Positions 1-50,419 of a stretch of DNA of 50,419 bases are shown here, in pieces. The notes beneath the pieces were generated by a model, which was given only the letters and a program-made list of their open reading frames with translations, was not told the DNA's origin and ran no database searches. Numbering within the stretch: the stretch's first letter is position 1; every line of letters begins with the position of its first letter. The stretch lies in the NCBI GenBank assembly GCA_022573815.1, contig JACZTG010000016.1, positions 1-50,419 on the forward strand. Reading direction: 5' to 3'. Origin of the DNA: Candidatus Neomarinimicrobiota bacterium. Lineage in GTDB: Bacteria > Fidelibacterota > SORT01. The position numbers and the translations under genes are program-made.

Positions 1-7
1 TATATTC

Positions 8-1516
8 CTACCAGCGTGATATAACGACCTTCTTATCGGTGTAGAATTCAATACCGTCTCTGCCGTGCGCCTTCAAATCGCCGAAGAAAGAACCTTTAGC
101 TCCGCCGAATGTGAAGAACGACATGGGGGCAGGTACTCCAATATTCACTCCTATCATACTCGCATCCACTTTATATCTGAACTTACGTGCGTTGGCGCCT
201 GATGTAGTGAATATGGAAATAGTATTCGCCAGAGGATGCAGGGATATCTGTTCTATGGCATCATCAAGACTGCTTACCTTTCTCATGGCGAGTACGGGTC
301 CGAATATCTCCTCCCTGGCGATAGTCATTGAGGCGTCAACATTATCAAATATCGTCGGTCCCAGAAAGTATCCGCCTTCTTTTCCTTCCACTGTGGCGTC
401 TCTGCCGTCCAGCAGCATCTCCGCGCCTTCTTCCAGCCCTTTTTCGATATATGAGAGTACTCTTTCCCGATGCGCAGCAGATATTACAGGTCCCATAGTC
501 ACGCCCTTATCAAGTCCGCTTCCCAATTTAATTTTGGAAGTTTTTTCTACAATTTTATCTCTGAGCTCATCATAGATTCTTTCGTCTCCCAATAACATAC
601 TCGCCGCCAGACATCTCTCTCCCGCACATCCGAAACAGGAAGCGACAATTGCATCAACAGCGACATCTATGTCCGCATCATCCGTCACCACCACAAAGTT
701 TTTCGCTCCACCTAATGCCTGTACCCGTTTACCGTTTTGACTCGCTAAAGAATAAACATGCTTAGCTACCGGTGACGAGCCTACAAAGGATACTCCGGCA
801 ATGTCGGGATGTGTGCAGATAGCGTCCACAACCACTTTATCGCCGTGAACAAGATTTAAAACTCCCGGCGGTAATCCGATCTCTTCTATCAATTCAAATA
901 TTAGATTAGATGTGAGAGGTACCTGCTCGGACGGTTTCAGTATAAAAGTATTGCCTGTTGCCAAAGCATACGGGAAAAACCATAACGGCACCATTGCGGG
1001 GAAATTGAACGGCGTGATGGCGGCGAATACTCCTATGGGCTGCCGATATACCGTTGTATCAATCCCTACGGCCACATCTTCAAGCGAATATCCCTGCATA
1101 AGAGACGGGATACCGGCTGCGACTTCAACGTTTTCTATCGCTCGCCGAACGGAGCCACGCGCTTCATCGAATGTTTTTCCGTGTTCTATAGTCAACACTC
1201 GGGCTATATCGTCGAACCTGTCTTCCATTATTGTCTTTAGCTTAAAAAAATACCGCGCTCTCTCTAACGGCGGAGTCTCGCGCCAACCGGGAAAAGCGTC
1301 TTTGGCAGCTTTAACGGCCTCATCAAACTCTTCTCTGGTAGAGAGTGGCAGCTTTGCTATAGTCATACCGTTTGACGGGTCTGTAATATCAATTATATTT
1401 TTAGAACTCGATTCAACAAATGAACCGTTTATATAGTTTTTTACTACAGGTACAGATGTAGATTTATTTTCTTCGTTATCAAGAACAGCAGATGCTGTAT
1501 CGGTTTTTGTCACCAT
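8..1516 (-). CDS. mmsA: Methylmalonate-semialdehyde dehydrogenase (CoA-acylating)
   Basis: This is an aldehyde dehydrogenase of the MmsA/IolA type. The family oxidises methylmalonate or malonate semialdehyde with NAD and CoA to propionyl- or acetyl-CoA in valine, thymine or inositol breakdown, in the cytosol. The 502-residue length is usual. The PFNFP loop near residue 170, the FVGSS nucleotide motif near 245 and the catalytic Cys in GCAGERC near 302 are all present. The QALGGAKN stretch lacks the general-base Glu of ordinary aldehyde dehydrogenases, which is typical of CoA-acylating MMSDH. A TTG two codons upstream is in frame, but GGAG sits 8 nt before the ATG at 1516, so I chose the ATG. 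It is transcribed alone from a good promoter at 1585-1613. Confidence 0.93.
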   Translation of the reverse strand: MVTKTDTASAVLDNEENKSTSVPVVKNYINGSFVESSSKNIIDITDPSNGMTIAKLPLSTREEFDEAVKAAKDAFPGWRETPPLERARYFFKLKTIMEDRFDDIARVLTIEHGKTFDEARGSVRRAIENVEVAAGIPSLMQGYSLEDVAVGIDTTVYRQPIGVFAAITPFNFPAMVPLWFFPYALATGNTFILKPSEQVPLTSNLIFELIEEIGLPPGVLNLVHGDKVVVDAICTHPDIAGVSFVGSSPVAKHVYSLASQNGKRVQALGGAKNFVVVTDDADIDVAVDAIVASCFGCAGERCLAASMLLGDERIYDELRDKIVEKTSKIKLGSGLDKGVTMGPVISAAHRERVLSYIEKGLEEGAEMLLDGRDATVEGKEGGYFLGPTIFDNVDASMTIAREEIFGPVLAMRKVSSLDDAIEQISLHPLANTISIFTTSGANARKFRYKVDASMIGVNIGVPAPMSFFTFGGAKGSFFGDLKAHGRDGIEFYTDKKVVISRW

Positions 1517-1524
1517 TTTCAAGT

Positions 1525-1528
1525 CTCC
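1525..1528 (-). promoter_or_regulatory. Ribosome binding site deciding the mmsA start
   Basis: GGAG on the minus strand lies 8 nt upstream of the ATG at 1516 and only 2 nt upstream of the in-frame TTG at 1522. The spacing favours the ATG. Confidence 0.7.
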
Positions 1529-1584
1529 ATTAAATAATAAATTTCTTATAGATAATTCACGCTCAAGAGTTTTAGGTAGAAAAA

Positions 1585-1613
1585 AAACTAAACAATATCA
1601 ACCGATTTGTCAA
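1585..1613 (-). promoter_or_regulatory. Sigma-70-like promoter of mmsA
   Basis: On the minus strand TTGACA (1613-1608) is followed after 17 nt by TAGTTT (1590-1585). This gives a perfect -35, an acceptable -10 and a predicted transcript start near 1578, about 60 nt before the ATG. Confidence 0.6.
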
Positions 1614-1670
1614 GGAAGAAGCTCTAAATTATTCAGATCCTTGACTGATATATTTATACTAATCAGCACG

Positions 1671-1985
1671 TTATTTCCCCGCTATCGATATGGATAACGC
1701 TGCGAATTCAAGAATTCTTTCCCTGTCTTCAAATACATCGGCAGGCACTTCATAATAGTTTTTAAGAGTCTGCTTTTCGTTTGGCTTGAACGGTCTCATT
1801 CCCTGTTCAATATAAGCATTTCTACTATTTTTGTCAGTTTTGAAGTAAAGTCTTCCTTTTGAGATAATTCCGAAAAACTTACTTCCTTCGTACATTCCGT
1901 ATCCGCCGAACATTCCTCTGCATCGCAGACCAGCTAAACCGCTCAGTTGTTCCATAACAAAATCTTTAAATGAATCGTTTTTCAT
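1671..1985 (-). CDS. TfoX N-terminal-domain protein
   Basis: This 104-residue protein matches the TfoX/Sxy N-terminal domain, with the RGMFGGYGMYEG motif near residues 23-34 and a RLYFKTD strand. It lacks the C-terminal half of enterobacterial TfoX. Stand-alone versions are common small cytosolic proteins of unknown function, so competence control cannot be assumed. It starts with ATG at 1985 and is divergent from the barrel gene that follows. Confidence 0.8.
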   Translation of the reverse strand: MKNDSFKDFVMEQLSGLAGLRCRGMFGGYGMYEGSKFFGIISKGRLYFKTDKNSRNAYIEQGMRPFKPNEKQTLKNYYEVPADVFEDRERILEFAALSISIAGK

Positions 1986-2078
1986 CGCTCATTGCGCCTT
2001 CTGATAAATATAAAATATTTCTCCGCTAATTTCCTCTCTTATTGCATTGAGCTGTGCCTGACTTTATCTTTACCGCTA

Positions 2079-3707
2079 ATGAAATTTATTATTCCAAATA
2101 AGACCATTCTTAATTTTCTCCGCACTTTCCCGATAACCAATCGGTTCGTGTCCAAATTTGCGTTCATTTTCTTACTGATAATTATTTATTCCGGAGAGGT
2201 CAGAGGTGAAGAAGGTTCCAAAAACGAAACTCCGATTATCAGGAGTATAAATCTTGTCAGATTTAACGTGTTTACAGATGAAGAAAAAATATTTGGAATC
2301 AAATTTTCATACTTGAACAGATTACACGTTATAACGCGGAAAAATATCATCGAGCAAGAGCTGCTGTTCAAGGTAGGTGACTCGGTTGACCTTGATCTTT
2401 TCAGAGAGACCGAACGAAACCTTCGCAAACAAAATTACATCGGCAGCGTTAAAATTGTCAGTGAACCCAATCCGGATGGCGGTGTGGACATTACTGTTTA
2501 TACAAGAGATTTATGGACGACTGTGGTAGGAGTAGAGATTTCGCGCATAAATGACGAAAATATTTTTGGGCTGCTTCTTCAGGAACAAAGCCTTCTCGGA
2601 ACAGGCTCACCGCTTAGCCTCGGTTGGAATCAGAATGTAGATGGAAATTCCTGGAAATTAAGCCACCTCTTCAACAGAATTCGTGGAACCCGCTGGGAAT
2701 TCGGCACTTTCGCCCGCAAGGGGCCTGCAAGAGAATTTCAATACCTGTTTACGCTTGATAGACCCCTATACTCTCTGGATACTAAATGGAGTTACGTTGT
2801 TCAGCTGAATAATTCTTATCTGACAATAAAAAAAGATACTGCGGAAGAATTTTTGGAAAAATCTAAATCACAACGATATTCTTTCTCGCGTGTTATTGGT
2901 AGGAGATTCATAAAAACTATCTCGACTCTTTCATTATTTGTGGAAGATTCCGAAACGGATATTTCTCAACAGAAACTAAGAGAAATTGCGGGATTCGTCA
3001 GATTCCGGTCATTTAGATTCGCAAAGACAACAAAATTAAATAAAATGGAACGAGTTGAGGATATTGCGCTTGGAGCGTCTTTAGGATTTGGAGCTGCAAA
3101 AGCAGGCGCCATTTTTCAGGGCGATAGAGATTTCTGGCGTTATACCGCCGATCAGACATTGGCTTTTCCATCCGGCTCAAAAACGTGGATTTTTCAAAAA
3201 TTGCTCTATACTACCACTTTGGAGAACAACACAAATATCAATACTATTTGGGAATTCGATTTAAAAGTTTTTTCGAAAATATTTTCAAAGCACACACTTG
3301 CATTACACGCATTCACAGGCTCAAGAAGCAACCTCGATGAACGTACCGATTTCTATAGGCTTAACGACATAAGGGGATTAAGAGGCTTTACTTCTTCGGA
3401 CTCTCTCTCGGGAGAAAAGGTATTTTTAATTAATATTGAAGACAGAATATTTTCCGACTTGAAATTTCTGACTCTTTCATTAGGAGGCGTCATATTTATC
3501 GACGCCGGAAACACGTGGAGAGAAAATGAAAATTTTCAGATTTCCGATTTAAATTACAGTGCGGGATTTGGTTTCCGATGGGAGCTCAGTAAGAGCGCAT
3601 CCGCTCGGATAACAAGAGTCGATTTTGCCGTTCCGCTCGAAAGGAACCGTATATCTTTTAAAAACGTAGTCATTTCCATCGCATCCGGACAGACATTTTC
3701 TCTTTGA
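2079..3707 (+). CDS. Omp85/BamA-like outer-membrane protein (POTRA + barrel)
   Basis: The predicted 542-residue protein has an N-terminal hydrophobic export signal (FAFIFLLIIIYS, near residues 28-39). A POTRA-like domain follows (GDSVDLDLFRETERNLRKQ, then YIGSVKI), and then a long beta-rich region. Near the C-terminus is RGLRGFTSSDSLSG, resembling the conserved RGF/Y region of the Omp85 barrel. With one recognisable POTRA it is smaller than BamA and closer to the surface-antigen D15/TamA-like subfamilies. The role is probably insertion or translocation of envelope proteins or lipids; the substrate is unknown. The frame is open from a TTG at 1992, but that start would put 29 extra residues before the signal. 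ATG 2079 is preferred and GTG 2149 is a third option. No strong Shine-Dalgarno decides. Confidence 0.75.
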   Translation: MKFIIPNKTILNFLRTFPITNRFVSKFAFIFLLIIIYSGEVRGEEGSKNETPIIRSINLVRFNVFTDEEKIFGIKFSYLNRLHVITRKNIIEQELLFKVGDSVDLDLFRETERNLRKQNYIGSVKIVSEPNPDGGVDITVYTRDLWTTVVGVEISRINDENIFGLLLQEQSLLGTGSPLSLGWNQNVDGNSWKLSHLFNRIRGTRWEFGTFARKGPAREFQYLFTLDRPLYSLDTKWSYVVQLNNSYLTIKKDTAEEFLEKSKSQRYSFSRVIGRRFIKTISTLSLFVEDSETDISQQKLREIAGFVRFRSFRFAKTTKLNKMERVEDIALGASLGFGAAKAGAIFQGDRDFWRYTADQTLAFPSGSKTWIFQKLLYTTTLENNTNINTIWEFDLKVFSKIFSKHTLALHAFTGSRSNLDERTDFYRLNDIRGLRGFTSSDSLSGEKVFLINIEDRIFSDLKFLTLSLGGVIFIDAGNTWRENENFQISDLNYSAGFGFRWELSKSASARITRVDFAVPLERNRISFKNVVISIASGQTFSL

Positions 3708-3724
3708 TTTTTACTCCACAGAAA

Positions 3725-5257
3725 TCAATCGGATAATTTAGATTTAGCGCTCATACTGAAATAAGCTGTGGCGGAACCTGCCAACGCTAAAATTACCGAT
3801 ATAAGCATTGCAACCTGAAACGCCGATATGAAAGAATCCGATATTGCATCCTTGATAAACGAGGCTGTAGTTGCATCTACGCTTTCCGGGATTTCCATTG
3901 CCGCAAGATTTATTTTATCAGATTCCAATTGAGAAATTTCCTTATCTGTCAATGATATGGATTCTAAATTTTTATCAAGATCATAGCTGAAAGTGTTCAT
4001 CACCACTATCCCGACTACTGCTATTGCGATTAATCCCGCTGTTCGGGCAATTGCGTTATTTACGCCCGATGCAAGCCCCGAACGACTCTCGTCTACCGAA
4101 CTCATTACCGTAGTAGTAAGAGGCGCCACAGTGATACCCATACCAATTCCAAGCAGAAGGATACCCGGGAAAAATGTTGTCCAGTAACTTCCTCCCACAT
4201 CGGGAATTATTAACATAAAATATCCTGCCGCAACAACTAATGAACCGAAAACCAATGGCAATTTCGCTCCATATTTATCCATTAACCCGCCCGACCAGCG
4301 TGAAAGGAGTGATATACTAATAATCAACGGTAGCAGAGCAGCTCCCGCTTCTGTCGCCGTATAGCCCTGAACTTGTATGAGATTAAAGGGGAAAAAGAAT
4401 AATGCGCCGCTTAACGCCGAATAGATAAAAAATGTCAAGATATTTGATCCCGAAAATGTTCTTGATTTGAAAAGGCTTAACGGCAACATAGGTGATTTTA
4501 GCCTTGATTCAACAAACAGGAAGAGAAGCAATATCAGCATCCCTCCCGCTACCAGACCCATTACCAAAATATTATTTAGTCCTAATTCTGATGATTCAAT
4601 AAGACCATAGACCAATAAACCAAGACCTACGGTAACCAGAAAGGAGCCTATAAGGTCAAGTTTTTGGTCGTTTTCGTTATCTTTGCTTTCCTCAACTTTA
4701 AAAAACGTTATCAAAAGTACTATAACGGCAATAGGCAAATTGATGAAAAATATCCACCGCCAGGAAAAATTATCAATTAACCATCCACCCAATAATGGGC
4801 CAAGCGCGGCGGTAATCGCAGAAAAACCCGACCACGTTCCTATCGCTTTTCCTCTTTCACCCTCATTAAAATTAGAACTCAGAATTGCCAGACTCCCCGG
4901 AATTAGAATCGCTCCTCCGAGCCCTTGAAACAGTCGGGCAAGAATCAATTCGTCTATATTACGGGAGAATCCGCACCATGCGGAGGCTATAGTGAAAATT
5001 ATCACTCCTATGGTAAACAATTTCTTTCTACCGAATTTATCACCGAGAGAGCCGCCAACTAAGATTAGCGAAGCCAGCATCAATGCGTAGCCTTCGATCA
5101 CCCACTGGACGTCAGTTACGTTTGCATCAAGTTTCTCTTGCAATACCGGAAGCGCTACATTTACTACCGTGCCGTCAATGAACGTGAGACTTGAACCGAG
5201 TATGGTGGCTAAGAGAACCCAGCGACCGCTATTTTTGGCGTTTAAATTGCCCCGCAT
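3725..5257 (-). CDS. DHA2-family MFS drug:proton antiporter (EmrB/QacA type)
   Basis: This 510-residue inner-membrane permease has about 14 hydrophobic segments. It carries the DHA2 signatures TFIDGTVVNVALP near residue 25 (motif D1), GDKFGRKK near 70 (motif A) and GPLLGGWLIDNFSWRWIFFINLP near 157-179 (motif C and following loop). Members export hydrophobic drugs, dyes or metabolites using the proton gradient. It begins 9 nt after the stop of the upstream dehydratase on the same strand, so the two are probably cotranscribed. The substrate could be an amino-acid-related metabolite rather than a drug. Confidence 0.9.
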   Translation of the reverse strand: MRGNLNAKNSGRWVLLATILGSSLTFIDGTVVNVALPVLQEKLDANVTDVQWVIEGYALMLASLILVGGSLGDKFGRKKLFTIGVIIFTIASAWCGFSRNIDELILARLFQGLGGAILIPGSLAILSSNFNEGERGKAIGTWSGFSAITAALGPLLGGWLIDNFSWRWIFFINLPIAVIVLLITFFKVEESKDNENDQKLDLIGSFLVTVGLGLLVYGLIESSELGLNNILVMGLVAGGMLILLLFLFVESRLKSPMLPLSLFKSRTFSGSNILTFFIYSALSGALFFFPFNLIQVQGYTATEAGAALLPLIISISLLSRWSGGLMDKYGAKLPLVFGSLVVAAGYFMLIIPDVGGSYWTTFFPGILLLGIGMGITVAPLTTTVMSSVDESRSGLASGVNNAIARTAGLIAIAVVGIVVMNTFSYDLDKNLESISLTDKEISQLESDKINLAAMEIPESVDATTASFIKDAISDSFISAFQVAMLISVILALAGSATAYFSMSAKSKLSD

Positions 5258-5266
5258 TAATTGCTT

Positions 5267-6214
5267 TCAATCACCCAATACAGATTTAAGTCGCTGCAGA
5301 GAGATATTTCCTCCGCTCATAATCAATACTACTTTCTTGCCCTCTAACCTTTCTTTCATCGTCAGAGCCGCCGCAAGCGGAGCTGCTCCCGCTCCTTCCG
5401 GCATGTTATGCGTATGCTGAATCATTAATCTCAATGCGTCATAAATGGATTCATCGGAGACCAAAAGAAAATCAGATAAATATTTTCTCATAATCTGCTG
5501 TGTGTTCTCAAAAGAAACTCTCGTGGCTATTCCCTCAACAGACGTGTTCATTTCGCCGGAAAGTTGCTCACCCGATTTCCAGCTCATCTGCATCGTAGGC
5601 GCCAATTTTGATTGTACTCCAATAACCTTGACAGTCGGATTCAAAGAATGTGCTACAATTGACGTCCCGCATGCGCCGCTTCCGGCGCCTACCGGCACTA
5701 TGATGTAATCAACTTCCGGTAGTTCATCAAATATTTCTAAAGCATAAGTGCCCACACCGCAAATCAATTTTTCGTCTGTCGGACTGACAAATATTCCGCC
5801 TTTTTCTTCGGCGATTCCCATTATCCATTCACGCGCGCTGTCGAAGTCCGCACCGTGTGTCAGTACCTCCGCTCCCATTCCTTTCATAAGGGCGATCTTC
5901 TCCGGATTAGCCCCTTCCGGCACAGCGATTGTTGCTTTTGTCCCGTAAGCTCTCGATGCGTAGGCGATGCTCTGACCATGATTACCGCTGGAAGCAGTGT
6001 ATAATCCTGCCTTCTTTTCATCCTCTGAAAGGTTAGCGACCAAATTGAGACCGCCTCGTACTTTAAATGCGCCCACGGGCTGATGGTTTTCATGCTTAAC
6101 CCATACTTCCGCGCCTACTAATTCGCTTAATCCTGAATAATGATATAATGGAGTAGGATTCAGATGCTTGTAAACATTGGGACGAGCCGATTTAATGTCA
6201 TCAATAGTTATCAT
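5267..6214 (-). CDS. Threonine/serine dehydratase-like PLP enzyme (fold type II)
   Basis: The PLP lysine lies in VGAFKVRGG (about residue 52), the substrate loop in SSGNHGQS (about 94-101) and the phosphate-binding loop in GAGSGACGTS (about 176-185). At 315 residues it has no C-terminal ACT regulatory domain, so it resembles catabolic TdcB or serine racemase/hydroxyaspartate ammonia-lyase more than biosynthetic IlvA. The expected reaction is deamination of threonine or serine to 2-oxobutyrate or pyruvate in the cytosol. It leads a two-gene unit with the MFS permease. Exact substrate preference cannot be read from sequence. Confidence 0.85.
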   Translation of the reverse strand: MITIDDIKSARPNVYKHLNPTPLYHYSGLSELVGAEVWVKHENHQPVGAFKVRGGLNLVANLSEDEKKAGLYTASSGNHGQSIAYASRAYGTKATIAVPEGANPEKIALMKGMGAEVLTHGADFDSAREWIMGIAEEKGGIFVSPTDEKLICGVGTYALEIFDELPEVDYIIVPVGAGSGACGTSIVAHSLNPTVKVIGVQSKLAPTMQMSWKSGEQLSGEMNTSVEGIATRVSFENTQQIMRKYLSDFLLVSDESIYDALRLMIQHTHNMPEGAGAAPLAAALTMKERLEGKKVVLIMSGGNISLQRLKSVLGD

Positions 6215-6336
6215 TTAAAACGATCACCGAATATTAAGTGAAACAATGGTGTGAATATTAATGGTTATAAGAATTCCGAGCAACTAAAATAATTGCGAAA
6301 GACTAAGCGAGAATTTGCTGAACTTTATTTATCCGG

Positions 6337-6663
6337 CTAATATTTCTCTATAACAAGATCGGGATGATAGCCGGATATCCCCACCCGATACCATATAAAT
6401 GGGAAAAGTGGATTGGGGAACCAGTAAAGCCATCCGAGATTTTTAACCACTTTATCCTTTGCCAATTTCAGGTCCATCCAAACGTATAGAAATTTGTAGG
6501 AACACAAACCGGGAATAAAGTTCGGTTTCATATTTTTGGTCTTTAGATATTTTTTACGAATGTAGTAATTCCCTTCAAATGGAGTAATCCCCCATCCCAG
6601 CGGACCCTCTGCTATGACAGTGCCTGAGGGCTTATGCGTAATTCTGATTTGTTTCTTTTTCAT
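6337..6663 (-). CDS. Conserved hypothetical protein, 108 aa
   Basis: The protein is small, basic and aromatic-rich, with no signal peptide. It has an N-terminal beta-hairpin-like part (SGTVIAEGPLGWGITPFEG) and a later Trp/Pro-rich stretch (LGWLYWFPNPLFPFIWYR). The composition and the lack of low-complexity drift look like a real gene. It starts at ATG 6663. I do not recognise a named family and assign no function. It is monocistronic, with 122 bp of featureless A+T-rich DNA between it and the dehydratase gene. Confidence 0.6.
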   Translation of the reverse strand: MKKKQIRITHKPSGTVIAEGPLGWGITPFEGNYYIRKKYLKTKNMKPNFIPGLCSYKFLYVWMDLKLAKDKVVKNLGWLYWFPNPLFPFIWYRVGISGYHPDLVIEKY

Positions 6664-6744
6664 ATGAAAAATTATGTCGGAATAGTCTTAAATGACCGTA
6701 GTTTTGCTTACAAAATTATTAATGATATATAAGAATTCATCAAA

Positions 6745-8433
6745 TTATTTCAGCAACAGCATCTTCTTCGTTTCTATGAAATCACCCGCATTGAGCCTGA
6801 ATATATAAATTCCGCTGGCTACTTTTCTGCCGCTCTGATTGAGTCCGTTCCATCTTTCCTCGTGATACCCGGCGCTCATTTCATCGTGCGTTATTTTCAA
6901 TATTTCCTGACCCATCAGATTGTATATCCGCAGGGTTACATCGCTTCTAACCGGCAGAGCGTACATTATGGTCGTAGTCGGATTGAACGGATTCGGATAA
7001 TTCTGGAACAGTTCAAATTTTTCCGGTAATGCATCGAACCCGTCATCTACTCCCACTGACAGGACAACCTGAATAAATATCATCGCGCTGTCGCTTGCTC
7101 CGCTTGTATCCGTTACCGTCAGTATCAACGTATCTTCGCCAATTCCCTCAAATCCGCTGGTTATCTCTATAATGCTGTCTCCGAGAATATTGAAGAACAG
7201 TAAGCTGTCACTGTGATTCTTGAACTCGGCGTGCCATTCCAACAGGGAATCCGGATCATCAATATCTATCTCAAGATTACTGATATCAATAACAAGTGTG
7301 GAATCAAATACGAATATAAGTGTGTCGGGAAGACCGCTAAGCGATGGAGCATCGTTCACCGGAAGAACATGCACCGCTACTCGTATTGAACTCTCGAGTG
7401 TCAAATCACGAACAGTGACCGTTATCGTGTCGCGATTAAATGCGAACCAGTTTTCCGGCGCATTAAACAGAACACTGTCACCCCGGACAAGTACAGATAT
7501 TGAATCGCTGTCAGTTGTGCTGATTGACCAAATCAGCGTGGAATCGGCGTTATCTTCGTCATTAACGAAATCGAGCCAATCTTCGAAATGTATCACTAAA
7601 GAATCGTCTTCGTCGAACACTATATCAGGTATTCCCGCCAAAACAGGAGCATCATTTACCGGAGATATAATTATAATCGTTGTATCCCTCGAGCTCAAGT
7701 TTTCCTGATCAGTAAGAGTAAACTCAACTCTGAACAGACCGCTGCTGTCAGGCAGACCGGAAATCGTAACCGACTTCGTCTCATTATCGATCAGTATAAG
7801 TAAAGTAGAATCTACCGTCAGTATCAGATCCGCGACCGCACTTTCAAAATCAGACATGAACGGAGCGAGTGACAGAGTAACCGAGCTGTCTTCATCGAAA
7901 ACAACGAGAGTATCAGGCAACGTTAATGTGGGAGCATCATTTTGATTGCTTACTTCTAAAATCCACCTGTGTATCGTACTGTCTGAACGGTCATCATAAA
8001 CGGCTATCTGAATATCGTTCACACCCACATTTTCCTGTGATGGTGTCCACGAAACTAATCCGTCTGCGTTGACATTCAGTCCTGACGGAGCATCCAATAC
8101 CGTGAATAGTATCTTATCGCCATTTGCGTCAGAGGCGAGAATCTGATACTCATAGAGTGAGTCCTCTATGGTAATCGTAATCGGTGCGCTTTCAACTCTC
8201 GGAGGCTGAGGTATCGCATAGATAATACCTGCGAATCCTATTACCGAACCGCCGCTATGCTTTCCGATGATCGGTTGCCCGATTACGCCTCTATGATTTA
8301 TCGAGTCTGCTAACTTTTCAGCGCCTTTAATTACCTTATTTTTTATTCTGTCTTTATCGGCTGCCTTTAACGAAACAGCTGAACTGTGCGACATAACTAT
8401 CAGAGTAAGAACGCACATTATGGCCGTTCTCAT
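6745..8433 (-). CDS. Secreted Ig-like repeat protein with T9SS type A sorting domain
   Basis: A 562-residue exported protein with an N-terminal signal peptide (MRTAIMCVLTLIVMSHSSA). Three to four cadherin/Ig-like modules follow, each with the NDAPxLxxLPD linker and Asp/Ser-rich strands (about residues 75-465). The C-terminal 85 residues form a type IX secretion signal: FELFQNYPNPFNPTTTI, a FlgD-like beta-sandwich (RIYNLMGQEI) and the ending ASGIYIFRL...KKMLLLK. Such proteins are carried across the outer membrane by the Por system and attached to the surface. Ligand or partner is unknown. It lies 72 bp downstream of the S74 gene on the same strand, so the two may be transcribed together. Confidence 0.88.
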   Translation of the reverse strand: MRTAIMCVLTLIVMSHSSAVSLKAADKDRIKNKVIKGAEKLADSINHRGVIGQPIIGKHSGGSVIGFAGIIYAIPQPPRVESAPITITIEDSLYEYQILASDANGDKILFTVLDAPSGLNVNADGLVSWTPSQENVGVNDIQIAVYDDRSDSTIHRWILEVSNQNDAPTLTLPDTLVVFDEDSSVTLSLAPFMSDFESAVADLILTVDSTLLILIDNETKSVTISGLPDSSGLFRVEFTLTDQENLSSRDTTIIIISPVNDAPVLAGIPDIVFDEDDSLVIHFEDWLDFVNDEDNADSTLIWSISTTDSDSISVLVRGDSVLFNAPENWFAFNRDTITVTVRDLTLESSIRVAVHVLPVNDAPSLSGLPDTLIFVFDSTLVIDISNLEIDIDDPDSLLEWHAEFKNHSDSLLFFNILGDSIIEITSGFEGIGEDTLILTVTDTSGASDSAMIFIQVVLSVGVDDGFDALPEKFELFQNYPNPFNPTTTIMYALPVRSDVTLRIYNLMGQEILKITHDEMSAGYHEERWNGLNQSGRKVASGIYIFRLNAGDFIETKKMLLLK

Positions 8434-8505
8434 TCTACCGAAGAATCTTCTATTATATCTATCAGTTTCATACTATTTCGTTTATTGTTTAAGGAATCCG
8501 TTATT

Positions 8506-10098
8506 TTATCTTACGATTTCCGATACGATGCCGTTTATAATTTCGCGTAACTCTCGTAATTCCATCCTTAACTCGGAAATTTCGTCTGTTTTCCCTTTCA
8601 ATTCCTTCGTGCTCTTATAGAGTTCCTGAATAGCGGCCAGCGCAATTCCCGAAGGATCAATTGTGGAGATAGTAACGTTGTTATCCCCTACATTGAAAAT
8701 AGAATAGAAATCCTGCGCCATAGGGCCTATATGTTCTATTTCCTCTCCCTGAGATTTATAGTTCCAACGTTTTATCGGTAGTTCCATAACCTTATTCAGA
8801 ATCTGTTTTGTGTTTACTTCCTTTATATTTCGTTTCATAGTACTGTCAGAAAGCGTCAGCCACGCTCCGCCACCCGAAACGAGCGATACGCCGGTCGTCA
8901 TTTGTGAATTTGTCAGGAAAGTAACTCCACCGGCAGCGCGCACCTTGAACTGATTGTCTTTGTCAGCAGTGACATACGTTGTCGTTGAAGCATCTCCAAA
9001 TACTATCGCGCCGTTTTTATCATTCGTGGAAGCAGCTGAGCCGAAAGCGATACTGTTGTTTCCATCGGCTATGAGGTTATTTCCCATTGCGACAGACCAG
9101 TTTCCACTCGCCTCGGTGTCTCTACCGAACGCTGTTGACCAGTTTCCGCTCGCCTTGGTATCCCGCCCGAATGCCGCTGAGAACTCACCTATATTGACAT
9201 CATTCCAGTTACCCAAGTTTGAGAAGCCTGCCCTGAAAGCGCCTTTGCTCTTGTCAAAAAACATTCTTCTTTCGTGTACACCTATACCGTCGTCATCCAA
9301 CTGAGTTGAGCCGAATACGAAATCATCAACCGCCAAGTTTCCGGGTATGTTTGATGTTACATTTGCTGTTGTGGAGAATGCTCCGTCCACTACTTCTCCG
9401 CCGCCTTCTGAAGGAGTCACCCAGCTGAGGTTTCCGGCTCCGTCATTTGTCATGACCATACCGTTTCCACCTTGAACTGTGGGGAGATTGAATGCGTAAT
9501 CCGGCTGTGGAACAAAATCTAATTCACTCTTTAGAGCATATGATTGCGCTGCCGCTCCTCCAAGTGAATCAGCGTTCCCTGCGCTGTTTATCGTTATATC
9601 ATCCGGAATCTGGGCATCGGAGGCAGTGCCTGATAGCGATTCAAAACTAAACGTTGTTACCGGTTCATAAAATGATGCAGGTCTTCCACCAAGAAAATCA
9701 CTGTTGAGCGCATGTGTTGATGAATCGCTCTTTAGCGATTTCAGAGAGAAGAAAGAATATCCGATACGCAGCCTTGGCTGTAGAACATCGTTCACCTCAA
9801 CGCTTAACCATAAATCCCGGTTTAGCTGAATGTTCAGGGGCTGTGATGAGCCGAGGAAGGCATCATAAAGTCCGTGATCCAAGACCACATTATGACTCTC
9901 CTCCCATAATTTTGTTCCGGCAGCGGCATCATCGTAGATGCGGAAGAGTATCTCATATTCTCCATCAGGAAGCGCATTCCCTGCTGCATCGGTCAGGAAT
10001 CCCTGCATAGAAACCACGGGATTAACCTGTGCCAACGTGTTATTGACTGCCATAAATAATAGTGCAGTCATTGTAATTAAACGCATTAATATTTTCAT
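8506..10098 (-). CDS. Secreted YadA-head-repeat protein with S74 peptidase chaperone domain
   Basis: The 530-residue protein has a signal peptide (MKILMRLITMTALLFMAVNNTLAQ) and a beta-sandwich N-region. Trimeric-adhesin head repeats of 14 residues follow (AFGRDTxASGNWS, near residues 305-345). A C-terminal intramolecular chaperone of the S74 type comes next (LSDSTMKRNI with the Ser/Lys dyad, then IKRWNYKS and IGPMAQDFY) and it ends in a coiled coil. S74 domains trimerise and then cleave themselves off phage tail spikes and bacterial surface fibres. Here the signal peptide and surface-protein neighbour argue for a cell-surface fibre, not a prophage. The frame is open to a TTG at 10167, but GGAGGC stands just upstream of ATG 10098 and the signal peptide starts there. 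Two CRP-type sites lie upstream. Confidence 0.85.
   Translation of the reverse strand: MKILMRLITMTALLFMAVNNTLAQVNPVVSMQGFLTDAAGNALPDGEYEILFRIYDDAAAGTKLWEESHNVVLDHGLYDAFLGSSQPLNIQLNRDLWLSVEVNDVLQPRLRIGYSFFSLKSLKSDSSTHALNSDFLGGRPASFYEPVTTFSFESLSGTASDAQIPDDITINSAGNADSLGGAAAQSYALKSELDFVPQPDYAFNLPTVQGGNGMVMTNDGAGNLSWVTPSEGGGEVVDGAFSTTANVTSNIPGNLAVDDFVFGSTQLDDDGIGVHERRMFFDKSKGAFRAGFSNLGNWNDVNIGEFSAAFGRDTKASGNWSTAFGRDTEASGNWSVAMGNNLIADGNNSIAFGSAASTNDKNGAIVFGDASTTTYVTADKDNQFKVRAAGGVTFLTNSQMTTGVSLVSGGGAWLTLSDSTMKRNIKEVNTKQILNKVMELPIKRWNYKSQGEEIEHIGPMAQDFYSIFNVGDNNVTISTIDPSGIALAAIQELYKSTKELKGKTDEISELRMELRELREIINGIVSEIVR
9053..9178 (-). repeat. 42-bp tandem repeat encoding YadA-type head motifs
   Basis: Units of 42 bp are visible inside the S74 gene; for example GACCAGTTTCC recurs at 9095 and 9137. 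Each unit encodes one 14-residue (S/A)xAFGRDTxASGNW-like head repeat. About three units are readable, with decay at the edges. Confidence 0.7.
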
Positions 10099-10104
10099 CG
10101 TTTT

Positions 10105-10110
10105 GCCTCC
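10105..10110 (-). promoter_or_regulatory. Ribosome binding site deciding the S74 gene start
   Basis: GGAGGC on the minus strand is 6 nt upstream of ATG 10098. It sets the start at the signal peptide rather than at the in-frame TTG 10167 or ATG 10146. Confidence 0.75.
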
Positions 10111-10198
10111 GATGATTTGTTTATTCCTTGCTGTTTTTCCGTTCATTTTCTTTTCAATTCCGTTCAAGCTGCATTACTCCATAATAATTCAATTTCAT

Positions 10199-10204
10199 AT
10201 ATTA
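10199..10204 (-). promoter_or_regulatory. Possible -10 element of the S74 gene
   Basis: TAATAT on the minus strand would give a start near 10192. That puts the proximal CRP-type palindrome at about -41.5, the geometry of a class II CRP-activated promoter. This is inference from spacing only, with no good -35 hexamer. Confidence 0.35.
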
Positions 10205-10225
10205 ACAAATGACATCCAACACATC

Positions 10226-10241
10226 TGTGATGTGCGTCACA
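10226..10241. promoter_or_regulatory. CRP-type operator, proximal (TGTGA-N6-TCACA)
   Basis: A perfect TGTGA-N6-TCACA palindrome with central TGTGCG. It matches the CRP/CAP consensus rather than FNR (TTGAT-N4-ATCAA). It is 128-143 nt upstream of the S74 start codon and in the spacer between that gene and the histidine kinase gene. Confidence 0.65.
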
Positions 10242-10260
10242 TAATAGCTACAGAGGTTTT

Positions 10261-10282
10261 CGATGTGATGCGAATCACATCG
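10261..10282. promoter_or_regulatory. CRP-type operator, distal (extended palindrome)
   Basis: CGATGTGA-N6-TCACATCG is a perfect 8+8 bp palindrome containing the TGTGA-N6-TCACA core. Its centre is 38 bp from the centre of the proximal site. Two perfect copies in 57 bp are unlikely by chance and indicate binding of a CRP/FNR-superfamily regulator. Confidence 0.7.
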
Positions 10283-10328
10283 ATTGGAAGGAAGAATCCG
10301 CCCTACCTTGAGCGGTTTTAAGCCAATT

Positions 10329-10348
10329 TTACACTTTTGGAAGTGTAA
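10329..10348. repeat. Perfect inverted repeat downstream of the histidine kinase gene
   Basis: TTACACTT-TTGG-AAGTGTAA has 8-bp arms and a 4-nt loop, 46 bp after the kinase stop. No T-run follows on either strand, so it may be a weak terminator, an mRNA 3' hairpin or a protein-binding site. Confidence 0.4.
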
Positions 10349-10393
10349 TATGAACTATTTGGTATGGTTTTACTTAATTAGATATGATAATTG

Positions 10394-12082
10394 CTAAACT
10401 GCTTCCGGAATTAAAGCGTTTTTATGATTTTTCTGTTGCTGATCAGCTGTTGATTCAGCTTTAGATAACTTCTCTTCAATTGTTTTGAGTAATTCTTTTT
10501 CAAGATCGGCAGGTTTTATTATTTGCGTTATCTTTTTACTCTTCAACATTGACATATGCTCATGTGTTAAAAAAGTTCCGGTAACCATTATAAATGGCTG
10601 ATTCAGATTTATCTTCTCAATATCCTTTAAAATATCAAATCCCGTCAGACCCGGCATATCCACATCACAGAGAACCAGGTTCGGCTTAAATGATTTATAA
10701 ATCTTAACAGCGTCTTTACTATTATTAGTTACTCGTGTCAGAAAACCTTTCGCGGTAAGGTATTCAGAATATAAATTGGTTATATATTTTTCATCATCAA
10801 CAATGAGAATTTTATGTTTTGTTTTTGAATGTGGTTCGAAGGGAATTAAAACACTAAATTCTGTTCCCTTATTATAATTTGACTTTACATTTATTTTTCC
10901 GCCATGCATCCGTTCCACGATTTCTTTGCTGATAACTAATCCCAACCCTGTTCCAATGCTGCTTTTTTTGGTTGTGTAATAATGATCGAATATTTTATCA
11001 AGATTTTCCTGCTTGATCCCCACTCCATTGTCTGAGACGTATCCCTCTACCCCTATATTATGTTCTGAAAGACGAGTTCCTATAGTAAGCGTGGCATTTG
11101 CTTTACCCTCAAGGGCATGAGTCGCGTTTATTATTAAATTTCTAAAAACCTGCTCAAGCTTCCCTGCATCTCCAAATATCTCATAATCACCGTCCGAAAA
11201 TTCTTTCTTTATTCTGATATTTTTAAGCTGTCCTAATCCTTCAAAAGATTTGAACGTGTTACTTAATATATTACCAAGATTCAAACTTTCCATTTTAGAA
11301 TCTATCGGTTTCCCCAAAGCCATATAATTTCTCGTCAGTCTCGCCACCTCTTTTGCTTTTTCTACTATCAGGGTCAGTGATTCTTCAATTTCACCATTTA
11401 TTTTTTTTGTCAATTGCACCTGAGCCTGACCCATAATGACAGTTAACGGATTATTGATCTCATGTGATATTTTTGCTGCCATTTCGCCCATAGAAGCATA
11501 TCGTTCAGCATTGACGAGCTGATCCCTGAGAACCCCTTCCTGCTCAAACGCTTTTTTCAATTGTGAATTTATATCAAGAATTTCCCAATGCTTTTCTTCT
11601 ATCTCTTTATCTTTATTTCTCCGCTCCGTTATATCATGTATGATTTCTGTAAAATATATTTGATCGTGGAGTTTCCATTTTGCCAATGAAAGCTCAATGG
11701 GAATTTCGATTCCATCTTTCCTCAGTCCAATTACCTCTATAATTCCATCAATTCTATTCTTCCCGCTCAATATTTTTTTCCTACTTTTTAAATGGACTTC
11801 ATGGAATCTCTCGGGAATTATAAATGTGAGTGGCTGTCCTACACTTTCTTCAATTGTGTAGCCAAATATTTTATTCGCCGCGCTATTCCAGGATATAATT
11901 ATGCCCTGAGAATCAGCAGTAATTATTGCATTCGGGGCAGTTTCCACTACCGATCTAAATCTTTCATGATTATCCTTTAATGCCGTTTTGGAAGCTTGAT
12001 ATTTTAATGCGGTTTCCTCTAAATCCCAATTCTTCTGTCTAAGCTCGCTGATCTCCTCAACTAATTCTTTTCTCGTTTTCAT
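10394..12082 (-). CDS. PAS-domain hybrid histidine kinase with C-terminal receiver
   Basis: The order of domains in 562 residues is an N-terminal coiled coil (1-37), a PAS sensor (about 38-155) and a HisKA domain with phospho-acceptor His207 in SHEINNPL. An HATPase domain follows (N-box Asn near 319, DNGVGI at 351, GTGLGL at 377). The receiver has acidic residues at 429-430, phospho-acceptor Asp473 in LCDVDMPG and Lys near 523. There is no signal peptide or membrane segment, so it is a cytosolic sensor. No response regulator with a DNA-binding domain is adjacent, so the output partner is elsewhere. It is upstream of the S74 gene on the same strand, but about 295 bp with its own regulatory sites separates them. 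Confidence 0.9.
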   Translation of the reverse strand: MKTRKELVEEISELRQKNWDLEETALKYQASKTALKDNHERFRSVVETAPNAIITADSQGIIISWNSAANKIFGYTIEESVGQPLTFIIPERFHEVHLKSRKKILSGKNRIDGIIEVIGLRKDGIEIPIELSLAKWKLHDQIYFTEIIHDITERRNKDKEIEEKHWEILDINSQLKKAFEQEGVLRDQLVNAERYASMGEMAAKISHEINNPLTVIMGQAQVQLTKKINGEIEESLTLIVEKAKEVARLTRNYMALGKPIDSKMESLNLGNILSNTFKSFEGLGQLKNIRIKKEFSDGDYEIFGDAGKLEQVFRNLIINATHALEGKANATLTIGTRLSEHNIGVEGYVSDNGVGIKQENLDKIFDHYYTTKKSSIGTGLGLVISKEIVERMHGGKINVKSNYNKGTEFSVLIPFEPHSKTKHKILIVDDEKYITNLYSEYLTAKGFLTRVTNNSKDAVKIYKSFKPNLVLCDVDMPGLTGFDILKDIEKINLNQPFIMVTGTFLTHEHMSMLKSKKITQIIKPADLEKELLKTIEEKLSKAESTADQQQKNHKNALIPEAV

Positions 12083-12249
12083 CTCATCCTCAATTACCTT
12101 ATCTTTTCATATTCAGTTCAATCTTACCTGCTAATTTATTTAGTTGAAGTAATATTACATACAAATTATAGAAGTCATTGAGGATTGCGGATTTCTGTTT
12201 AGTGGCGTAACTTCTGAATCATAATTATTTATCAGATAACTGCAATAAT

Positions 12250-14442
12250 ATGGCTATAAAACTCAAATATGCAGGTGGATGGCGCAACATAACCTATTCC
12301 TTCCGGATGGCTAAAAGAGCCGGCGGAATTCTGAAACTTTATAGAGCGTTACGGAATCCCAACACCTGCAAAGCGTGTGCCCTCGGAATGGGCGGTCATT
12401 CAGGCGGAATGATTGACGAATCGGGAAATTATTTTCAGGTTTGTAAAAAATCTATGCAGGCGCAAGCGCAGGATATGATGCCCGCAATCGACCCGAAAGT
12501 TTTCGTGGATAATTCTATAAACGATTTACGCAAAATGAGCGGCAGAGAACTTGAATCGCTGGGAAGGCTTCATAAACCACTCTACCTTTCCGACGGTGAC
12601 TCACATTTTAAGCAGCTTGATTGGAAAAATGCTCTCAAGCTGCTTGTGGACAATTGGCGTTCTTCGTCACCTGATAGAAGTTTCTTTTACACTTCCGGCA
12701 GGTCATCTATTGAGGCAGGTTTTCTTATTCAGCTTATCGCCCGTCAATGGGGAACGAATAACGTAAATAATTGCTCATATTATTGCCATCAGGCATCAGG
12801 AGTGGGGCTCGGACAAAGTCTTGGAAGCGGAACCAGCAGCATCAATTTAGACGATTTAGGTCGTTCTGACCTGGTGGTTCTGATTGGCGCAAACCCTTCG
12901 AGCAATCATCCGCGGTTTATGACTCACCTGGTTAATTTAAAAAATAGGGGTGGGAAAGTTATTGTCATAAATCCTTTTAAAGAATTAGGATTGCAGAAAT
13001 TTAAAGTACCAAGCAATCTGAGTTCCATGCTTTTCGGCTCAAAAATTGATGATCTATACCTTCAGCCTCATTGCGGCGGAGACCTTGCTTTCTTTAAAGC
13101 GGCAGCAATATTTCTCTGGGAGCAGGGAGCTGTTGACTCCGATTTCCTCAATAAGAGCTGCGAAAACCAGGATGAATTCAAAACCGATTTGGAATCGGAT
13201 AACCTCACTGCTCTTCTTGAAAAATCAGGTATCTCTTATGAAGAACTCAAAAACTTTTGCGACCTGATAACAAAATCCGAGCATACGATATTCGCATGGG
13301 CAATGGGCGTCACCCATCAGCTTCATGGTGTGGAAACCGTTCAGGCTATCGCCAATTTGGCTCTCCTTACTGGGATGATAGGTAAAAAGGGAGCGGGGTT
13401 ACTCCCGCTTCGCGGGCACAGTAATGTGCAGGGAATGGGCACTGTGGGCGTTGTTCCCACTCTAAAACCTGAAATCGCCAAAAGCATTTCTACGGCAATG
13501 AATTTTACTTTACCGGCAACGGAAGGCAAAGACACTTATTCTTGTATGGAAGCCGCTTATAAAGGTGAAATGGATTTTGCCTTGTTAGTCGGCGGTAATC
13601 TCTACGGCGCCAATCCCGACTCGAAGTGGGCTTCCGAAGCGCTCAGCAGGATAAAATTCACATCGTTCTTAAGTACTACTCTGAACTTGGGACACTTATA
13701 CGGCAAGGGTAAGAGCTCATTGATCCTTCCGGTGCTTGCAAGAGATGAGGAGAAACAATCTACTTCTCAGGAAAGTATGTTCAGTTTCGTTCGGTTATCA
13801 TCGGGTGGCGGAACAGCTCCCGATAAAGAAATTCCATCTGAATCTGAAATTATCTCATACGCAGGAAGAGAACTTTTGGGTAATGACCCGGTGCCGTGGA
13901 ACTCGCTGAATGACCACGAAAAGATAAGGAATTTTATTTCGAGAACTATTCCCGATCTTGAAAAGATAAGTAAAATTTCATCCGGGAATGAATTCACTAT
14001 TCCGGGCAGAGTAAAGCATAAACCTAAATTTAATACGCCATCGGGAAAAGCAAAATTGATTGTTGTGCTTCCTCCTGATTCAAGACCGAAAAAAGACAGG
14101 TTTAATCTGATGACCTTTCGTTCCGAAGGCCAATTTAACACTATCGTTTACGAAGAGGAGGATTTATTCCGGGGAGTAAATCACCGCAACGTATTATTTA
14201 TGAACTTAGAAGACATAATCGAAAATGGTTTTTCAGCAGGAGAAACTGTTACTGTTGAAAATGAAACCGGAAGTATGAATGTTGAATTGGTTCAAGGCTC
14301 AATCAGAGCTGGAAATGTTGCTATGTATTACCCTGAAGCGAATGAATTGATACCCGGATTAATCGACCCTCAATCAAAGACTCCCTCTTTTAAGCGAACT
14401 TCAGTTAAGATTACTTCCCTGCTAAAACTAAAAATTCTTTAG
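12250..14442 (+). CDS. Molybdopterin oxidoreductase, FdhF/YdeP-like
   Basis: A 730-residue Mo/W-bisMGD enzyme related to formate dehydrogenase alpha and E. coli YdeP. Cys40, Cys43 and Cys65 give an incomplete Fe-S-type pattern (CxxC then a distant Cys), as in the YdeP branch. Cys179-His180 in YYCHQASGVGL aligns with the Sec/Cys-His pair of FdhF, so Cys is the likely metal ligand. LIGANPSSNHPR (about 214-225) and RGHSNVQGMGT (about 394-404) are molybdopterin-binding stretches, and the C-terminal domain is the usual dinucleotide-binding barrel. It has no Tat signal and is cytosolic. Formate oxidation is possible but unproven; YdeP-type proteins often have unknown substrates. It is convergent with mobA, which makes its cofactor. 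Confidence 0.85.
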   Translation: MAIKLKYAGGWRNITYSFRMAKRAGGILKLYRALRNPNTCKACALGMGGHSGGMIDESGNYFQVCKKSMQAQAQDMMPAIDPKVFVDNSINDLRKMSGRELESLGRLHKPLYLSDGDSHFKQLDWKNALKLLVDNWRSSSPDRSFFYTSGRSSIEAGFLIQLIARQWGTNNVNNCSYYCHQASGVGLGQSLGSGTSSINLDDLGRSDLVVLIGANPSSNHPRFMTHLVNLKNRGGKVIVINPFKELGLQKFKVPSNLSSMLFGSKIDDLYLQPHCGGDLAFFKAAAIFLWEQGAVDSDFLNKSCENQDEFKTDLESDNLTALLEKSGISYEELKNFCDLITKSEHTIFAWAMGVTHQLHGVETVQAIANLALLTGMIGKKGAGLLPLRGHSNVQGMGTVGVVPTLKPEIAKSISTAMNFTLPATEGKDTYSCMEAAYKGEMDFALLVGGNLYGANPDSKWASEALSRIKFTSFLSTTLNLGHLYGKGKSSLILPVLARDEEKQSTSQESMFSFVRLSSGGGTAPDKEIPSESEIISYAGRELLGNDPVPWNSLNDHEKIRNFISRTIPDLEKISKISSGNEFTIPGRVKHKPKFNTPSGKAKLIVVLPPDSRPKKDRFNLMTFRSEGQFNTIVYEEEDLFRGVNHRNVLFMNLEDIIENGFSAGETVTVENETGSMNVELVQGSIRAGNVAMYYPEANELIPGLIDPQSKTPSFKRTSVKITSLLKLKIL

Positions 14443-15005
14443 CCATCGGATACTTCTAAGTCCGATTTTTCATTTATATTTCTAAACGGTTTTCTATTTT
14501 CAAAATTGACGATTTTTATCTTACTTTCGCTCAGCCATTTTTTCATGGAATAATTCTTCTCAATGGCAACTGTGAGAGAAGATATTCCTGATTTGTGATA
14601 ACACGCTACCATCGGCTGCAAATTATTATCGTCAATGCTTGCAACTACGGAGCTGATTCCTTCTTTCTCCGGATCATCATTTATCGAATCGATCAGGTTT
14701 TTCAGTACTCCGGCTTCCATAAACGGCAGATCGCACGCTAAAAACAGACCCCATGAATTCAGTTCTCTTAATCCGCGCAGGATGCCTGCTAACGGCGTTT
14801 GCCGATTCAAATCGTCTCTTAAGACCGGCACTCCAAAGTCTGTGAATCCATCTTCTTCTTTTGATATTATAAATGTTTCGGAACTTAGAGGAGAGATGAG
14901 ATTGATTGAACGCTCAATCATCGGTCTCCCCTTAAATGGATATAACGCTTTATTTTCGCCAAACCGCCGGCTATCTCCCCCTGCAAGAATAAATGCCGGT
15001 ATCAT
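14439..15005 (-). CDS. mobA: Molybdenum cofactor guanylyltransferase
   Basis: This 188-residue nucleotidyltransferase attaches GMP to molybdopterin to make the MGD cofactor. The signature AFILAGGDSRRFGENKALYPF is at residues 4-24 and the metal-binding FLACDLPFM is near 88-96. The gene runs tail-to-tail with the molybdopterin oxidoreductase, the two stops overlapping by 4 nt, which fits a cofactor-enzyme pairing. It starts at ATG 15005. Confidence 0.92.
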   Translation of the reverse strand: MIPAFILAGGDSRRFGENKALYPFKGRPMIERSINLISPLSSETFIISKEEDGFTDFGVPVLRDDLNRQTPLAGILRGLRELNSWGLFLACDLPFMEAGVLKNLIDSINDDPEKEGISSVVASIDDNNLQPMVACYHKSGISSLTVAIEKNYSMKKWLSESKIKIVNFENRKPFRNINEKSDLEVSDG

Positions 15006-15181
15006 TTATGAATGCCCATTATCTCATCATCATCGTTTGGAAATTAAATTTTCAACTTACCTCTCTATGTTACATATTAATGCTTTAGATTGCACTCAAT
15101 ATCTGGCAGTCACGATGTTTCTTGAAGTTGTGCGCACGTTTTTTTAACTTTTAATCCTCTAAAGTAAACCGGATATTACAA

Positions 15182-16018
15182 TTGGACCAAACATTACTAT
15201 CTGATTATTTAGCTGAATCTGTTTCATATATAAATAAACGACTCAAGCTGGATAGACCGTTTATCGGAATCATCCTCGGATCAGGATTGGGTAGATTTGT
15301 TGAATTGATAACTGATTCCAGCTTTATAAATACCGGCGATATTCCGCATTATCCCGTTTCTACGGTAAAAGGTCATTCGGGACGACTTGTTCACGGACAT
15401 ATAAATGGAATTGAAATTTTAGCGCTACAGGGTCGCGTTCACACTTATGAGGGGTACGAACAATGGCAAGTTACATATCCCTCCCGATTACTTAATGAGC
15501 TCGGTATTCGTTCGATTATAATAACAAACGCATCGGGTTGTTCAAACCCCGAATTCAATCCGGGCGATTTGATGATAATAAAAAATCATCTGAATTTTCT
15601 TTTTCAAGAACCTCTTGAAGATTGGGAAAAGGAGTCAGAAAACAAATCTACGCCTTATGATGAGGAGTATATCAGCTTAGCGTCCAAAGTTTCGGTTAGT
15701 TCGGGTATTCCACTCAGGCAGGGCATTTTAGCTGCAAATTTAGGTCCTTCGTACGAAACTCCCGCCGAAGTAAAGTTACAACGGTCTTTAGGAGCTGATG
15801 CCGCTTCTATGAGCACATTGCCTGAAGTAACCGTAGCGCACTATCTTGGAATGAGAGTGTTGGGTTTATCCGTACTTACGAATTTTGCGGCAGGATTGAG
15901 CAAAACACCTTTAAACCATAAAGAAGTTACCGAGATGGCTGAAGTAGTATCAGAGAAATTCGCCACACTAATTACCGAAATAATTAAAGAAATACACTCA
16001 TTAGATTTGAAAGGATAA
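15182..16018 (+). CDS. Purine nucleoside phosphorylase (class I, PNP family)
   Basis: This 278-residue enzyme phosphorolyses inosine/guanosine-type nucleosides to base and ribose-1-phosphate. Visible motifs are IILGSGLGRF (about 28-37), VKGHSGRLVHG (about 60-70), LQGRVHTYEGY (about 79-89) and TNASG near 119. The LGPSYETPAEVK and STLPEV segments are diagnostic of trimeric PNP. The start is TTG at 15182, with no ATG near the N-terminus. Endonuclease IV begins 5 nt downstream, so they form an operon. Confidence 0.9.
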   Translation: MDQTLLSDYLAESVSYINKRLKLDRPFIGIILGSGLGRFVELITDSSFINTGDIPHYPVSTVKGHSGRLVHGHINGIEILALQGRVHTYEGYEQWQVTYPSRLLNELGIRSIIITNASGCSNPEFNPGDLMIIKNHLNFLFQEPLEDWEKESENKSTPYDEEYISLASKVSVSSGIPLRQGILAANLGPSYETPAEVKLQRSLGADAASMSTLPEVTVAHYLGMRVLGLSVLTNFAAGLSKTPLNHKEVTEMAEVVSEKFATLITEIIKEIHSLDLKG

Positions 16019-16023
16019 AAACT

Positions 16024-16884
16024 ATGTCAGAAAAATCATTACTGGGAGCACATATGTCAGTTGCGGGAGGTGTTTACACTGCGGCTGAACGAGGGGAAGA
16101 ATTGGGTTGTACCGCAATTCAGATATTCACAAAAAATGCCAACCGATGGGAAGCTAAACCTCTCACTGACGAGGATATTTCCAAGTATAAAGAGGAGATG
16201 GCTAAAACATCAATTATCAATGTCGTCGCTCACAACAGCTATCTGATAAATCTTTGCAGCCCCGATAAAGACTTAATCAAGAAATCACGAAATGCCTGTT
16301 TAATTGAGTTGGAGCGGTGTGAAACGCTTGGGATTCCCGCTCTGGTAACCCATCCCGGTTCACACTTAGGCTCAGGAGAAGAGACAGGAATTAAAGGAAT
16401 TGCGGCAAGTCTCGATTGGCTGCACAGCAACTTTGACGGCACAACGGCAAAGGTAGCTCTTGAAACCACAGCCGGACAGGGAACTAATCTCGGTTATACA
16501 TTCGAACAAATAGCGGATATGATAGAATTCACAAAAGATTCTGACCGTCTGGTTGTCTGTTTAGATACCTGTCATATTTTCGCCGCCGGCTATGATATCC
16601 GCACCGAAGATACATATAACAAGACTATTGAAGAATTCGACCGGGTCATCGGTCTTAATAAGCTCAGCTGTATTCATCTCAACGACTCGAAATTTGATTT
16701 CGGTATGAAAAAAGACAGGCACGAAGAAATCGGTGAAGGTTTTATCGGATTGGAAGCGTTCGGCTTTATTATGAACGATGAACGGTTGAAAAACATTCCC
16801 AAAGTTCTGGAAACTCCAAAAGGAGATGACGGAAAATCTCAGGATATAATTGCGCTTAAGAAATTGAAAAAACTTTTAAACTGA
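16024..16884 (+). CDS. nfo: Deoxyribonuclease IV (AP endonuclease)
   Basis: This 286-residue TIM-barrel enzyme cuts DNA 5' to abasic sites in base excision repair. The trinuclear zinc residues are visible: GAHMSVAGG (8-16), HNSYLINLCSPD, THPGSHLGSG, LETTAGQG, CLDTCHIFAAGYD, HLNDSK followed by RHEEIGEG, and LETPKG near the end. Start ATG 16024 has AAGGAT upstream and lies 5 nt after the PNP stop. Confidence 0.95.
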   Translation: MSEKSLLGAHMSVAGGVYTAAERGEELGCTAIQIFTKNANRWEAKPLTDEDISKYKEEMAKTSIINVVAHNSYLINLCSPDKDLIKKSRNACLIELERCETLGIPALVTHPGSHLGSGEETGIKGIAASLDWLHSNFDGTTAKVALETTAGQGTNLGYTFEQIADMIEFTKDSDRLVVCLDTCHIFAAGYDIRTEDTYNKTIEEFDRVIGLNKLSCIHLNDSKFDFGMKKDRHEEIGEGFIGLEAFGFIMNDERLKNIPKVLETPKGDDGKSQDIIALKKLKKLLN

Positions 16885-16895
16885 GGACTCATTAT

Positions 16896-17036
16896 ATGAC
16901 CCGCGTCTTTCCCGAGATACGAGAGCTTTTCAGAAACTTTGAGGCGCCTGATAATGTTACATTCCACGCTGCAACAGTAGGAATGTTGATTCTTACGATT
17001 TTAATGAAAACGAAGAATAAAATTCCGGATAAATAG
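16896..17036 (+). CDS. 46-aa putative membrane microprotein
   Basis: This short reading frame follows endonuclease IV by 11 nt. GAGG overlapping the nfo stop codon lies 9 nt before its ATG. The protein begins MTRVFPEIRELF and has one hydrophobic stretch (ATVGMLILTILM, residues 26-37) before a basic tail, KTKNKIPDK. It ends 2 bp before the stop of the convergent gene. I recognise no family. The good Shine-Dalgarno and operon position support translation, while its shortness leaves doubt. Confidence 0.5.
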   Translation: MTRVFPEIRELFRNFEAPDNVTFHAATVGMLILTILMKTKNKIPDK

Positions 17037-17038
17037 AT

Positions 17039-17683
17039 TTACCCTTTTGCTTCATCCGTTTTAAAATTCTTTTCACCCGCTTTTATCGCAACTTTCAGAT
17101 GGTTTTCAATCGGAGGCAGCGGACAGGAATAAAATGGACTGTAAGTGCAGTACGGATTATATGCCTCATTAAAATCAATCGTGATTATGTCTGATTCAGA
17201 ACTCGGTATATCAAGATAGCGTCCGGCAGCGTAAGTATCAGTTTCGTTTGTCAAATCCTTAAATGGAACAAAATAATATGATTCTCCTGACGGATTCTCA
17301 TCCACTTCCTTATAAAGCTGAACGCTATATTCGTTTCCATCAATTTCAAAACTAAAATAGCCGTATTTATGGAAATTCCTCAGGTCACTTGTAGATGTGA
17401 GCATCTCAACAACTTCCTGCTTTTCATATTTTTGGATTTGTCCGGTAAATTTATACTTTAAATCCGGCTCATAGTAATTAAGCTCGGAGAAACTGCCTTT
17501 ATCTTCGTCAAGCAAAGGAGAGTCCGGGTCTTCTTTGAAATATTTATCTTTCACTTTCCGTAATTCAGCATAATGATTATTCAGATTGCTCAAATTATTA
17601 TCTTCCTTCTTTCCGCAGCCGCTGAAGCCCACAATCAGGGCAGCTATTATAGATAGAAACGTTAAATGTTTTAAACTCGCCAT
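17039..17683 (-). CDS. DUF1684-domain lipoprotein
   Basis: This 214-residue protein has a lipoprotein signal (FLSIIAALIVGFSGC, lipidated Cys near residue 23). The DUF1684 core is clear: FVPFKDLTNETDTYAAGRYLD (about 142-162), IDFNEAYNPYCTYS and CPLPPIENHLKVAIKAGEK. The family is widespread but of unknown biochemistry. It is envelope-anchored. The gene overlaps the end of the PP-loop gene by 13 nt, so the two are translationally coupled. Confidence 0.88.
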   Translation of the reverse strand: MASLKHLTFLSIIAALIVGFSGCGKKEDNNLSNLNNHYAELRKVKDKYFKEDPDSPLLDEDKGSFSELNYYEPDLKYKFTGQIQKYEKQEVVEMLTSTSDLRNFHKYGYFSFEIDGNEYSVQLYKEVDENPSGESYYFVPFKDLTNETDTYAAGRYLDIPSSESDIITIDFNEAYNPYCTYSPFYSCPLPPIENHLKVAIKAGEKNFKTDEAKG

Positions 17684-18717
17684 TCTTCTATTATCTCCTC
17701 ATCAGATGGAAACGGCGCCACTTCGATATTTTTGCTGTCGCCATTCGAAATCAATTTTATCTGAACCATTTCAGATTCCCGGCCTTGTCCATATCTCGCT
17801 GTAAGGCGAGCGATGTCGGACATTTGCTCATCGGTGGTCTCTCCTGTAATCAGTGTGACGGGACCTCCGAAATTAACTGTCTCCATCACGCTTCGACCTA
17901 ATTTAAACCCTGAAAGGAATCGTCCCTCCTGCTCGTCACGGGCAACAATGACTTTCACGCCCGGCGCAGGTCGAAAATGTCTTCCCACCTTCAGTAGTAT
18001 AACGTCTTCCGGCGTTAAAGGTTGTTCGTTATTATCATTTAGCATATCGCGGAGCTTATCAGAATATGCTTCATCCGTGAGAGTACAGCAGCCTCCGGCA
18101 GGTTGCGGATAATATTCTATATTGAATTTCTCCACAAGCTCCATCTGCTTCTTTCGCGTTCTTCCGCTTATGTCGTAAAGCTGCTCTCTGTCTATCCATC
18201 CAAGTTTCTCGGGAATAGTTTCCGGTAAGAGTTTTGCCGAGAGCGGACGCAATAAATATCCCTCTAATCCTGCTTGCTCAGCTATAACGGACAGCACAGG
18301 CTTTCGCTGCGACTTAGGTCGCTGCCCCATCACCTCGCCGGAGAATACAAAATGTGCTCCTATCTCTTCCATATATCTCTTTGCTTTGGTGAACATCATA
18401 ATTCGGCAATCAATACACGGATTCATATTTGCGCCGTATCCATGTTGTGGATTCAGCAAAATGTCCCAGTACTCAGTTGAGATATCAATAATCTCTAACG
18501 GAATTTCAAGATCAGCTCCTAACCGCAAAGCTTCATTCTGCATTTTTTGAACAGGCTCATCATCCCGATTTAATTTTCTGTGATGATCAGTAATGCAAAA
18601 TCCGGTGCTGAAATTCACACCCTGAATTTCCACGCCCATTTCTTTTAATATGTGCGCCGCAAGAGTGCTGTCCAATCCCCCTGAAAGCATTCCCACAGCT
18701 TTTATTTTATCTGACAT
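17671..18717 (-). CDS. PP-loop tRNA thiolation-type enzyme (MnmA/ThiI-like)
   Basis: The 348-residue protein has an N-terminal PP-loop ATPase (MLSGGLDSTLAAHIL, about residues 9-23). Cysteines lie in NPCIDCRIMM (about 97-106) and GGCCTLTD (about 208-215). A C-terminal domain (LKVGRHFRPAPGVKVIVARDE) resembles the NFACT-R_2 RNA-binding module. The layout suggests ATP-dependent sulfur insertion into tRNA uridine, perhaps with an Fe-S cluster. It is not canonical MnmA, and the modified position cannot be fixed from sequence. It starts at ATG 18717 and leads a two-gene unit with the DUF1684 lipoprotein. Confidence 0.75.
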   Translation of the reverse strand: MSDKIKAVGMLSGGLDSTLAAHILKEMGVEIQGVNFSTGFCITDHHRKLNRDDEPVQKMQNEALRLGADLEIPLEIIDISTEYWDILLNPQHGYGANMNPCIDCRIMMFTKAKRYMEEIGAHFVFSGEVMGQRPKSQRKPVLSVIAEQAGLEGYLLRPLSAKLLPETIPEKLGWIDREQLYDISGRTRKKQMELVEKFNIEYYPQPAGGCCTLTDEAYSDKLRDMLNDNNEQPLTPEDVILLKVGRHFRPAPGVKVIVARDEQEGRFLSGFKLGRSVMETVNFGGPVTLITGETTDEQMSDIARLTARYGQGRESEMVQIKLISNGDSKNIEVAPFPSDEEIIEEWRV

Positions 18718-18829
18718 TATTCAGTTACCTTTCTATAGCAGAGGAGTTTAATAATTCGGCGGCTGATTGTCAACATAAGTGCGTTAAAATTGTTTAATTT
18801 TTCTTCGTAATTCTTTATTTCTGAATGCC

Positions 18830-18858
18830 TTGACTTCATTCTTCCACTCACTTATAAT
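18830..18858 (+). promoter_or_regulatory. Sigma-70 promoter of the barrel-cytochrome operon
   Basis: TTGACT (18830-18835), a 17-nt spacer and a perfect TATAAT (18853-18858) predict a start near 18865, about 30 nt before the first gene. This is the best housekeeping-type promoter I see in the window. Confidence 0.75.
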
Positions 18859-18895
18859 TACTTTTCGCTTGTAGTTATTAATTTGCCATTAAAAG

Positions 18896-20293
18896 GTGGA
18901 TAAGCATATTTCTCGCAATGATTTTCAATATCCGGGGGGGATATCAGTTCTCAATGCTATTGCTTTCATATTTTTTTCTTTAATTCAGATTTCATCCGTT
19001 TCAAGTCAATCCTACGACACTCGATTCACATCTTCAATTTATTCGTGGACAGAAAGCTATGACGGCACCGAAAGGGAACATCTCAGAGGTTATCAATCCG
19101 GTAGTCTGACACTGCGCGACGTAGGAATCAAAAGATTAAAGATTAAAAGTTACTTTTATGTTACCGACGATTTTTCTGAAGCTGTTGAGGGTGGCACATA
19201 CTTTAAGATGTATGACCTTTATGCGGAGTACACTCGGGCATTCATGGCAACCGATGTCCGATTTGGAAGACAATTCATCTTTGCCGGAGTTGGTAGGGGT
19301 CCGATGGATGGGCTTCGACTTACTTATAAAGGTTGGAAAAAGGGGAAAGTACGGCTTTACGCAGGTACATTGGCGCCACTTTCAAATCCGGAAACAGTTG
19401 ACGATTGGAATGAAAGCCATATTTTAGGCGGCGAACTAACTATTTTCCAACTATTGGGCAACGTTCTGAAACTCAGTTTTGTGAGAAGATCTAAAAATGT
19501 TGAACCGTATGAGCTTGATCAGCCGAGATTGGGAATAAGTTCCATAAACCCTATTTCGCTTCAACGGCAGGCAGCGGGATTCAATCTCGCAAGAAATTTA
19601 AATAAAGAAATGAGTCTGTTTATCCGGGGTGATTTCAGCGTAGGCGAAGGCGTTGTTGACGGAAATATTGCGTTGGAAAGAGGCGAGATCGTTTTCACCC
19701 ATTCTAAGCCGGAATCTCATTATCTGACTCTTGAACTCTCAAATAGACGTCCTTTAGTTTACGTCAATTCTTTCTTCAGCAGATTCACCAACCTGTTGCG
19801 CCGGAGCAATGATTTGAGTCTGGCGTTTGACAGGAAAGTGGCCGGCAATATGTGGCTAAACATTAAAGCGGCAACTGTTCTATACGGCGAAGGCGTAAAT
19901 AGCTTCCGGTTTAACAGTGGTATCACATTGAGCAAAATCTCCTCGGGGTTAGTGATTAGGAGAGGATATGGTGGAAACTGGACCGGCATTTACGGAGGAT
20001 ATTACGGCAAGTTATCCCGAAATCTAAGCCTTAGAGTTGACGGCGAATGGTCGGACTTTTCCATTACTTCCTTTGATCTTGATGATAACGACAACAGCAC
20101 CGCTTTCAGCTTGAGGACGGGATTCAATTTACGTTTTAGCAGGCGAGTCTCCATAGACGGAGAATTACAATCTCTGAGCCAATCCATTGAATGGAGAAAT
20201 ATCGGAAATATCATTCCCTTTGCAGGAAACGACAGGGAATTGAGAGTCTTTCTGAAACTTAATCTATGGTTTTTCAAGGGTGCGGATTACTAA
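18896..20293 (+). CDS. Outer-membrane beta-barrel protein of a cytochrome operon
   Basis: This 465-residue exported protein has a signal segment near residues 20-38 (AIAFIFFSLIQISSVSSQ). A cysteine-free, strand-rich body follows, with alternating hydrophobic/aromatic residues and many Gly/Tyr/Arg turns, ending in KLNLWFFKGADY. The start is GTG 18896; no later ATG/GTG/TTG precedes the signal. The next gene, an 11-heme cytochrome, starts immediately after its stop, which suggests co-production. By analogy with MtrB/PioB/OmbB it may sleeve the cytochrome through the outer membrane. It is shorter than those and homology is not established; an ordinary porin is the alternative. Confidence 0.7.
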   Translation: MDKHISRNDFQYPGGISVLNAIAFIFFSLIQISSVSSQSYDTRFTSSIYSWTESYDGTEREHLRGYQSGSLTLRDVGIKRLKIKSYFYVTDDFSEAVEGGTYFKMYDLYAEYTRAFMATDVRFGRQFIFAGVGRGPMDGLRLTYKGWKKGKVRLYAGTLAPLSNPETVDDWNESHILGGELTIFQLLGNVLKLSFVRRSKNVEPYELDQPRLGISSINPISLQRQAAGFNLARNLNKEMSLFIRGDFSVGEGVVDGNIALERGEIVFTHSKPESHYLTLELSNRRPLVYVNSFFSRFTNLLRRSNDLSLAFDRKVAGNMWLNIKAATVLYGEGVNSFRFNSGITLSKISSGLVIRRGYGGNWTGIYGGYYGKLSRNLSLRVDGEWSDFSITSFDLDDNDNSTAFSLRTGFNLRFSRRVSIDGELQSLSQSIEWRNIGNIIPFAGNDRELRVFLKLNLWFFKGADY

Positions 20294-21265
20294 TTGATTA
20301 AATATATTCGTTTAATTATTCTTTTTCTACTTGGCAGCTCTTCAATTATTTCGGCTGCCGATGAAAAGAATATTAGTCCTCTGAAGATTTCTCATAAAAT
20401 TCATTTGGCTATCCCGAATGTTAATTGCTCCACCTGCCACGAAGGCACCGATACCTCTATCTCGTCATCTGATGTTCTCCTGCCGACGAAAGAGGTTTGT
20501 CTGACTTGCCACAAATCAGATTCACCCGAACTGAAGCAGAGTAAGACAATAAAATTTATTCCGAAAGAACCTGAACTTAATTTCAATCATAAATACCATA
20601 CGGTGACGCGACAACTTCTCTGTTTCGTCTGCCATGTTAATGTGAAAGAAGTGGATTTCCTCACCGATGCCAATATGCCGCCGATGACCACTTGCGTTAA
20701 TTGTCATAATGATAAAGTTGCGCCTACGGACTGTTCATGGTGCCACATAAATGAAGATGAGCTTCGTCCCGAATTCCATACTGCCGATTGGCTTCACAAA
20801 CATCCGGTAAAATTCAACTCGGGAATCTTGAAGCCGGAAGAAAATTGCGTTATGTGTCATCAGGAAAACTGGTGTCAGGATTGTCATACAGGTTCTCAAC
20901 TTGCGAAATCGTCCTCAAAAAGTGTTGCACCTTTTTACCAGCCAACGGAACGGGGAAAGAAACCTCAATCTATCGGAAGAGTTCATTCTTTGAATTATCG
21001 TTTTTTACATCCTATAGAGGCAAAGGGAAAAGATCGTTTTTGCACTACTTGCCACGATTTCACAGAATTCTGCGTAGAGTGCCACAGAGATGACGAAAAT
21101 CAATTTATGCCTAAATGGCATCAGGGCGCCGATTGGGCGCCGAGCATTATTTTGGGCGGCAGGCACGCGGATTTTGCGAGAAGGGATTTGGAGCGTTGCA
21201 TGGGTTGTCACGATGTTCAAGGGCAAGCGACCATCTGCTTGAGATGCCACATAGACGAAAGATGA
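20294..21265 (+). CDS. Undecaheme c-type cytochrome
   Basis: This 323-residue exported protein (signal peptide RLIILFLLGSSSIISAA) has eleven CxxCH heme-attachment motifs, starting at residues 45, 69, 110, 134, 147, 185, 194, 250, 260, 302 and 315. Many additional His (FNHKYHT, HKHPVKF) could serve as distal ligands. Size and heme density resemble the periplasmic decaheme MtrA, with one more heme. There is no lipobox. The start is TTG 20294, directly abutting the barrel stop, and its end overlaps the next ATG (ATGA). It likely moves electrons across the periplasm and possibly the outer membrane. A soluble respiratory shuttle is the alternative. Confidence 0.9.
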   Translation: MIKYIRLIILFLLGSSSIISAADEKNISPLKISHKIHLAIPNVNCSTCHEGTDTSISSSDVLLPTKEVCLTCHKSDSPELKQSKTIKFIPKEPELNFNHKYHTVTRQLLCFVCHVNVKEVDFLTDANMPPMTTCVNCHNDKVAPTDCSWCHINEDELRPEFHTADWLHKHPVKFNSGILKPEENCVMCHQENWCQDCHTGSQLAKSSSKSVAPFYQPTERGKKPQSIGRVHSLNYRFLHPIEAKGKDRFCTTCHDFTEFCVECHRDDENQFMPKWHQGADWAPSIILGGRHADFARRDLERCMGCHDVQGQATICLRCHIDER

Positions 21266-21630
21266 AATTCCCACTTATTATAAATATCACTCTTTTCTTC
21301 CTTACAGGCTGTGCTGACCTTGCGGAAAATCCTACTGATATTGAGCATTTTGATAACGTACCGGATGCTGTGTTGACTATTATTGACGGCAACTGCTCAG
21401 ACTGTCATCAGTCCGACTCCCGGAGAGTTTTTAACGGTCAAAAACCATATTTCAGAAAGCTACAACCCGATAGCAGTTCGACTCTTGATACGCTTCAAAT
21501 ATGGCAAGCTCGGAAACGTATCAGTATTAGAGTGAGCGAAGGAACTATGCCGAGAGCATCAGATACCTTAGATGTCTTCAGCCGGCTTCCTCAGGAACAA
21601 ATTGATCTGATATTTAATTGGGCTTTTTAA
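21262..21630 (+). CDS. Mono-heme cytochrome-like lipoprotein
   Basis: The 122-residue protein has a short lipoprotein signal ending LFFLTGC (Cys near residue 16). One CSDCH heme motif lies in DGNCSDCHQSD and a later EGTMPRASD segment has a Met suited as the sixth ligand. It ends IDLIFNWAF, the usual C-terminal helix of small c-type cytochromes. The frame is open from an ATG at 21115, but the ATGA overlap with the undecaheme gene and the signal peptide fix the start at 21262. As third gene of the operon it could relay electrons to or from the multiheme protein. Confidence 0.8.
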   Translation: MKFPLIINITLFFLTGCADLAENPTDIEHFDNVPDAVLTIIDGNCSDCHQSDSRRVFNGQKPYFRKLQPDSSSTLDTLQIWQARKRISIRVSEGTMPRASDTLDVFSRLPQEQIDLIFNWAF

Positions 21631-21718
21631 GGTTACTTTTTTGTTTATTGGAGCTGATATTATACGAATCATACCTTTTGAATGCAGTTAAATAATAACT
21701 TGCGAGGATTTATGGTTT

Positions 21719-23716
21719 ATGAATAAAGAAATGCCTGCAAAATCATTAAGTTCAGCTGCATTCGCACCGAAAGAGGGAGAAAGATACGAGCCTTACATTG
21801 CGCCTGAGGAAAATATTGCTGAATTTACTCTGAAAGCGATAATCCTTGGAGCTGCATTCGGAATTATCTTCGGCGCCGCCAATGCATATCTCGGACTAAA
21901 AGTAGGACTTACCGTATCCACCTCAGTTCCAATAGCCGTAATGACCGTAGGCTTTTTTCGTATGTTTAAGCCTGTCCTCGGAAAAACGACTATTTTAGAA
22001 CATAATATCGCCCAAACTGTCGGTTCTGCAAGTTCGAGTCTCGCCAGCGGAATTATTTTTACTTTGCCTGCTCTTTTCTTATGGGGTCTCGATCCGACGA
22101 TTTTTACAATGGCTCTCATCGGATTTTTAGGCGGGCTTCTTGGAATCTTATTTATGATTCCGCTTAGAAAATTTCTGATTGTTCAGGAACACGGTAAACT
22201 CCCCTATCCTGAAGGAACAGCATGTGCGGAAGTTCTTGTTGCCAGCGAAATTGGAGGCTCTCATGCAAAAACCGTATTTACAGGCTTAGGTATTGGAGCA
22301 GTATATAAGGGCCTGATGTCCTTTGGAAGATTTTGGAGCACAGAGGCAAGCTGGTCAATTCCCGGTCTTCCTAAGGGACGAATAGGGTTTGAATTGCTTC
22401 CTGCGCTGCTGGGGGTCGGTTATATTCTTGGATACAGAGTATCGGCAATGATGGTTTCCGGAAGTCTTATATCGTGGGTCATTCTCATACCTCTAATCGC
22501 ATATTTCGGAGATGGATTGGCTTCTCCAATTGCGCCGGAGCCGGTGAAACTTATCAGCGAAATGTCCACAGGCGAAATTTGGTCACGGTACGTTCGTTAT
22601 ATCGGCGCAGGCGCTGTAGCTGCCGGAGGGCTGATCTCTCTTTCGAGGGCAATTCCTACCATTGTTAAATCTTTCAAGGTGGGAATAGCGCAGCTGAAAA
22701 AACGGGTAGGAGTAGCGGCGGATTTAGATAAACGAACTGAAAAAGACCTTAATATAACTTACGTCCTTGGAGGCTCCGTTCTCATAACCATTATAATCGC
22801 ACTCTCTCCCGATATTATCACTACCTCGGATTCAATGATGTTTCGAGCAGTTGGAGCTATTTTAATGGTGATTTTCGCGTTTTTCTTCGTCACTGTTTCT
22901 TCCCGAATTGTAGGACTTGTGGGTGTTACAAGTAATCCCACGTCGGGAATGACAATTGCCACACTTCTGGTCGTCAGCTCAATTTTTGTACTTCTCGGCT
23001 GGACGGACAATATGGGTAAAGCTGCTGCTATTACCGTCGGGGCGGTTGTGGCGGTGGCAGCGTCAATTGCCGGTGATACTTCTCAAGACCTTAAAACCGG
23101 ATATCTGCTTGGCGCCACACCATACAGACAGCAGATAGGAGAAATGATAGGCGTAGCTACAGCAGCTATTTTTGTGGCGATGACAGTGGTAGCGCTAAGC
23201 GAAGTTTATGGCTTCGGTTCTATGGAACTGCCTGCTCCACAGGCAACTTTAATGAAAGTAGTAATCGAAGGTGTCCTTTCCTCAAATATCCCATGGATAC
23301 TTGTATTATCCGGCGTGGCATTTGCGGTGGTCGCAGAGTTGTTGTCTATCCCGTCGCTTCCCCTTGCAGTCGGAATATATCTTCCTGTATCAACTATGAC
23401 TCCCTTATTTCTCGGTGGTATAATCAGACATTATGTTGAGAAAAAATCCAGCAAAGACGAAAAATTGCTTAAGTACAGGAGAGAACGTGGGATTTTACTT
23501 GGATCCGGATATGTGGCGGGAGACGGCATAATGGGAGTTCTCATAGCATTTTATGCGCTTTATGTAGGCAAAAAACCGTCATGGAATTTTCACGAATGGA
23601 TGGGTAGTATGGAATCTGTATTATCATTCCTCATATTCCTGGGTCTTGCCTATTATTTATTCCGCACATCGATGAAGAAACCTGAAGATGAATCGCCAAA
23701 TCAATCCGACGCATAA
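21719..23716 (+). CDS. OPT-family oligopeptide transporter
   Basis: This 665-residue inner-membrane protein has about 14-16 hydrophobic segments. OPT hallmarks are GAANAYLGLKVGLTVSTSVP near residues 51-70, the ENIAQ-like EHNIAQTVGSASSSLASG near 93-110 and PYPEGTACAEVL near 160. OPT carriers take up oligopeptides or metal chelates with protons. GAGG lies 11 nt upstream of ATG 21719. It has its own 88-bp leader after the cytochrome operon, so cotranscription is uncertain. Confidence 0.92.
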   Translation: MNKEMPAKSLSSAAFAPKEGERYEPYIAPEENIAEFTLKAIILGAAFGIIFGAANAYLGLKVGLTVSTSVPIAVMTVGFFRMFKPVLGKTTILEHNIAQTVGSASSSLASGIIFTLPALFLWGLDPTIFTMALIGFLGGLLGILFMIPLRKFLIVQEHGKLPYPEGTACAEVLVASEIGGSHAKTVFTGLGIGAVYKGLMSFGRFWSTEASWSIPGLPKGRIGFELLPALLGVGYILGYRVSAMMVSGSLISWVILIPLIAYFGDGLASPIAPEPVKLISEMSTGEIWSRYVRYIGAGAVAAGGLISLSRAIPTIVKSFKVGIAQLKKRVGVAADLDKRTEKDLNITYVLGGSVLITIIIALSPDIITTSDSMMFRAVGAILMVIFAFFFVTVSSRIVGLVGVTSNPTSGMTIATLLVVSSIFVLLGWTDNMGKAAAITVGAVVAVAASIAGDTSQDLKTGYLLGATPYRQQIGEMIGVATAAIFVAMTVVALSEVYGFGSMELPAPQATLMKVVIEGVLSSNIPWILVLSGVAFAVVAELLSIPSLPLAVGIYLPVSTMTPLFLGGIIRHYVEKKSSKDEKLLKYRRERGILLGSGYVAGDGIMGVLIAFYALYVGKKPSWNFHEWMGSMESVLSFLIFLGLAYYLFRTSMKKPEDESPNQSDA

Positions 23717-23798
23717 TTAATATCCTTGACTCAGTCCGGGTATTGAGGATAGCTTACGCTAAGTGAATTTTTTCAATCGCTAAAGGGAAAATATATTT

Positions 23799-26228
23799 TT
23801 GAAACCGAAACCGTTAAAATTTAAACAGCTCCGAAAATTTGTAGATCCAAAATCTTTTAAGTTTAAAACAACAAAAGAACTGAAACCGCTTTCGGGCGTA
23901 ATAGGGCAGGAAAGGGCTGTTAAATCAATCGAATTCGGGCTTGGAATGAAAGGACACGGTTATAATATTTTTGTTACCGGTATGTCCGGCACGGGAAAAT
24001 CCACTATTGTAAAAGGGCTTCTACATAAGCTGGCTTTAAAAGATAAGAGTCCTGACGATTGGATATTTGTTTACAACTTTGCAGAACCGGACCACCCTCA
24101 CTCGTTCAGTTTGCCCACCGGAAAAGGTTGCGTTTTTGAAAAGGATATGTCTCTTTTTATCAACTCGCTGAAAACTGATCTTCCAAAATCATTTAGCGAT
24201 AAAGCGTACGAAGATAAGAGAGAACATCTCAATGAAGAGTTCAACAAAAAGCGGAGCGGCGCTTTACGCCGCCTTGAAAATTTCGCTAAACGCCGTCAAA
24301 TAGTGATTCAAAATGCTACCGTAGGATATAATACTATCCCTATTGTGGAAGGTCGGGAGATGACTCCACACGAGTATAATGCGCTGAAAGATAGTGTCAA
24401 AAAGAGTGTTGACAAAAAAATAGATGCGGTTCACGGTAAAATCTCTTCTTCAGTAAAAGAAATTACCAAGCACGAAATCAGATTGCAGGAACAATTGGAT
24501 TCTCTCGATTATGATGTAGCAGAATTTATGATTGACAGAAAAATTAACCCTCTAACACAAAAATACAGTTTTTCCGAATCCGTCATCCAATATTTGAAAG
24601 ACGTTAAAAATGATATTATTTCAAATCTTGAAGATTTTATTCCTCCAGGCGAAGATAAAGGAAGTTTGCTCGGGCTACAGATTCCTCAATCAAAACCCAG
24701 TTTTATCCGGTATAGCGTCAATGTGGTAGTTTCGAATATTGATAATAAGTGTGCTCCTGTAATAGTGGAAACAAATCCAACTTTCCAGAACCTGTTCGGC
24801 AGAATCGAGAAAAAAATGCAGTTCGGATCGCTTGTAACCGATTTCACACTCATAAAACCGGGAAGTCTTTTACAGGCAAACGGCGGCTATTTAATTGTTG
24901 ATATCGAATCTATTTTAGGGCACCCGTTCGTTTGGGAGACCTTAAAAAGAACATTAAAAAATAAAGAGCTGCATATAGAGGATATGAGTGAAGAAATCGG
25001 GCTAATCTCAACTGTGGGTCTTAAGCCGGAACCGATTCCTCTTGATATAAAGATTGTGCTGCTCGGCAGAGCGGATATTTTCCATCATTTGGAATTTTAT
25101 GATGAATCGTTCAGGAGAACTTTTAAGATAAGGGCAGATTTTGATAATTCCGTAAAAATGACCAGCGGTTCGAGTCAACAATACGCCAGATTTATCTCAA
25201 AAGTATGCAATGAAGAAAATCTCAGGCACTTTGACAGAACAGGAGTCGCTGCATTAATTGAACACGCCCAGCGCTCCATATCGGACCAACAGCGAGTATC
25301 AATCCAATTCGGTCATTTGGTTAATACCATACGGGAATCAAGCTACACAGCAGAATTAAATAATCATAAATTCGTAAGTGAACTTGACGTTGATTCCGCG
25401 ACGCGAGAACGAAGATTCCGTTCCAACCTGCTGGAGGAAAAAGTTCGGGAACAGGTAAACAGAGGCATTATAAGGCTTAATATTTCAAATGAAATAGTTG
25501 GCCAAATTAATGGGCTTGCTGTCTATCAAGCCGGAGACCACTCATTCGGAGTACCATCCCGGATCACCGCCACTGTATTCGCAGGAAAAGGTAATGTAGT
25601 TCAAATTGACAGAGAAGTAAAAATGAGCGGTAGCACGCACAACAAAGGTGTTCTGATATTGTCTTCATTCTTAAATAAAACATTCGCCATCAAGGCTCCG
25701 ATTTCCTTATCCGCAAGCATCACATTCGAGCAAAATTATTCTTTTATTGACGGCGACAGCGCATCTTCCACAGAACTTTACGCTTTACTTTCGGCGCTTT
25801 CTTCAGCCCCCATTAACCAATCCATCGCTGTTACAGGCTCTGTTGACCAGTTTGGAAATATCCAGGCTATAGGTGGAGTGAATCAAAAGATAGAGGGTTT
25901 CTTTGACATCTGCGTTGCAAAAGGATTTACCGGAAAACAGGGCGTGATGATTCCTGCATCAAATGTTCAACATTTAATGATCAGGAAAGATATTCTTGAA
26001 GTCGTTCGCGCAGGACATTTTAATGTGTGGCCAATAAAGACCGTCGAACAAGGCATAGAGCTGCTCACCGGCACCCCAGCCGGCAAAAGACTAAAAAATG
26101 GAAAGTTCAAAAAAGGGACCCTGTTTAATGCAATAGACAATCGTTTAACAGAATATCATAGGGAATCCTTGAAGTTTAGGCAGGAAATTAAAAAGGAACT
26201 TGGACTGTTAAATGATGACAAAAATTAG
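23799..26228 (+). CDS. Lon-like ATP-dependent protease (LonB/LonC-type, COG1067)
   Basis: The 809-residue protein has a Walker A (GMSGTGKST, 61-69), a long helical insert (about 130-290), a second AAA part with GGYLIVDIESILGHPFVW (about 364-381) and a C-terminal Lon protease domain. The catalytic dyad is Ser654 in DGDSAS and Lys697 in GGVNQKIEG, spaced exactly as in E. coli Lon. It lacks the Lon N-terminal substrate domain and membrane segments. Likely role: cytosolic protein quality control. The start is TTG 23799 with AAGGGA about 11 nt upstream. It is monocistronic. Confidence 0.88.
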   Translation: MKPKPLKFKQLRKFVDPKSFKFKTTKELKPLSGVIGQERAVKSIEFGLGMKGHGYNIFVTGMSGTGKSTIVKGLLHKLALKDKSPDDWIFVYNFAEPDHPHSFSLPTGKGCVFEKDMSLFINSLKTDLPKSFSDKAYEDKREHLNEEFNKKRSGALRRLENFAKRRQIVIQNATVGYNTIPIVEGREMTPHEYNALKDSVKKSVDKKIDAVHGKISSSVKEITKHEIRLQEQLDSLDYDVAEFMIDRKINPLTQKYSFSESVIQYLKDVKNDIISNLEDFIPPGEDKGSLLGLQIPQSKPSFIRYSVNVVVSNIDNKCAPVIVETNPTFQNLFGRIEKKMQFGSLVTDFTLIKPGSLLQANGGYLIVDIESILGHPFVWETLKRTLKNKELHIEDMSEEIGLISTVGLKPEPIPLDIKIVLLGRADIFHHLEFYDESFRRTFKIRADFDNSVKMTSGSSQQYARFISKVCNEENLRHFDRTGVAALIEHAQRSISDQQRVSIQFGHLVNTIRESSYTAELNNHKFVSELDVDSATRERRFRSNLLEEKVREQVNRGIIRLNISNEIVGQINGLAVYQAGDHSFGVPSRITATVFAGKGNVVQIDREVKMSGSTHNKGVLILSSFLNKTFAIKAPISLSASITFEQNYSFIDGDSASSTELYALLSALSSAPINQSIAVTGSVDQFGNIQAIGGVNQKIEGFFDICVAKGFTGKQGVMIPASNVQHLMIRKDILEVVRAGHFNVWPIKTVEQGIELLTGTPAGKRLKNGKFKKGTLFNAIDNRLTEYHRESLKFRQEIKKELGLLNDDKN

Positions 26229-26256
26229 TCCGATTCCATCACACTTCCTTTTTCAC

Positions 26257-26287
26257 TTGATTATATATAATATAATATTTATATAAT
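26257..26287 (+). promoter_or_regulatory. Probable promoter of korAB
   Basis: TTGATT (26257-26262) is followed by TATATA after 17 nt or TATAAT (26282-26287) after 19 nt, in very A+T-rich DNA. The predicted leader is about 65 nt and contains a small GGCTT/AAGCC hairpin. The low complexity of the region lowers certainty. Confidence 0.4.
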
Positions 26288-26356
26288 GTCGATTTCGATT
26301 TTTGGGCTTAATTTAAAGCCGATACTGAGAATGAGAGAGGAAACACAAATCTAAAA

Positions 26357-28231
26357 ATGAGTAAGAAAAACGGTGGGAATCTACCGACAACCGATCCGAA
26401 CGATACATTAGAGAACATTAATTCCGTTACCATCCGATTTGCCGGAGATTCAGGTGACGGAATGCAACTTGCCGGAACTCAATTTACCGATACTACGGCA
26501 ATCTTTGGCAACGACCTAAGCACGCTTCCCGATTTCCCGGCTGAAATACGGGCGCCTGCCGGTTCTCTGCCGGGAGTTAGCGGCTTTCAAATATGTTTCT
26601 CAAGCTCGGATGTAATGACTCCGGGTGATGAGCCGGATGCAATGGTAATTATGAATCCCGCTGCGCTTAAAGTGAACTATAAAGATTTGCAGCAAGGTGG
26701 AATATTGATTGTCAACGAAGATGCGTTCAAAGCTGTAAATCTCCAAAAGGCCGGGTATGATACTTCACCTCTTGAAGACGGTTCTCTATCTGATTATAGA
26801 CTCATCAAAATTCCGATTACTAAATTAACTTTAAACGCCCTCGAAGAATTTGATCTGACTAATAAAATAAAAGAACGTTCAAAAAACTTTACCGCGCTCG
26901 GCATCATTTTCTGGTTGTATAGCAGATCGCTGGAACACACTATCAAATGGGTGAATGAAAAGTTCGCCAAGGTTCCTAAGGTTGCTGATGCAAATATCAC
27001 AGCTCTGAAAACCGGTTACAATTTCGCTTCCACTGCACGGATATTTTCAGGTCACTACGCTGTTAAAAAAGCGAAGATGAAACCCGGTGTTTACCGAAAT
27101 ATAACGGGTAATGAAGCAACTGCTCTCGGATATGTTACAGCTTCCCAGCTGACAAAGACTCAGCTTGTTTACGCGTCTTACCCTATTACGCCCGCAAGTG
27201 ATATTCTGCACGAACTTTCCAAACACAAATCTTTTGGAGTAAAAACAATCCAGGCTGAAGACGAAATCGCTGCTGTTTGTGCTGCCATCGGAGCAAGCTA
27301 CTCAGGAAGCATTGGAATTACGGGAACGAGCGGACCGGGTCTTGCGCTAAAAAGTGAAGCCATAAATCTCGCTCTGATTACAGAATTGCCTTTGATTATT
27401 TCAAACGTGCAAAGAGGAGGCCCAAGTACCGGACTTCCCACAAAAACCGAGCAATCCGATTTACTTCAAGCTATGTACGGACGCAACGGTGACTCGCCAT
27501 TGCCAATTGTAGCAGCCTCCACTCCCGGAGATTGTTTTTATATGGCTTACGAAGCTGTACGGCTCGCTTTTAGGGCAATGTGTCCGGTAATTTTCCTATC
27601 CGACGGTTATCTGGGGTCGGGAGCAGAACCGTTCTTAATACCTGATTTAAAAGACTTGCCACCGATTGAGATTACAAGGCATAAAGATCCTAAAACTTTC
27701 CAGCCTTATCTTCGTGATAAAGAATCATTTTCTCGTCCACGAGCAATTCCCGGTACGCCGGGTCTTGAGCATAGGATTGGCGGATTGGAAAAAGCCGACG
27801 TTTCCGGCGATGTAAGCTATGACCCTCACAATCATGAACTCATGACCGAATACCGCCATAATAAAGTTGAAAGACTTGCTGATATTATTCCTTCTCTTAA
27901 GGTATCAGGCGAAAAATCAGGCAAAATTCTCGTCCTTGGTTGGGGCAGCACTTACGGAGCTATCACAGCAGCGGTCGAATTACATAGGAAAAAGGGGAAT
28001 AAAGTTTCAAACGCGCACCTAAATTATATCAATCCATTTCCCAAAAATCTTGCCAAAGTATTGGATTCATTTGAAAATATTCTCATGCCTGAGATCAATC
28101 GAGGTCAACTCGCTTTCATTATAAAAGCGAAATTTGAAAAGAAAGTGATACAACAGAATAAAGTTCAGGGTAAACCATTTATGATTCACGAAATTGTCGA
28201 TAAGATTCAGACTATATTGGATGGACAATAA
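26357..28231 (+). CDS. korA: 2-oxoglutarate:ferredoxin oxidoreductase, fused gamma-alpha subunit
   Basis: In this 624-residue protein the gamma domain comes first (RFAGDSGDGMQLAG, residues 28-41). The alpha/pyrimidine-binding domain then begins near residue 250 (GNEATALGYVTA, YPITPASDILHEL, and the GTSGPGLALKSEAI segment). With KorB it oxidatively decarboxylates a 2-oxoacid, most likely 2-oxoglutarate, to its acyl-CoA while reducing ferredoxin. The fused gamma-alpha plus separate beta layout is typical of KorAB in aerobes, microaerophiles and reverse-TCA organisms. korB starts 3 nt downstream. Another 2-oxoacid substrate is possible. Confidence 0.92.
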   Translation: MSKKNGGNLPTTDPNDTLENINSVTIRFAGDSGDGMQLAGTQFTDTTAIFGNDLSTLPDFPAEIRAPAGSLPGVSGFQICFSSSDVMTPGDEPDAMVIMNPAALKVNYKDLQQGGILIVNEDAFKAVNLQKAGYDTSPLEDGSLSDYRLIKIPITKLTLNALEEFDLTNKIKERSKNFTALGIIFWLYSRSLEHTIKWVNEKFAKVPKVADANITALKTGYNFASTARIFSGHYAVKKAKMKPGVYRNITGNEATALGYVTASQLTKTQLVYASYPITPASDILHELSKHKSFGVKTIQAEDEIAAVCAAIGASYSGSIGITGTSGPGLALKSEAINLALITELPLIISNVQRGGPSTGLPTKTEQSDLLQAMYGRNGDSPLPIVAASTPGDCFYMAYEAVRLAFRAMCPVIFLSDGYLGSGAEPFLIPDLKDLPPIEITRHKDPKTFQPYLRDKESFSRPRAIPGTPGLEHRIGGLEKADVSGDVSYDPHNHELMTEYRHNKVERLADIIPSLKVSGEKSGKILVLGWGSTYGAITAAVELHRKKGNKVSNAHLNYINPFPKNLAKVLDSFENILMPEINRGQLAFIIKAKFEKKVIQQNKVQGKPFMIHEIVDKIQTILDGQ

Positions 28232-28234
28232 ATT

Positions 28235-29269
28235 ATGGGGAATAATAATAGCAACGGTTCAACCAAAGCAACTCTGACTAAAGCTGATTTCCAATCGAAT
28301 AATGAAGTTCGATGGTGTCCCGGCTGCGGCGATTATTCAATTCTTTCACAGGTTCAGAAAGTATTGCCGACTCTCGGCGTTCCGAAAGAAGATTTCGTTT
28401 TTATATCCGGCATCGGTTGTTCAAGCCGTTTTCCTTATTATATGGATACGTATGGATTCCACTCCATCCACGGCAGAGCCCTGCCAATTGCCACAGGAGT
28501 AAAAGTTTCGAATCCTAATCTATCCGTTTGGGTCATAACCGGCGACGGTGATGCTTTATCCATTGGTGGAAATCATTTTATACATGCTCTCAGAAGAAAT
28601 CCTGATATAAATATTTTACTGTTCAATAACCGTATTTACGGTCTGACTAAAGGACAATACTCCCCCACATCCGAAGTTGGAAAAGTAACGAAGTCGAGTC
28701 CTTACGGAAGTGTCGAGCAACCTATTCGTCCGATAAATCTTGCTCTTGCAGCCGAAGCAACTTTTGTCGCGCGTTCTATTGACAGATGGCCCCATCATCT
28801 CGCCGATATTATCAAACGTGCTCATGAACATAAGGGTACGTCTTTAGTCGAAATATATCAAAATTGCAATATTTTCAACAACGGCGCTTTTTTCGATTAC
28901 ACAGAAAAAGATGTAAAAGATGATAATACTCTTATTCTTAGGGACGGGAAACCGCTTCTATTCGGAAGCAATGATGAAAAGGGAATCATCCTGGATGGTG
29001 TAACTCCTAAAGTGGTCGAACTCGGTAAGAAATATACAAAAAAAGACTTGCTCGTGCATCACGAAAACCAAGAATCGCCTGTGATGTCACACATTCTGGC
29101 AAATATAGAATTTTACGGTGGTCCCGTACCTGTTGGAGTTTTTCGCGCCATCGAAAGGCCGTGTTACGAAGATTCAATTGAAAATCAGATTAAGGATACT
29201 ATTACCAAGAACGGAAAAGGTGACCTTGAAAAGCTGATAATGGGACCGAATACCTGGAAAGTGAACTAA
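28235..29269 (+). CDS. korB: 2-oxoglutarate:ferredoxin oxidoreductase, beta subunit
   Basis: This 344-residue TPP- and Fe-S-binding subunit has WCPGCGDYS (27-35) for the cluster, GIGCSSRFPYY (about 60-70) and the TPP motif GDGDALSIGGNHF with NNRIYGLTKGQ downstream (about 99-135). It completes the KorAB complex. No delta-ferredoxin subunit gene is adjacent, so a separate ferredoxin must accept the electrons. Confidence 0.93.
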   Translation: MGNNNSNGSTKATLTKADFQSNNEVRWCPGCGDYSILSQVQKVLPTLGVPKEDFVFISGIGCSSRFPYYMDTYGFHSIHGRALPIATGVKVSNPNLSVWVITGDGDALSIGGNHFIHALRRNPDINILLFNNRIYGLTKGQYSPTSEVGKVTKSSPYGSVEQPIRPINLALAAEATFVARSIDRWPHHLADIIKRAHEHKGTSLVEIYQNCNIFNNGAFFDYTEKDVKDDNTLILRDGKPLLFGSNDEKGIILDGVTPKVVELGKKYTKKDLLVHHENQESPVMSHILANIEFYGGPVPVGVFRAIERPCYEDSIENQIKDTITKNGKGDLEKLIMGPNTWKVN

Positions 29270-29338
29270 AGGATTATCTTATTAATTCATAAATCTTTTA
29301 CGCTGTAGGCTCTTCAGATTATTTGACACCGGGTAATA

Positions 29339-30166
29339 TTGTCTCCCACACTGAAATTAGAAAAAGTAAACCTATTCTATCAGGATATAGGTTCAGGAAC
29401 TCCTGTCGTTCTCCTTCACGGTCTCACGTTATCAGGTTCAATGTGGAAACCTCAAATTGAAGATCTTTCTGAATCATTTAGATTGATAATTCCTGACTTG
29501 CGTGGTCATGGCAAATCGGTAGCTCCAAAGCACGGTTATACTATCCACCATTATGCCTCTGATATTAAAGATTTAATCTATCGATTAAATCTACGGAAGG
29601 TTCATCTCATCGGGCTTTCTCTCGGTGGTGCAATTGCAACCGAATTTTCCGCAGCGTATTCCTATCTGTTGCACTCAACTATCGTCATCAGTCCAATGCC
29701 TCCGAGGTTTATACCCGGTGATGATTGGGAAATTAAAATTTCAAAATTTCGCAAAGTTATGGCTAAAGACGGCGTTGAAAATGCCTTGGAAAATGTCTTG
29801 CTAAAAGAGTCGATATTCGGTAAAATAAATGTGGGATTAAACGAATGGATAGATCTTAAAAAGGCAATAAGGCAGTTTTCAGGCTATCCATTAAACGAAA
29901 AAGTTTCAATGGGAAATGACTCTCACCGTGTTATGGAATTATTGCAGGCATATGATAAACCATTTATGATTATCACCGGAGAAAATGATACTGAAATTTT
30001 TCATATTGCTGCAAATGCCTTGAAAACCGCTCTACCAAAGTCTCAAATGGTATCCATTAAAGACGCCGGGCATCTTTGCTCTATCGAACAGCCGGAAAAG
30101 ATAAACAGCATTATGCTGAAATTCCTAAATTCTGTAGAGACTAAAAGGAATTCGAATCACGAATGA
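29339..30166 (+). CDS. Alpha/beta hydrolase
   Basis: This 275-residue cytosolic hydrolase has the oxyanion-hole HG (VVLLHGLTLSG, about 22-32) and a nucleophile elbow GLSLGG (Ser near 93). The acid Asp lies in ITGENDTE (about 219) and the base His in DAGHLCSIE (about 244), a complete catalytic triad. It resembles 3-oxoadipate enol-lactonase/esterase-type enzymes, but the substrate is unknown. The start is TTG 29339. Its end overlaps the glutaredoxin-like gene by 4 nt (ATGA). Confidence 0.88.
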   Translation: MSPTLKLEKVNLFYQDIGSGTPVVLLHGLTLSGSMWKPQIEDLSESFRLIIPDLRGHGKSVAPKHGYTIHHYASDIKDLIYRLNLRKVHLIGLSLGGAIATEFSAAYSYLLHSTIVISPMPPRFIPGDDWEIKISKFRKVMAKDGVENALENVLLKESIFGKINVGLNEWIDLKKAIRQFSGYPLNEKVSMGNDSHRVMELLQAYDKPFMIITGENDTEIFHIAANALKTALPKSQMVSIKDAGHLCSIEQPEKINSIMLKFLNSVETKRNSNHE

Positions 30167-30402
30167 TTGAATTATACGAAACCGCATATTGCCCATTCTG
30201 TAGCATGGTTAAAGAGCAATTAGAAGAATTAAAATTGGAATACACTACTATCATTGTACCGTCTCCGCTTCACCAAAGGCAAATTGTTCAGGATATATCC
30301 GGGCAATCTTTAGTTCCTGTCATTGTTGACGGGGATGAGGTAATAAATGATTCTCGGAGGATTATCGAATATCTTTCTGACAAATATTCGAGTTCCAATT
30401 GA
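30163..30402 (+). CDS. Glutaredoxin-like / GST N-terminal-domain protein
   Basis: A 79-residue single thioredoxin-fold protein. It has the redox motif CPFC (residues 10-13), the cis-Pro in SLVPVIVDG (about 47-55) and the ending SRRIIEYLSDKY. It suits thiol-disulfide exchange or glutathionylation in the cytosol. It is translationally coupled to the preceding hydrolase through the ATGA overlap. Confidence 0.85.
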   Translation: MIELYETAYCPFCSMVKEQLEELKLEYTTIIVPSPLHQRQIVQDISGQSLVPVIVDGDEVINDSRRIIEYLSDKYSSSN

Positions 30403-30421
30403 TGATAGTAAATTCAGGATA

Positions 30422-31693
30422 TTGAAAATTTATGTTCTATTATTGTCGCTTCTTATTCTATCAGCAGTTACGGTTAAGGGGCAAAAGAGCAAAATGATAA
30501 ATACGATTAAAATAAATTCGGGTAAGATAACTGAAGATGTAGTGAAATGGCGAAGGCAGCTTCATGAGAATCCTGAACTATCAAACGAAGAGAAAAAAAC
30601 TTCAAAATTTGTTGAATCAGAATTAAAAAAATTCGGTCTCAAACCCGTCAGCGGAATTGCTAAAACAGGAGTTGTTGCGGTTCTCGAAGGAGGAAAACCG
30701 GGGCCTGTCATTGCTGTAAGAGCCGATATGGATGCTCTTCCTATTGAGGAAAAAACAGGTTTGAAATTCAGCTCTAAAAACAGTGGAGTTATGCACGCGT
30801 GTGGTCACGATTTTCATACATCTATTTTGCTGGGTGTCGCTAAAGTTCTAACGGAACTGAAAGATGAAATTCCCGGAAAAATTAAATTTATATTTCAGCC
30901 GGCGGAAGAAGCTCCATCAGGTCAGATGGTAGGCGCTCGCCTAATGGTTAAAGAAGGTGTATTGAATAACCCGGACGTTGAAGCAATTTTCGGGTTGCAT
31001 GTTGATACCAACCTTGAAGTCGGCTCTCTTGGATATGTATCGGGACCTTTTATGGCATCCAGCGATCTCTTTAAAATCACTATCAAGGGGAAGCGGGCTC
31101 ACGGTGCTTACCCCTGGAAAGGAATTGATGCTATTGTTGTCGCTTCTGAAGTTGTTACCTCTCTTCAAAATATTGTCAGCAGAAAAATCGACGCACGTAA
31201 ACCGGTGGTAATAACTGTGGGGAAAATAAATGGCGGTGAAGGTTTCAATATCATAGCCGACAAAGTCATATTGGAAGGTACAGTTCGAACTCTCGACCCC
31301 GTTGCTCATAAAAGAATTCCTACTTTGATGGAAGAAATAATTAAAGGTATAACATCGGCGCATGGTGCGTCGTATGAATTCGATTACACCAATGGCGCGC
31401 CTGTTACCGTTAATGATCCCGAATTAACGGCACTGTCCGTTCCTTTCCTTGAGTCTGTATCAGGGGTTGATTCAGTCCACGTAAACAGTCCTACAATGGG
31501 AGCAGAAGATTTTGCGTGGTTCGCTCAAGAAGTACCCGGTTTTTATTTTGATCTTGGTGTGCGAAACGAAGCTGAAGGAAAAATCTATGGAGTTCATACA
31601 GCTCTATTTAATCCTGATGAAGACGCTCTTGAAATCGGCGTAAGGACTATGGCTACCTTACTCATTGAATACCTATCAAATAATGCAAAGTGA
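30422..31693 (+). CDS. Secreted M20-family amidohydrolase/peptidase
   Basis: This 423-residue protein is homologous to hippurate hydrolases, N-acyl-amino-acid hydrolases and carboxypeptidase Ss1. The metal sites are ADMDALPI, HACGHDFHTS, FQPAEE, GLHVD and PTMGAEDFAWF. An N-terminal signal (MKIYVLLLSLLILSAVTVKGQ) places it in the periplasm or outside. The frame is open from ATG 30347, but that start precedes the signal by 25 residues and sits inside the glutaredoxin-like gene. TTG 30422 with AGGA just upstream is preferred. Probable role: releasing amino acids from N-acylated or peptide substrates. Confidence 0.87.
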   Translation: MKIYVLLLSLLILSAVTVKGQKSKMINTIKINSGKITEDVVKWRRQLHENPELSNEEKKTSKFVESELKKFGLKPVSGIAKTGVVAVLEGGKPGPVIAVRADMDALPIEEKTGLKFSSKNSGVMHACGHDFHTSILLGVAKVLTELKDEIPGKIKFIFQPAEEAPSGQMVGARLMVKEGVLNNPDVEAIFGLHVDTNLEVGSLGYVSGPFMASSDLFKITIKGKRAHGAYPWKGIDAIVVASEVVTSLQNIVSRKIDARKPVVITVGKINGGEGFNIIADKVILEGTVRTLDPVAHKRIPTLMEEIIKGITSAHGASYEFDYTNGAPVTVNDPELTALSVPFLESVSGVDSVHVNSPTMGAEDFAWFAQEVPGFYFDLGVRNEAEGKIYGVHTALFNPDEDALEIGVRTMATLLIEYLSNNAK

Positions 31694-31706
31694 AAATTGA
31701 AATCCG

Positions 31707-33242
31707 GTGAAATTTTTCTCTCCTGAACCAGAAGTAAAATTAACAAGGTATTTCAAAGAGCCGTATAAAAGTATTATTACAGCCGCTCGTACGTGCTATT
31801 CGTCATCCGGTATTATTGAAGATGACAAAATTAAACATAACTATCAAACGCTGGTCAAAGACCTTCATAAAGCAGGTCACCACACAACTTTTCAGCACGC
31901 ACAATTTCAATTTACTATCTCAAATGTATCCCGTCACGCTGTTTGGTCATTTCTTCATAGCCACCCATTTTATAATTCGGAGCAGGTAAGCCAGCGGTAT
32001 GTAACTGTAAAACCGGGAAATGTCTCCATTCCGCCGCTCAGCACAAAAGGGCGTTCGATTTATGAAGGCACGGTGCTAATGCAGATGAAAGCCTACGAGA
32101 ATTTGAGGAAAGAACTATTTAAAGCGACTTCTGTTGAGTATTTCAGACGATTTCCGGGCAGAATAAAAATAGCCGATAAATTTGAAAAAGAGATTGAAAA
32201 GAAGACTCAGGAAATCGCCCGTTACGTTCTTCCTATATCTACTTTCACTTATCTATATCATACCGTAAGCGCCTTAACGGTATTACGCTACCAAAGAATT
32301 TGCAATCTATATGATGCTCCTTTCGAACAAAAAATAATAGCGGATAAGATGGCGGCAGAGCTGTTAAAAATCGACCCTGATTACCGGATTATTTTTGAAG
32401 AGCCCATTGACATCAGTCAACTTCCCGAATATCAAATACTGAACAACGGTACGACCCGAAATCCAGCTGACTTCAGAAAAGAATTCGATGACAGTCTTGA
32501 TAACAAGACTTCCCGCTTAATTGATTATAAGATTCGAAATCAAGAGAGTATTGCTGATTCTGTCAGGGAAATATTGGGTCTCACAAAATCGATGATGGAT
32601 GATAATTCTGCAATTGAGATGGCTGTCAATCCAGCGCGAAACAGTATTTTCGGAGAAAAATTAAATCTTTCTACTCACGATAAACTTACCCGGGCAATGT
32701 ATCACGCCAGCTATACGTTTAGAAAAAAAATAAGTCACACGGCTGATTCTCAGGACCAGAGACATCGGATGACACCCGGTTCGCGCCCGGTTTTGGTGGC
32801 GCATATGGACGATACGCCGGATTACGAAACTCCTGCACTCATCAGGGAAAGTAAAACAGCCTCCGCAATTTACAAAGAGACTATGGACAGAACCTGGGAT
32901 GCAATTACAAAATTGCGGTCTCTCAACGAATCGGATGAATTCACTGCCTACTTACTTCCGAATGCCGTGTCAATTCGATTCACAGAATCCTCAGATCTTT
33001 TGAACTTGCATCATAAGCATGCCATGAGACTCTGTTACAATGCTCAGGAAGAAATTTGGAAAGCTTCGTTAGAAGAAGCTCTTCAAATTACAGAAGTAAA
33101 CCCGATTATAGGAAAATATCTCCTCCCTCCATGCACATTAAGAAAAATCTCCGGATCAAAACCTTACTGTCCCGAAGGAAAACGATATTGCGGAGAACCT
33201 GTCTGGAATTTCGAACGAGAAAATTACAATAGGATTATTTGA
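31707..33242 (+). CDS. thyX: Two-domain ThyX-family flavin-dependent thymidylate synthase
   Basis: The 511-residue protein is about twice the length of classical ThyX, with two ThyX-like halves. In the first half the RHRxxSxNExSxRY signature is altered: RHAVWS (76-81), then about seven extra residues, then SEQVSQRY (91-98). The second half has SHTADSQDQRHRMTPG near 345-360. ThyX makes dTMP from dUMP with FAD, NADPH and methylene-tetrahydrofolate. The start is GTG 31707. No thyA is in the window. The assignment is to the family; activity with altered motifs is inference. Confidence 0.8.
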   Translation: MKFFSPEPEVKLTRYFKEPYKSIITAARTCYSSSGIIEDDKIKHNYQTLVKDLHKAGHHTTFQHAQFQFTISNVSRHAVWSFLHSHPFYNSEQVSQRYVTVKPGNVSIPPLSTKGRSIYEGTVLMQMKAYENLRKELFKATSVEYFRRFPGRIKIADKFEKEIEKKTQEIARYVLPISTFTYLYHTVSALTVLRYQRICNLYDAPFEQKIIADKMAAELLKIDPDYRIIFEEPIDISQLPEYQILNNGTTRNPADFRKEFDDSLDNKTSRLIDYKIRNQESIADSVREILGLTKSMMDDNSAIEMAVNPARNSIFGEKLNLSTHDKLTRAMYHASYTFRKKISHTADSQDQRHRMTPGSRPVLVAHMDDTPDYETPALIRESKTASAIYKETMDRTWDAITKLRSLNESDEFTAYLLPNAVSIRFTESSDLLNLHHKHAMRLCYNAQEEIWKASLEEALQITEVNPIIGKYLLPPCTLRKISGSKPYCPEGKRYCGEPVWNFERENYNRII

Positions 33243-33304
33243 ATATGTTTGCTTCTAAGATCATAGCTGATTATCATTACAACCAGTTGAAACCGGAGGA
33301 ATAA

Positions 33305-33598
33305 ATGCCAACTGCAAAGGTTCTCGAAGTTATAGATGGAAAATCACTTATGATTGGCCCTAAATGGGAACATAACGATATGGCGGGCTTTATCCTTATC
33401 TTGAAAAACGTGAATACACCGGCACGCGGTGAATCAGGCGGTACCGAAGCTCGTGATGCGCACGAAAAAATCTGCACTGGGAAAAACATCCGTTACGAAG
33501 GTGATGAAATCGACATACATAGAAGGTTAATTGCGGAAGTGTCAATCAAGGGTGTTTCAGTTAACGAAACTATGAGAGAACTCGGTTACCGCACATAA
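33305..33598 (+). CDS. Short SNase-like (thermonuclease fold) protein
   Basis: A 97-residue protein resembling an OB-fold staphylococcal nuclease core. Motifs are VLEVIDGKSLMIG, LKNVNTPARGESGGTEARDA, IDIHRRLIAEVSIKGVSVNETMRELGY. It has no signal peptide and is shorter than secreted nucleases, lacking the C-terminal helices. Of the catalytic Arg-Glu-Arg set only some positions can be matched, so nuclease activity is uncertain. GGAGGA lies just upstream of ATG 33305, 62 bp after thyX. Confidence 0.7.
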   Translation: MPTAKVLEVIDGKSLMIGPKWEHNDMAGFILILKNVNTPARGESGGTEARDAHEKICTGKNIRYEGDEIDIHRRLIAEVSIKGVSVNETMRELGYRT

Positions 33599-33658
33599 AT
33601 AGTTACGCCTATCTATAGTGATTTAACAAATCCGTTTTAAATCTTTGATTGAGTAAAA

Positions 33659-34756
33659 TCAGATCTTAAATGCTCGCCGCAAAATCGCAGCCACATCATT
33701 AATACTGAAGTTCGCTAACGCATTAACTGTTAGCGAGTCATTCAAGCCTTTATCAAATGGCAAATTAATATACTCCAATCCAAGTGAAATTCGGTTACCG
33801 AGTATCGGGAATTTTCCCCTAATCAATGAACCATCAACAGTATTAATGTTTGCCCCGGTAATTGGATCCTGAAGCTGAATTCCTATCGGCAATTCAAATG
33901 AAGTAACAAGATATTCAATAACGAAACTTCCCTTGGCTCCAACTACAGAAATTGGAAGACTTATTCGTCCTCCATATTGAAGTCTGTAAAATGAATCATT
34001 AACGTTTAAATATGTCGGAATTAACTCATCGGTGATTACTGTGAAGTTTTTTACACTCCATTCGGTGTAAAATGCAGGCCCAATATGAATACGGGCGAAT
34101 TTTATCTCCCAGTGCACACCCAATTTATAATGAAAGTCTTTAGGTATCGTAATAGACCGATTTTCTGAGACTGTATCAGGCGCATCGGAATTAAGCTCCA
34201 TCCCGGTTACGAGATATAAACTCGTTCTTCTTCCGATTTGAAAGAACTCGTAGTTTACATTATACTCGAATCTAAAATGACCGTTATCGCCAAATCCGTC
34301 ATTGTTATAAAATGCAGAGCCAAAACTTAATTCACCCGGCATCCTGTGCGCTTTATCGTATATTCTATTATTAAAAAACTGAAATGGAACAAACGGACTT
34401 CTCCTTATTGTTCCCTGATTAGGATTCAAAACAAATATTGGTGTATCTTTGACAAACTCAAACTCAAAAACATCAGGAAGTTTATTCGTTATTTCCTGAA
34501 CTAAATCTTCAATCGTTTCGATGTCCATATTTATGTAATTAAATTTATCCGTATGAACCAGTAATCCACTGAAATCTTTTATATTTATACTGAATTCTTC
34601 GTCGGTGAGGGTGAGAATTGCGGTTTCAAAACTATCAGGCGCTTGTGGAGTAAACTTGACAGATAGACCGACCGTCTTTTGTGCAATGGCTTGACCTGAG
34701 AACAAATACGCTGCTGTTAGAGAAATTAATAATATTTTTTGTACATTTTTATTCAT
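33659..34756 (-). CDS. Exported envelope protein of unknown function
   Basis: The predicted 365-residue protein has a clear signal peptide (ILLISLTAAYLFSGQAIAQ) after MNKNVQK. The N-terminal half is mixed (IETIEDLVQEITNKLPD). The C-terminal half is rich in alternating Tyr/Phe strands and Gly, suggesting an outer-membrane beta structure. The frame stays open to 34891, but the signal fixes the start at ATG 34756. I recognise no family. It is convergent with the SNase-like gene. Confidence 0.65.
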   Translation of the reverse strand: MNKNVQKILLISLTAAYLFSGQAIAQKTVGLSVKFTPQAPDSFETAILTLTDEEFSINIKDFSGLLVHTDKFNYINMDIETIEDLVQEITNKLPDVFEFEFVKDTPIFVLNPNQGTIRRSPFVPFQFFNNRIYDKAHRMPGELSFGSAFYNNDGFGDNGHFRFEYNVNYEFFQIGRRTSLYLVTGMELNSDAPDTVSENRSITIPKDFHYKLGVHWEIKFARIHIGPAFYTEWSVKNFTVITDELIPTYLNVNDSFYRLQYGGRISLPISVVGAKGSFVIEYLVTSFELPIGIQLQDPITGANINTVDGSLIRGKFPILGNRISLGLEYINLPFDKGLNDSLTVNALANFSINDVAAILRRAFKI

Positions 34757-34855
34757 TTGGTACCCCGTAAGAGGAATTATCGCAGAAAAATTTAGAACCT
34801 TAAGATAGTTGAACCTCTTTATACAATCAAGTATAGAATTACCTCTGACTCTATT

Positions 34856-34880
34856 GCAGTATATCATATCGCAATACTGC
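34856..34880. repeat. Inverted repeat GCAGTAT-N11-ATACTGC
   Basis: Perfect 7-bp arms separated by 11 nt, five bp before the FNR-like palindrome. A regulator operator is possible. Confidence 0.4.
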
Positions 34881-34884
34881 CTTA

Positions 34885-34898
34885 TTGACATAGGTCAA
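34885..34898. promoter_or_regulatory. FNR/CRP-superfamily-like palindrome (TTGAC-N4-GTCAA)
   Basis: A perfect 5+5 palindrome with the spacing of FNR/DNR boxes (consensus TTGAT-N4-ATCAA), located between the envelope gene and hsp20. The identity of the regulator is inference. Confidence 0.4.
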
Positions 34899-35058
34899 AT
34901 TTATATTATGCCATTCTGGCATTTTCAAATTATTGCCGTTCTTACATTAGTAGTGTATTATCAACGCTTTACGACTTTTGGCATAAAAGATGCATAAGTT
35001 AAAGGTGAATGAGCTTATGAAGAAAATATAGATAAACGAATAGAAAAGGAGAACTAAA

Positions 35059-35475
35059 ATGAACTTGATCAAATATAGACCCAGTACTTTACTGGATAGC
35101 ATATTCAACGACAGTTTCGGACTCTCTCCGCGATTTGCGGAAATCGGTTTCGAACCAAAAGTTGATGTAAGAGAAAACGATAAGGACTTCAGGATTTCTT
35201 TTGAGCTTCCCGGTGTGGAATCGAATGATGTTAAAATCGCATTGGAGAATGGGTTTCTTACAATAAGTGGTGAGAAAAAATTCAACGAGACCGATGAGAC
35301 CGCGAGTTCAAGAAGAATTGAACGTCGCTTCGGATCTTTCAAGAGATCGTTCAGGCTCAATGACGGAATTGATCAGAAAAAGATTTCGGCTGATTTCAAA
35401 AATGGTGTCTTGAATGTAATTGTCCCGAAAACTAAAGAATCGGTAAAGAAAGAGATCGAAATTAAGATAAACTAA
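35059..35475 (+). CDS. Hsp20/alpha-crystallin small heat-shock protein
   Basis: A 138-residue ATP-independent holdase chaperone. The alpha-crystallin domain runs from FEPKVDVRENDKDFRISFELPGV (about 32-54) to GVLNVIVPKTKE (about 116-127). The C-terminal extension is short (KKEIEIKIN), with a reduced I-x-I motif. AAAGGAG lies 8 nt upstream of ATG 35059. A strong rho-independent terminator follows at 35524-35559, so it is monocistronic. Confidence 0.93.
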   Translation: MNLIKYRPSTLLDSIFNDSFGLSPRFAEIGFEPKVDVRENDKDFRISFELPGVESNDVKIALENGFLTISGEKKFNETDETASSRRIERRFGSFKRSFRLNDGIDQKKISADFKNGVLNVIVPKTKESVKKEIEIKIN

Positions 35476-35523
35476 TCTCTCTAATAGAGTGATATTTCGA
35501 TAAATGAAAACGTATGCGGTGTA

Positions 35524-35559
35524 AGCCCTCGATCCAAAAGATTGAGGGCTTTGTGTTTT
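35524..35559 (+). terminator. Rho-independent terminator of hsp20
   Basis: An 11-bp stem with one G-U pair (AGCCCTCGATC with GATTGAGGGCT), loop CAAAA, then TTTGTGTTTT. It overlaps the last codons of the convergent gene. Confidence 0.85.
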
Positions 35560-36409
35560 ATGGGCTGATTCTGACCTTTGCCACAATTGGCAGATGAATG
35601 GAAGATATAGTTGAAAGTGTGTCTATCGGAATATAGTACTCCATCGGTTCAACATATTTATTTACGAGTATATAGTCGAGTCTCCTGCTCATCAATGTTG
35701 TTGGATAAGTTGCTGTTGGGCTGTTAAATTTCGTTCCCAGATCTATCAAATTATTCATTAAAGAATTCAACAGGGGACTGAATGGCTTTACTCCGAAATC
35801 CCCACCAATTATGACAGGATCGTTTGGGTCCATCCGCTTCATAAATTTTCCTATTCGCTGCGAATTATATTTTTTTTCTTCATCCATAATACCGAATTTA
35901 GTCGAATAAAATTTTAGAGTTCGAAACCCCAGATCAACAGTAGCTCTAAGCAAACGACGTTTTTCTGATGTGTTATCAGGTGATATATCGCTGTTTTGAG
36001 ATGAGATGATCGGATATTTACTTAATATGGCGTTGCCGTATTCTCCACCGATCCGATTGATAGTTTTCCCAAACAGATAAAACATTTCAAGATGTTTTGC
36101 GATTATTTCAATTTGCAGGTCCTGATTTACGCGGTTTGTCCCCATATCCACCTCTTGTAGGGCAATCAAATCCGGTTCATATTGCTCTAAAGTCCTGGCG
36201 ATCCGGATTGAACTGTATAATTCGTCAACACCTTTCCCATGATTGATATTATATGTGACAACCGTCAGTTCCACATAAGTTGACTCGGGAAGATCTGTTT
36301 GAGCATGAAGCGGAATTATATTGAAGATGAGAAATAGCATCAAAAGGTAATTGATTGTAACTCTGTTCAACTGCAAAATGATTATTGATTTCTGGGGCTT
36401 TGGATTCAT
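35558..36409 (-). CDS. Secreted endonuclease/exonuclease/phosphatase-family protein
   Basis: The 283-residue protein shows EEP-fold motifs: TYNINHGKG, LIALQEVDMG (metal-binding Glu), GNAILSKYPI, GGDFGVKP (the usual GDFN Asn is replaced by Gly) and SIHLPIVAKV (catalytic His). A hydrophobic stretch (NYLLMLFLIFNIIPLHAQ) near residues 21-38 indicates export. Substrates of the family range from DNA to inositol phosphates and sphingolipids; this one cannot be told. ATG 36409 is preferred over TTG 36448. It is convergent with hsp20. Confidence 0.8.
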   Translation of the reverse strand: MNPKPQKSIIILQLNRVTINYLLMLFLIFNIIPLHAQTDLPESTYVELTVVTYNINHGKGVDELYSSIRIARTLEQYEPDLIALQEVDMGTNRVNQDLQIEIIAKHLEMFYLFGKTINRIGGEYGNAILSKYPIISSQNSDISPDNTSEKRRLLRATVDLGFRTLKFYSTKFGIMDEEKKYNSQRIGKFMKRMDPNDPVIIGGDFGVKPFSPLLNSLMNNLIDLGTKFNSPTATYPTTLMSRRLDYILVNKYVEPMEYYIPIDTLSTISSIHLPIVAKVRISP

Positions 36410-36492
36410 TCGTTTCTTTAATATCAATGGATACGTATGTATAATCAAGGTATTTAGTTCTCGCTTTTCGATTAAAATAAAAAATCCCTTTT

Positions 36493-36515
36493 ATCGTTTA
36501 GAATTACAAAACGAT
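36493..36515. repeat. Inverted repeat ATCGTTT-N9-AAACGAT
   Basis: Perfect 7-bp arms in the divergent spacer between the EEP gene and the TerB-like gene. It may be an operator for either gene; nothing else identifies it. Confidence 0.35.
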
Positions 36516-36598
36516 TTGTTTCAACGAAAATTATTCATAAGTTAGCTTTTAAGCGGATAATTTTACACTTATCCATACAATATTCAGGAGGATTTGGA

Positions 36599-36958
36599 AT
36601 GGACGATATGTTGGGTATGGAGCCCCGGGCAGCATTTATAGGCGTTTGTTTTGCAATGATGGGTGTTGATGAGGCGATAGATCAACGCGAGTTGACCAAG
36701 CTTTTTGAGGTTTTAGACAGATACGGATTCAACGAAGAAGAAATTTTAGATGAAATGAATAAATTCAGTGGATTGAGCCTTACAGAAGGTATGCGATACG
36801 GTCAAAAGAGCATGGCAGCCATTACAGGGCTTGACAATGATATGCGCGAGAATTTAATTCAGGCTCTCACTGAAATTGCGGTCTCTGACGAATATTTTCA
36901 CGATACGGAGAAAACCCTCTTAAATGCGGTAAAGAAAATTTATGGATTACCAATTTAA
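36599..36958 (+). CDS. TerB-like small helical protein
   Basis: This 119-residue all-helical acidic protein fits the TerB/DjlA-N fold. Two acidic helix-start segments, MGVDEAIDQRELTKLFEVLD (about 21-40) and AVSDEYFHDTEKTLLNAV (about 96-113), match the repeated D-x-x-I/F-x-x-x-E metal-binding pattern of TerB. The role is unknown; tellurite resistance should not be assumed. AGGAGG lies 7 nt upstream of ATG 36599. tmRNA begins 48 bp after the stop. Confidence 0.6.
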   Translation: MDDMLGMEPRAAFIGVCFAMMGVDEAIDQRELTKLFEVLDRYGFNEEEILDEMNKFSGLSLTEGMRYGQKSMAAITGLDNDMRENLIQALTEIAVSDEYFHDTEKTLLNAVKKIYGLPI

Positions 36959-37006
36959 TTTATATTCAATATCGGACTTTAAGCAGCAGATAAAATTTAA
37001 ATATAT

Positions 37007-37373
37007 GGGGACGACATGGCTTCGACGGGATTGAAGATTGTGTCGTACGCATGCCGCGGCTGTTTCGGTTCCGCGTTATCAAACCGGGCAAAAATCTAAG
37101 TGCAGACTACGATTACGCACTAGCAGCCTAAGAGGCTACTCGTTCCTTCGCTTCCCTTCCTGTCGGGCAGTGTCTGGAGCGACATCAATGACAGGATAGT
37201 ATTATCCCCTGTTTACGAGGATAATATGAAATTTCAGCCTTCGGGTTAGTAAACTGGCAGAGCTCTAATCCAGTCCTTCGGAGTGGGATCTGCGAGAACT
37301 AAATGAAGGACTAAGCATGTAGATGACGATATGAACTCTTTTTCGGACGGCGGTTCGATTCCGCCCGTCTCCA
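37007..37373 (+). ncRNA. ssrA: Transfer-messenger RNA (tmRNA)
   Basis: The one-piece tmRNA rescues stalled ribosomes and tags nascent peptides for proteolysis. The acceptor GGGGACG (37007-37013) pairs with CGTCTCC (37366-37372), with discriminator A at 37373. The T-arm GGCGG-TTCGATT-CCGCC and the 5' GGCTTCGACGGGA D-loop-like region are canonical. The 3' CCA is not encoded (ACAA follows). The tag frame at 37102-37131 reads ADYDYALAA then TAA. A terminator hairpin follows at 37405-37437. Confidence 0.97.
37102..37131 (+). other. tmRNA proteolysis-tag reading frame (ADYDYALAA)
   Basis: The frame starts at resume codon GCA, preceded by CTAAGT, and gives nine encoded residues before TAA. The YALAA ending is the ClpXP/Lon-recognised degron type. 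The tag is one residue shorter than E. coli ANDENYALAA. Confidence 0.85.
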
Positions 37374-37404
37374 CAAATTCGGTTTATCAGAATTTCGTTT
37401 TTTC

Positions 37405-37437
37405 AGGGCAAATAGGTATAACTATAGCCCTCTTTTT
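37405..37437 (+). terminator. Rho-independent terminator of ssrA
   Basis: AGGGC pairs with GCCCT, and ATAG with CTAT inside it, followed by CTTTTT. It lies 32 bp after the mature tmRNA end. Confidence 0.75.
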
Positions 37438-37535
37438 AAAAAAATAAGATATGATTTCTATGAAATCACGAAAGATTTAAAAGTTCTTAGTATCCCCAAC
37501 CGGTTCTTGACTTTTCTAATAATAACATTTTTACT

Positions 37536-37566
37536 TTGATTTTCAATATTTATGCTTATATTTAAT
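37536..37566 (+). promoter_or_regulatory. Promoter-like element in the ssrA-rfbC spacer
   Basis: TTGATT is followed after 17 nt by TATTTA. The same stretch also reads TTTG-N18-TATATTTA, close to the Bacteroidetes TTTG/TAnnTTTG pattern. A transcript from here would run into the 37590-37639 hairpin. Confidence 0.3.
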
Positions 37567-37589
37567 TACCATTAAAATTTGATGGGAAG

Positions 37590-37639
37590 TGCTCCGTCAG
37601 CATTTCCTTATTGTAGTGGTTGGACTCTCTGACGGAGCA
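37590..37639 (+). repeat. Strong inverted repeat TGCTCCGTCAG / CTGACGGAGCA
   Basis: Perfect 11-bp arms, G+C-rich in an A+T-rich region, separated by 28 nt and extendable by a G-U and an A-T pair. There is no T-run after it, so it is not a typical terminator. It looks like a structured RNA element or a binding site. Confidence 0.55.
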
Positions 37640-37971
37640 TTGTAGCTGTTGTTGAAGTCTTTTAATTTACTGCTCATATTCTTGAAGTTTTTCTCTTTGC
37701 TTATTACAATTGCAATTCATATGCCAATAAATCACGATAATCGTTAAAGACATAATTATATTAGATTTAACAAATTATTTATATTTATAGTTTTATGATT
37801 AATGGCCGATAACTGCCACCTTTAATCTCAAATTGGTAATCCATTACCGATATTACATAAAGAGTATTTGATTTTAACCACCTGCGAACTAAAGAATTCA
37901 ATACGCACTCCGATAATAAATTATACAAGACGCGAAAAGAGCGCATTACATAGATTAGCCCCACCCATTTA

Positions 37972-38021
37972 AGGGCGTGATTATAAAATAGCCGAAAATA
38001 AGGTATCACGCCCTATTTTAT
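37972..38021 (+). repeat. Competing hairpins upstream of rfbC
   Basis: AGGGCGTGAT (37972-37981) pairs perfectly with ATCACGCCCT (38005-38014), and a U-rich tract follows. Within its loop ATAAAATAG (37983-37991) can instead pair with CTATTTTAT (38013-38021), and the two pairings exclude each other. This could be a terminator or a leader switch. Confidence 0.45.
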
Positions 38022-38074
38022 TGTTTTAATTTATTGAAAATTTAAACGTTCTTTTATACCTTGATTATGGATAC

Positions 38075-38641
38075 TTGATATTGGAAATAAACCTTTTAAA
38101 TACTGATATTCCTGCTGTGAAGCTGATTGAAACTGTTCGTTATACCGACGAAAGAGGTTACTTCATGGAATCATTTCACAAGCGAGCCTTTGAAAACGAA
38201 GGCCTTCCGGCAGATTACGTGCAGGACAACCATTCGAAATCCAATAAGGGTGTCATCAGAGGTATTCATTATCAAGATATGAGTGCTCCTACCGCGAAAT
38301 TGATAAGGTGTACTTCAGGCGAGATTCTTGATGTGATAGTTGATCTTCGCGTCGGTTCTCCCACTTTCGGTAAATACGTGAAACAGATTTTATCTGATGA
38401 AAATAATTTGTTGCTATTTATTCCTGTGGGTTTCGGACATGCGTTCCTTACTCTATCAGAATCTGCAACCGTAAACTACAAGTGCACAGGATATTATTCA
38501 CACTCTTCGGAAGGAACTGTAAGATGGAACGATCCTGATTTGAATATTGACTGGGGAATCCAAAATCCATCCGTATCAGAAAAAGATGATTCGGGGCAAA
38601 CATTGGAAGATTACTTGAAAAATCCCGCTTTTAGACATTAG
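38075..38641 (+). CDS. rfbC: dTDP-4-dehydrorhamnose 3,5-epimerase
   Basis: This 188-residue cupin enzyme epimerises dTDP-4-keto-6-deoxyglucose at C3 and C5 in dTDP-rhamnose synthesis for surface polysaccharides. The family signatures are DERGYFMESFHKRAFE (about 25-40), QDNHSKSNKGVIRGIHYQ with the catalytic His (about 49-66), VIVDLRVGSPTFGK (about 88-101) and VGFGHAFLTLSE. The start is TTG 38075, with TTG 38081 possible. Unusually, rfbA, rfbB and rfbD are not adjacent. Confidence 0.92.
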   Translation: MILEINLLNTDIPAVKLIETVRYTDERGYFMESFHKRAFENEGLPADYVQDNHSKSNKGVIRGIHYQDMSAPTAKLIRCTSGEILDVIVDLRVGSPTFGKYVKQILSDENNLLLFIPVGFGHAFLTLSESATVNYKCTGYYSHSSEGTVRWNDPDLNIDWGIQNPSVSEKDDSGQTLEDYLKNPAFRH

Positions 38642-38713
38642 TAAAATAAAAATCAGGATAAAACGTTTTTCGTTCTCAATTAAATTGATATTTGTTAGAT
38701 TACAAAGATTATT

Positions 38714-39115
38714 ATGAATAAAAATGAATTAACGGCTGCCGCTTTAAAAGCAAAGGAAAATGCACATGCTCAATTTTCTAATTTTAAAGTCGGGGCTGCA
38801 TTACTTTCGAAATCAGGCAAAGTTTACACCGGCTCGAATGTTGAATCATCATCCTATGGGCTGACGATCTGTGCTGAGAGAGTGGCTCTTGTAAAAGCAT
38901 TGAGTGAAGGTGAAAATGAATTTGCAGCCATTGCTGTAGTAACCCAGTCCGGAGCTTCGCCTTGCGGCGCTTGCAGACAATTGCTCTGGGACTACACAAA
39001 AGATATTCCGGTATATGTTTCAAATTTTGAAGGAAATATTACTGAATATAATCTGGCGGAATTACTGACTCACCCCTTCGAATTTAATAAACCTATAGAA
39101 GGCGATGAACCTTAA
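38714..39115 (+). CDS. cdd: Cytidine deaminase
   Basis: This 133-residue homotetramer-type enzyme converts (deoxy)cytidine to (deoxy)uridine. The zinc site is complete: CAERVAL (C55-A-E57) and PCGACRQ (C88 and C91). FKVGAALLSKSGKVYTG and NVESSSYGLT bind the nucleoside. It is the first gene of the salvage cluster and overlaps udk by 11 nt. Confidence 0.95.
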   Translation: MNKNELTAAALKAKENAHAQFSNFKVGAALLSKSGKVYTGSNVESSSYGLTICAERVALVKALSEGENEFAAIAVVTQSGASPCGACRQLLWDYTKDIPVYVSNFEGNITEYNLAELLTHPFEFNKPIEGDEP

Positions 39116-39749
39116 GAAAAATAAGAAACCTCTATTGTTAGGGATTGCGGGCGGTACCGGCTCCGGCAAAACCCTTGTATCAAAACGGATTTACGACGAA
39201 TTAGGTTCAGATCGAGTTGCCATTATCGAACAGGATTCATATTATCGCGATCAATCGGACATTCCTCTTGATGCCCGTAACAATAGAAATTATGATCACC
39301 CGAACGCATTTGACATGGAACTGATGCGGCTTCAAATGCAGGAAATAATGGAAGGGAAAACAGTCAAAGTTCCTGTTTATGATTATAAAACTCACACTCG
39401 TAAAAAACGCAGAAGAATAATTAAAGATCATATAGTGATCATAGTTGAAGGTATTTTAACTTTATTTGATCCGGGAATAAGAATGTTAATGGATATTAAA
39501 GTTTATATTGACACACCATCTGACACGCGGTTTATACGCCGTTTAAACAGAGATACTAAGGAACGCGGTAGAGATAGTGATTCTATCATAAAACAGTATC
39601 AGGAGAGCGTGAGGCCCATGCACGATCAGTTTGTTGAACCGACGAAAGCATATGCCGATATAATCATCCCGGGTGGCGGTTATAACAATGTTGCAGTGGA
39701 TCTCTTAAAAACGAAAATTGCCGCTCTGTTAAATGAGAGGAAAAAGTAA
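39105..39749 (+). CDS. udk: Uridine/cytidine kinase
   Basis: A 214-residue P-loop kinase (GIAGGTGSGKT, residues 13-23) with QDSYYRD (about 45-51), NYDHPNAFD and RRLNRDTKERGRD (about 144-156). It phosphorylates uridine or cytidine to the monophosphate. Overlap with cdd and the 22-nt gap to tdk indicate one transcript. Confidence 0.94.
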   Translation: MNLKKNKKPLLLGIAGGTGSGKTLVSKRIYDELGSDRVAIIEQDSYYRDQSDIPLDARNNRNYDHPNAFDMELMRLQMQEIMEGKTVKVPVYDYKTHTRKKRRRIIKDHIVIIVEGILTLFDPGIRMLMDIKVYIDTPSDTRFIRRLNRDTKERGRDSDSIIKQYQESVRPMHDQFVEPTKAYADIIIPGGGYNNVAVDLLKTKIAALLNERKK

Positions 39750-39771
39750 GCACTAATTACAGGATATAATT

Positions 39772-40341
39772 ATGCATCAACCTAATTCAAAACAAGGCGT
39801 TATCGAAGCAATTTGCGGAGGAATGTTCAGCGGTAAGACAGAAGAGTTGATTCGCCGAATCCGCAGGGCTCAAATAGCCAAACAACAGGTAGCCATATTC
39901 AAACCTGCTATCGATAACAGATACAGCGCCGATCATTTAGTTTCGCATAGCGAGTTGAAAATTCCTTCAATCGCTGTAAAAGAAGCATCTGAGATTCTTC
40001 AAAATTCAGTCAATGCGGATGTACTCGGCATAGACGAGGTACAATTTTTTGACCGCGGAATAGTAAATGTCATCGAAAAACTCGCAAACGACGGTAAGCG
40101 GGTTATAGTCGCCGGTTTGGACCAGGACTACAAGGGTGTTCCGTTCGAGCCAATGCCGCAAATTATGGCAATTGCTGAATATGTTGATAAAATGCTCGCC
40201 GTTTGCATGGTGTGCGGGAATCCGGCAAATAAAACTCAGAGGTTGACCGATCAAACCGAAAAAGTTGTTGTTGGGGCGAGCGAAGCCTATGAAGCGCGCT
40301 GTCGCCAATGTTATGAGCCGCCTGATCAGGATTCTAATTAA
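39772..40341 (+). CDS. tdk: Thymidine kinase (type II)
   Basis: A 189-residue enzyme with P-loop [14 protein letters not shown] (16-29), the Walker B-like GIDEVQFF (about 83-90) and a zinc knuckle formed by CMVCG (about 145-149) and CRQCY (about 179-183). It phosphorylates thymidine or deoxyuridine. AGGAT precedes ATG 39772. Confidence 0.95.
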
Positions 40342-40368
40342 CAAAAACATAAATAAGAGGGCATCTGA

Positions 40369-41979
40369 ATGAAAATCATAAGTCTCTTTGGTTTACTAGT
40401 ATTTCTTGGTATCGCTTATTTAATGTCAAATAATAAGAAAAATATTCGCTACCGAATAATATTTTGGGGTGTAGGTCTTCAGCTTTTATTCGCTGTAATC
40501 ATTTTAGGCGCTCAAGATGCCTCGTTTGCCGGCATGTTCATATTTTTGTCTTTTATAAATGTTTATATCTTTAAGGATGAGATAAATTCTCATTCAGAAA
40601 AGAAATTACAGATTATTCATGCTTCCGCAATTATTCTCATCTCCGGTTTCTTAGTAGGATTATTGTATTACCTGATCCCTCAAGATTTTATAATACCTCT
40701 AATATTTCTTTCTTTGATTACCATCTTTGTTTTACGATTCCTGAAGAAGACTCAATATCAAAAACATCTTATTTCTTCTTTCCTGACAATGGGATTCGCC
40801 TATAATATTATCAATAAAATCGATGGTAAAGCGGTGTTTTCCGCTTTATCGGCTAAAGTGGAAACTTTTCTAAGGCTCACAGACCTTGGTTCAGGTTTCC
40901 TTTTCGGGAATCTTGTTGACCCGAAATATATAAGCACTTTCGGTTTTCAATTTGCCTTTGCCGTTCTCCCGACTATCATATTTTTTGCCGCTTTTTTATC
41001 TATACTTTATCACTTAGGAGTTATGCAGGTCATTGTTGATACGATGGCGAAATTTATGCGATGGACAATGGGTACGAGCGGAGCTGAAACACTCGCGGTC
41101 AGTGCCAATGTATTTGTAGGGCAAACCGAATCCCCCCTTCTTATCAAACCTTTTCTTAACGGTATGACAATTTCCGAGCTTGCAACAGTTATGATCGGCG
41201 GCTTTGCCACCATTGCCGGCGGAGTGCTCGCAGGTTATATTCGTATGGGTGTTGATCCCGGTCATCTGATCGCCGCAAGTGTAATGTCCGCCCCCGCTGC
41301 GCTTGTGATAGCCAAGATAATGTTTCCGGAGACCGAACATTCGGAAACTGCGGGAGATGTTGATATTCCACGCACAAAAACTGCAAGTAATCTGCTTGAT
41401 GCAGCGACTACCGGTGTGACAGATGGATTGAAATTAGCTGTCAACGTCGGAGCAATGTTACTCGCGTTTATTGCGCTCATCGGAATCATAGATCTTATTC
41501 TAAATTTTTTTGACGAGATTATTGACGGAAAATTGTTGGGCGGTACATATCAATTATATTTGGGCGGAAGCGGATTCTCGCCTGTGAGCGGAGAGTATCT
41601 GGGCATATTCCCCGGTTCTCTTAAAACTTTTTTCGGCACAATCTTTCGACCTCTTGCATGGAGCATGGGCGTCGTTTGGCAGGAGGCGGATAAGGTCGGA
41701 AATTTACTTGGAGTTAAAATCGCTCTTAATGAATTTGTTGCCTACGCTCAGCTCGGTTCGCACATTAACGCCGGTGACCTTTCAGAACGTTCATTGATTA
41801 TCTCCACTTATGCTCTTTGTGGATTTGCCAATTTTTCATCCATAGGTATTCAAATCGGCGGTATATCCGCTATTGCTCCGGGAAGACGCTCAGATCTTGC
41901 TAAAGTTGGACTTAAAGCGATGTTTGGGGGTGCGCTGGCTTCGTGGATGACAGCGACTATTGCGGGGATTTTACTTTAA
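40369..41979 (+). CDS. Concentrative nucleoside transporter (CNT/NupC family)
   Basis: This 536-residue inner-membrane symporter imports nucleosides with sodium or protons. CNT signatures are the GVMQVIVDTMAKFMRWTMG region (about 219-237), SANVFVGQTESPLLIKP (about 245-261), the TVMIGGFATIAGGVL helix (about 272-286) and the late SISTYALCGFANFSSIGIQIGG-like segment near 480-502. The extra N-terminal helices make it longer than E. coli NupC. GAGGG lies before ATG 40369. The setting among salvage kinases fits nucleoside uptake. Confidence 0.92.
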   Translation: MKIISLFGLLVFLGIAYLMSNNKKNIRYRIIFWGVGLQLLFAVIILGAQDASFAGMFIFLSFINVYIFKDEINSHSEKKLQIIHASAIILISGFLVGLLYYLIPQDFIIPLIFLSLITIFVLRFLKKTQYQKHLISSFLTMGFAYNIINKIDGKAVFSALSAKVETFLRLTDLGSGFLFGNLVDPKYISTFGFQFAFAVLPTIIFFAAFLSILYHLGVMQVIVDTMAKFMRWTMGTSGAETLAVSANVFVGQTESPLLIKPFLNGMTISELATVMIGGFATIAGGVLAGYIRMGVDPGHLIAASVMSAPAALVIAKIMFPETEHSETAGDVDIPRTKTASNLLDAATTGVTDGLKLAVNVGAMLLAFIALIGIIDLILNFFDEIIDGKLLGGTYQLYLGGSGFSPVSGEYLGIFPGSLKTFFGTIFRPLAWSMGVVWQEADKVGNLLGVKIALNEFVAYAQLGSHINAGDLSERSLIISTYALCGFANFSSIGIQIGGISAIAPGRRSDLAKVGLKAMFGGALASWMTATIAGILL

Positions 41980-41997
41980 AAAAATGAATGGAATTAA

Positions 41998-42651
41998 ATG
42001 AGAATAATATTACTCGGCCCGCCGGGTTCAGGAAAGGGTACTCAATCTAAACTTTTAGTTGGGCATTATGATATTACGAAAATATCTACAGGTGATGTTC
42101 TAAGGGAAAACATATCCAAGAACACAGAATTGGGAATATTGGCTAATTCTTTTATGGAAATAGGAAAACTCGTTCCGGACGATGTAATATTAAAAATAGT
42201 TGAAGATATTCTTGATCAGGATTCTGTCGCAACAGGCTTTATTTTTGACGGCTTCCCAAGAACAATACCACAGGCGGAAGGCTTCGAAATACTATTATCC
42301 AAGCGTAATATAAATATCGACCATGTTATTAATTTTGAGGTTCTTGAAGAGGAAGTAGTAAAAAGATTGTCATCTCGATGGTCATGCCCTCAATGTGCGA
42401 GTGTTTATAATTCATTATCAAACCCACCAAAAGTTAGCGGTATATGCGATAACTGTGGTGCGGAAATCACCCAAAGAAATGATGATAAAGAAGAGACAGT
42501 AAGAATTCGGCTGGCTGTTTATTTTGAACAAACCGAACCGCTTGTAGAATTCTATTCTAAAAAAGGTCTTTTAAGGATAATTTCAGGGGATGGCGGACCT
42601 GAAAATATTTTCGACTGTATCATCGGGGAAATCTCTAAAGAAAGATTCTAA
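41998..42651 (+). CDS. adk: Adenylate kinase, zinc-lid type
   Basis: A 217-residue enzyme interconverting AMP/ATP and ADP. Motifs are GPPGSGKGTQ (6-15), STGDVLRENI (about 30-39), FDGFPRT (about 82-88) and a lid with four Cys (CPQCASVYN and CDNCG, about 126-150) that probably binds zinc. It lies 18 nt after the transporter gene and 3 nt before coaE. Confidence 0.95.
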   Translation: MRIILLGPPGSGKGTQSKLLVGHYDITKISTGDVLRENISKNTELGILANSFMEIGKLVPDDVILKIVEDILDQDSVATGFIFDGFPRTIPQAEGFEILLSKRNINIDHVINFEVLEEEVVKRLSSRWSCPQCASVYNSLSNPPKVSGICDNCGAEITQRNDDKEETVRIRLAVYFEQTEPLVEFYSKKGLLRIISGDGGPENIFDCIIGEISKERF

Positions 42652-42654
42652 CGT

Positions 42655-43245
42655 ATGATAATTATTGGTGTTACGGGGGGAATGGGGAGCGGGAAAACGC
42701 TTGCCTGTAAGCTGCTTGGAGAATTGGGCGCCACGGTTATTGAAGCTGATAAAGTAGGGAAGAAATTGTATTCGATTAACTTTACTCTTAAAAATAAAAT
42801 AGTTGAGGCATTCGGCATTGAAATTCTTGATGAATCCGGTGAGGTTTCTTTTAAAAAACTTGCTGCCGCTGCGTTTAAAGACAAAACCAGTGTGGGTTTA
42901 TTAAATAGCATTACTCACCCATTCATTAAAAACGCCATAAGGGAAAAGATAATAGAATTAGCGATTTCACACGATGTAATCGTCGTTGATGCCGCCTTGC
43001 TTTATGAGGGCGAGCTTCTTTACACTGTTGATTATATAATTACCGTGACTGCGCCGGAAGAAGTCCGAATAAAAAGAGTGGTAGATTCAGGTAGATTCAG
43101 CGAGGAAGAAGTTCGGAAACGTATGTCGTTTCAACTTTCCGAAAAGGAAAAGATCGCTAATGCGGATTATGTTATCACCAATGTCGGAACTATCGAAGAA
43201 CTTCGCGGCAAAGTCGAAGATGTTTATAATAAGATAATGCACTGA
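42655..43245 (+). CDS. coaE: Dephospho-CoA kinase
   Basis: This 196-residue P-loop kinase performs the last step of coenzyme A synthesis. VTGGMGSGKTLACKLL is at residues 5-20, with DADK-like EADKVGK (about 34-40), THPFIKNAIREK and VVDAALLYEGEL. It ends the salvage cluster, with no clear terminator before the convergent M23 gene. Confidence 0.94.
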   Translation: MIIIGVTGGMGSGKTLACKLLGELGATVIEADKVGKKLYSINFTLKNKIVEAFGIEILDESGEVSFKKLAAAAFKDKTSVGLLNSITHPFIKNAIREKIIELAISHDVIVVDAALLYEGELLYTVDYIITVTAPEEVRIKRVVDSGRFSEEEVRKRMSFQLSEKEKIANADYVITNVGTIEELRGKVEDVYNKIMH

Positions 43246-43307
43246 AGATTGTTTCTTAATTCATTTCGGCTTAAAAACTTTGTTCTAAAACAGTCGAAAT
43301 AACCGTA

Positions 43308-45542
43308 TCAATTTACCGTAAATGTTCTTGTAACACTCCTGCTGTTATTAGCATTGTCAATAGCTGAGACAGTGAATGTATGTTTACCCTTGCTCAAGCG
43401 CCGGTACGATTTATATGTCGCGGTATTGCTTGCCGGATGCCATTCAAAGATCGTTTTTTCACCGTCAAGTTCAATTGTGATAGCATTTTCATCTTGTATC
43501 CCGGAAAGCAGATCTTTAATCTTTGCGCTGATTTCCACTTCCCTGCCATTTACAATCGAATTATTTAATGGTGTTACACTCTTGATTGTCGGCGGAACAT
43601 TATCTCCTAATACCGCAAAACTTTCAAGACTTAATACCTCGGTTGACATAACCTGCATCGAAGAATCGTGTTCGCTATTTAGATAGACCCAGCCCTTTTT
43701 GGAATCATAATAGTATATTCCCAATTTATCCTTCGGCATTTCAGATTTTGGATATCGCACCAATACCTTCACAACCTCTTTCATAGGCTGATATGTAGGC
43801 GAAATATTATAAACGGGTGTTAAAATCTCATCACTTCCGCTAAAATATTTAGCGTCATCAGATAATTCGACATCGCCGAAATAATCTATATAAAGAGATC
43901 TGTCGTCAAATTGGGCAATGAAATTCCCGTCCTTTGAAACAAGAGTTCCGCCTTTTTCATTAGATATATGATTAAGATAAATATTCTCTGAATGAATGAC
44001 TTCTCCGCTGGTTCGCCGAATTACGCTTATAGTAGAAGGAACACTGAGTAATTTCAGATCAATAGAAGATTGAAATTCATACGGGCTTGTTCTATTGACT
44101 TTGAGCTCCACTGTTCTTTTATCTTCGGATTTCAAAATCAGTAGCGGAGTTTCATCTAATATGTCTGATTGCTCATATTTTATTACAAGGTGATTATCAT
44201 AATACTCGAAATTTATTTTACCTGTGCTATGCTCATTCACTTCTTTCAATTTTATAATAACAGGCAACAGAGAAGCCCCGAGCATGTCATTACCTTCTAC
44301 TTTTAGATATGTGTAATCAATGGGATTTGTAGGTATTGTCACCGTTATACCACTCTCGTTTTTCTTTCGTTTTCTGGTTCCTAATTTTGTGGATTTCCTG
44401 TCGGCTGCGAGACCTGTTAATTCTAATCTTGACAGAGGAACTCCTTTAGAGCTGAATTTTAATGTGAGGTTATCGGCTCCATTATTTGAAAGCGTGTACA
44501 TCAGTTTATCAGCAGGTTTGTATACAAATGCCCCTCGTACAGTTGCCTTATTGCCGTAATAGTCCGCTACTACAATCTCAAATGAATGCAGTCCCGGCAT
44601 GACCGAGGAGTTTATTGCTCCATCGGACCGATAGCTGTAAAACGGCATTGTATTATACGGTTTGGAGTATAGAGAGTGAAATATTCCCATTCCTTTCCGC
44701 CATAGCCTGTACTCTCGATCTATCTCGATCTGTCGAGTATCACTGAATGAAAATGTCTCATAATTCGATCGGAAATGCTCTACGCCGTCTATCTTTAAGA
44801 GGAAAGAGCTAATACCGTATTTATTCGGGATATTATTCGCCATATCGTATGCAGAAATCGCCAACCCTATTTTGCCGTGAATTTGCACAGTATCTTCTAT
44901 TTCATATAAATATCTGCTCACCCTGCTTAGTTTGAATACCTTTTCGGTGAATCCGCCGTCTATTTCAGACCCGCTTTGTAATGGAATGAAGGCGAGCTTA
45001 ACAGGAGTAGGTCGAATCGCATCCTTAACCTTAAATCCGAACGCTAATGGATTCATCGGATTATTGTTGGAATCTCTAATTTCGAAATGAAGATGAGGAT
45101 ATTTTGTGCCTGTTTTTCCGCTTACCCCTATCACCTCACCCTTTTTCACCGGAAATCTTCTTGATTTAAAATGCAAATCAACTCTATAATTCCCGGATTC
45201 TTTTTGCTTAATTCTGATTACTTCTTCTAATTCATCGCTGAATCCTTTCAAGTGAGCATATACGGCTGTATTTCCGTCGGAAAGTTTTTGATAAATCACT
45301 TTTCCATAACCAAATGGCGATACCTTTACTCTGCTGATATATCCGTCATTTACAGCAAATATTTTATATCCTTCCCTGTTCCATGTTTTTATGTCAATGC
45401 CTGAGTGGAAATGACCGGGGCGAAACTCGCTGAAAGTTGATGTGATTGCCCGGCTGGCATTTGTTGGCCATTGATATTTCTGCGCTTTTAGTTCTCCCGC
45501 TCCGGCGAGTAGGACAATAATAGATATGAGTTTTATAAGCAT
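43308..45542 (-). CDS. Secreted M23-family metallopeptidase-like protein
   Basis: The 744-residue protein has a signal peptide (MLIKLISIIVLLAGAGELKAQ) and an N-terminal LytM domain. Zinc ligands are FHSGIDIK (H and D, about 46-52) and HLHFEIRD (about 149-156), plus AVYAHLKGF. A long beta-rich Ig/Big-like tail ends with GKHTFTVSAIDNANNSRS. M23 enzymes cut peptidoglycan cross-links or act as divisome activators. The site appears complete, so catalysis is plausible. The tail may tether it to the envelope. Confidence 0.88.
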   Translation of the reverse strand: MLIKLISIIVLLAGAGELKAQKYQWPTNASRAITSTFSEFRPGHFHSGIDIKTWNREGYKIFAVNDGYISRVKVSPFGYGKVIYQKLSDGNTAVYAHLKGFSDELEEVIRIKQKESGNYRVDLHFKSRRFPVKKGEVIGVSGKTGTKYPHLHFEIRDSNNNPMNPLAFGFKVKDAIRPTPVKLAFIPLQSGSEIDGGFTEKVFKLSRVSRYLYEIEDTVQIHGKIGLAISAYDMANNIPNKYGISSFLLKIDGVEHFRSNYETFSFSDTRQIEIDREYRLWRKGMGIFHSLYSKPYNTMPFYSYRSDGAINSSVMPGLHSFEIVVADYYGNKATVRGAFVYKPADKLMYTLSNNGADNLTLKFSSKGVPLSRLELTGLAADRKSTKLGTRKRKKNESGITVTIPTNPIDYTYLKVEGNDMLGASLLPVIIKLKEVNEHSTGKINFEYYDNHLVIKYEQSDILDETPLLILKSEDKRTVELKVNRTSPYEFQSSIDLKLLSVPSTISVIRRTSGEVIHSENIYLNHISNEKGGTLVSKDGNFIAQFDDRSLYIDYFGDVELSDDAKYFSGSDEILTPVYNISPTYQPMKEVVKVLVRYPKSEMPKDKLGIYYYDSKKGWVYLNSEHDSSMQVMSTEVLSLESFAVLGDNVPPTIKSVTPLNNSIVNGREVEISAKIKDLLSGIQDENAITIELDGEKTIFEWHPASNTATYKSYRRLSKGKHTFTVSAIDNANNSRSVTRTFTVN

Positions 45543-45646
45543 TCGACTGATAATGTAATCTCTCCCCCTTTTCGCAACAAATCATTTTTCGAAAGAATTT
45601 ATTTTGTTGGGTTAAGGTTTTCCAACGGATTTAAAAGTAAAATTAA

Positions 45647-45676
45647 TAACCCCGACTATCCACATTGCCGGGGTTA
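45647..45676 (-). terminator. Terminator hairpin between PDZ and M23 genes
   Basis: TAACCCCG-N14-CGGGGTTA has perfect 8-bp arms. On the minus strand a T-rich tract follows, so it likely ends the PDZ gene transcript about 100 bp after its stop. Confidence 0.65.
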
Positions 45677-45774
45677 GTAATTCTATCTTTATCGTTTTCC
45701 TATATCGCTATCTCATCTTGCTATTCGTTATCCTTAATCTTTCTCATTTCACTGTTTATTTCATTGAGCTGGTA

Positions 45775-46659
45775 CTATAGATCAATGTCTATCTCATCCT
45801 CCGGATGTCGGAAATTGTTATGAAATTCTTTCATATCAATATGAAAATCATCCATCTCAAAGAATAAAGAACTCTTGTTACCCTTATGCATCGGTCCGAA
45901 AAATCTAAATTCATCGGTTTCATAATCTTCCCTGTCACCAAGTTTTACTTTTTTCTTCGATTTCTTCTTATTTCTCACATATTCTATTTCTACTTTTTCG
46001 TCGGGGTCATAACGGGATATTGCTTTCCGCAATTCCCTTGAGTCTTCAACTATCCTCTTTCCTACCTTAGTTATGACATCACCACTTTTAAAACCCGCTT
46101 TCTCCGCAGGACTATCTTCCATGACGTTAACCACCAAAACACCTTCGTCTTCCTCAATCTTAAAATATTCCCTCAATCCTTCCGTCAGGTCGTACATATC
46201 TATGCCTAAGTATCCTCCCTCGTCACTCCGGGTGAAAAAACTAAACCCGTGAGTTCTACCACTCCTATTCCGGGAAAATCTTCTTTCTCTACCAACTAAA
46301 ACCTTGAAGTTTTTAATCTTTCCGTCACGGTTCACCCTGATATCTACTTCTTCTTCAGGTGGTGTCCTTCGGACAAAATCCTGTAGTTGATCCGCGTAAT
46401 TTACCGTTTTCCCCTCATACTTTAGTATTACATCTCCCCTTTTAATTCCGGAATCATCCGCAGGACTATCTTTTGAAACACGAGTTACAAGAACCCCTTC
46501 TGATACATTCAGGTTCCAATCATCCTGGACATCCTCGTTTACAGTCTCTATCCGCACACCCAGCCAACCACCTTTTTTCCCCGCTTCTGTTCTTCCGGCA
46601 GATACGCTGATTACGGTAAGAGTAGCCAGACTTAAAACAGCCAATTTCTTTATCATCAT
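45775..46659 (-). CDS. Exported double-PDZ protein
   Basis: The 294-residue protein has a signal peptide (LAVLSLATLTVISVSAGRTEA). It has two PDZ domains: GGWLGVRIETV...SPADDSGIKRGDVI (about 30-122) and GGYLGIDMYDL...SPAEKAGFKSGDVI (about 148-245). The tail is acidic and aromatic-rich. There is no protease domain, so it is not an HtrA. It may be a periplasmic adaptor or inhibitor-type protein. AAGGAG lies 9 nt before ATG 46659. After its TAG stop, 17 further in-frame codons look protein-like (see findings). Confidence 0.82.
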   Translation of the reverse strand: MMIKKLAVLSLATLTVISVSAGRTEAGKKGGWLGVRIETVNEDVQDDWNLNVSEGVLVTRVSKDSPADDSGIKRGDVILKYEGKTVNYADQLQDFVRRTPPEEEVDIRVNRDGKIKNFKVLVGRERRFSRNRSGRTHGFSFFTRSDEGGYLGIDMYDLTEGLREYFKIEEDEGVLVVNVMEDSPAEKAGFKSGDVITKVGKRIVEDSRELRKAISRYDPDEKVEIEYVRNKKKSKKKVKLGDREDYETDEFRFFGPMHKGNKSSLFFEMDDFHIDMKEFHNNFRHPEDEIDIDL

Positions 46660-46753
46660 AATCCCAGTCTCCTTAAAAATATCTTCACTTATAAAGACGA
46701 GACAGCGCTCGAAAAAGTTTTATTTTGGAGAAATGAATATTAAAAAGTGTAAT

Positions 46754-47650
46754 TTATTTTTTGAGGGTAAAGCGCAAAGCATCTTCTAAGCGGGGATATT
46801 TAAATTCAAATCCGCTTCCTATCAATATCTGTGGAACCGCATTGCTGCTGCTCAATAAAAGTTCTTCCGCTACCTGACCGAAAAGAATTTTCAGGACAAA
46901 TCCGGGCAAGGGTAAAAACGTGGGGCGATTGATAACTTTCCCGAGTGTTTTTGTAAATTCATAGTTAGTGACAACTTCGTGAGAATTGATGTTAACGGGA
47001 GTTTGGATATTATCGGAAATTAGGAGATGATATACTGCCCTAACGAAATCGTCAATTAATATCCAACTAAAATATTGAGTTCCGCTTCCCAACTTACCTC
47101 CAACTCCCATATAAAACGCAGGTAACATCTTTTTTAGCGCACCACCCTTTGATGATAGGACGACACCAATTCTCATTTGAATGACTCTGATACCTGCTTT
47201 CATAGCCGAATCGGTCGCTTTTTCCCATTTGACGCACAACTCTGACAAAAACCCTTTCCCGGGTTGTGTGCCTTCATTTAACAGAGTTGAGCCACAATCA
47301 CCGTAAATTCCTATTGCGCTTGAAGAGAGAAATGTTTGAGGAGGATTTTTCAGCTGTGCAACCGTATCAGCAAGCAACCGGGTACTGTCAATTCTACTTT
47401 CGAACAACACTTTTTTCCGATTTTTCGTCCATCTGCCCAGCCCGATATTCTCGCCTGAAAAATTCACTATCGCATTTATATTTTCTAACTTCTCTTTATC
47501 AATTTTTCCGCTGATAGGGTTCCATTCTATTTCGTCGCTACTACCCGGTTTTCTTCTGACGAGGCGAAGAACATTATGACCTTTTTTCCGTAGATACTCA
47601 GAAAATTCAGTTCCCAGTAAACCGGAAGCGCCGCTTATAGCTATTTTCAT
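46754..47650 (-). CDS. TIGR01777-family NAD-dependent epimerase (SDR39U1/YfcH-like)
   Basis: This 298-residue atypical short-chain dehydrogenase has the nucleotide motif GASGLLGTEF (6-15), VNFSGENIGLGRW (about 62-74), FLSSSAIGIYG (about 108-118, with Tyr as in the YxxxK site) and the C-terminal DUF1731 segment (PLPGFVLKILFGQVAEELLLSS, near 247-268). Substrates are unknown for the family. It is separated from the PDZ gene by 94 bp. Confidence 0.9.
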   Translation of the reverse strand: MKIAISGASGLLGTEFSEYLRKKGHNVLRLVRRKPGSSDEIEWNPISGKIDKEKLENINAIVNFSGENIGLGRWTKNRKKVLFESRIDSTRLLADTVAQLKNPPQTFLSSSAIGIYGDCGSTLLNEGTQPGKGFLSELCVKWEKATDSAMKAGIRVIQMRIGVVLSSKGGALKKMLPAFYMGVGGKLGSGTQYFSWILIDDFVRAVYHLLISDNIQTPVNINSHEVVTNYEFTKTLGKVINRPTFLPLPGFVLKILFGQVAEELLLSSSNAVPQILIGSGFEFKYPRLEDALRFTLKK

Positions 47651-47694
47651 AATTTTAAGTTTAGTTTCATCGGAGTTGTTTCTACTTCAAAATA

Positions 47695-48684
47695 TCAGTT
47701 ACAGAAAATCGCTATCGCCGACATTACCTCACGCTGTAAAGTTCCGCCCACCGGCATATTCAGCAATCTGCCATTCGCGTAAATAGATGAAGAGCCACCG
47801 CCATCAAGATTTAAAGCTTCAATAGCTCCAATGTCCTTCATAATTTGGGCGAGTTCATCTAAGTTCACTCCCCTGCTATCGCTCTGACGACCATCAACAA
47901 TCAGTAATAGTAATTCACCTTCGGAAGTATAACCAATTGCTGTGCGAGGATGAACATCCGGTATTGACGTATCGAAAAAAACTTCTTCATCGCTTGTTAC
48001 TCGAGCTGCACCCTCCGCAAATAATATGGGGCCGGCGCTCAGTGCCTCACTGAATTCCCAGAATTGGGCGGAAGAAATATCGGGTTTTGGTATCGGTTTA
48101 TGAGGAACGTTTCCGAACGGCTCTTTCCATTCGAATAGCGAATCATTTCTGCTTGAGACCCAGGCAATATCCATCTTGCCATTGTCGTTCAGCCCGAATG
48201 CGCCACGTGAGATGTAAAACCTTAAACTATCACGCATTACTGAAGGAGTAGCGCGTTTTAATACTTTTCCATTTACCTTCAACAAACCCACATGTTTCGT
48301 TGGATTAAGATCCATGCGGAAATATCCTCCATTTACAACTACGCAGGCTCCTAAATCATTCGCAAAACTCAAAACCGATTCTCTACCGCTCAGTTCGTCA
48401 GATGCTACCACCCGGGCATTAATATTCGAATCTTGAAGCGATACGGACATATACCATGCTTTCAATGGGATCAGCTCGTTTACTGCTTCAAATATTTTTA
48501 TCCCATCCGGCAGCTCCTCGTTAAGAGACTGCATTGGACTCCATTTTAATATTATTTTCGAGTCTGACGATCTCTTTGAGCAACCGAATGTCAAAACAGT
48601 CAGATAACAAGTTATAAGTAGAATGAATTTGGATGTTGGATTTATTCTAAGAAATGTAATTGCTATTATTTTTATATTAAAAAT
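47695..48684 (-). CDS. NAGPA-domain (phosphodiester glycosidase-like) lipoprotein, non-canonical start
   Basis: The body matches the phosphodiester glycosidase/NAGPA fold: VVVNGGYFRM, PTPSVMRD-like RATPSVMRD, HPRTAIGYTSEGELLLLIVDG and EALNLDGGGSSSIY. These enzymes cleave GlcNAc- or sugar-phosphodiesters. The first canonical start (TTG 48594) would begin at the lipobox itself, leaving no signal peptide. Upstream in the same frame the DNA reads a normal lipoprotein signal (KFILLITCYLTVLTFGC), but no ATG, GTG or TTG occurs. ATT at 48684 has AAAGGG 7 nt upstream, so I extend to it tentatively. An assembly error or a CTG/ATA start is the alternative. Confidence 0.75.
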   Translation of the reverse strand: MFNIKIIAITFLRINPTSKFILLITCYLTVLTFGCSKRSSDSKIILKWSPMQSLNEELPDGIKIFEAVNELIPLKAWYMSVSLQDSNINARVVASDELSGRESVLSFANDLGACVVVNGGYFRMDLNPTKHVGLLKVNGKVLKRATPSVMRDSLRFYISRGAFGLNDNGKMDIAWVSSRNDSLFEWKEPFGNVPHKPIPKPDISSAQFWEFSEALSAGPILFAEGAARVTSDEEVFFDTSIPDVHPRTAIGYTSEGELLLLIVDGRQSDSRGVNLDELAQIMKDIGAIEALNLDGGGSSSIYANGRLLNMPVGGTLQREVMSAIAIFCN

Positions 48685-48691
48685 ATATAAA

Positions 48692-48697
48692 CCCTTT
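48692..48697 (-). promoter_or_regulatory. Possible ribosome binding site for an ATT start
   Basis: AAAGGG on the minus strand lies 7 nt upstream of the in-frame ATT at 48684, in front of the NAGPA-domain lipoprotein gene. The spacing is ideal; function is unproven. Confidence 0.35.
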
Positions 48698-48789
48698 AAA
48701 TGAAAACGAAATTTGTAGCTATAATGTTAACAATTATTGCTGATAAAATCCACTAAGAGGAGATTAATTATTCGCCTGCTATTCTTAAT

Positions 48790-49857
48790 TTATGTTACTG
48801 CCGGTTCTGTGCTATTACTCTTTTCTTCTTGGTTCTTTGATAACTCGCGGAATAAAATTGCGCCTCCGAATGCCATACCGATGTAAAGTATGAATGCTCG
48901 CCAGATAAACGTATATGCTGTCATTAGATAGAGTGGTACTATTTTGTTCAGCAGCTCTGCCGATGCTACTTCTGCGATGCCGCTGCCACCCGGTGTTGGC
49001 ATCAGATAATACATCGAGGTCAAAATAGATTGTATCTTTATTGTATAAAAATATTCTGTTTGTATTCCGAGGGAATGAATTACCACAAATGCTATAGTAA
49101 ATTTATTCAGGTAAACAAGGCTTGACAATATGAAGGATAGGAATACTGCAAACGGTGATTTTTTTGCTACCGCAAAGAATGTATTTTTCAAAGTATGAAT
49201 CTCATCGATAATATTTTCATTGAAAATATTTATACGTTCGCTACTGATGAAAAAGTTAACCGCCTTGCCCAATACCCTTAAAATCGTTCCGAGAAATATT
49301 GGCCTCAACAGAGATATTCCGATTAAAAGTATTACTGCTCCAATTAACAACATACCATAAAGAAAGAGCTGCGAAAGCGCAGGTCCTAATAGCTGTTCGC
49401 CTATTGTCATCACAGCGTACATCCCGGAAATCATAATAAACATCATTGAAAAAAGATAGCCATAAGAACTCACTGCTATTCCTTCAAGTATTGGAAGCCC
49501 TTCGCTATATAACATATAGACTTGACCGGCGCCGCCGCCTGATTGAAACGGTGTTACCGCTCCCACGAAAATTGTAGCTGAGTTGGCTTTTAAGCAGCCG
49601 AAAAACGATATTGGGACACTCGCGCGTCTTGCAAAAATCCATAATCGCATAGCTCCAAGAATCAAATCAAACAGAACCAACAAAAAGAGAATTACGAAAT
49701 ATTTCATTTCAATATGAAATAAGACGTCTTTGCCGTTTTCTGTACCGTTAAAAAAATATATAAATGTGAACCCGGCTAATGAAGCAAGTATGAACAACTT
49801 AATACCGCGCTTCAGTGATTTTAGGTTTATCCCATTCTTATTATCAGATTTATCCAA
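48790..49857 (-). CDS. UPF0104/LPG-synthase-TM-like integral membrane protein
   Basis: The 355-residue protein has about 8 transmembrane segments and matches the lysylphosphatidylglycerol synthase transmembrane (flippase-like) family. ANSATIFVGAVTPFQSGGGAGQVYML (about 93-118) and YLMPTPGGSGIAEVASAEL (about 290-308) are the conserved loops. It lacks the aminoacyl-transferase domain, so lipid or isoprenoid flipping is more likely than aminoacylation. The start is TTG 49857 with GAGGA 7 nt upstream. Confidence 0.85.
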   Translation of the reverse strand: MDKSDNKNGINLKSLKRGIKLFILASLAGFTFIYFFNGTENGKDVLFHIEMKYFVILFLLVLFDLILGAMRLWIFARRASVPISFFGCLKANSATIFVGAVTPFQSGGGAGQVYMLYSEGLPILEGIAVSSYGYLFSMMFIMISGMYAVMTIGEQLLGPALSQLFLYGMLLIGAVILLIGISLLRPIFLGTILRVLGKAVNFFISSERINIFNENIIDEIHTLKNTFFAVAKKSPFAVFLSFILSSLVYLNKFTIAFVVIHSLGIQTEYFYTIKIQSILTSMYYLMPTPGGSGIAEVASAELLNKIVPLYLMTAYTFIWRAFILYIGMAFGGAILFRELSKNQEEKSNSTEPAVT

Positions 49858-49901
49858 ATATTATCCTCGACGGATTATCTATATATGTTTTTACAAATAT
49901 A

Positions 49902-50419
49902 TTATTGTTCATGCGAGGATAATTTATGATTTTTCAATTCCACTTTAATTCTTCCCAAGAGTACATCAACCTCTGCATACACTAATATATGTTTTGGATC
50001 AACACTGAACCAAGCTCGCCATGAACCGTTAAATCCTTTGAACCCGTCGTATTTTGCCTTGCCATCAATTCTGTATGCTTCAACCGTCATCTTGCTTTTT
50101 TTCAATTTTACGAGCTCGGAAACTGATTTGCATACTATTTGTGTCCACTTGATCTCATTCTTTATAATAGTAGGAAACTTTAACGTAGTATCCACACCTG
50201 CAAATGATCTCGCATAATAAATGCTTGAAACACCATCCTGAACTCTATCAAAATTCAGCGCCTTTTCAGTCCTGAGCGTATCTTCTTCCCATAACAAATT
50301 CCACGAAGCATATTGATAAGTTCTATTTTCATAGTCAAAATTGTATTCTTCTTTGTGTCCCGAATCTCTTGTCCACCAATGTGAAATAAACCGATGACTA
50401 AAAAAAGAATTATCAATAT
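49902..50419 (-). CDS. DUF3108-domain protein, 5' end beyond the window
   Basis: The frame is open to the right window edge. About 172 residues are seen, including EEYNFDYENRT, an aspartate-containing middle (YYARSFAG) and the C-terminal motif GFNGSWRAWFSVDPKHILVYAEVDVLLGRIKVEL that marks DUF3108. Members are usually exported envelope proteins of unknown role. The start and any signal peptide lie outside. It ends 44 bp before the UPF0104 start codon, suggesting an operon. Confidence 0.75.
   Translation of the reverse strand, partial: IDNSFFSHRFISHWWTRDSGHKEEYNFDYENRTYQYASWNLLWEEDTLRTEKALNFDRVQDGVSSIYYARSFAGVDTTLKFPTIIKNEIKWTQIVCKSVSELVKLKKSKMTVEAYRIDGKAKYDGFKGFNGSWRAWFSVDPKHILVYAEVDVLLGRIKVELKNHKLSSHEQ

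What the first reader, a model, noticed from the sequence alone, without database searches (positions are those of the whole stretch)
18830..21630. Compact barrel + 11-heme cytochrome + mono-heme lipoprotein operon: candidate trans-outer-membrane electron conduit
Three genes follow a near-consensus promoter with no spacing: the barrel stop abuts the cytochrome TTG start, and the cytochrome overlaps the lipoprotein by ATGA. Eleven CxxCH motifs sit in 323 residues, a size close to decaheme MtrA, next to a cysteine-free outer-membrane barrel. This is the logic of porin-cytochrome complexes (MtrAB, PioAB, OmbB-OmaB-OmcB). The barrel is clearly shorter (465 aa) and the third partner is a tiny mono-heme lipoprotein instead of a large surface multiheme, so it could be a distinct minimal type. 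It may serve extracellular electron transfer, or a periplasmic oxidase/reductase.
Basis: partly seen in the sequence, partly recalled or inferred. Interest (0 to 1): 0.75.

Follow-up and report, generated by a model that had tools for sequence, protein, structure and literature searches.

The report
Outer-membrane electron conduit, single-heme partner
Three adjacent genes from an uncultured bacterium (phylum Neomarinimicrobiota) most likely build a protein wire that carries electrons through the outer membrane; the wire belongs to a known but poorly studied family, and its odd feature is that the usual large surface cytochrome is replaced by a small lipoprotein with a single heme.

Summary
Window 18896-21630 carries a cysteine-free 465-aa barrel, an 11-CxxCH cytochrome (323 aa) and a 122-aa one-heme lipoprotein, with 0-bp and ATGA junctions, behind a TTGACT-17-TATAAT promoter conserved in two related genera. 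AlphaFold gives a confident barrel of about 22 strands (pLDDT 86.8). Barrel and cytochrome form a conserved unit: in 76 of 77 loci (Ignavibacteria, Neomarinimicrobiota, KSB1, Calditrichota, Latescibacterota) a barrel-family ORF lies directly upstream of the cytochrome. The same genome holds a second triad (14 hemes) beside Rieske and cytochrome b genes. The family matches the published porin-cytochrome (Pcc) cluster of Ignavibacterium album (IALB_1837-1840; 400 aa, 14 hemes) and is not MtrB/PioB by profile. Published Pcc porins have 18-22 predicted strands, so the short barrel is normal. The difference is the third partner: one heme in all 12 Neomarinimicrobiota-type loci, against 3-28 in nearly all Ignavibacteria loci. 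The window cytochrome is also reduced, lacking hemes 13-14 and heme 3 (kept by 42 of 43 relatives). Best reading: a conduit between periplasm and cell surface; direction and partner unknown. A new variant of a known kind, of moderate interest.

The parts
18830..18858 (+). sigma-70-type promoter TTGACT-17-TATAAT
   Evidence: 11/12 consensus; hexamers conserved in two orthologous loci while most of the flank diverges
18896..20293 (+). outer-membrane beta-barrel of the cytochrome-associated porin family (465 aa from GTG 18896, or 461 aa from ATT 18908), signal peptide, about 22 strands, no Cys
   Evidence: AlphaFold2 pLDDT 86.8, pTM 0.80; generic large outer-membrane barrels in Foldseek; alternating hydrophobic/polar strands; family alignment A3
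20294..21265 (+). 11-heme c-type cytochrome with c7-type modules, signal peptide; reduced member of a 14-heme family
   Evidence: Cytochrome_C7 3.1e-15; profile hits to 3ov0, ActA and weakly MtrA in PDB; heme-slot table
21262..21630 (+). mono-heme c-type lipoprotein (122 aa)
   Evidence: lipobox LTGC and one CxxCH; weak Haem_bd match; same position and type in 12 Neomarinimicrobiota-type loci

Best explanation
The three genes encode a porin-cytochrome (Pcc-type) conduit. The cytochrome, exported to the periplasm, is proposed to thread into the 22-strand barrel, which would insulate its heme chain through the outer membrane. The small lipoprotein is proposed to sit at the outer mouth and to pass electrons one at a time between the wire and an external partner through one heme, probably His/Met-ligated. 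Inner-side electrons would come from, or go to, the quinone pool through a bc-type complex and periplasmic cytochromes such as those encoded next to the paralogous triad of the same genome. Shown: operon anatomy, predicted barrel fold, family-wide co-conservation, the paralog beside Rieske/cytochrome b. Inferred: insertion of the cytochrome in the barrel, surface exposure of the lipoprotein, heme ligation, electron flow and its direction (outward is somewhat more likely).
For: Barrel-family ORF immediately upstream of the cytochrome in 76 of 77 loci. Multiheme lipoprotein with 3-28 hemes as third gene in nearly all Ignavibacteria loci. Confident ~22-strand barrel model. Match in size, heme number and gene order to the Pcc cluster IALB_1837-1840 and literature reports of OmbB-like PCCs in Ignavibacteria. 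Paralogous triad in the same genome, and triads of relatives, beside Rieske and cytochrome b or an NrfD/molybdopterin complex. Shared mature N-terminus C-[SA]-[ED]-[LIV]... of mono- and multiheme lipoproteins, resembling the acidic surface-export signal of Bacteroidetes. Ten distal-type His invariant in 43 family members.
Against: The barrel has no sequence match to MtrB in PDB or to Pfam MtrB_PioB, and Foldseek gives only generic barrels. The cytochrome model is poor after residue 170 and was made without hemes, so the wire geometry is untested. The window triad has no quinone-linked genes directly beside it. It lacks heme 3, which 42 of 43 aligned members keep, so the wire could be interrupted. 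No complex could be modelled.
Confidence: 0.78

Rival explanations
1. Same conduit, opposite direction: it takes electrons in from an extracellular donor (for example Fe(II) or a partner cell) and feeds them to the bc complex or to the heme-copper oxidases of this genome.
For: Two heme-copper oxidase genes and several cytochrome b loci exist in the genome; a single, probably high-potential, surface heme would suit a one-electron donor; a bc-type complex can in principle run in reverse. Mtr-type clusters without a surface multiheme are noted especially for Fe(II) oxidizers (PMC4245776).
Against: Nothing in the sequence fixes the direction. The relatives with described physiology (Ignavibacteria) are reported as iron, arsenate or nitrate reducers or anode-biofilm members (PMC7399161).
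Confidence: 0.3
2. The barrel is an ordinary substrate porin, and the cytochrome is a periplasmic electron carrier or reductase that only shares its operon; no electron passes through the membrane.
For: The barrel matches no known conduit porin by profile, Foldseek hits are generic porins, ushers and transporters, and the cytochrome's family matches are general c7-type.
Against: Co-conservation in 76 of 77 loci across several phyla and a conserved third cytochrome lipoprotein with an export-signal-like N-terminus fit a physical complex better than metabolic convenience.
Confidence: 0.13
3. The window triad is a decaying or repurposed relative of the 14-heme triad on contig C20: it lacks hemes 3, 13 and 14 and no longer forms a continuous wire.
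For: Heme 3 is lost through an in-frame deletion and the C-terminal pair is absent; the clade sits on a long stem (quick tree only).
Against: All three reading frames are intact in three genera with conserved synteny and promoter; cytochrome identity between genera stays at 65-71% and all other motifs and the ten invariant His are kept. Hemes 13-14 are absent from 9 of 43 members, and slot 3 is also missing in the distant G010 homologue, so both losses occur elsewhere.
Confidence: 0.12

Closest known systems
Pcc cluster of Ignavibacterium album JCM 16511 (IALB_1837-IALB_1840; Shi et al. 2014, PMC4245776)
   Same: Porin gene next to a periplasmic cytochrome (IALB_1838: 400 aa, 14 hemes), an outer-membrane cytochrome and an associated periplasmic cytochrome; the Ignavibacterium loci fetched here (L052, L059, L060) have the order 4-heme, 422-aa barrel, 397-398-aa 14-heme, 6-heme and are homologous to the window barrel and cytochrome.
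   Different: Window cytochrome has 11 hemes and 323 aa; the third partner has one heme; no 4-heme gene upstream. The I. album sequences themselves were not in hand.
Geobacter OmbB-OmaB-OmcB and ExtABCD-type porin-cytochrome complexes
   Same: Short porin (18-22 predicted strands for Pcc), periplasmic multiheme, outer-membrane cytochrome (PMC4245776); PMC7399161 reports OmbB-like PCCs in Ignavibacteria.
   Different: The large OmcB-type surface cytochrome is missing; the sequence relation of the porins was not tested here.
MtrAB / MtoAB / PioAB
   Same: Barrel plus a periplasmic cytochrome of similar size; weak profile match of the cytochrome family to MtrA chain 6r2q_A (E 0.0019).
   Different: Barrel has ~22 strands (MtrB has 26, general knowledge) and no match to MtrB_PioB.
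c7-type multidomain cytochromes: PDB 3ov0 (a Geobacter 12-heme protein, from memory GSU1996) and ActA of alternative complex III
   Same: Tandem c7-type modules; best PDB profile hits 3ov0_A (4.9e-31) and 8k9e/6btm; Foldseek top hits 8k9e and 6btm.
   Different: Those are not known as barrel partners; the window protein has further heme modules in its C-terminal half and a barrel gene beside it.

Membership tests
Porin-cytochrome (Pcc) conduit in the sense of Liu/Shi 2014 | porin-like outer-membrane barrel gene adjacent to the gene of a periplasmic multiheme cytochrome | tested here: met
   adjacency in the window and in 76 of 77 loci; confident barrel model
Porin-cytochrome (Pcc) conduit in the sense of Liu/Shi 2014 | outer-membrane multiheme cytochrome as third partner (usual, not obligatory: two-gene clusters are included in the published definition) | tested here: not met
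   third gene has exactly one CxxCH and only three Cys; the published set includes clusters without this partner
Porin-cytochrome (Pcc) conduit in the sense of Liu/Shi 2014 | homology to a described Pcc porin and cytochrome pair | tested here: inconclusive
   Ignavibacterium loci in hand are homologous and match the published IALB_1838 in length and heme number, but the IALB and Geobacter sequences were not compared directly
[quoted passage not shown]
   needs biochemistry
MtrB/PioB porin family (PF11854) | match to the family profile | tested here: not met
   no match among 48 barrels at E<=0.1, none in the whole genome at E<=1
MtrB/PioB porin family (PF11854) | 26-strand barrel | tested here: not met
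   22 long strands in the model
c7-type multiheme cytochromes (PF14522) | profile match above the curated cut-off | tested here: met
   56.2 bits against 24.8

The most novel reading that the evidence does not exclude
Neomarinimicrobiota carry a distinct conduit subtype in which the surface terminal has been reduced to one high-potential His/Met heme on a lipoprotein with a family-wide export or docking peptide, so that electrons leave (or enter) one at a time towards a specific soluble or protein partner rather than a mineral, and the window copy works although a heme is missing from the ancestral chain.
Probability: 0.3. Interest if true: 0.6.

Novelty: new variant of a known kind. Interest (0 to 1): 0.42.

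Why it matters
If true, a genome of an uncultured phylum has two parallel outer-membrane electron conduits, one of them encoded next to a bc-type complex, and offers a natural experiment in how few surface hemes and how many wire hemes a conduit needs. The barrel family has no curated model of its own in Pfam or NCBIfam, so these conduits are missed by standard annotation; the alignments made here would make a usable profile.

Tried and rejected
MtrB/PioB membership of the barrel: rejected by profile. Foldseek of the barrel: generic barrels only, not informative on function. AlphaFold of the cytochrome: only the first ~170 residues usable, so heme spacing could not be measured. Exact bis-His count for the window cytochrome: the protein has 11 spare His for 11 hemes, but only 10 are conserved, so complete bis-His ligation is not claimed. 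dN/dS between genera: dS saturated. The barrel tree did not finish in time, so co-evolution of the two trees was not tested. Literature searches for such conduits in Marinimicrobia gave no paper describing one, in an open-access library only.

Full report
Observation. The three reading frames are as described: a barrel ORF at 18896-20293 with no cysteine, an 11-CxxCH cytochrome at 20294-21265 starting on the TTG that follows the barrel stop, and a 122-aa lipoprotein at 21262-21630 that overlaps by ATGA. Shuffled sequence of the same composition never gave more than 3 CxxCH in 20,000 trials. The promoter-like TTGACT-17-TATAAT at 18830-18858 is conserved in the two orthologous loci of other genera in the same family, which also share the neighbours on both sides.

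Family. The cytochrome is made of c7-type modules (PF14522, 3.1e-15); its family profile finds the structure 3ov0 (4.9e-31), ActA of alternative complex III and, weakly, MtrA 6r2q_A. In the same genome, contig C20 holds a second barrel (27% identity), a 14-heme cytochrome (40%) and a mono-heme lipoprotein, followed by 4-heme and 11-heme cytochromes, a b561-type protein, a Rieske protein and a cytochrome b with a nine-heme extension. Relatives carry the same triad beside Rieske and cytochrome b-type genes (L014, L015, L029, L062, L111) or beside an NrfD/molybdopterin complex (L030, L062) (Pfam was run on L010, L014 and L030 only, the others are read from motif and size).

Distribution. A scan of named genomes gave 80 loci from Ignavibacteria, Neomarinimicrobiota, KSB1, Calditrichota, Latescibacterota and others. 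Of 77 loci with upstream sequence, 76 have a barrel-profile-positive ORF directly upstream of the cytochrome. The third gene has 3-28 hemes in nearly all Ignavibacteria loci and exactly one in all Neomarinimicrobiota-type loci: the window, its paralog, G001, both G002 triads, G006, G011, G052, G056, L047, L062 and L111. Two distant homologues in the same phylum set, G010 and G059, have 6-7 hemes in that place. A lipobox was found in 70 of 73 third genes, and the mature N-terminus is C-[SA]-[ED]-[LIV]-x-x-[DN]-[IL]-[TP] in most, whatever the heme number; in the one-heme proteins the resemblance is partial. It resembles, without being identical to, the acidic surface-export signals SDDDD and SDDFE of Bacteroidetes (PMC5080379).

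Barrel. AlphaFold2 on a 48-sequence alignment gave pLDDT 86.8 and pTM 0.80, with a signal helix and 22 long strands. The alternating strand pattern fits a membrane barrel. The standard barrel formula gives a backbone diameter of about 40 A for 22 strands against 47 A for 26. Foldseek returns generic large barrels. The family has no match to MtrB_PioB and no curated NCBIfam model of its own.

Cytochrome reduction. The family has 14 heme slots. The window protein lacks slots 13-14 (present in 34 of 43) and slot 3 (present in 42 of 43); slot 3 is gone through an in-frame deletion relative to G001. Ten non-motif histidines are invariant in all 43 proteins and two more go with the C-terminal hemes, so two of the 14 hemes have no conserved distal His; from spacing these may be slots 3 and 6 (inference). 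That would fit the separate absence of slot 3 in the window and in the distant G010 protein.

Known counterpart. Shi et al. 2014 (PMC4245776) describe the Pcc cluster of Ignavibacterium album, whose cytochrome IALB_1838 has 400 aa and 14 hemes, with porin IALB_1839, outer-membrane cytochrome IALB_1837 and periplasmic cytochrome IALB_1840; they give 18-22 predicted strands for Pcc porins and 1-15 typical motifs for the outer-membrane cytochromes, the one-motif cases having five further atypical motifs. The Ignavibacterium loci found here have the same order and sizes. PMC7399161 reports OmbB-like PCCs in Ignavibacteria. The window triad is therefore best filed with a known kind; the truly one-heme partner (only three cysteines) and the shortened wire are the variant features.

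Mechanism and limits. The most likely function is passage of electrons through the outer membrane between periplasmic carriers and a surface lipoprotein. The lipoprotein family keeps CxxCH and a methionine (Met96 in the window protein, in a GTMP or GxM setting) in every member aligned, which suggests a His/Met, high-potential heme; this is inference. The genome has two heme-copper oxidases and several cytochrome b loci, so both outward and inward flow are possible. No complex was modelled, the second half of the cytochrome model is unreliable, and localisation was not tested.

Noticed in passing
window 18890-18910; L012:986-1451; L011:7436-7517: The barrel gene may start on a non-canonical AUU codon: an ATT aligns in three genera after a shared in-frame TAA, and the G001 copy has no ATG, GTG or TTG between 986 and 1451. 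The window copy also has a GTG at 18896.
   Followed up: partly
third-gene lipoproteins of L033-L112: A conserved peptide follows the lipidated cysteine in mono- and multiheme lipoproteins alike (C-[SA]-[ED]-[LIV]-x-x-[DN]-[IL]-[TP]), possibly an export or docking signal.
   Followed up: partly
L012:460-860 approximately: An insertion of about 400 bases, absent from the two orthologous loci, lies between the thiolase-like gene upstream and the conserved promoter in G001.
   Followed up: no
L010:867-3431: Cytochrome b fused to a nine-heme C-terminal domain (855 aa), next to a Rieske protein, beside the paralogous triad.
   Followed up: partly
L043:9189-11813 and L095:9010-11787: Third-gene cytochromes with 28 and 26 CxxCH motifs replace the usual 6-10-heme lipoprotein in two Ignavibacteria-group loci.
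   Followed up: no
window 8506-10167 (-): 553-aa protein with a C-terminal Peptidase_S74 (endosialidase chaperone) domain.
   Followed up: no
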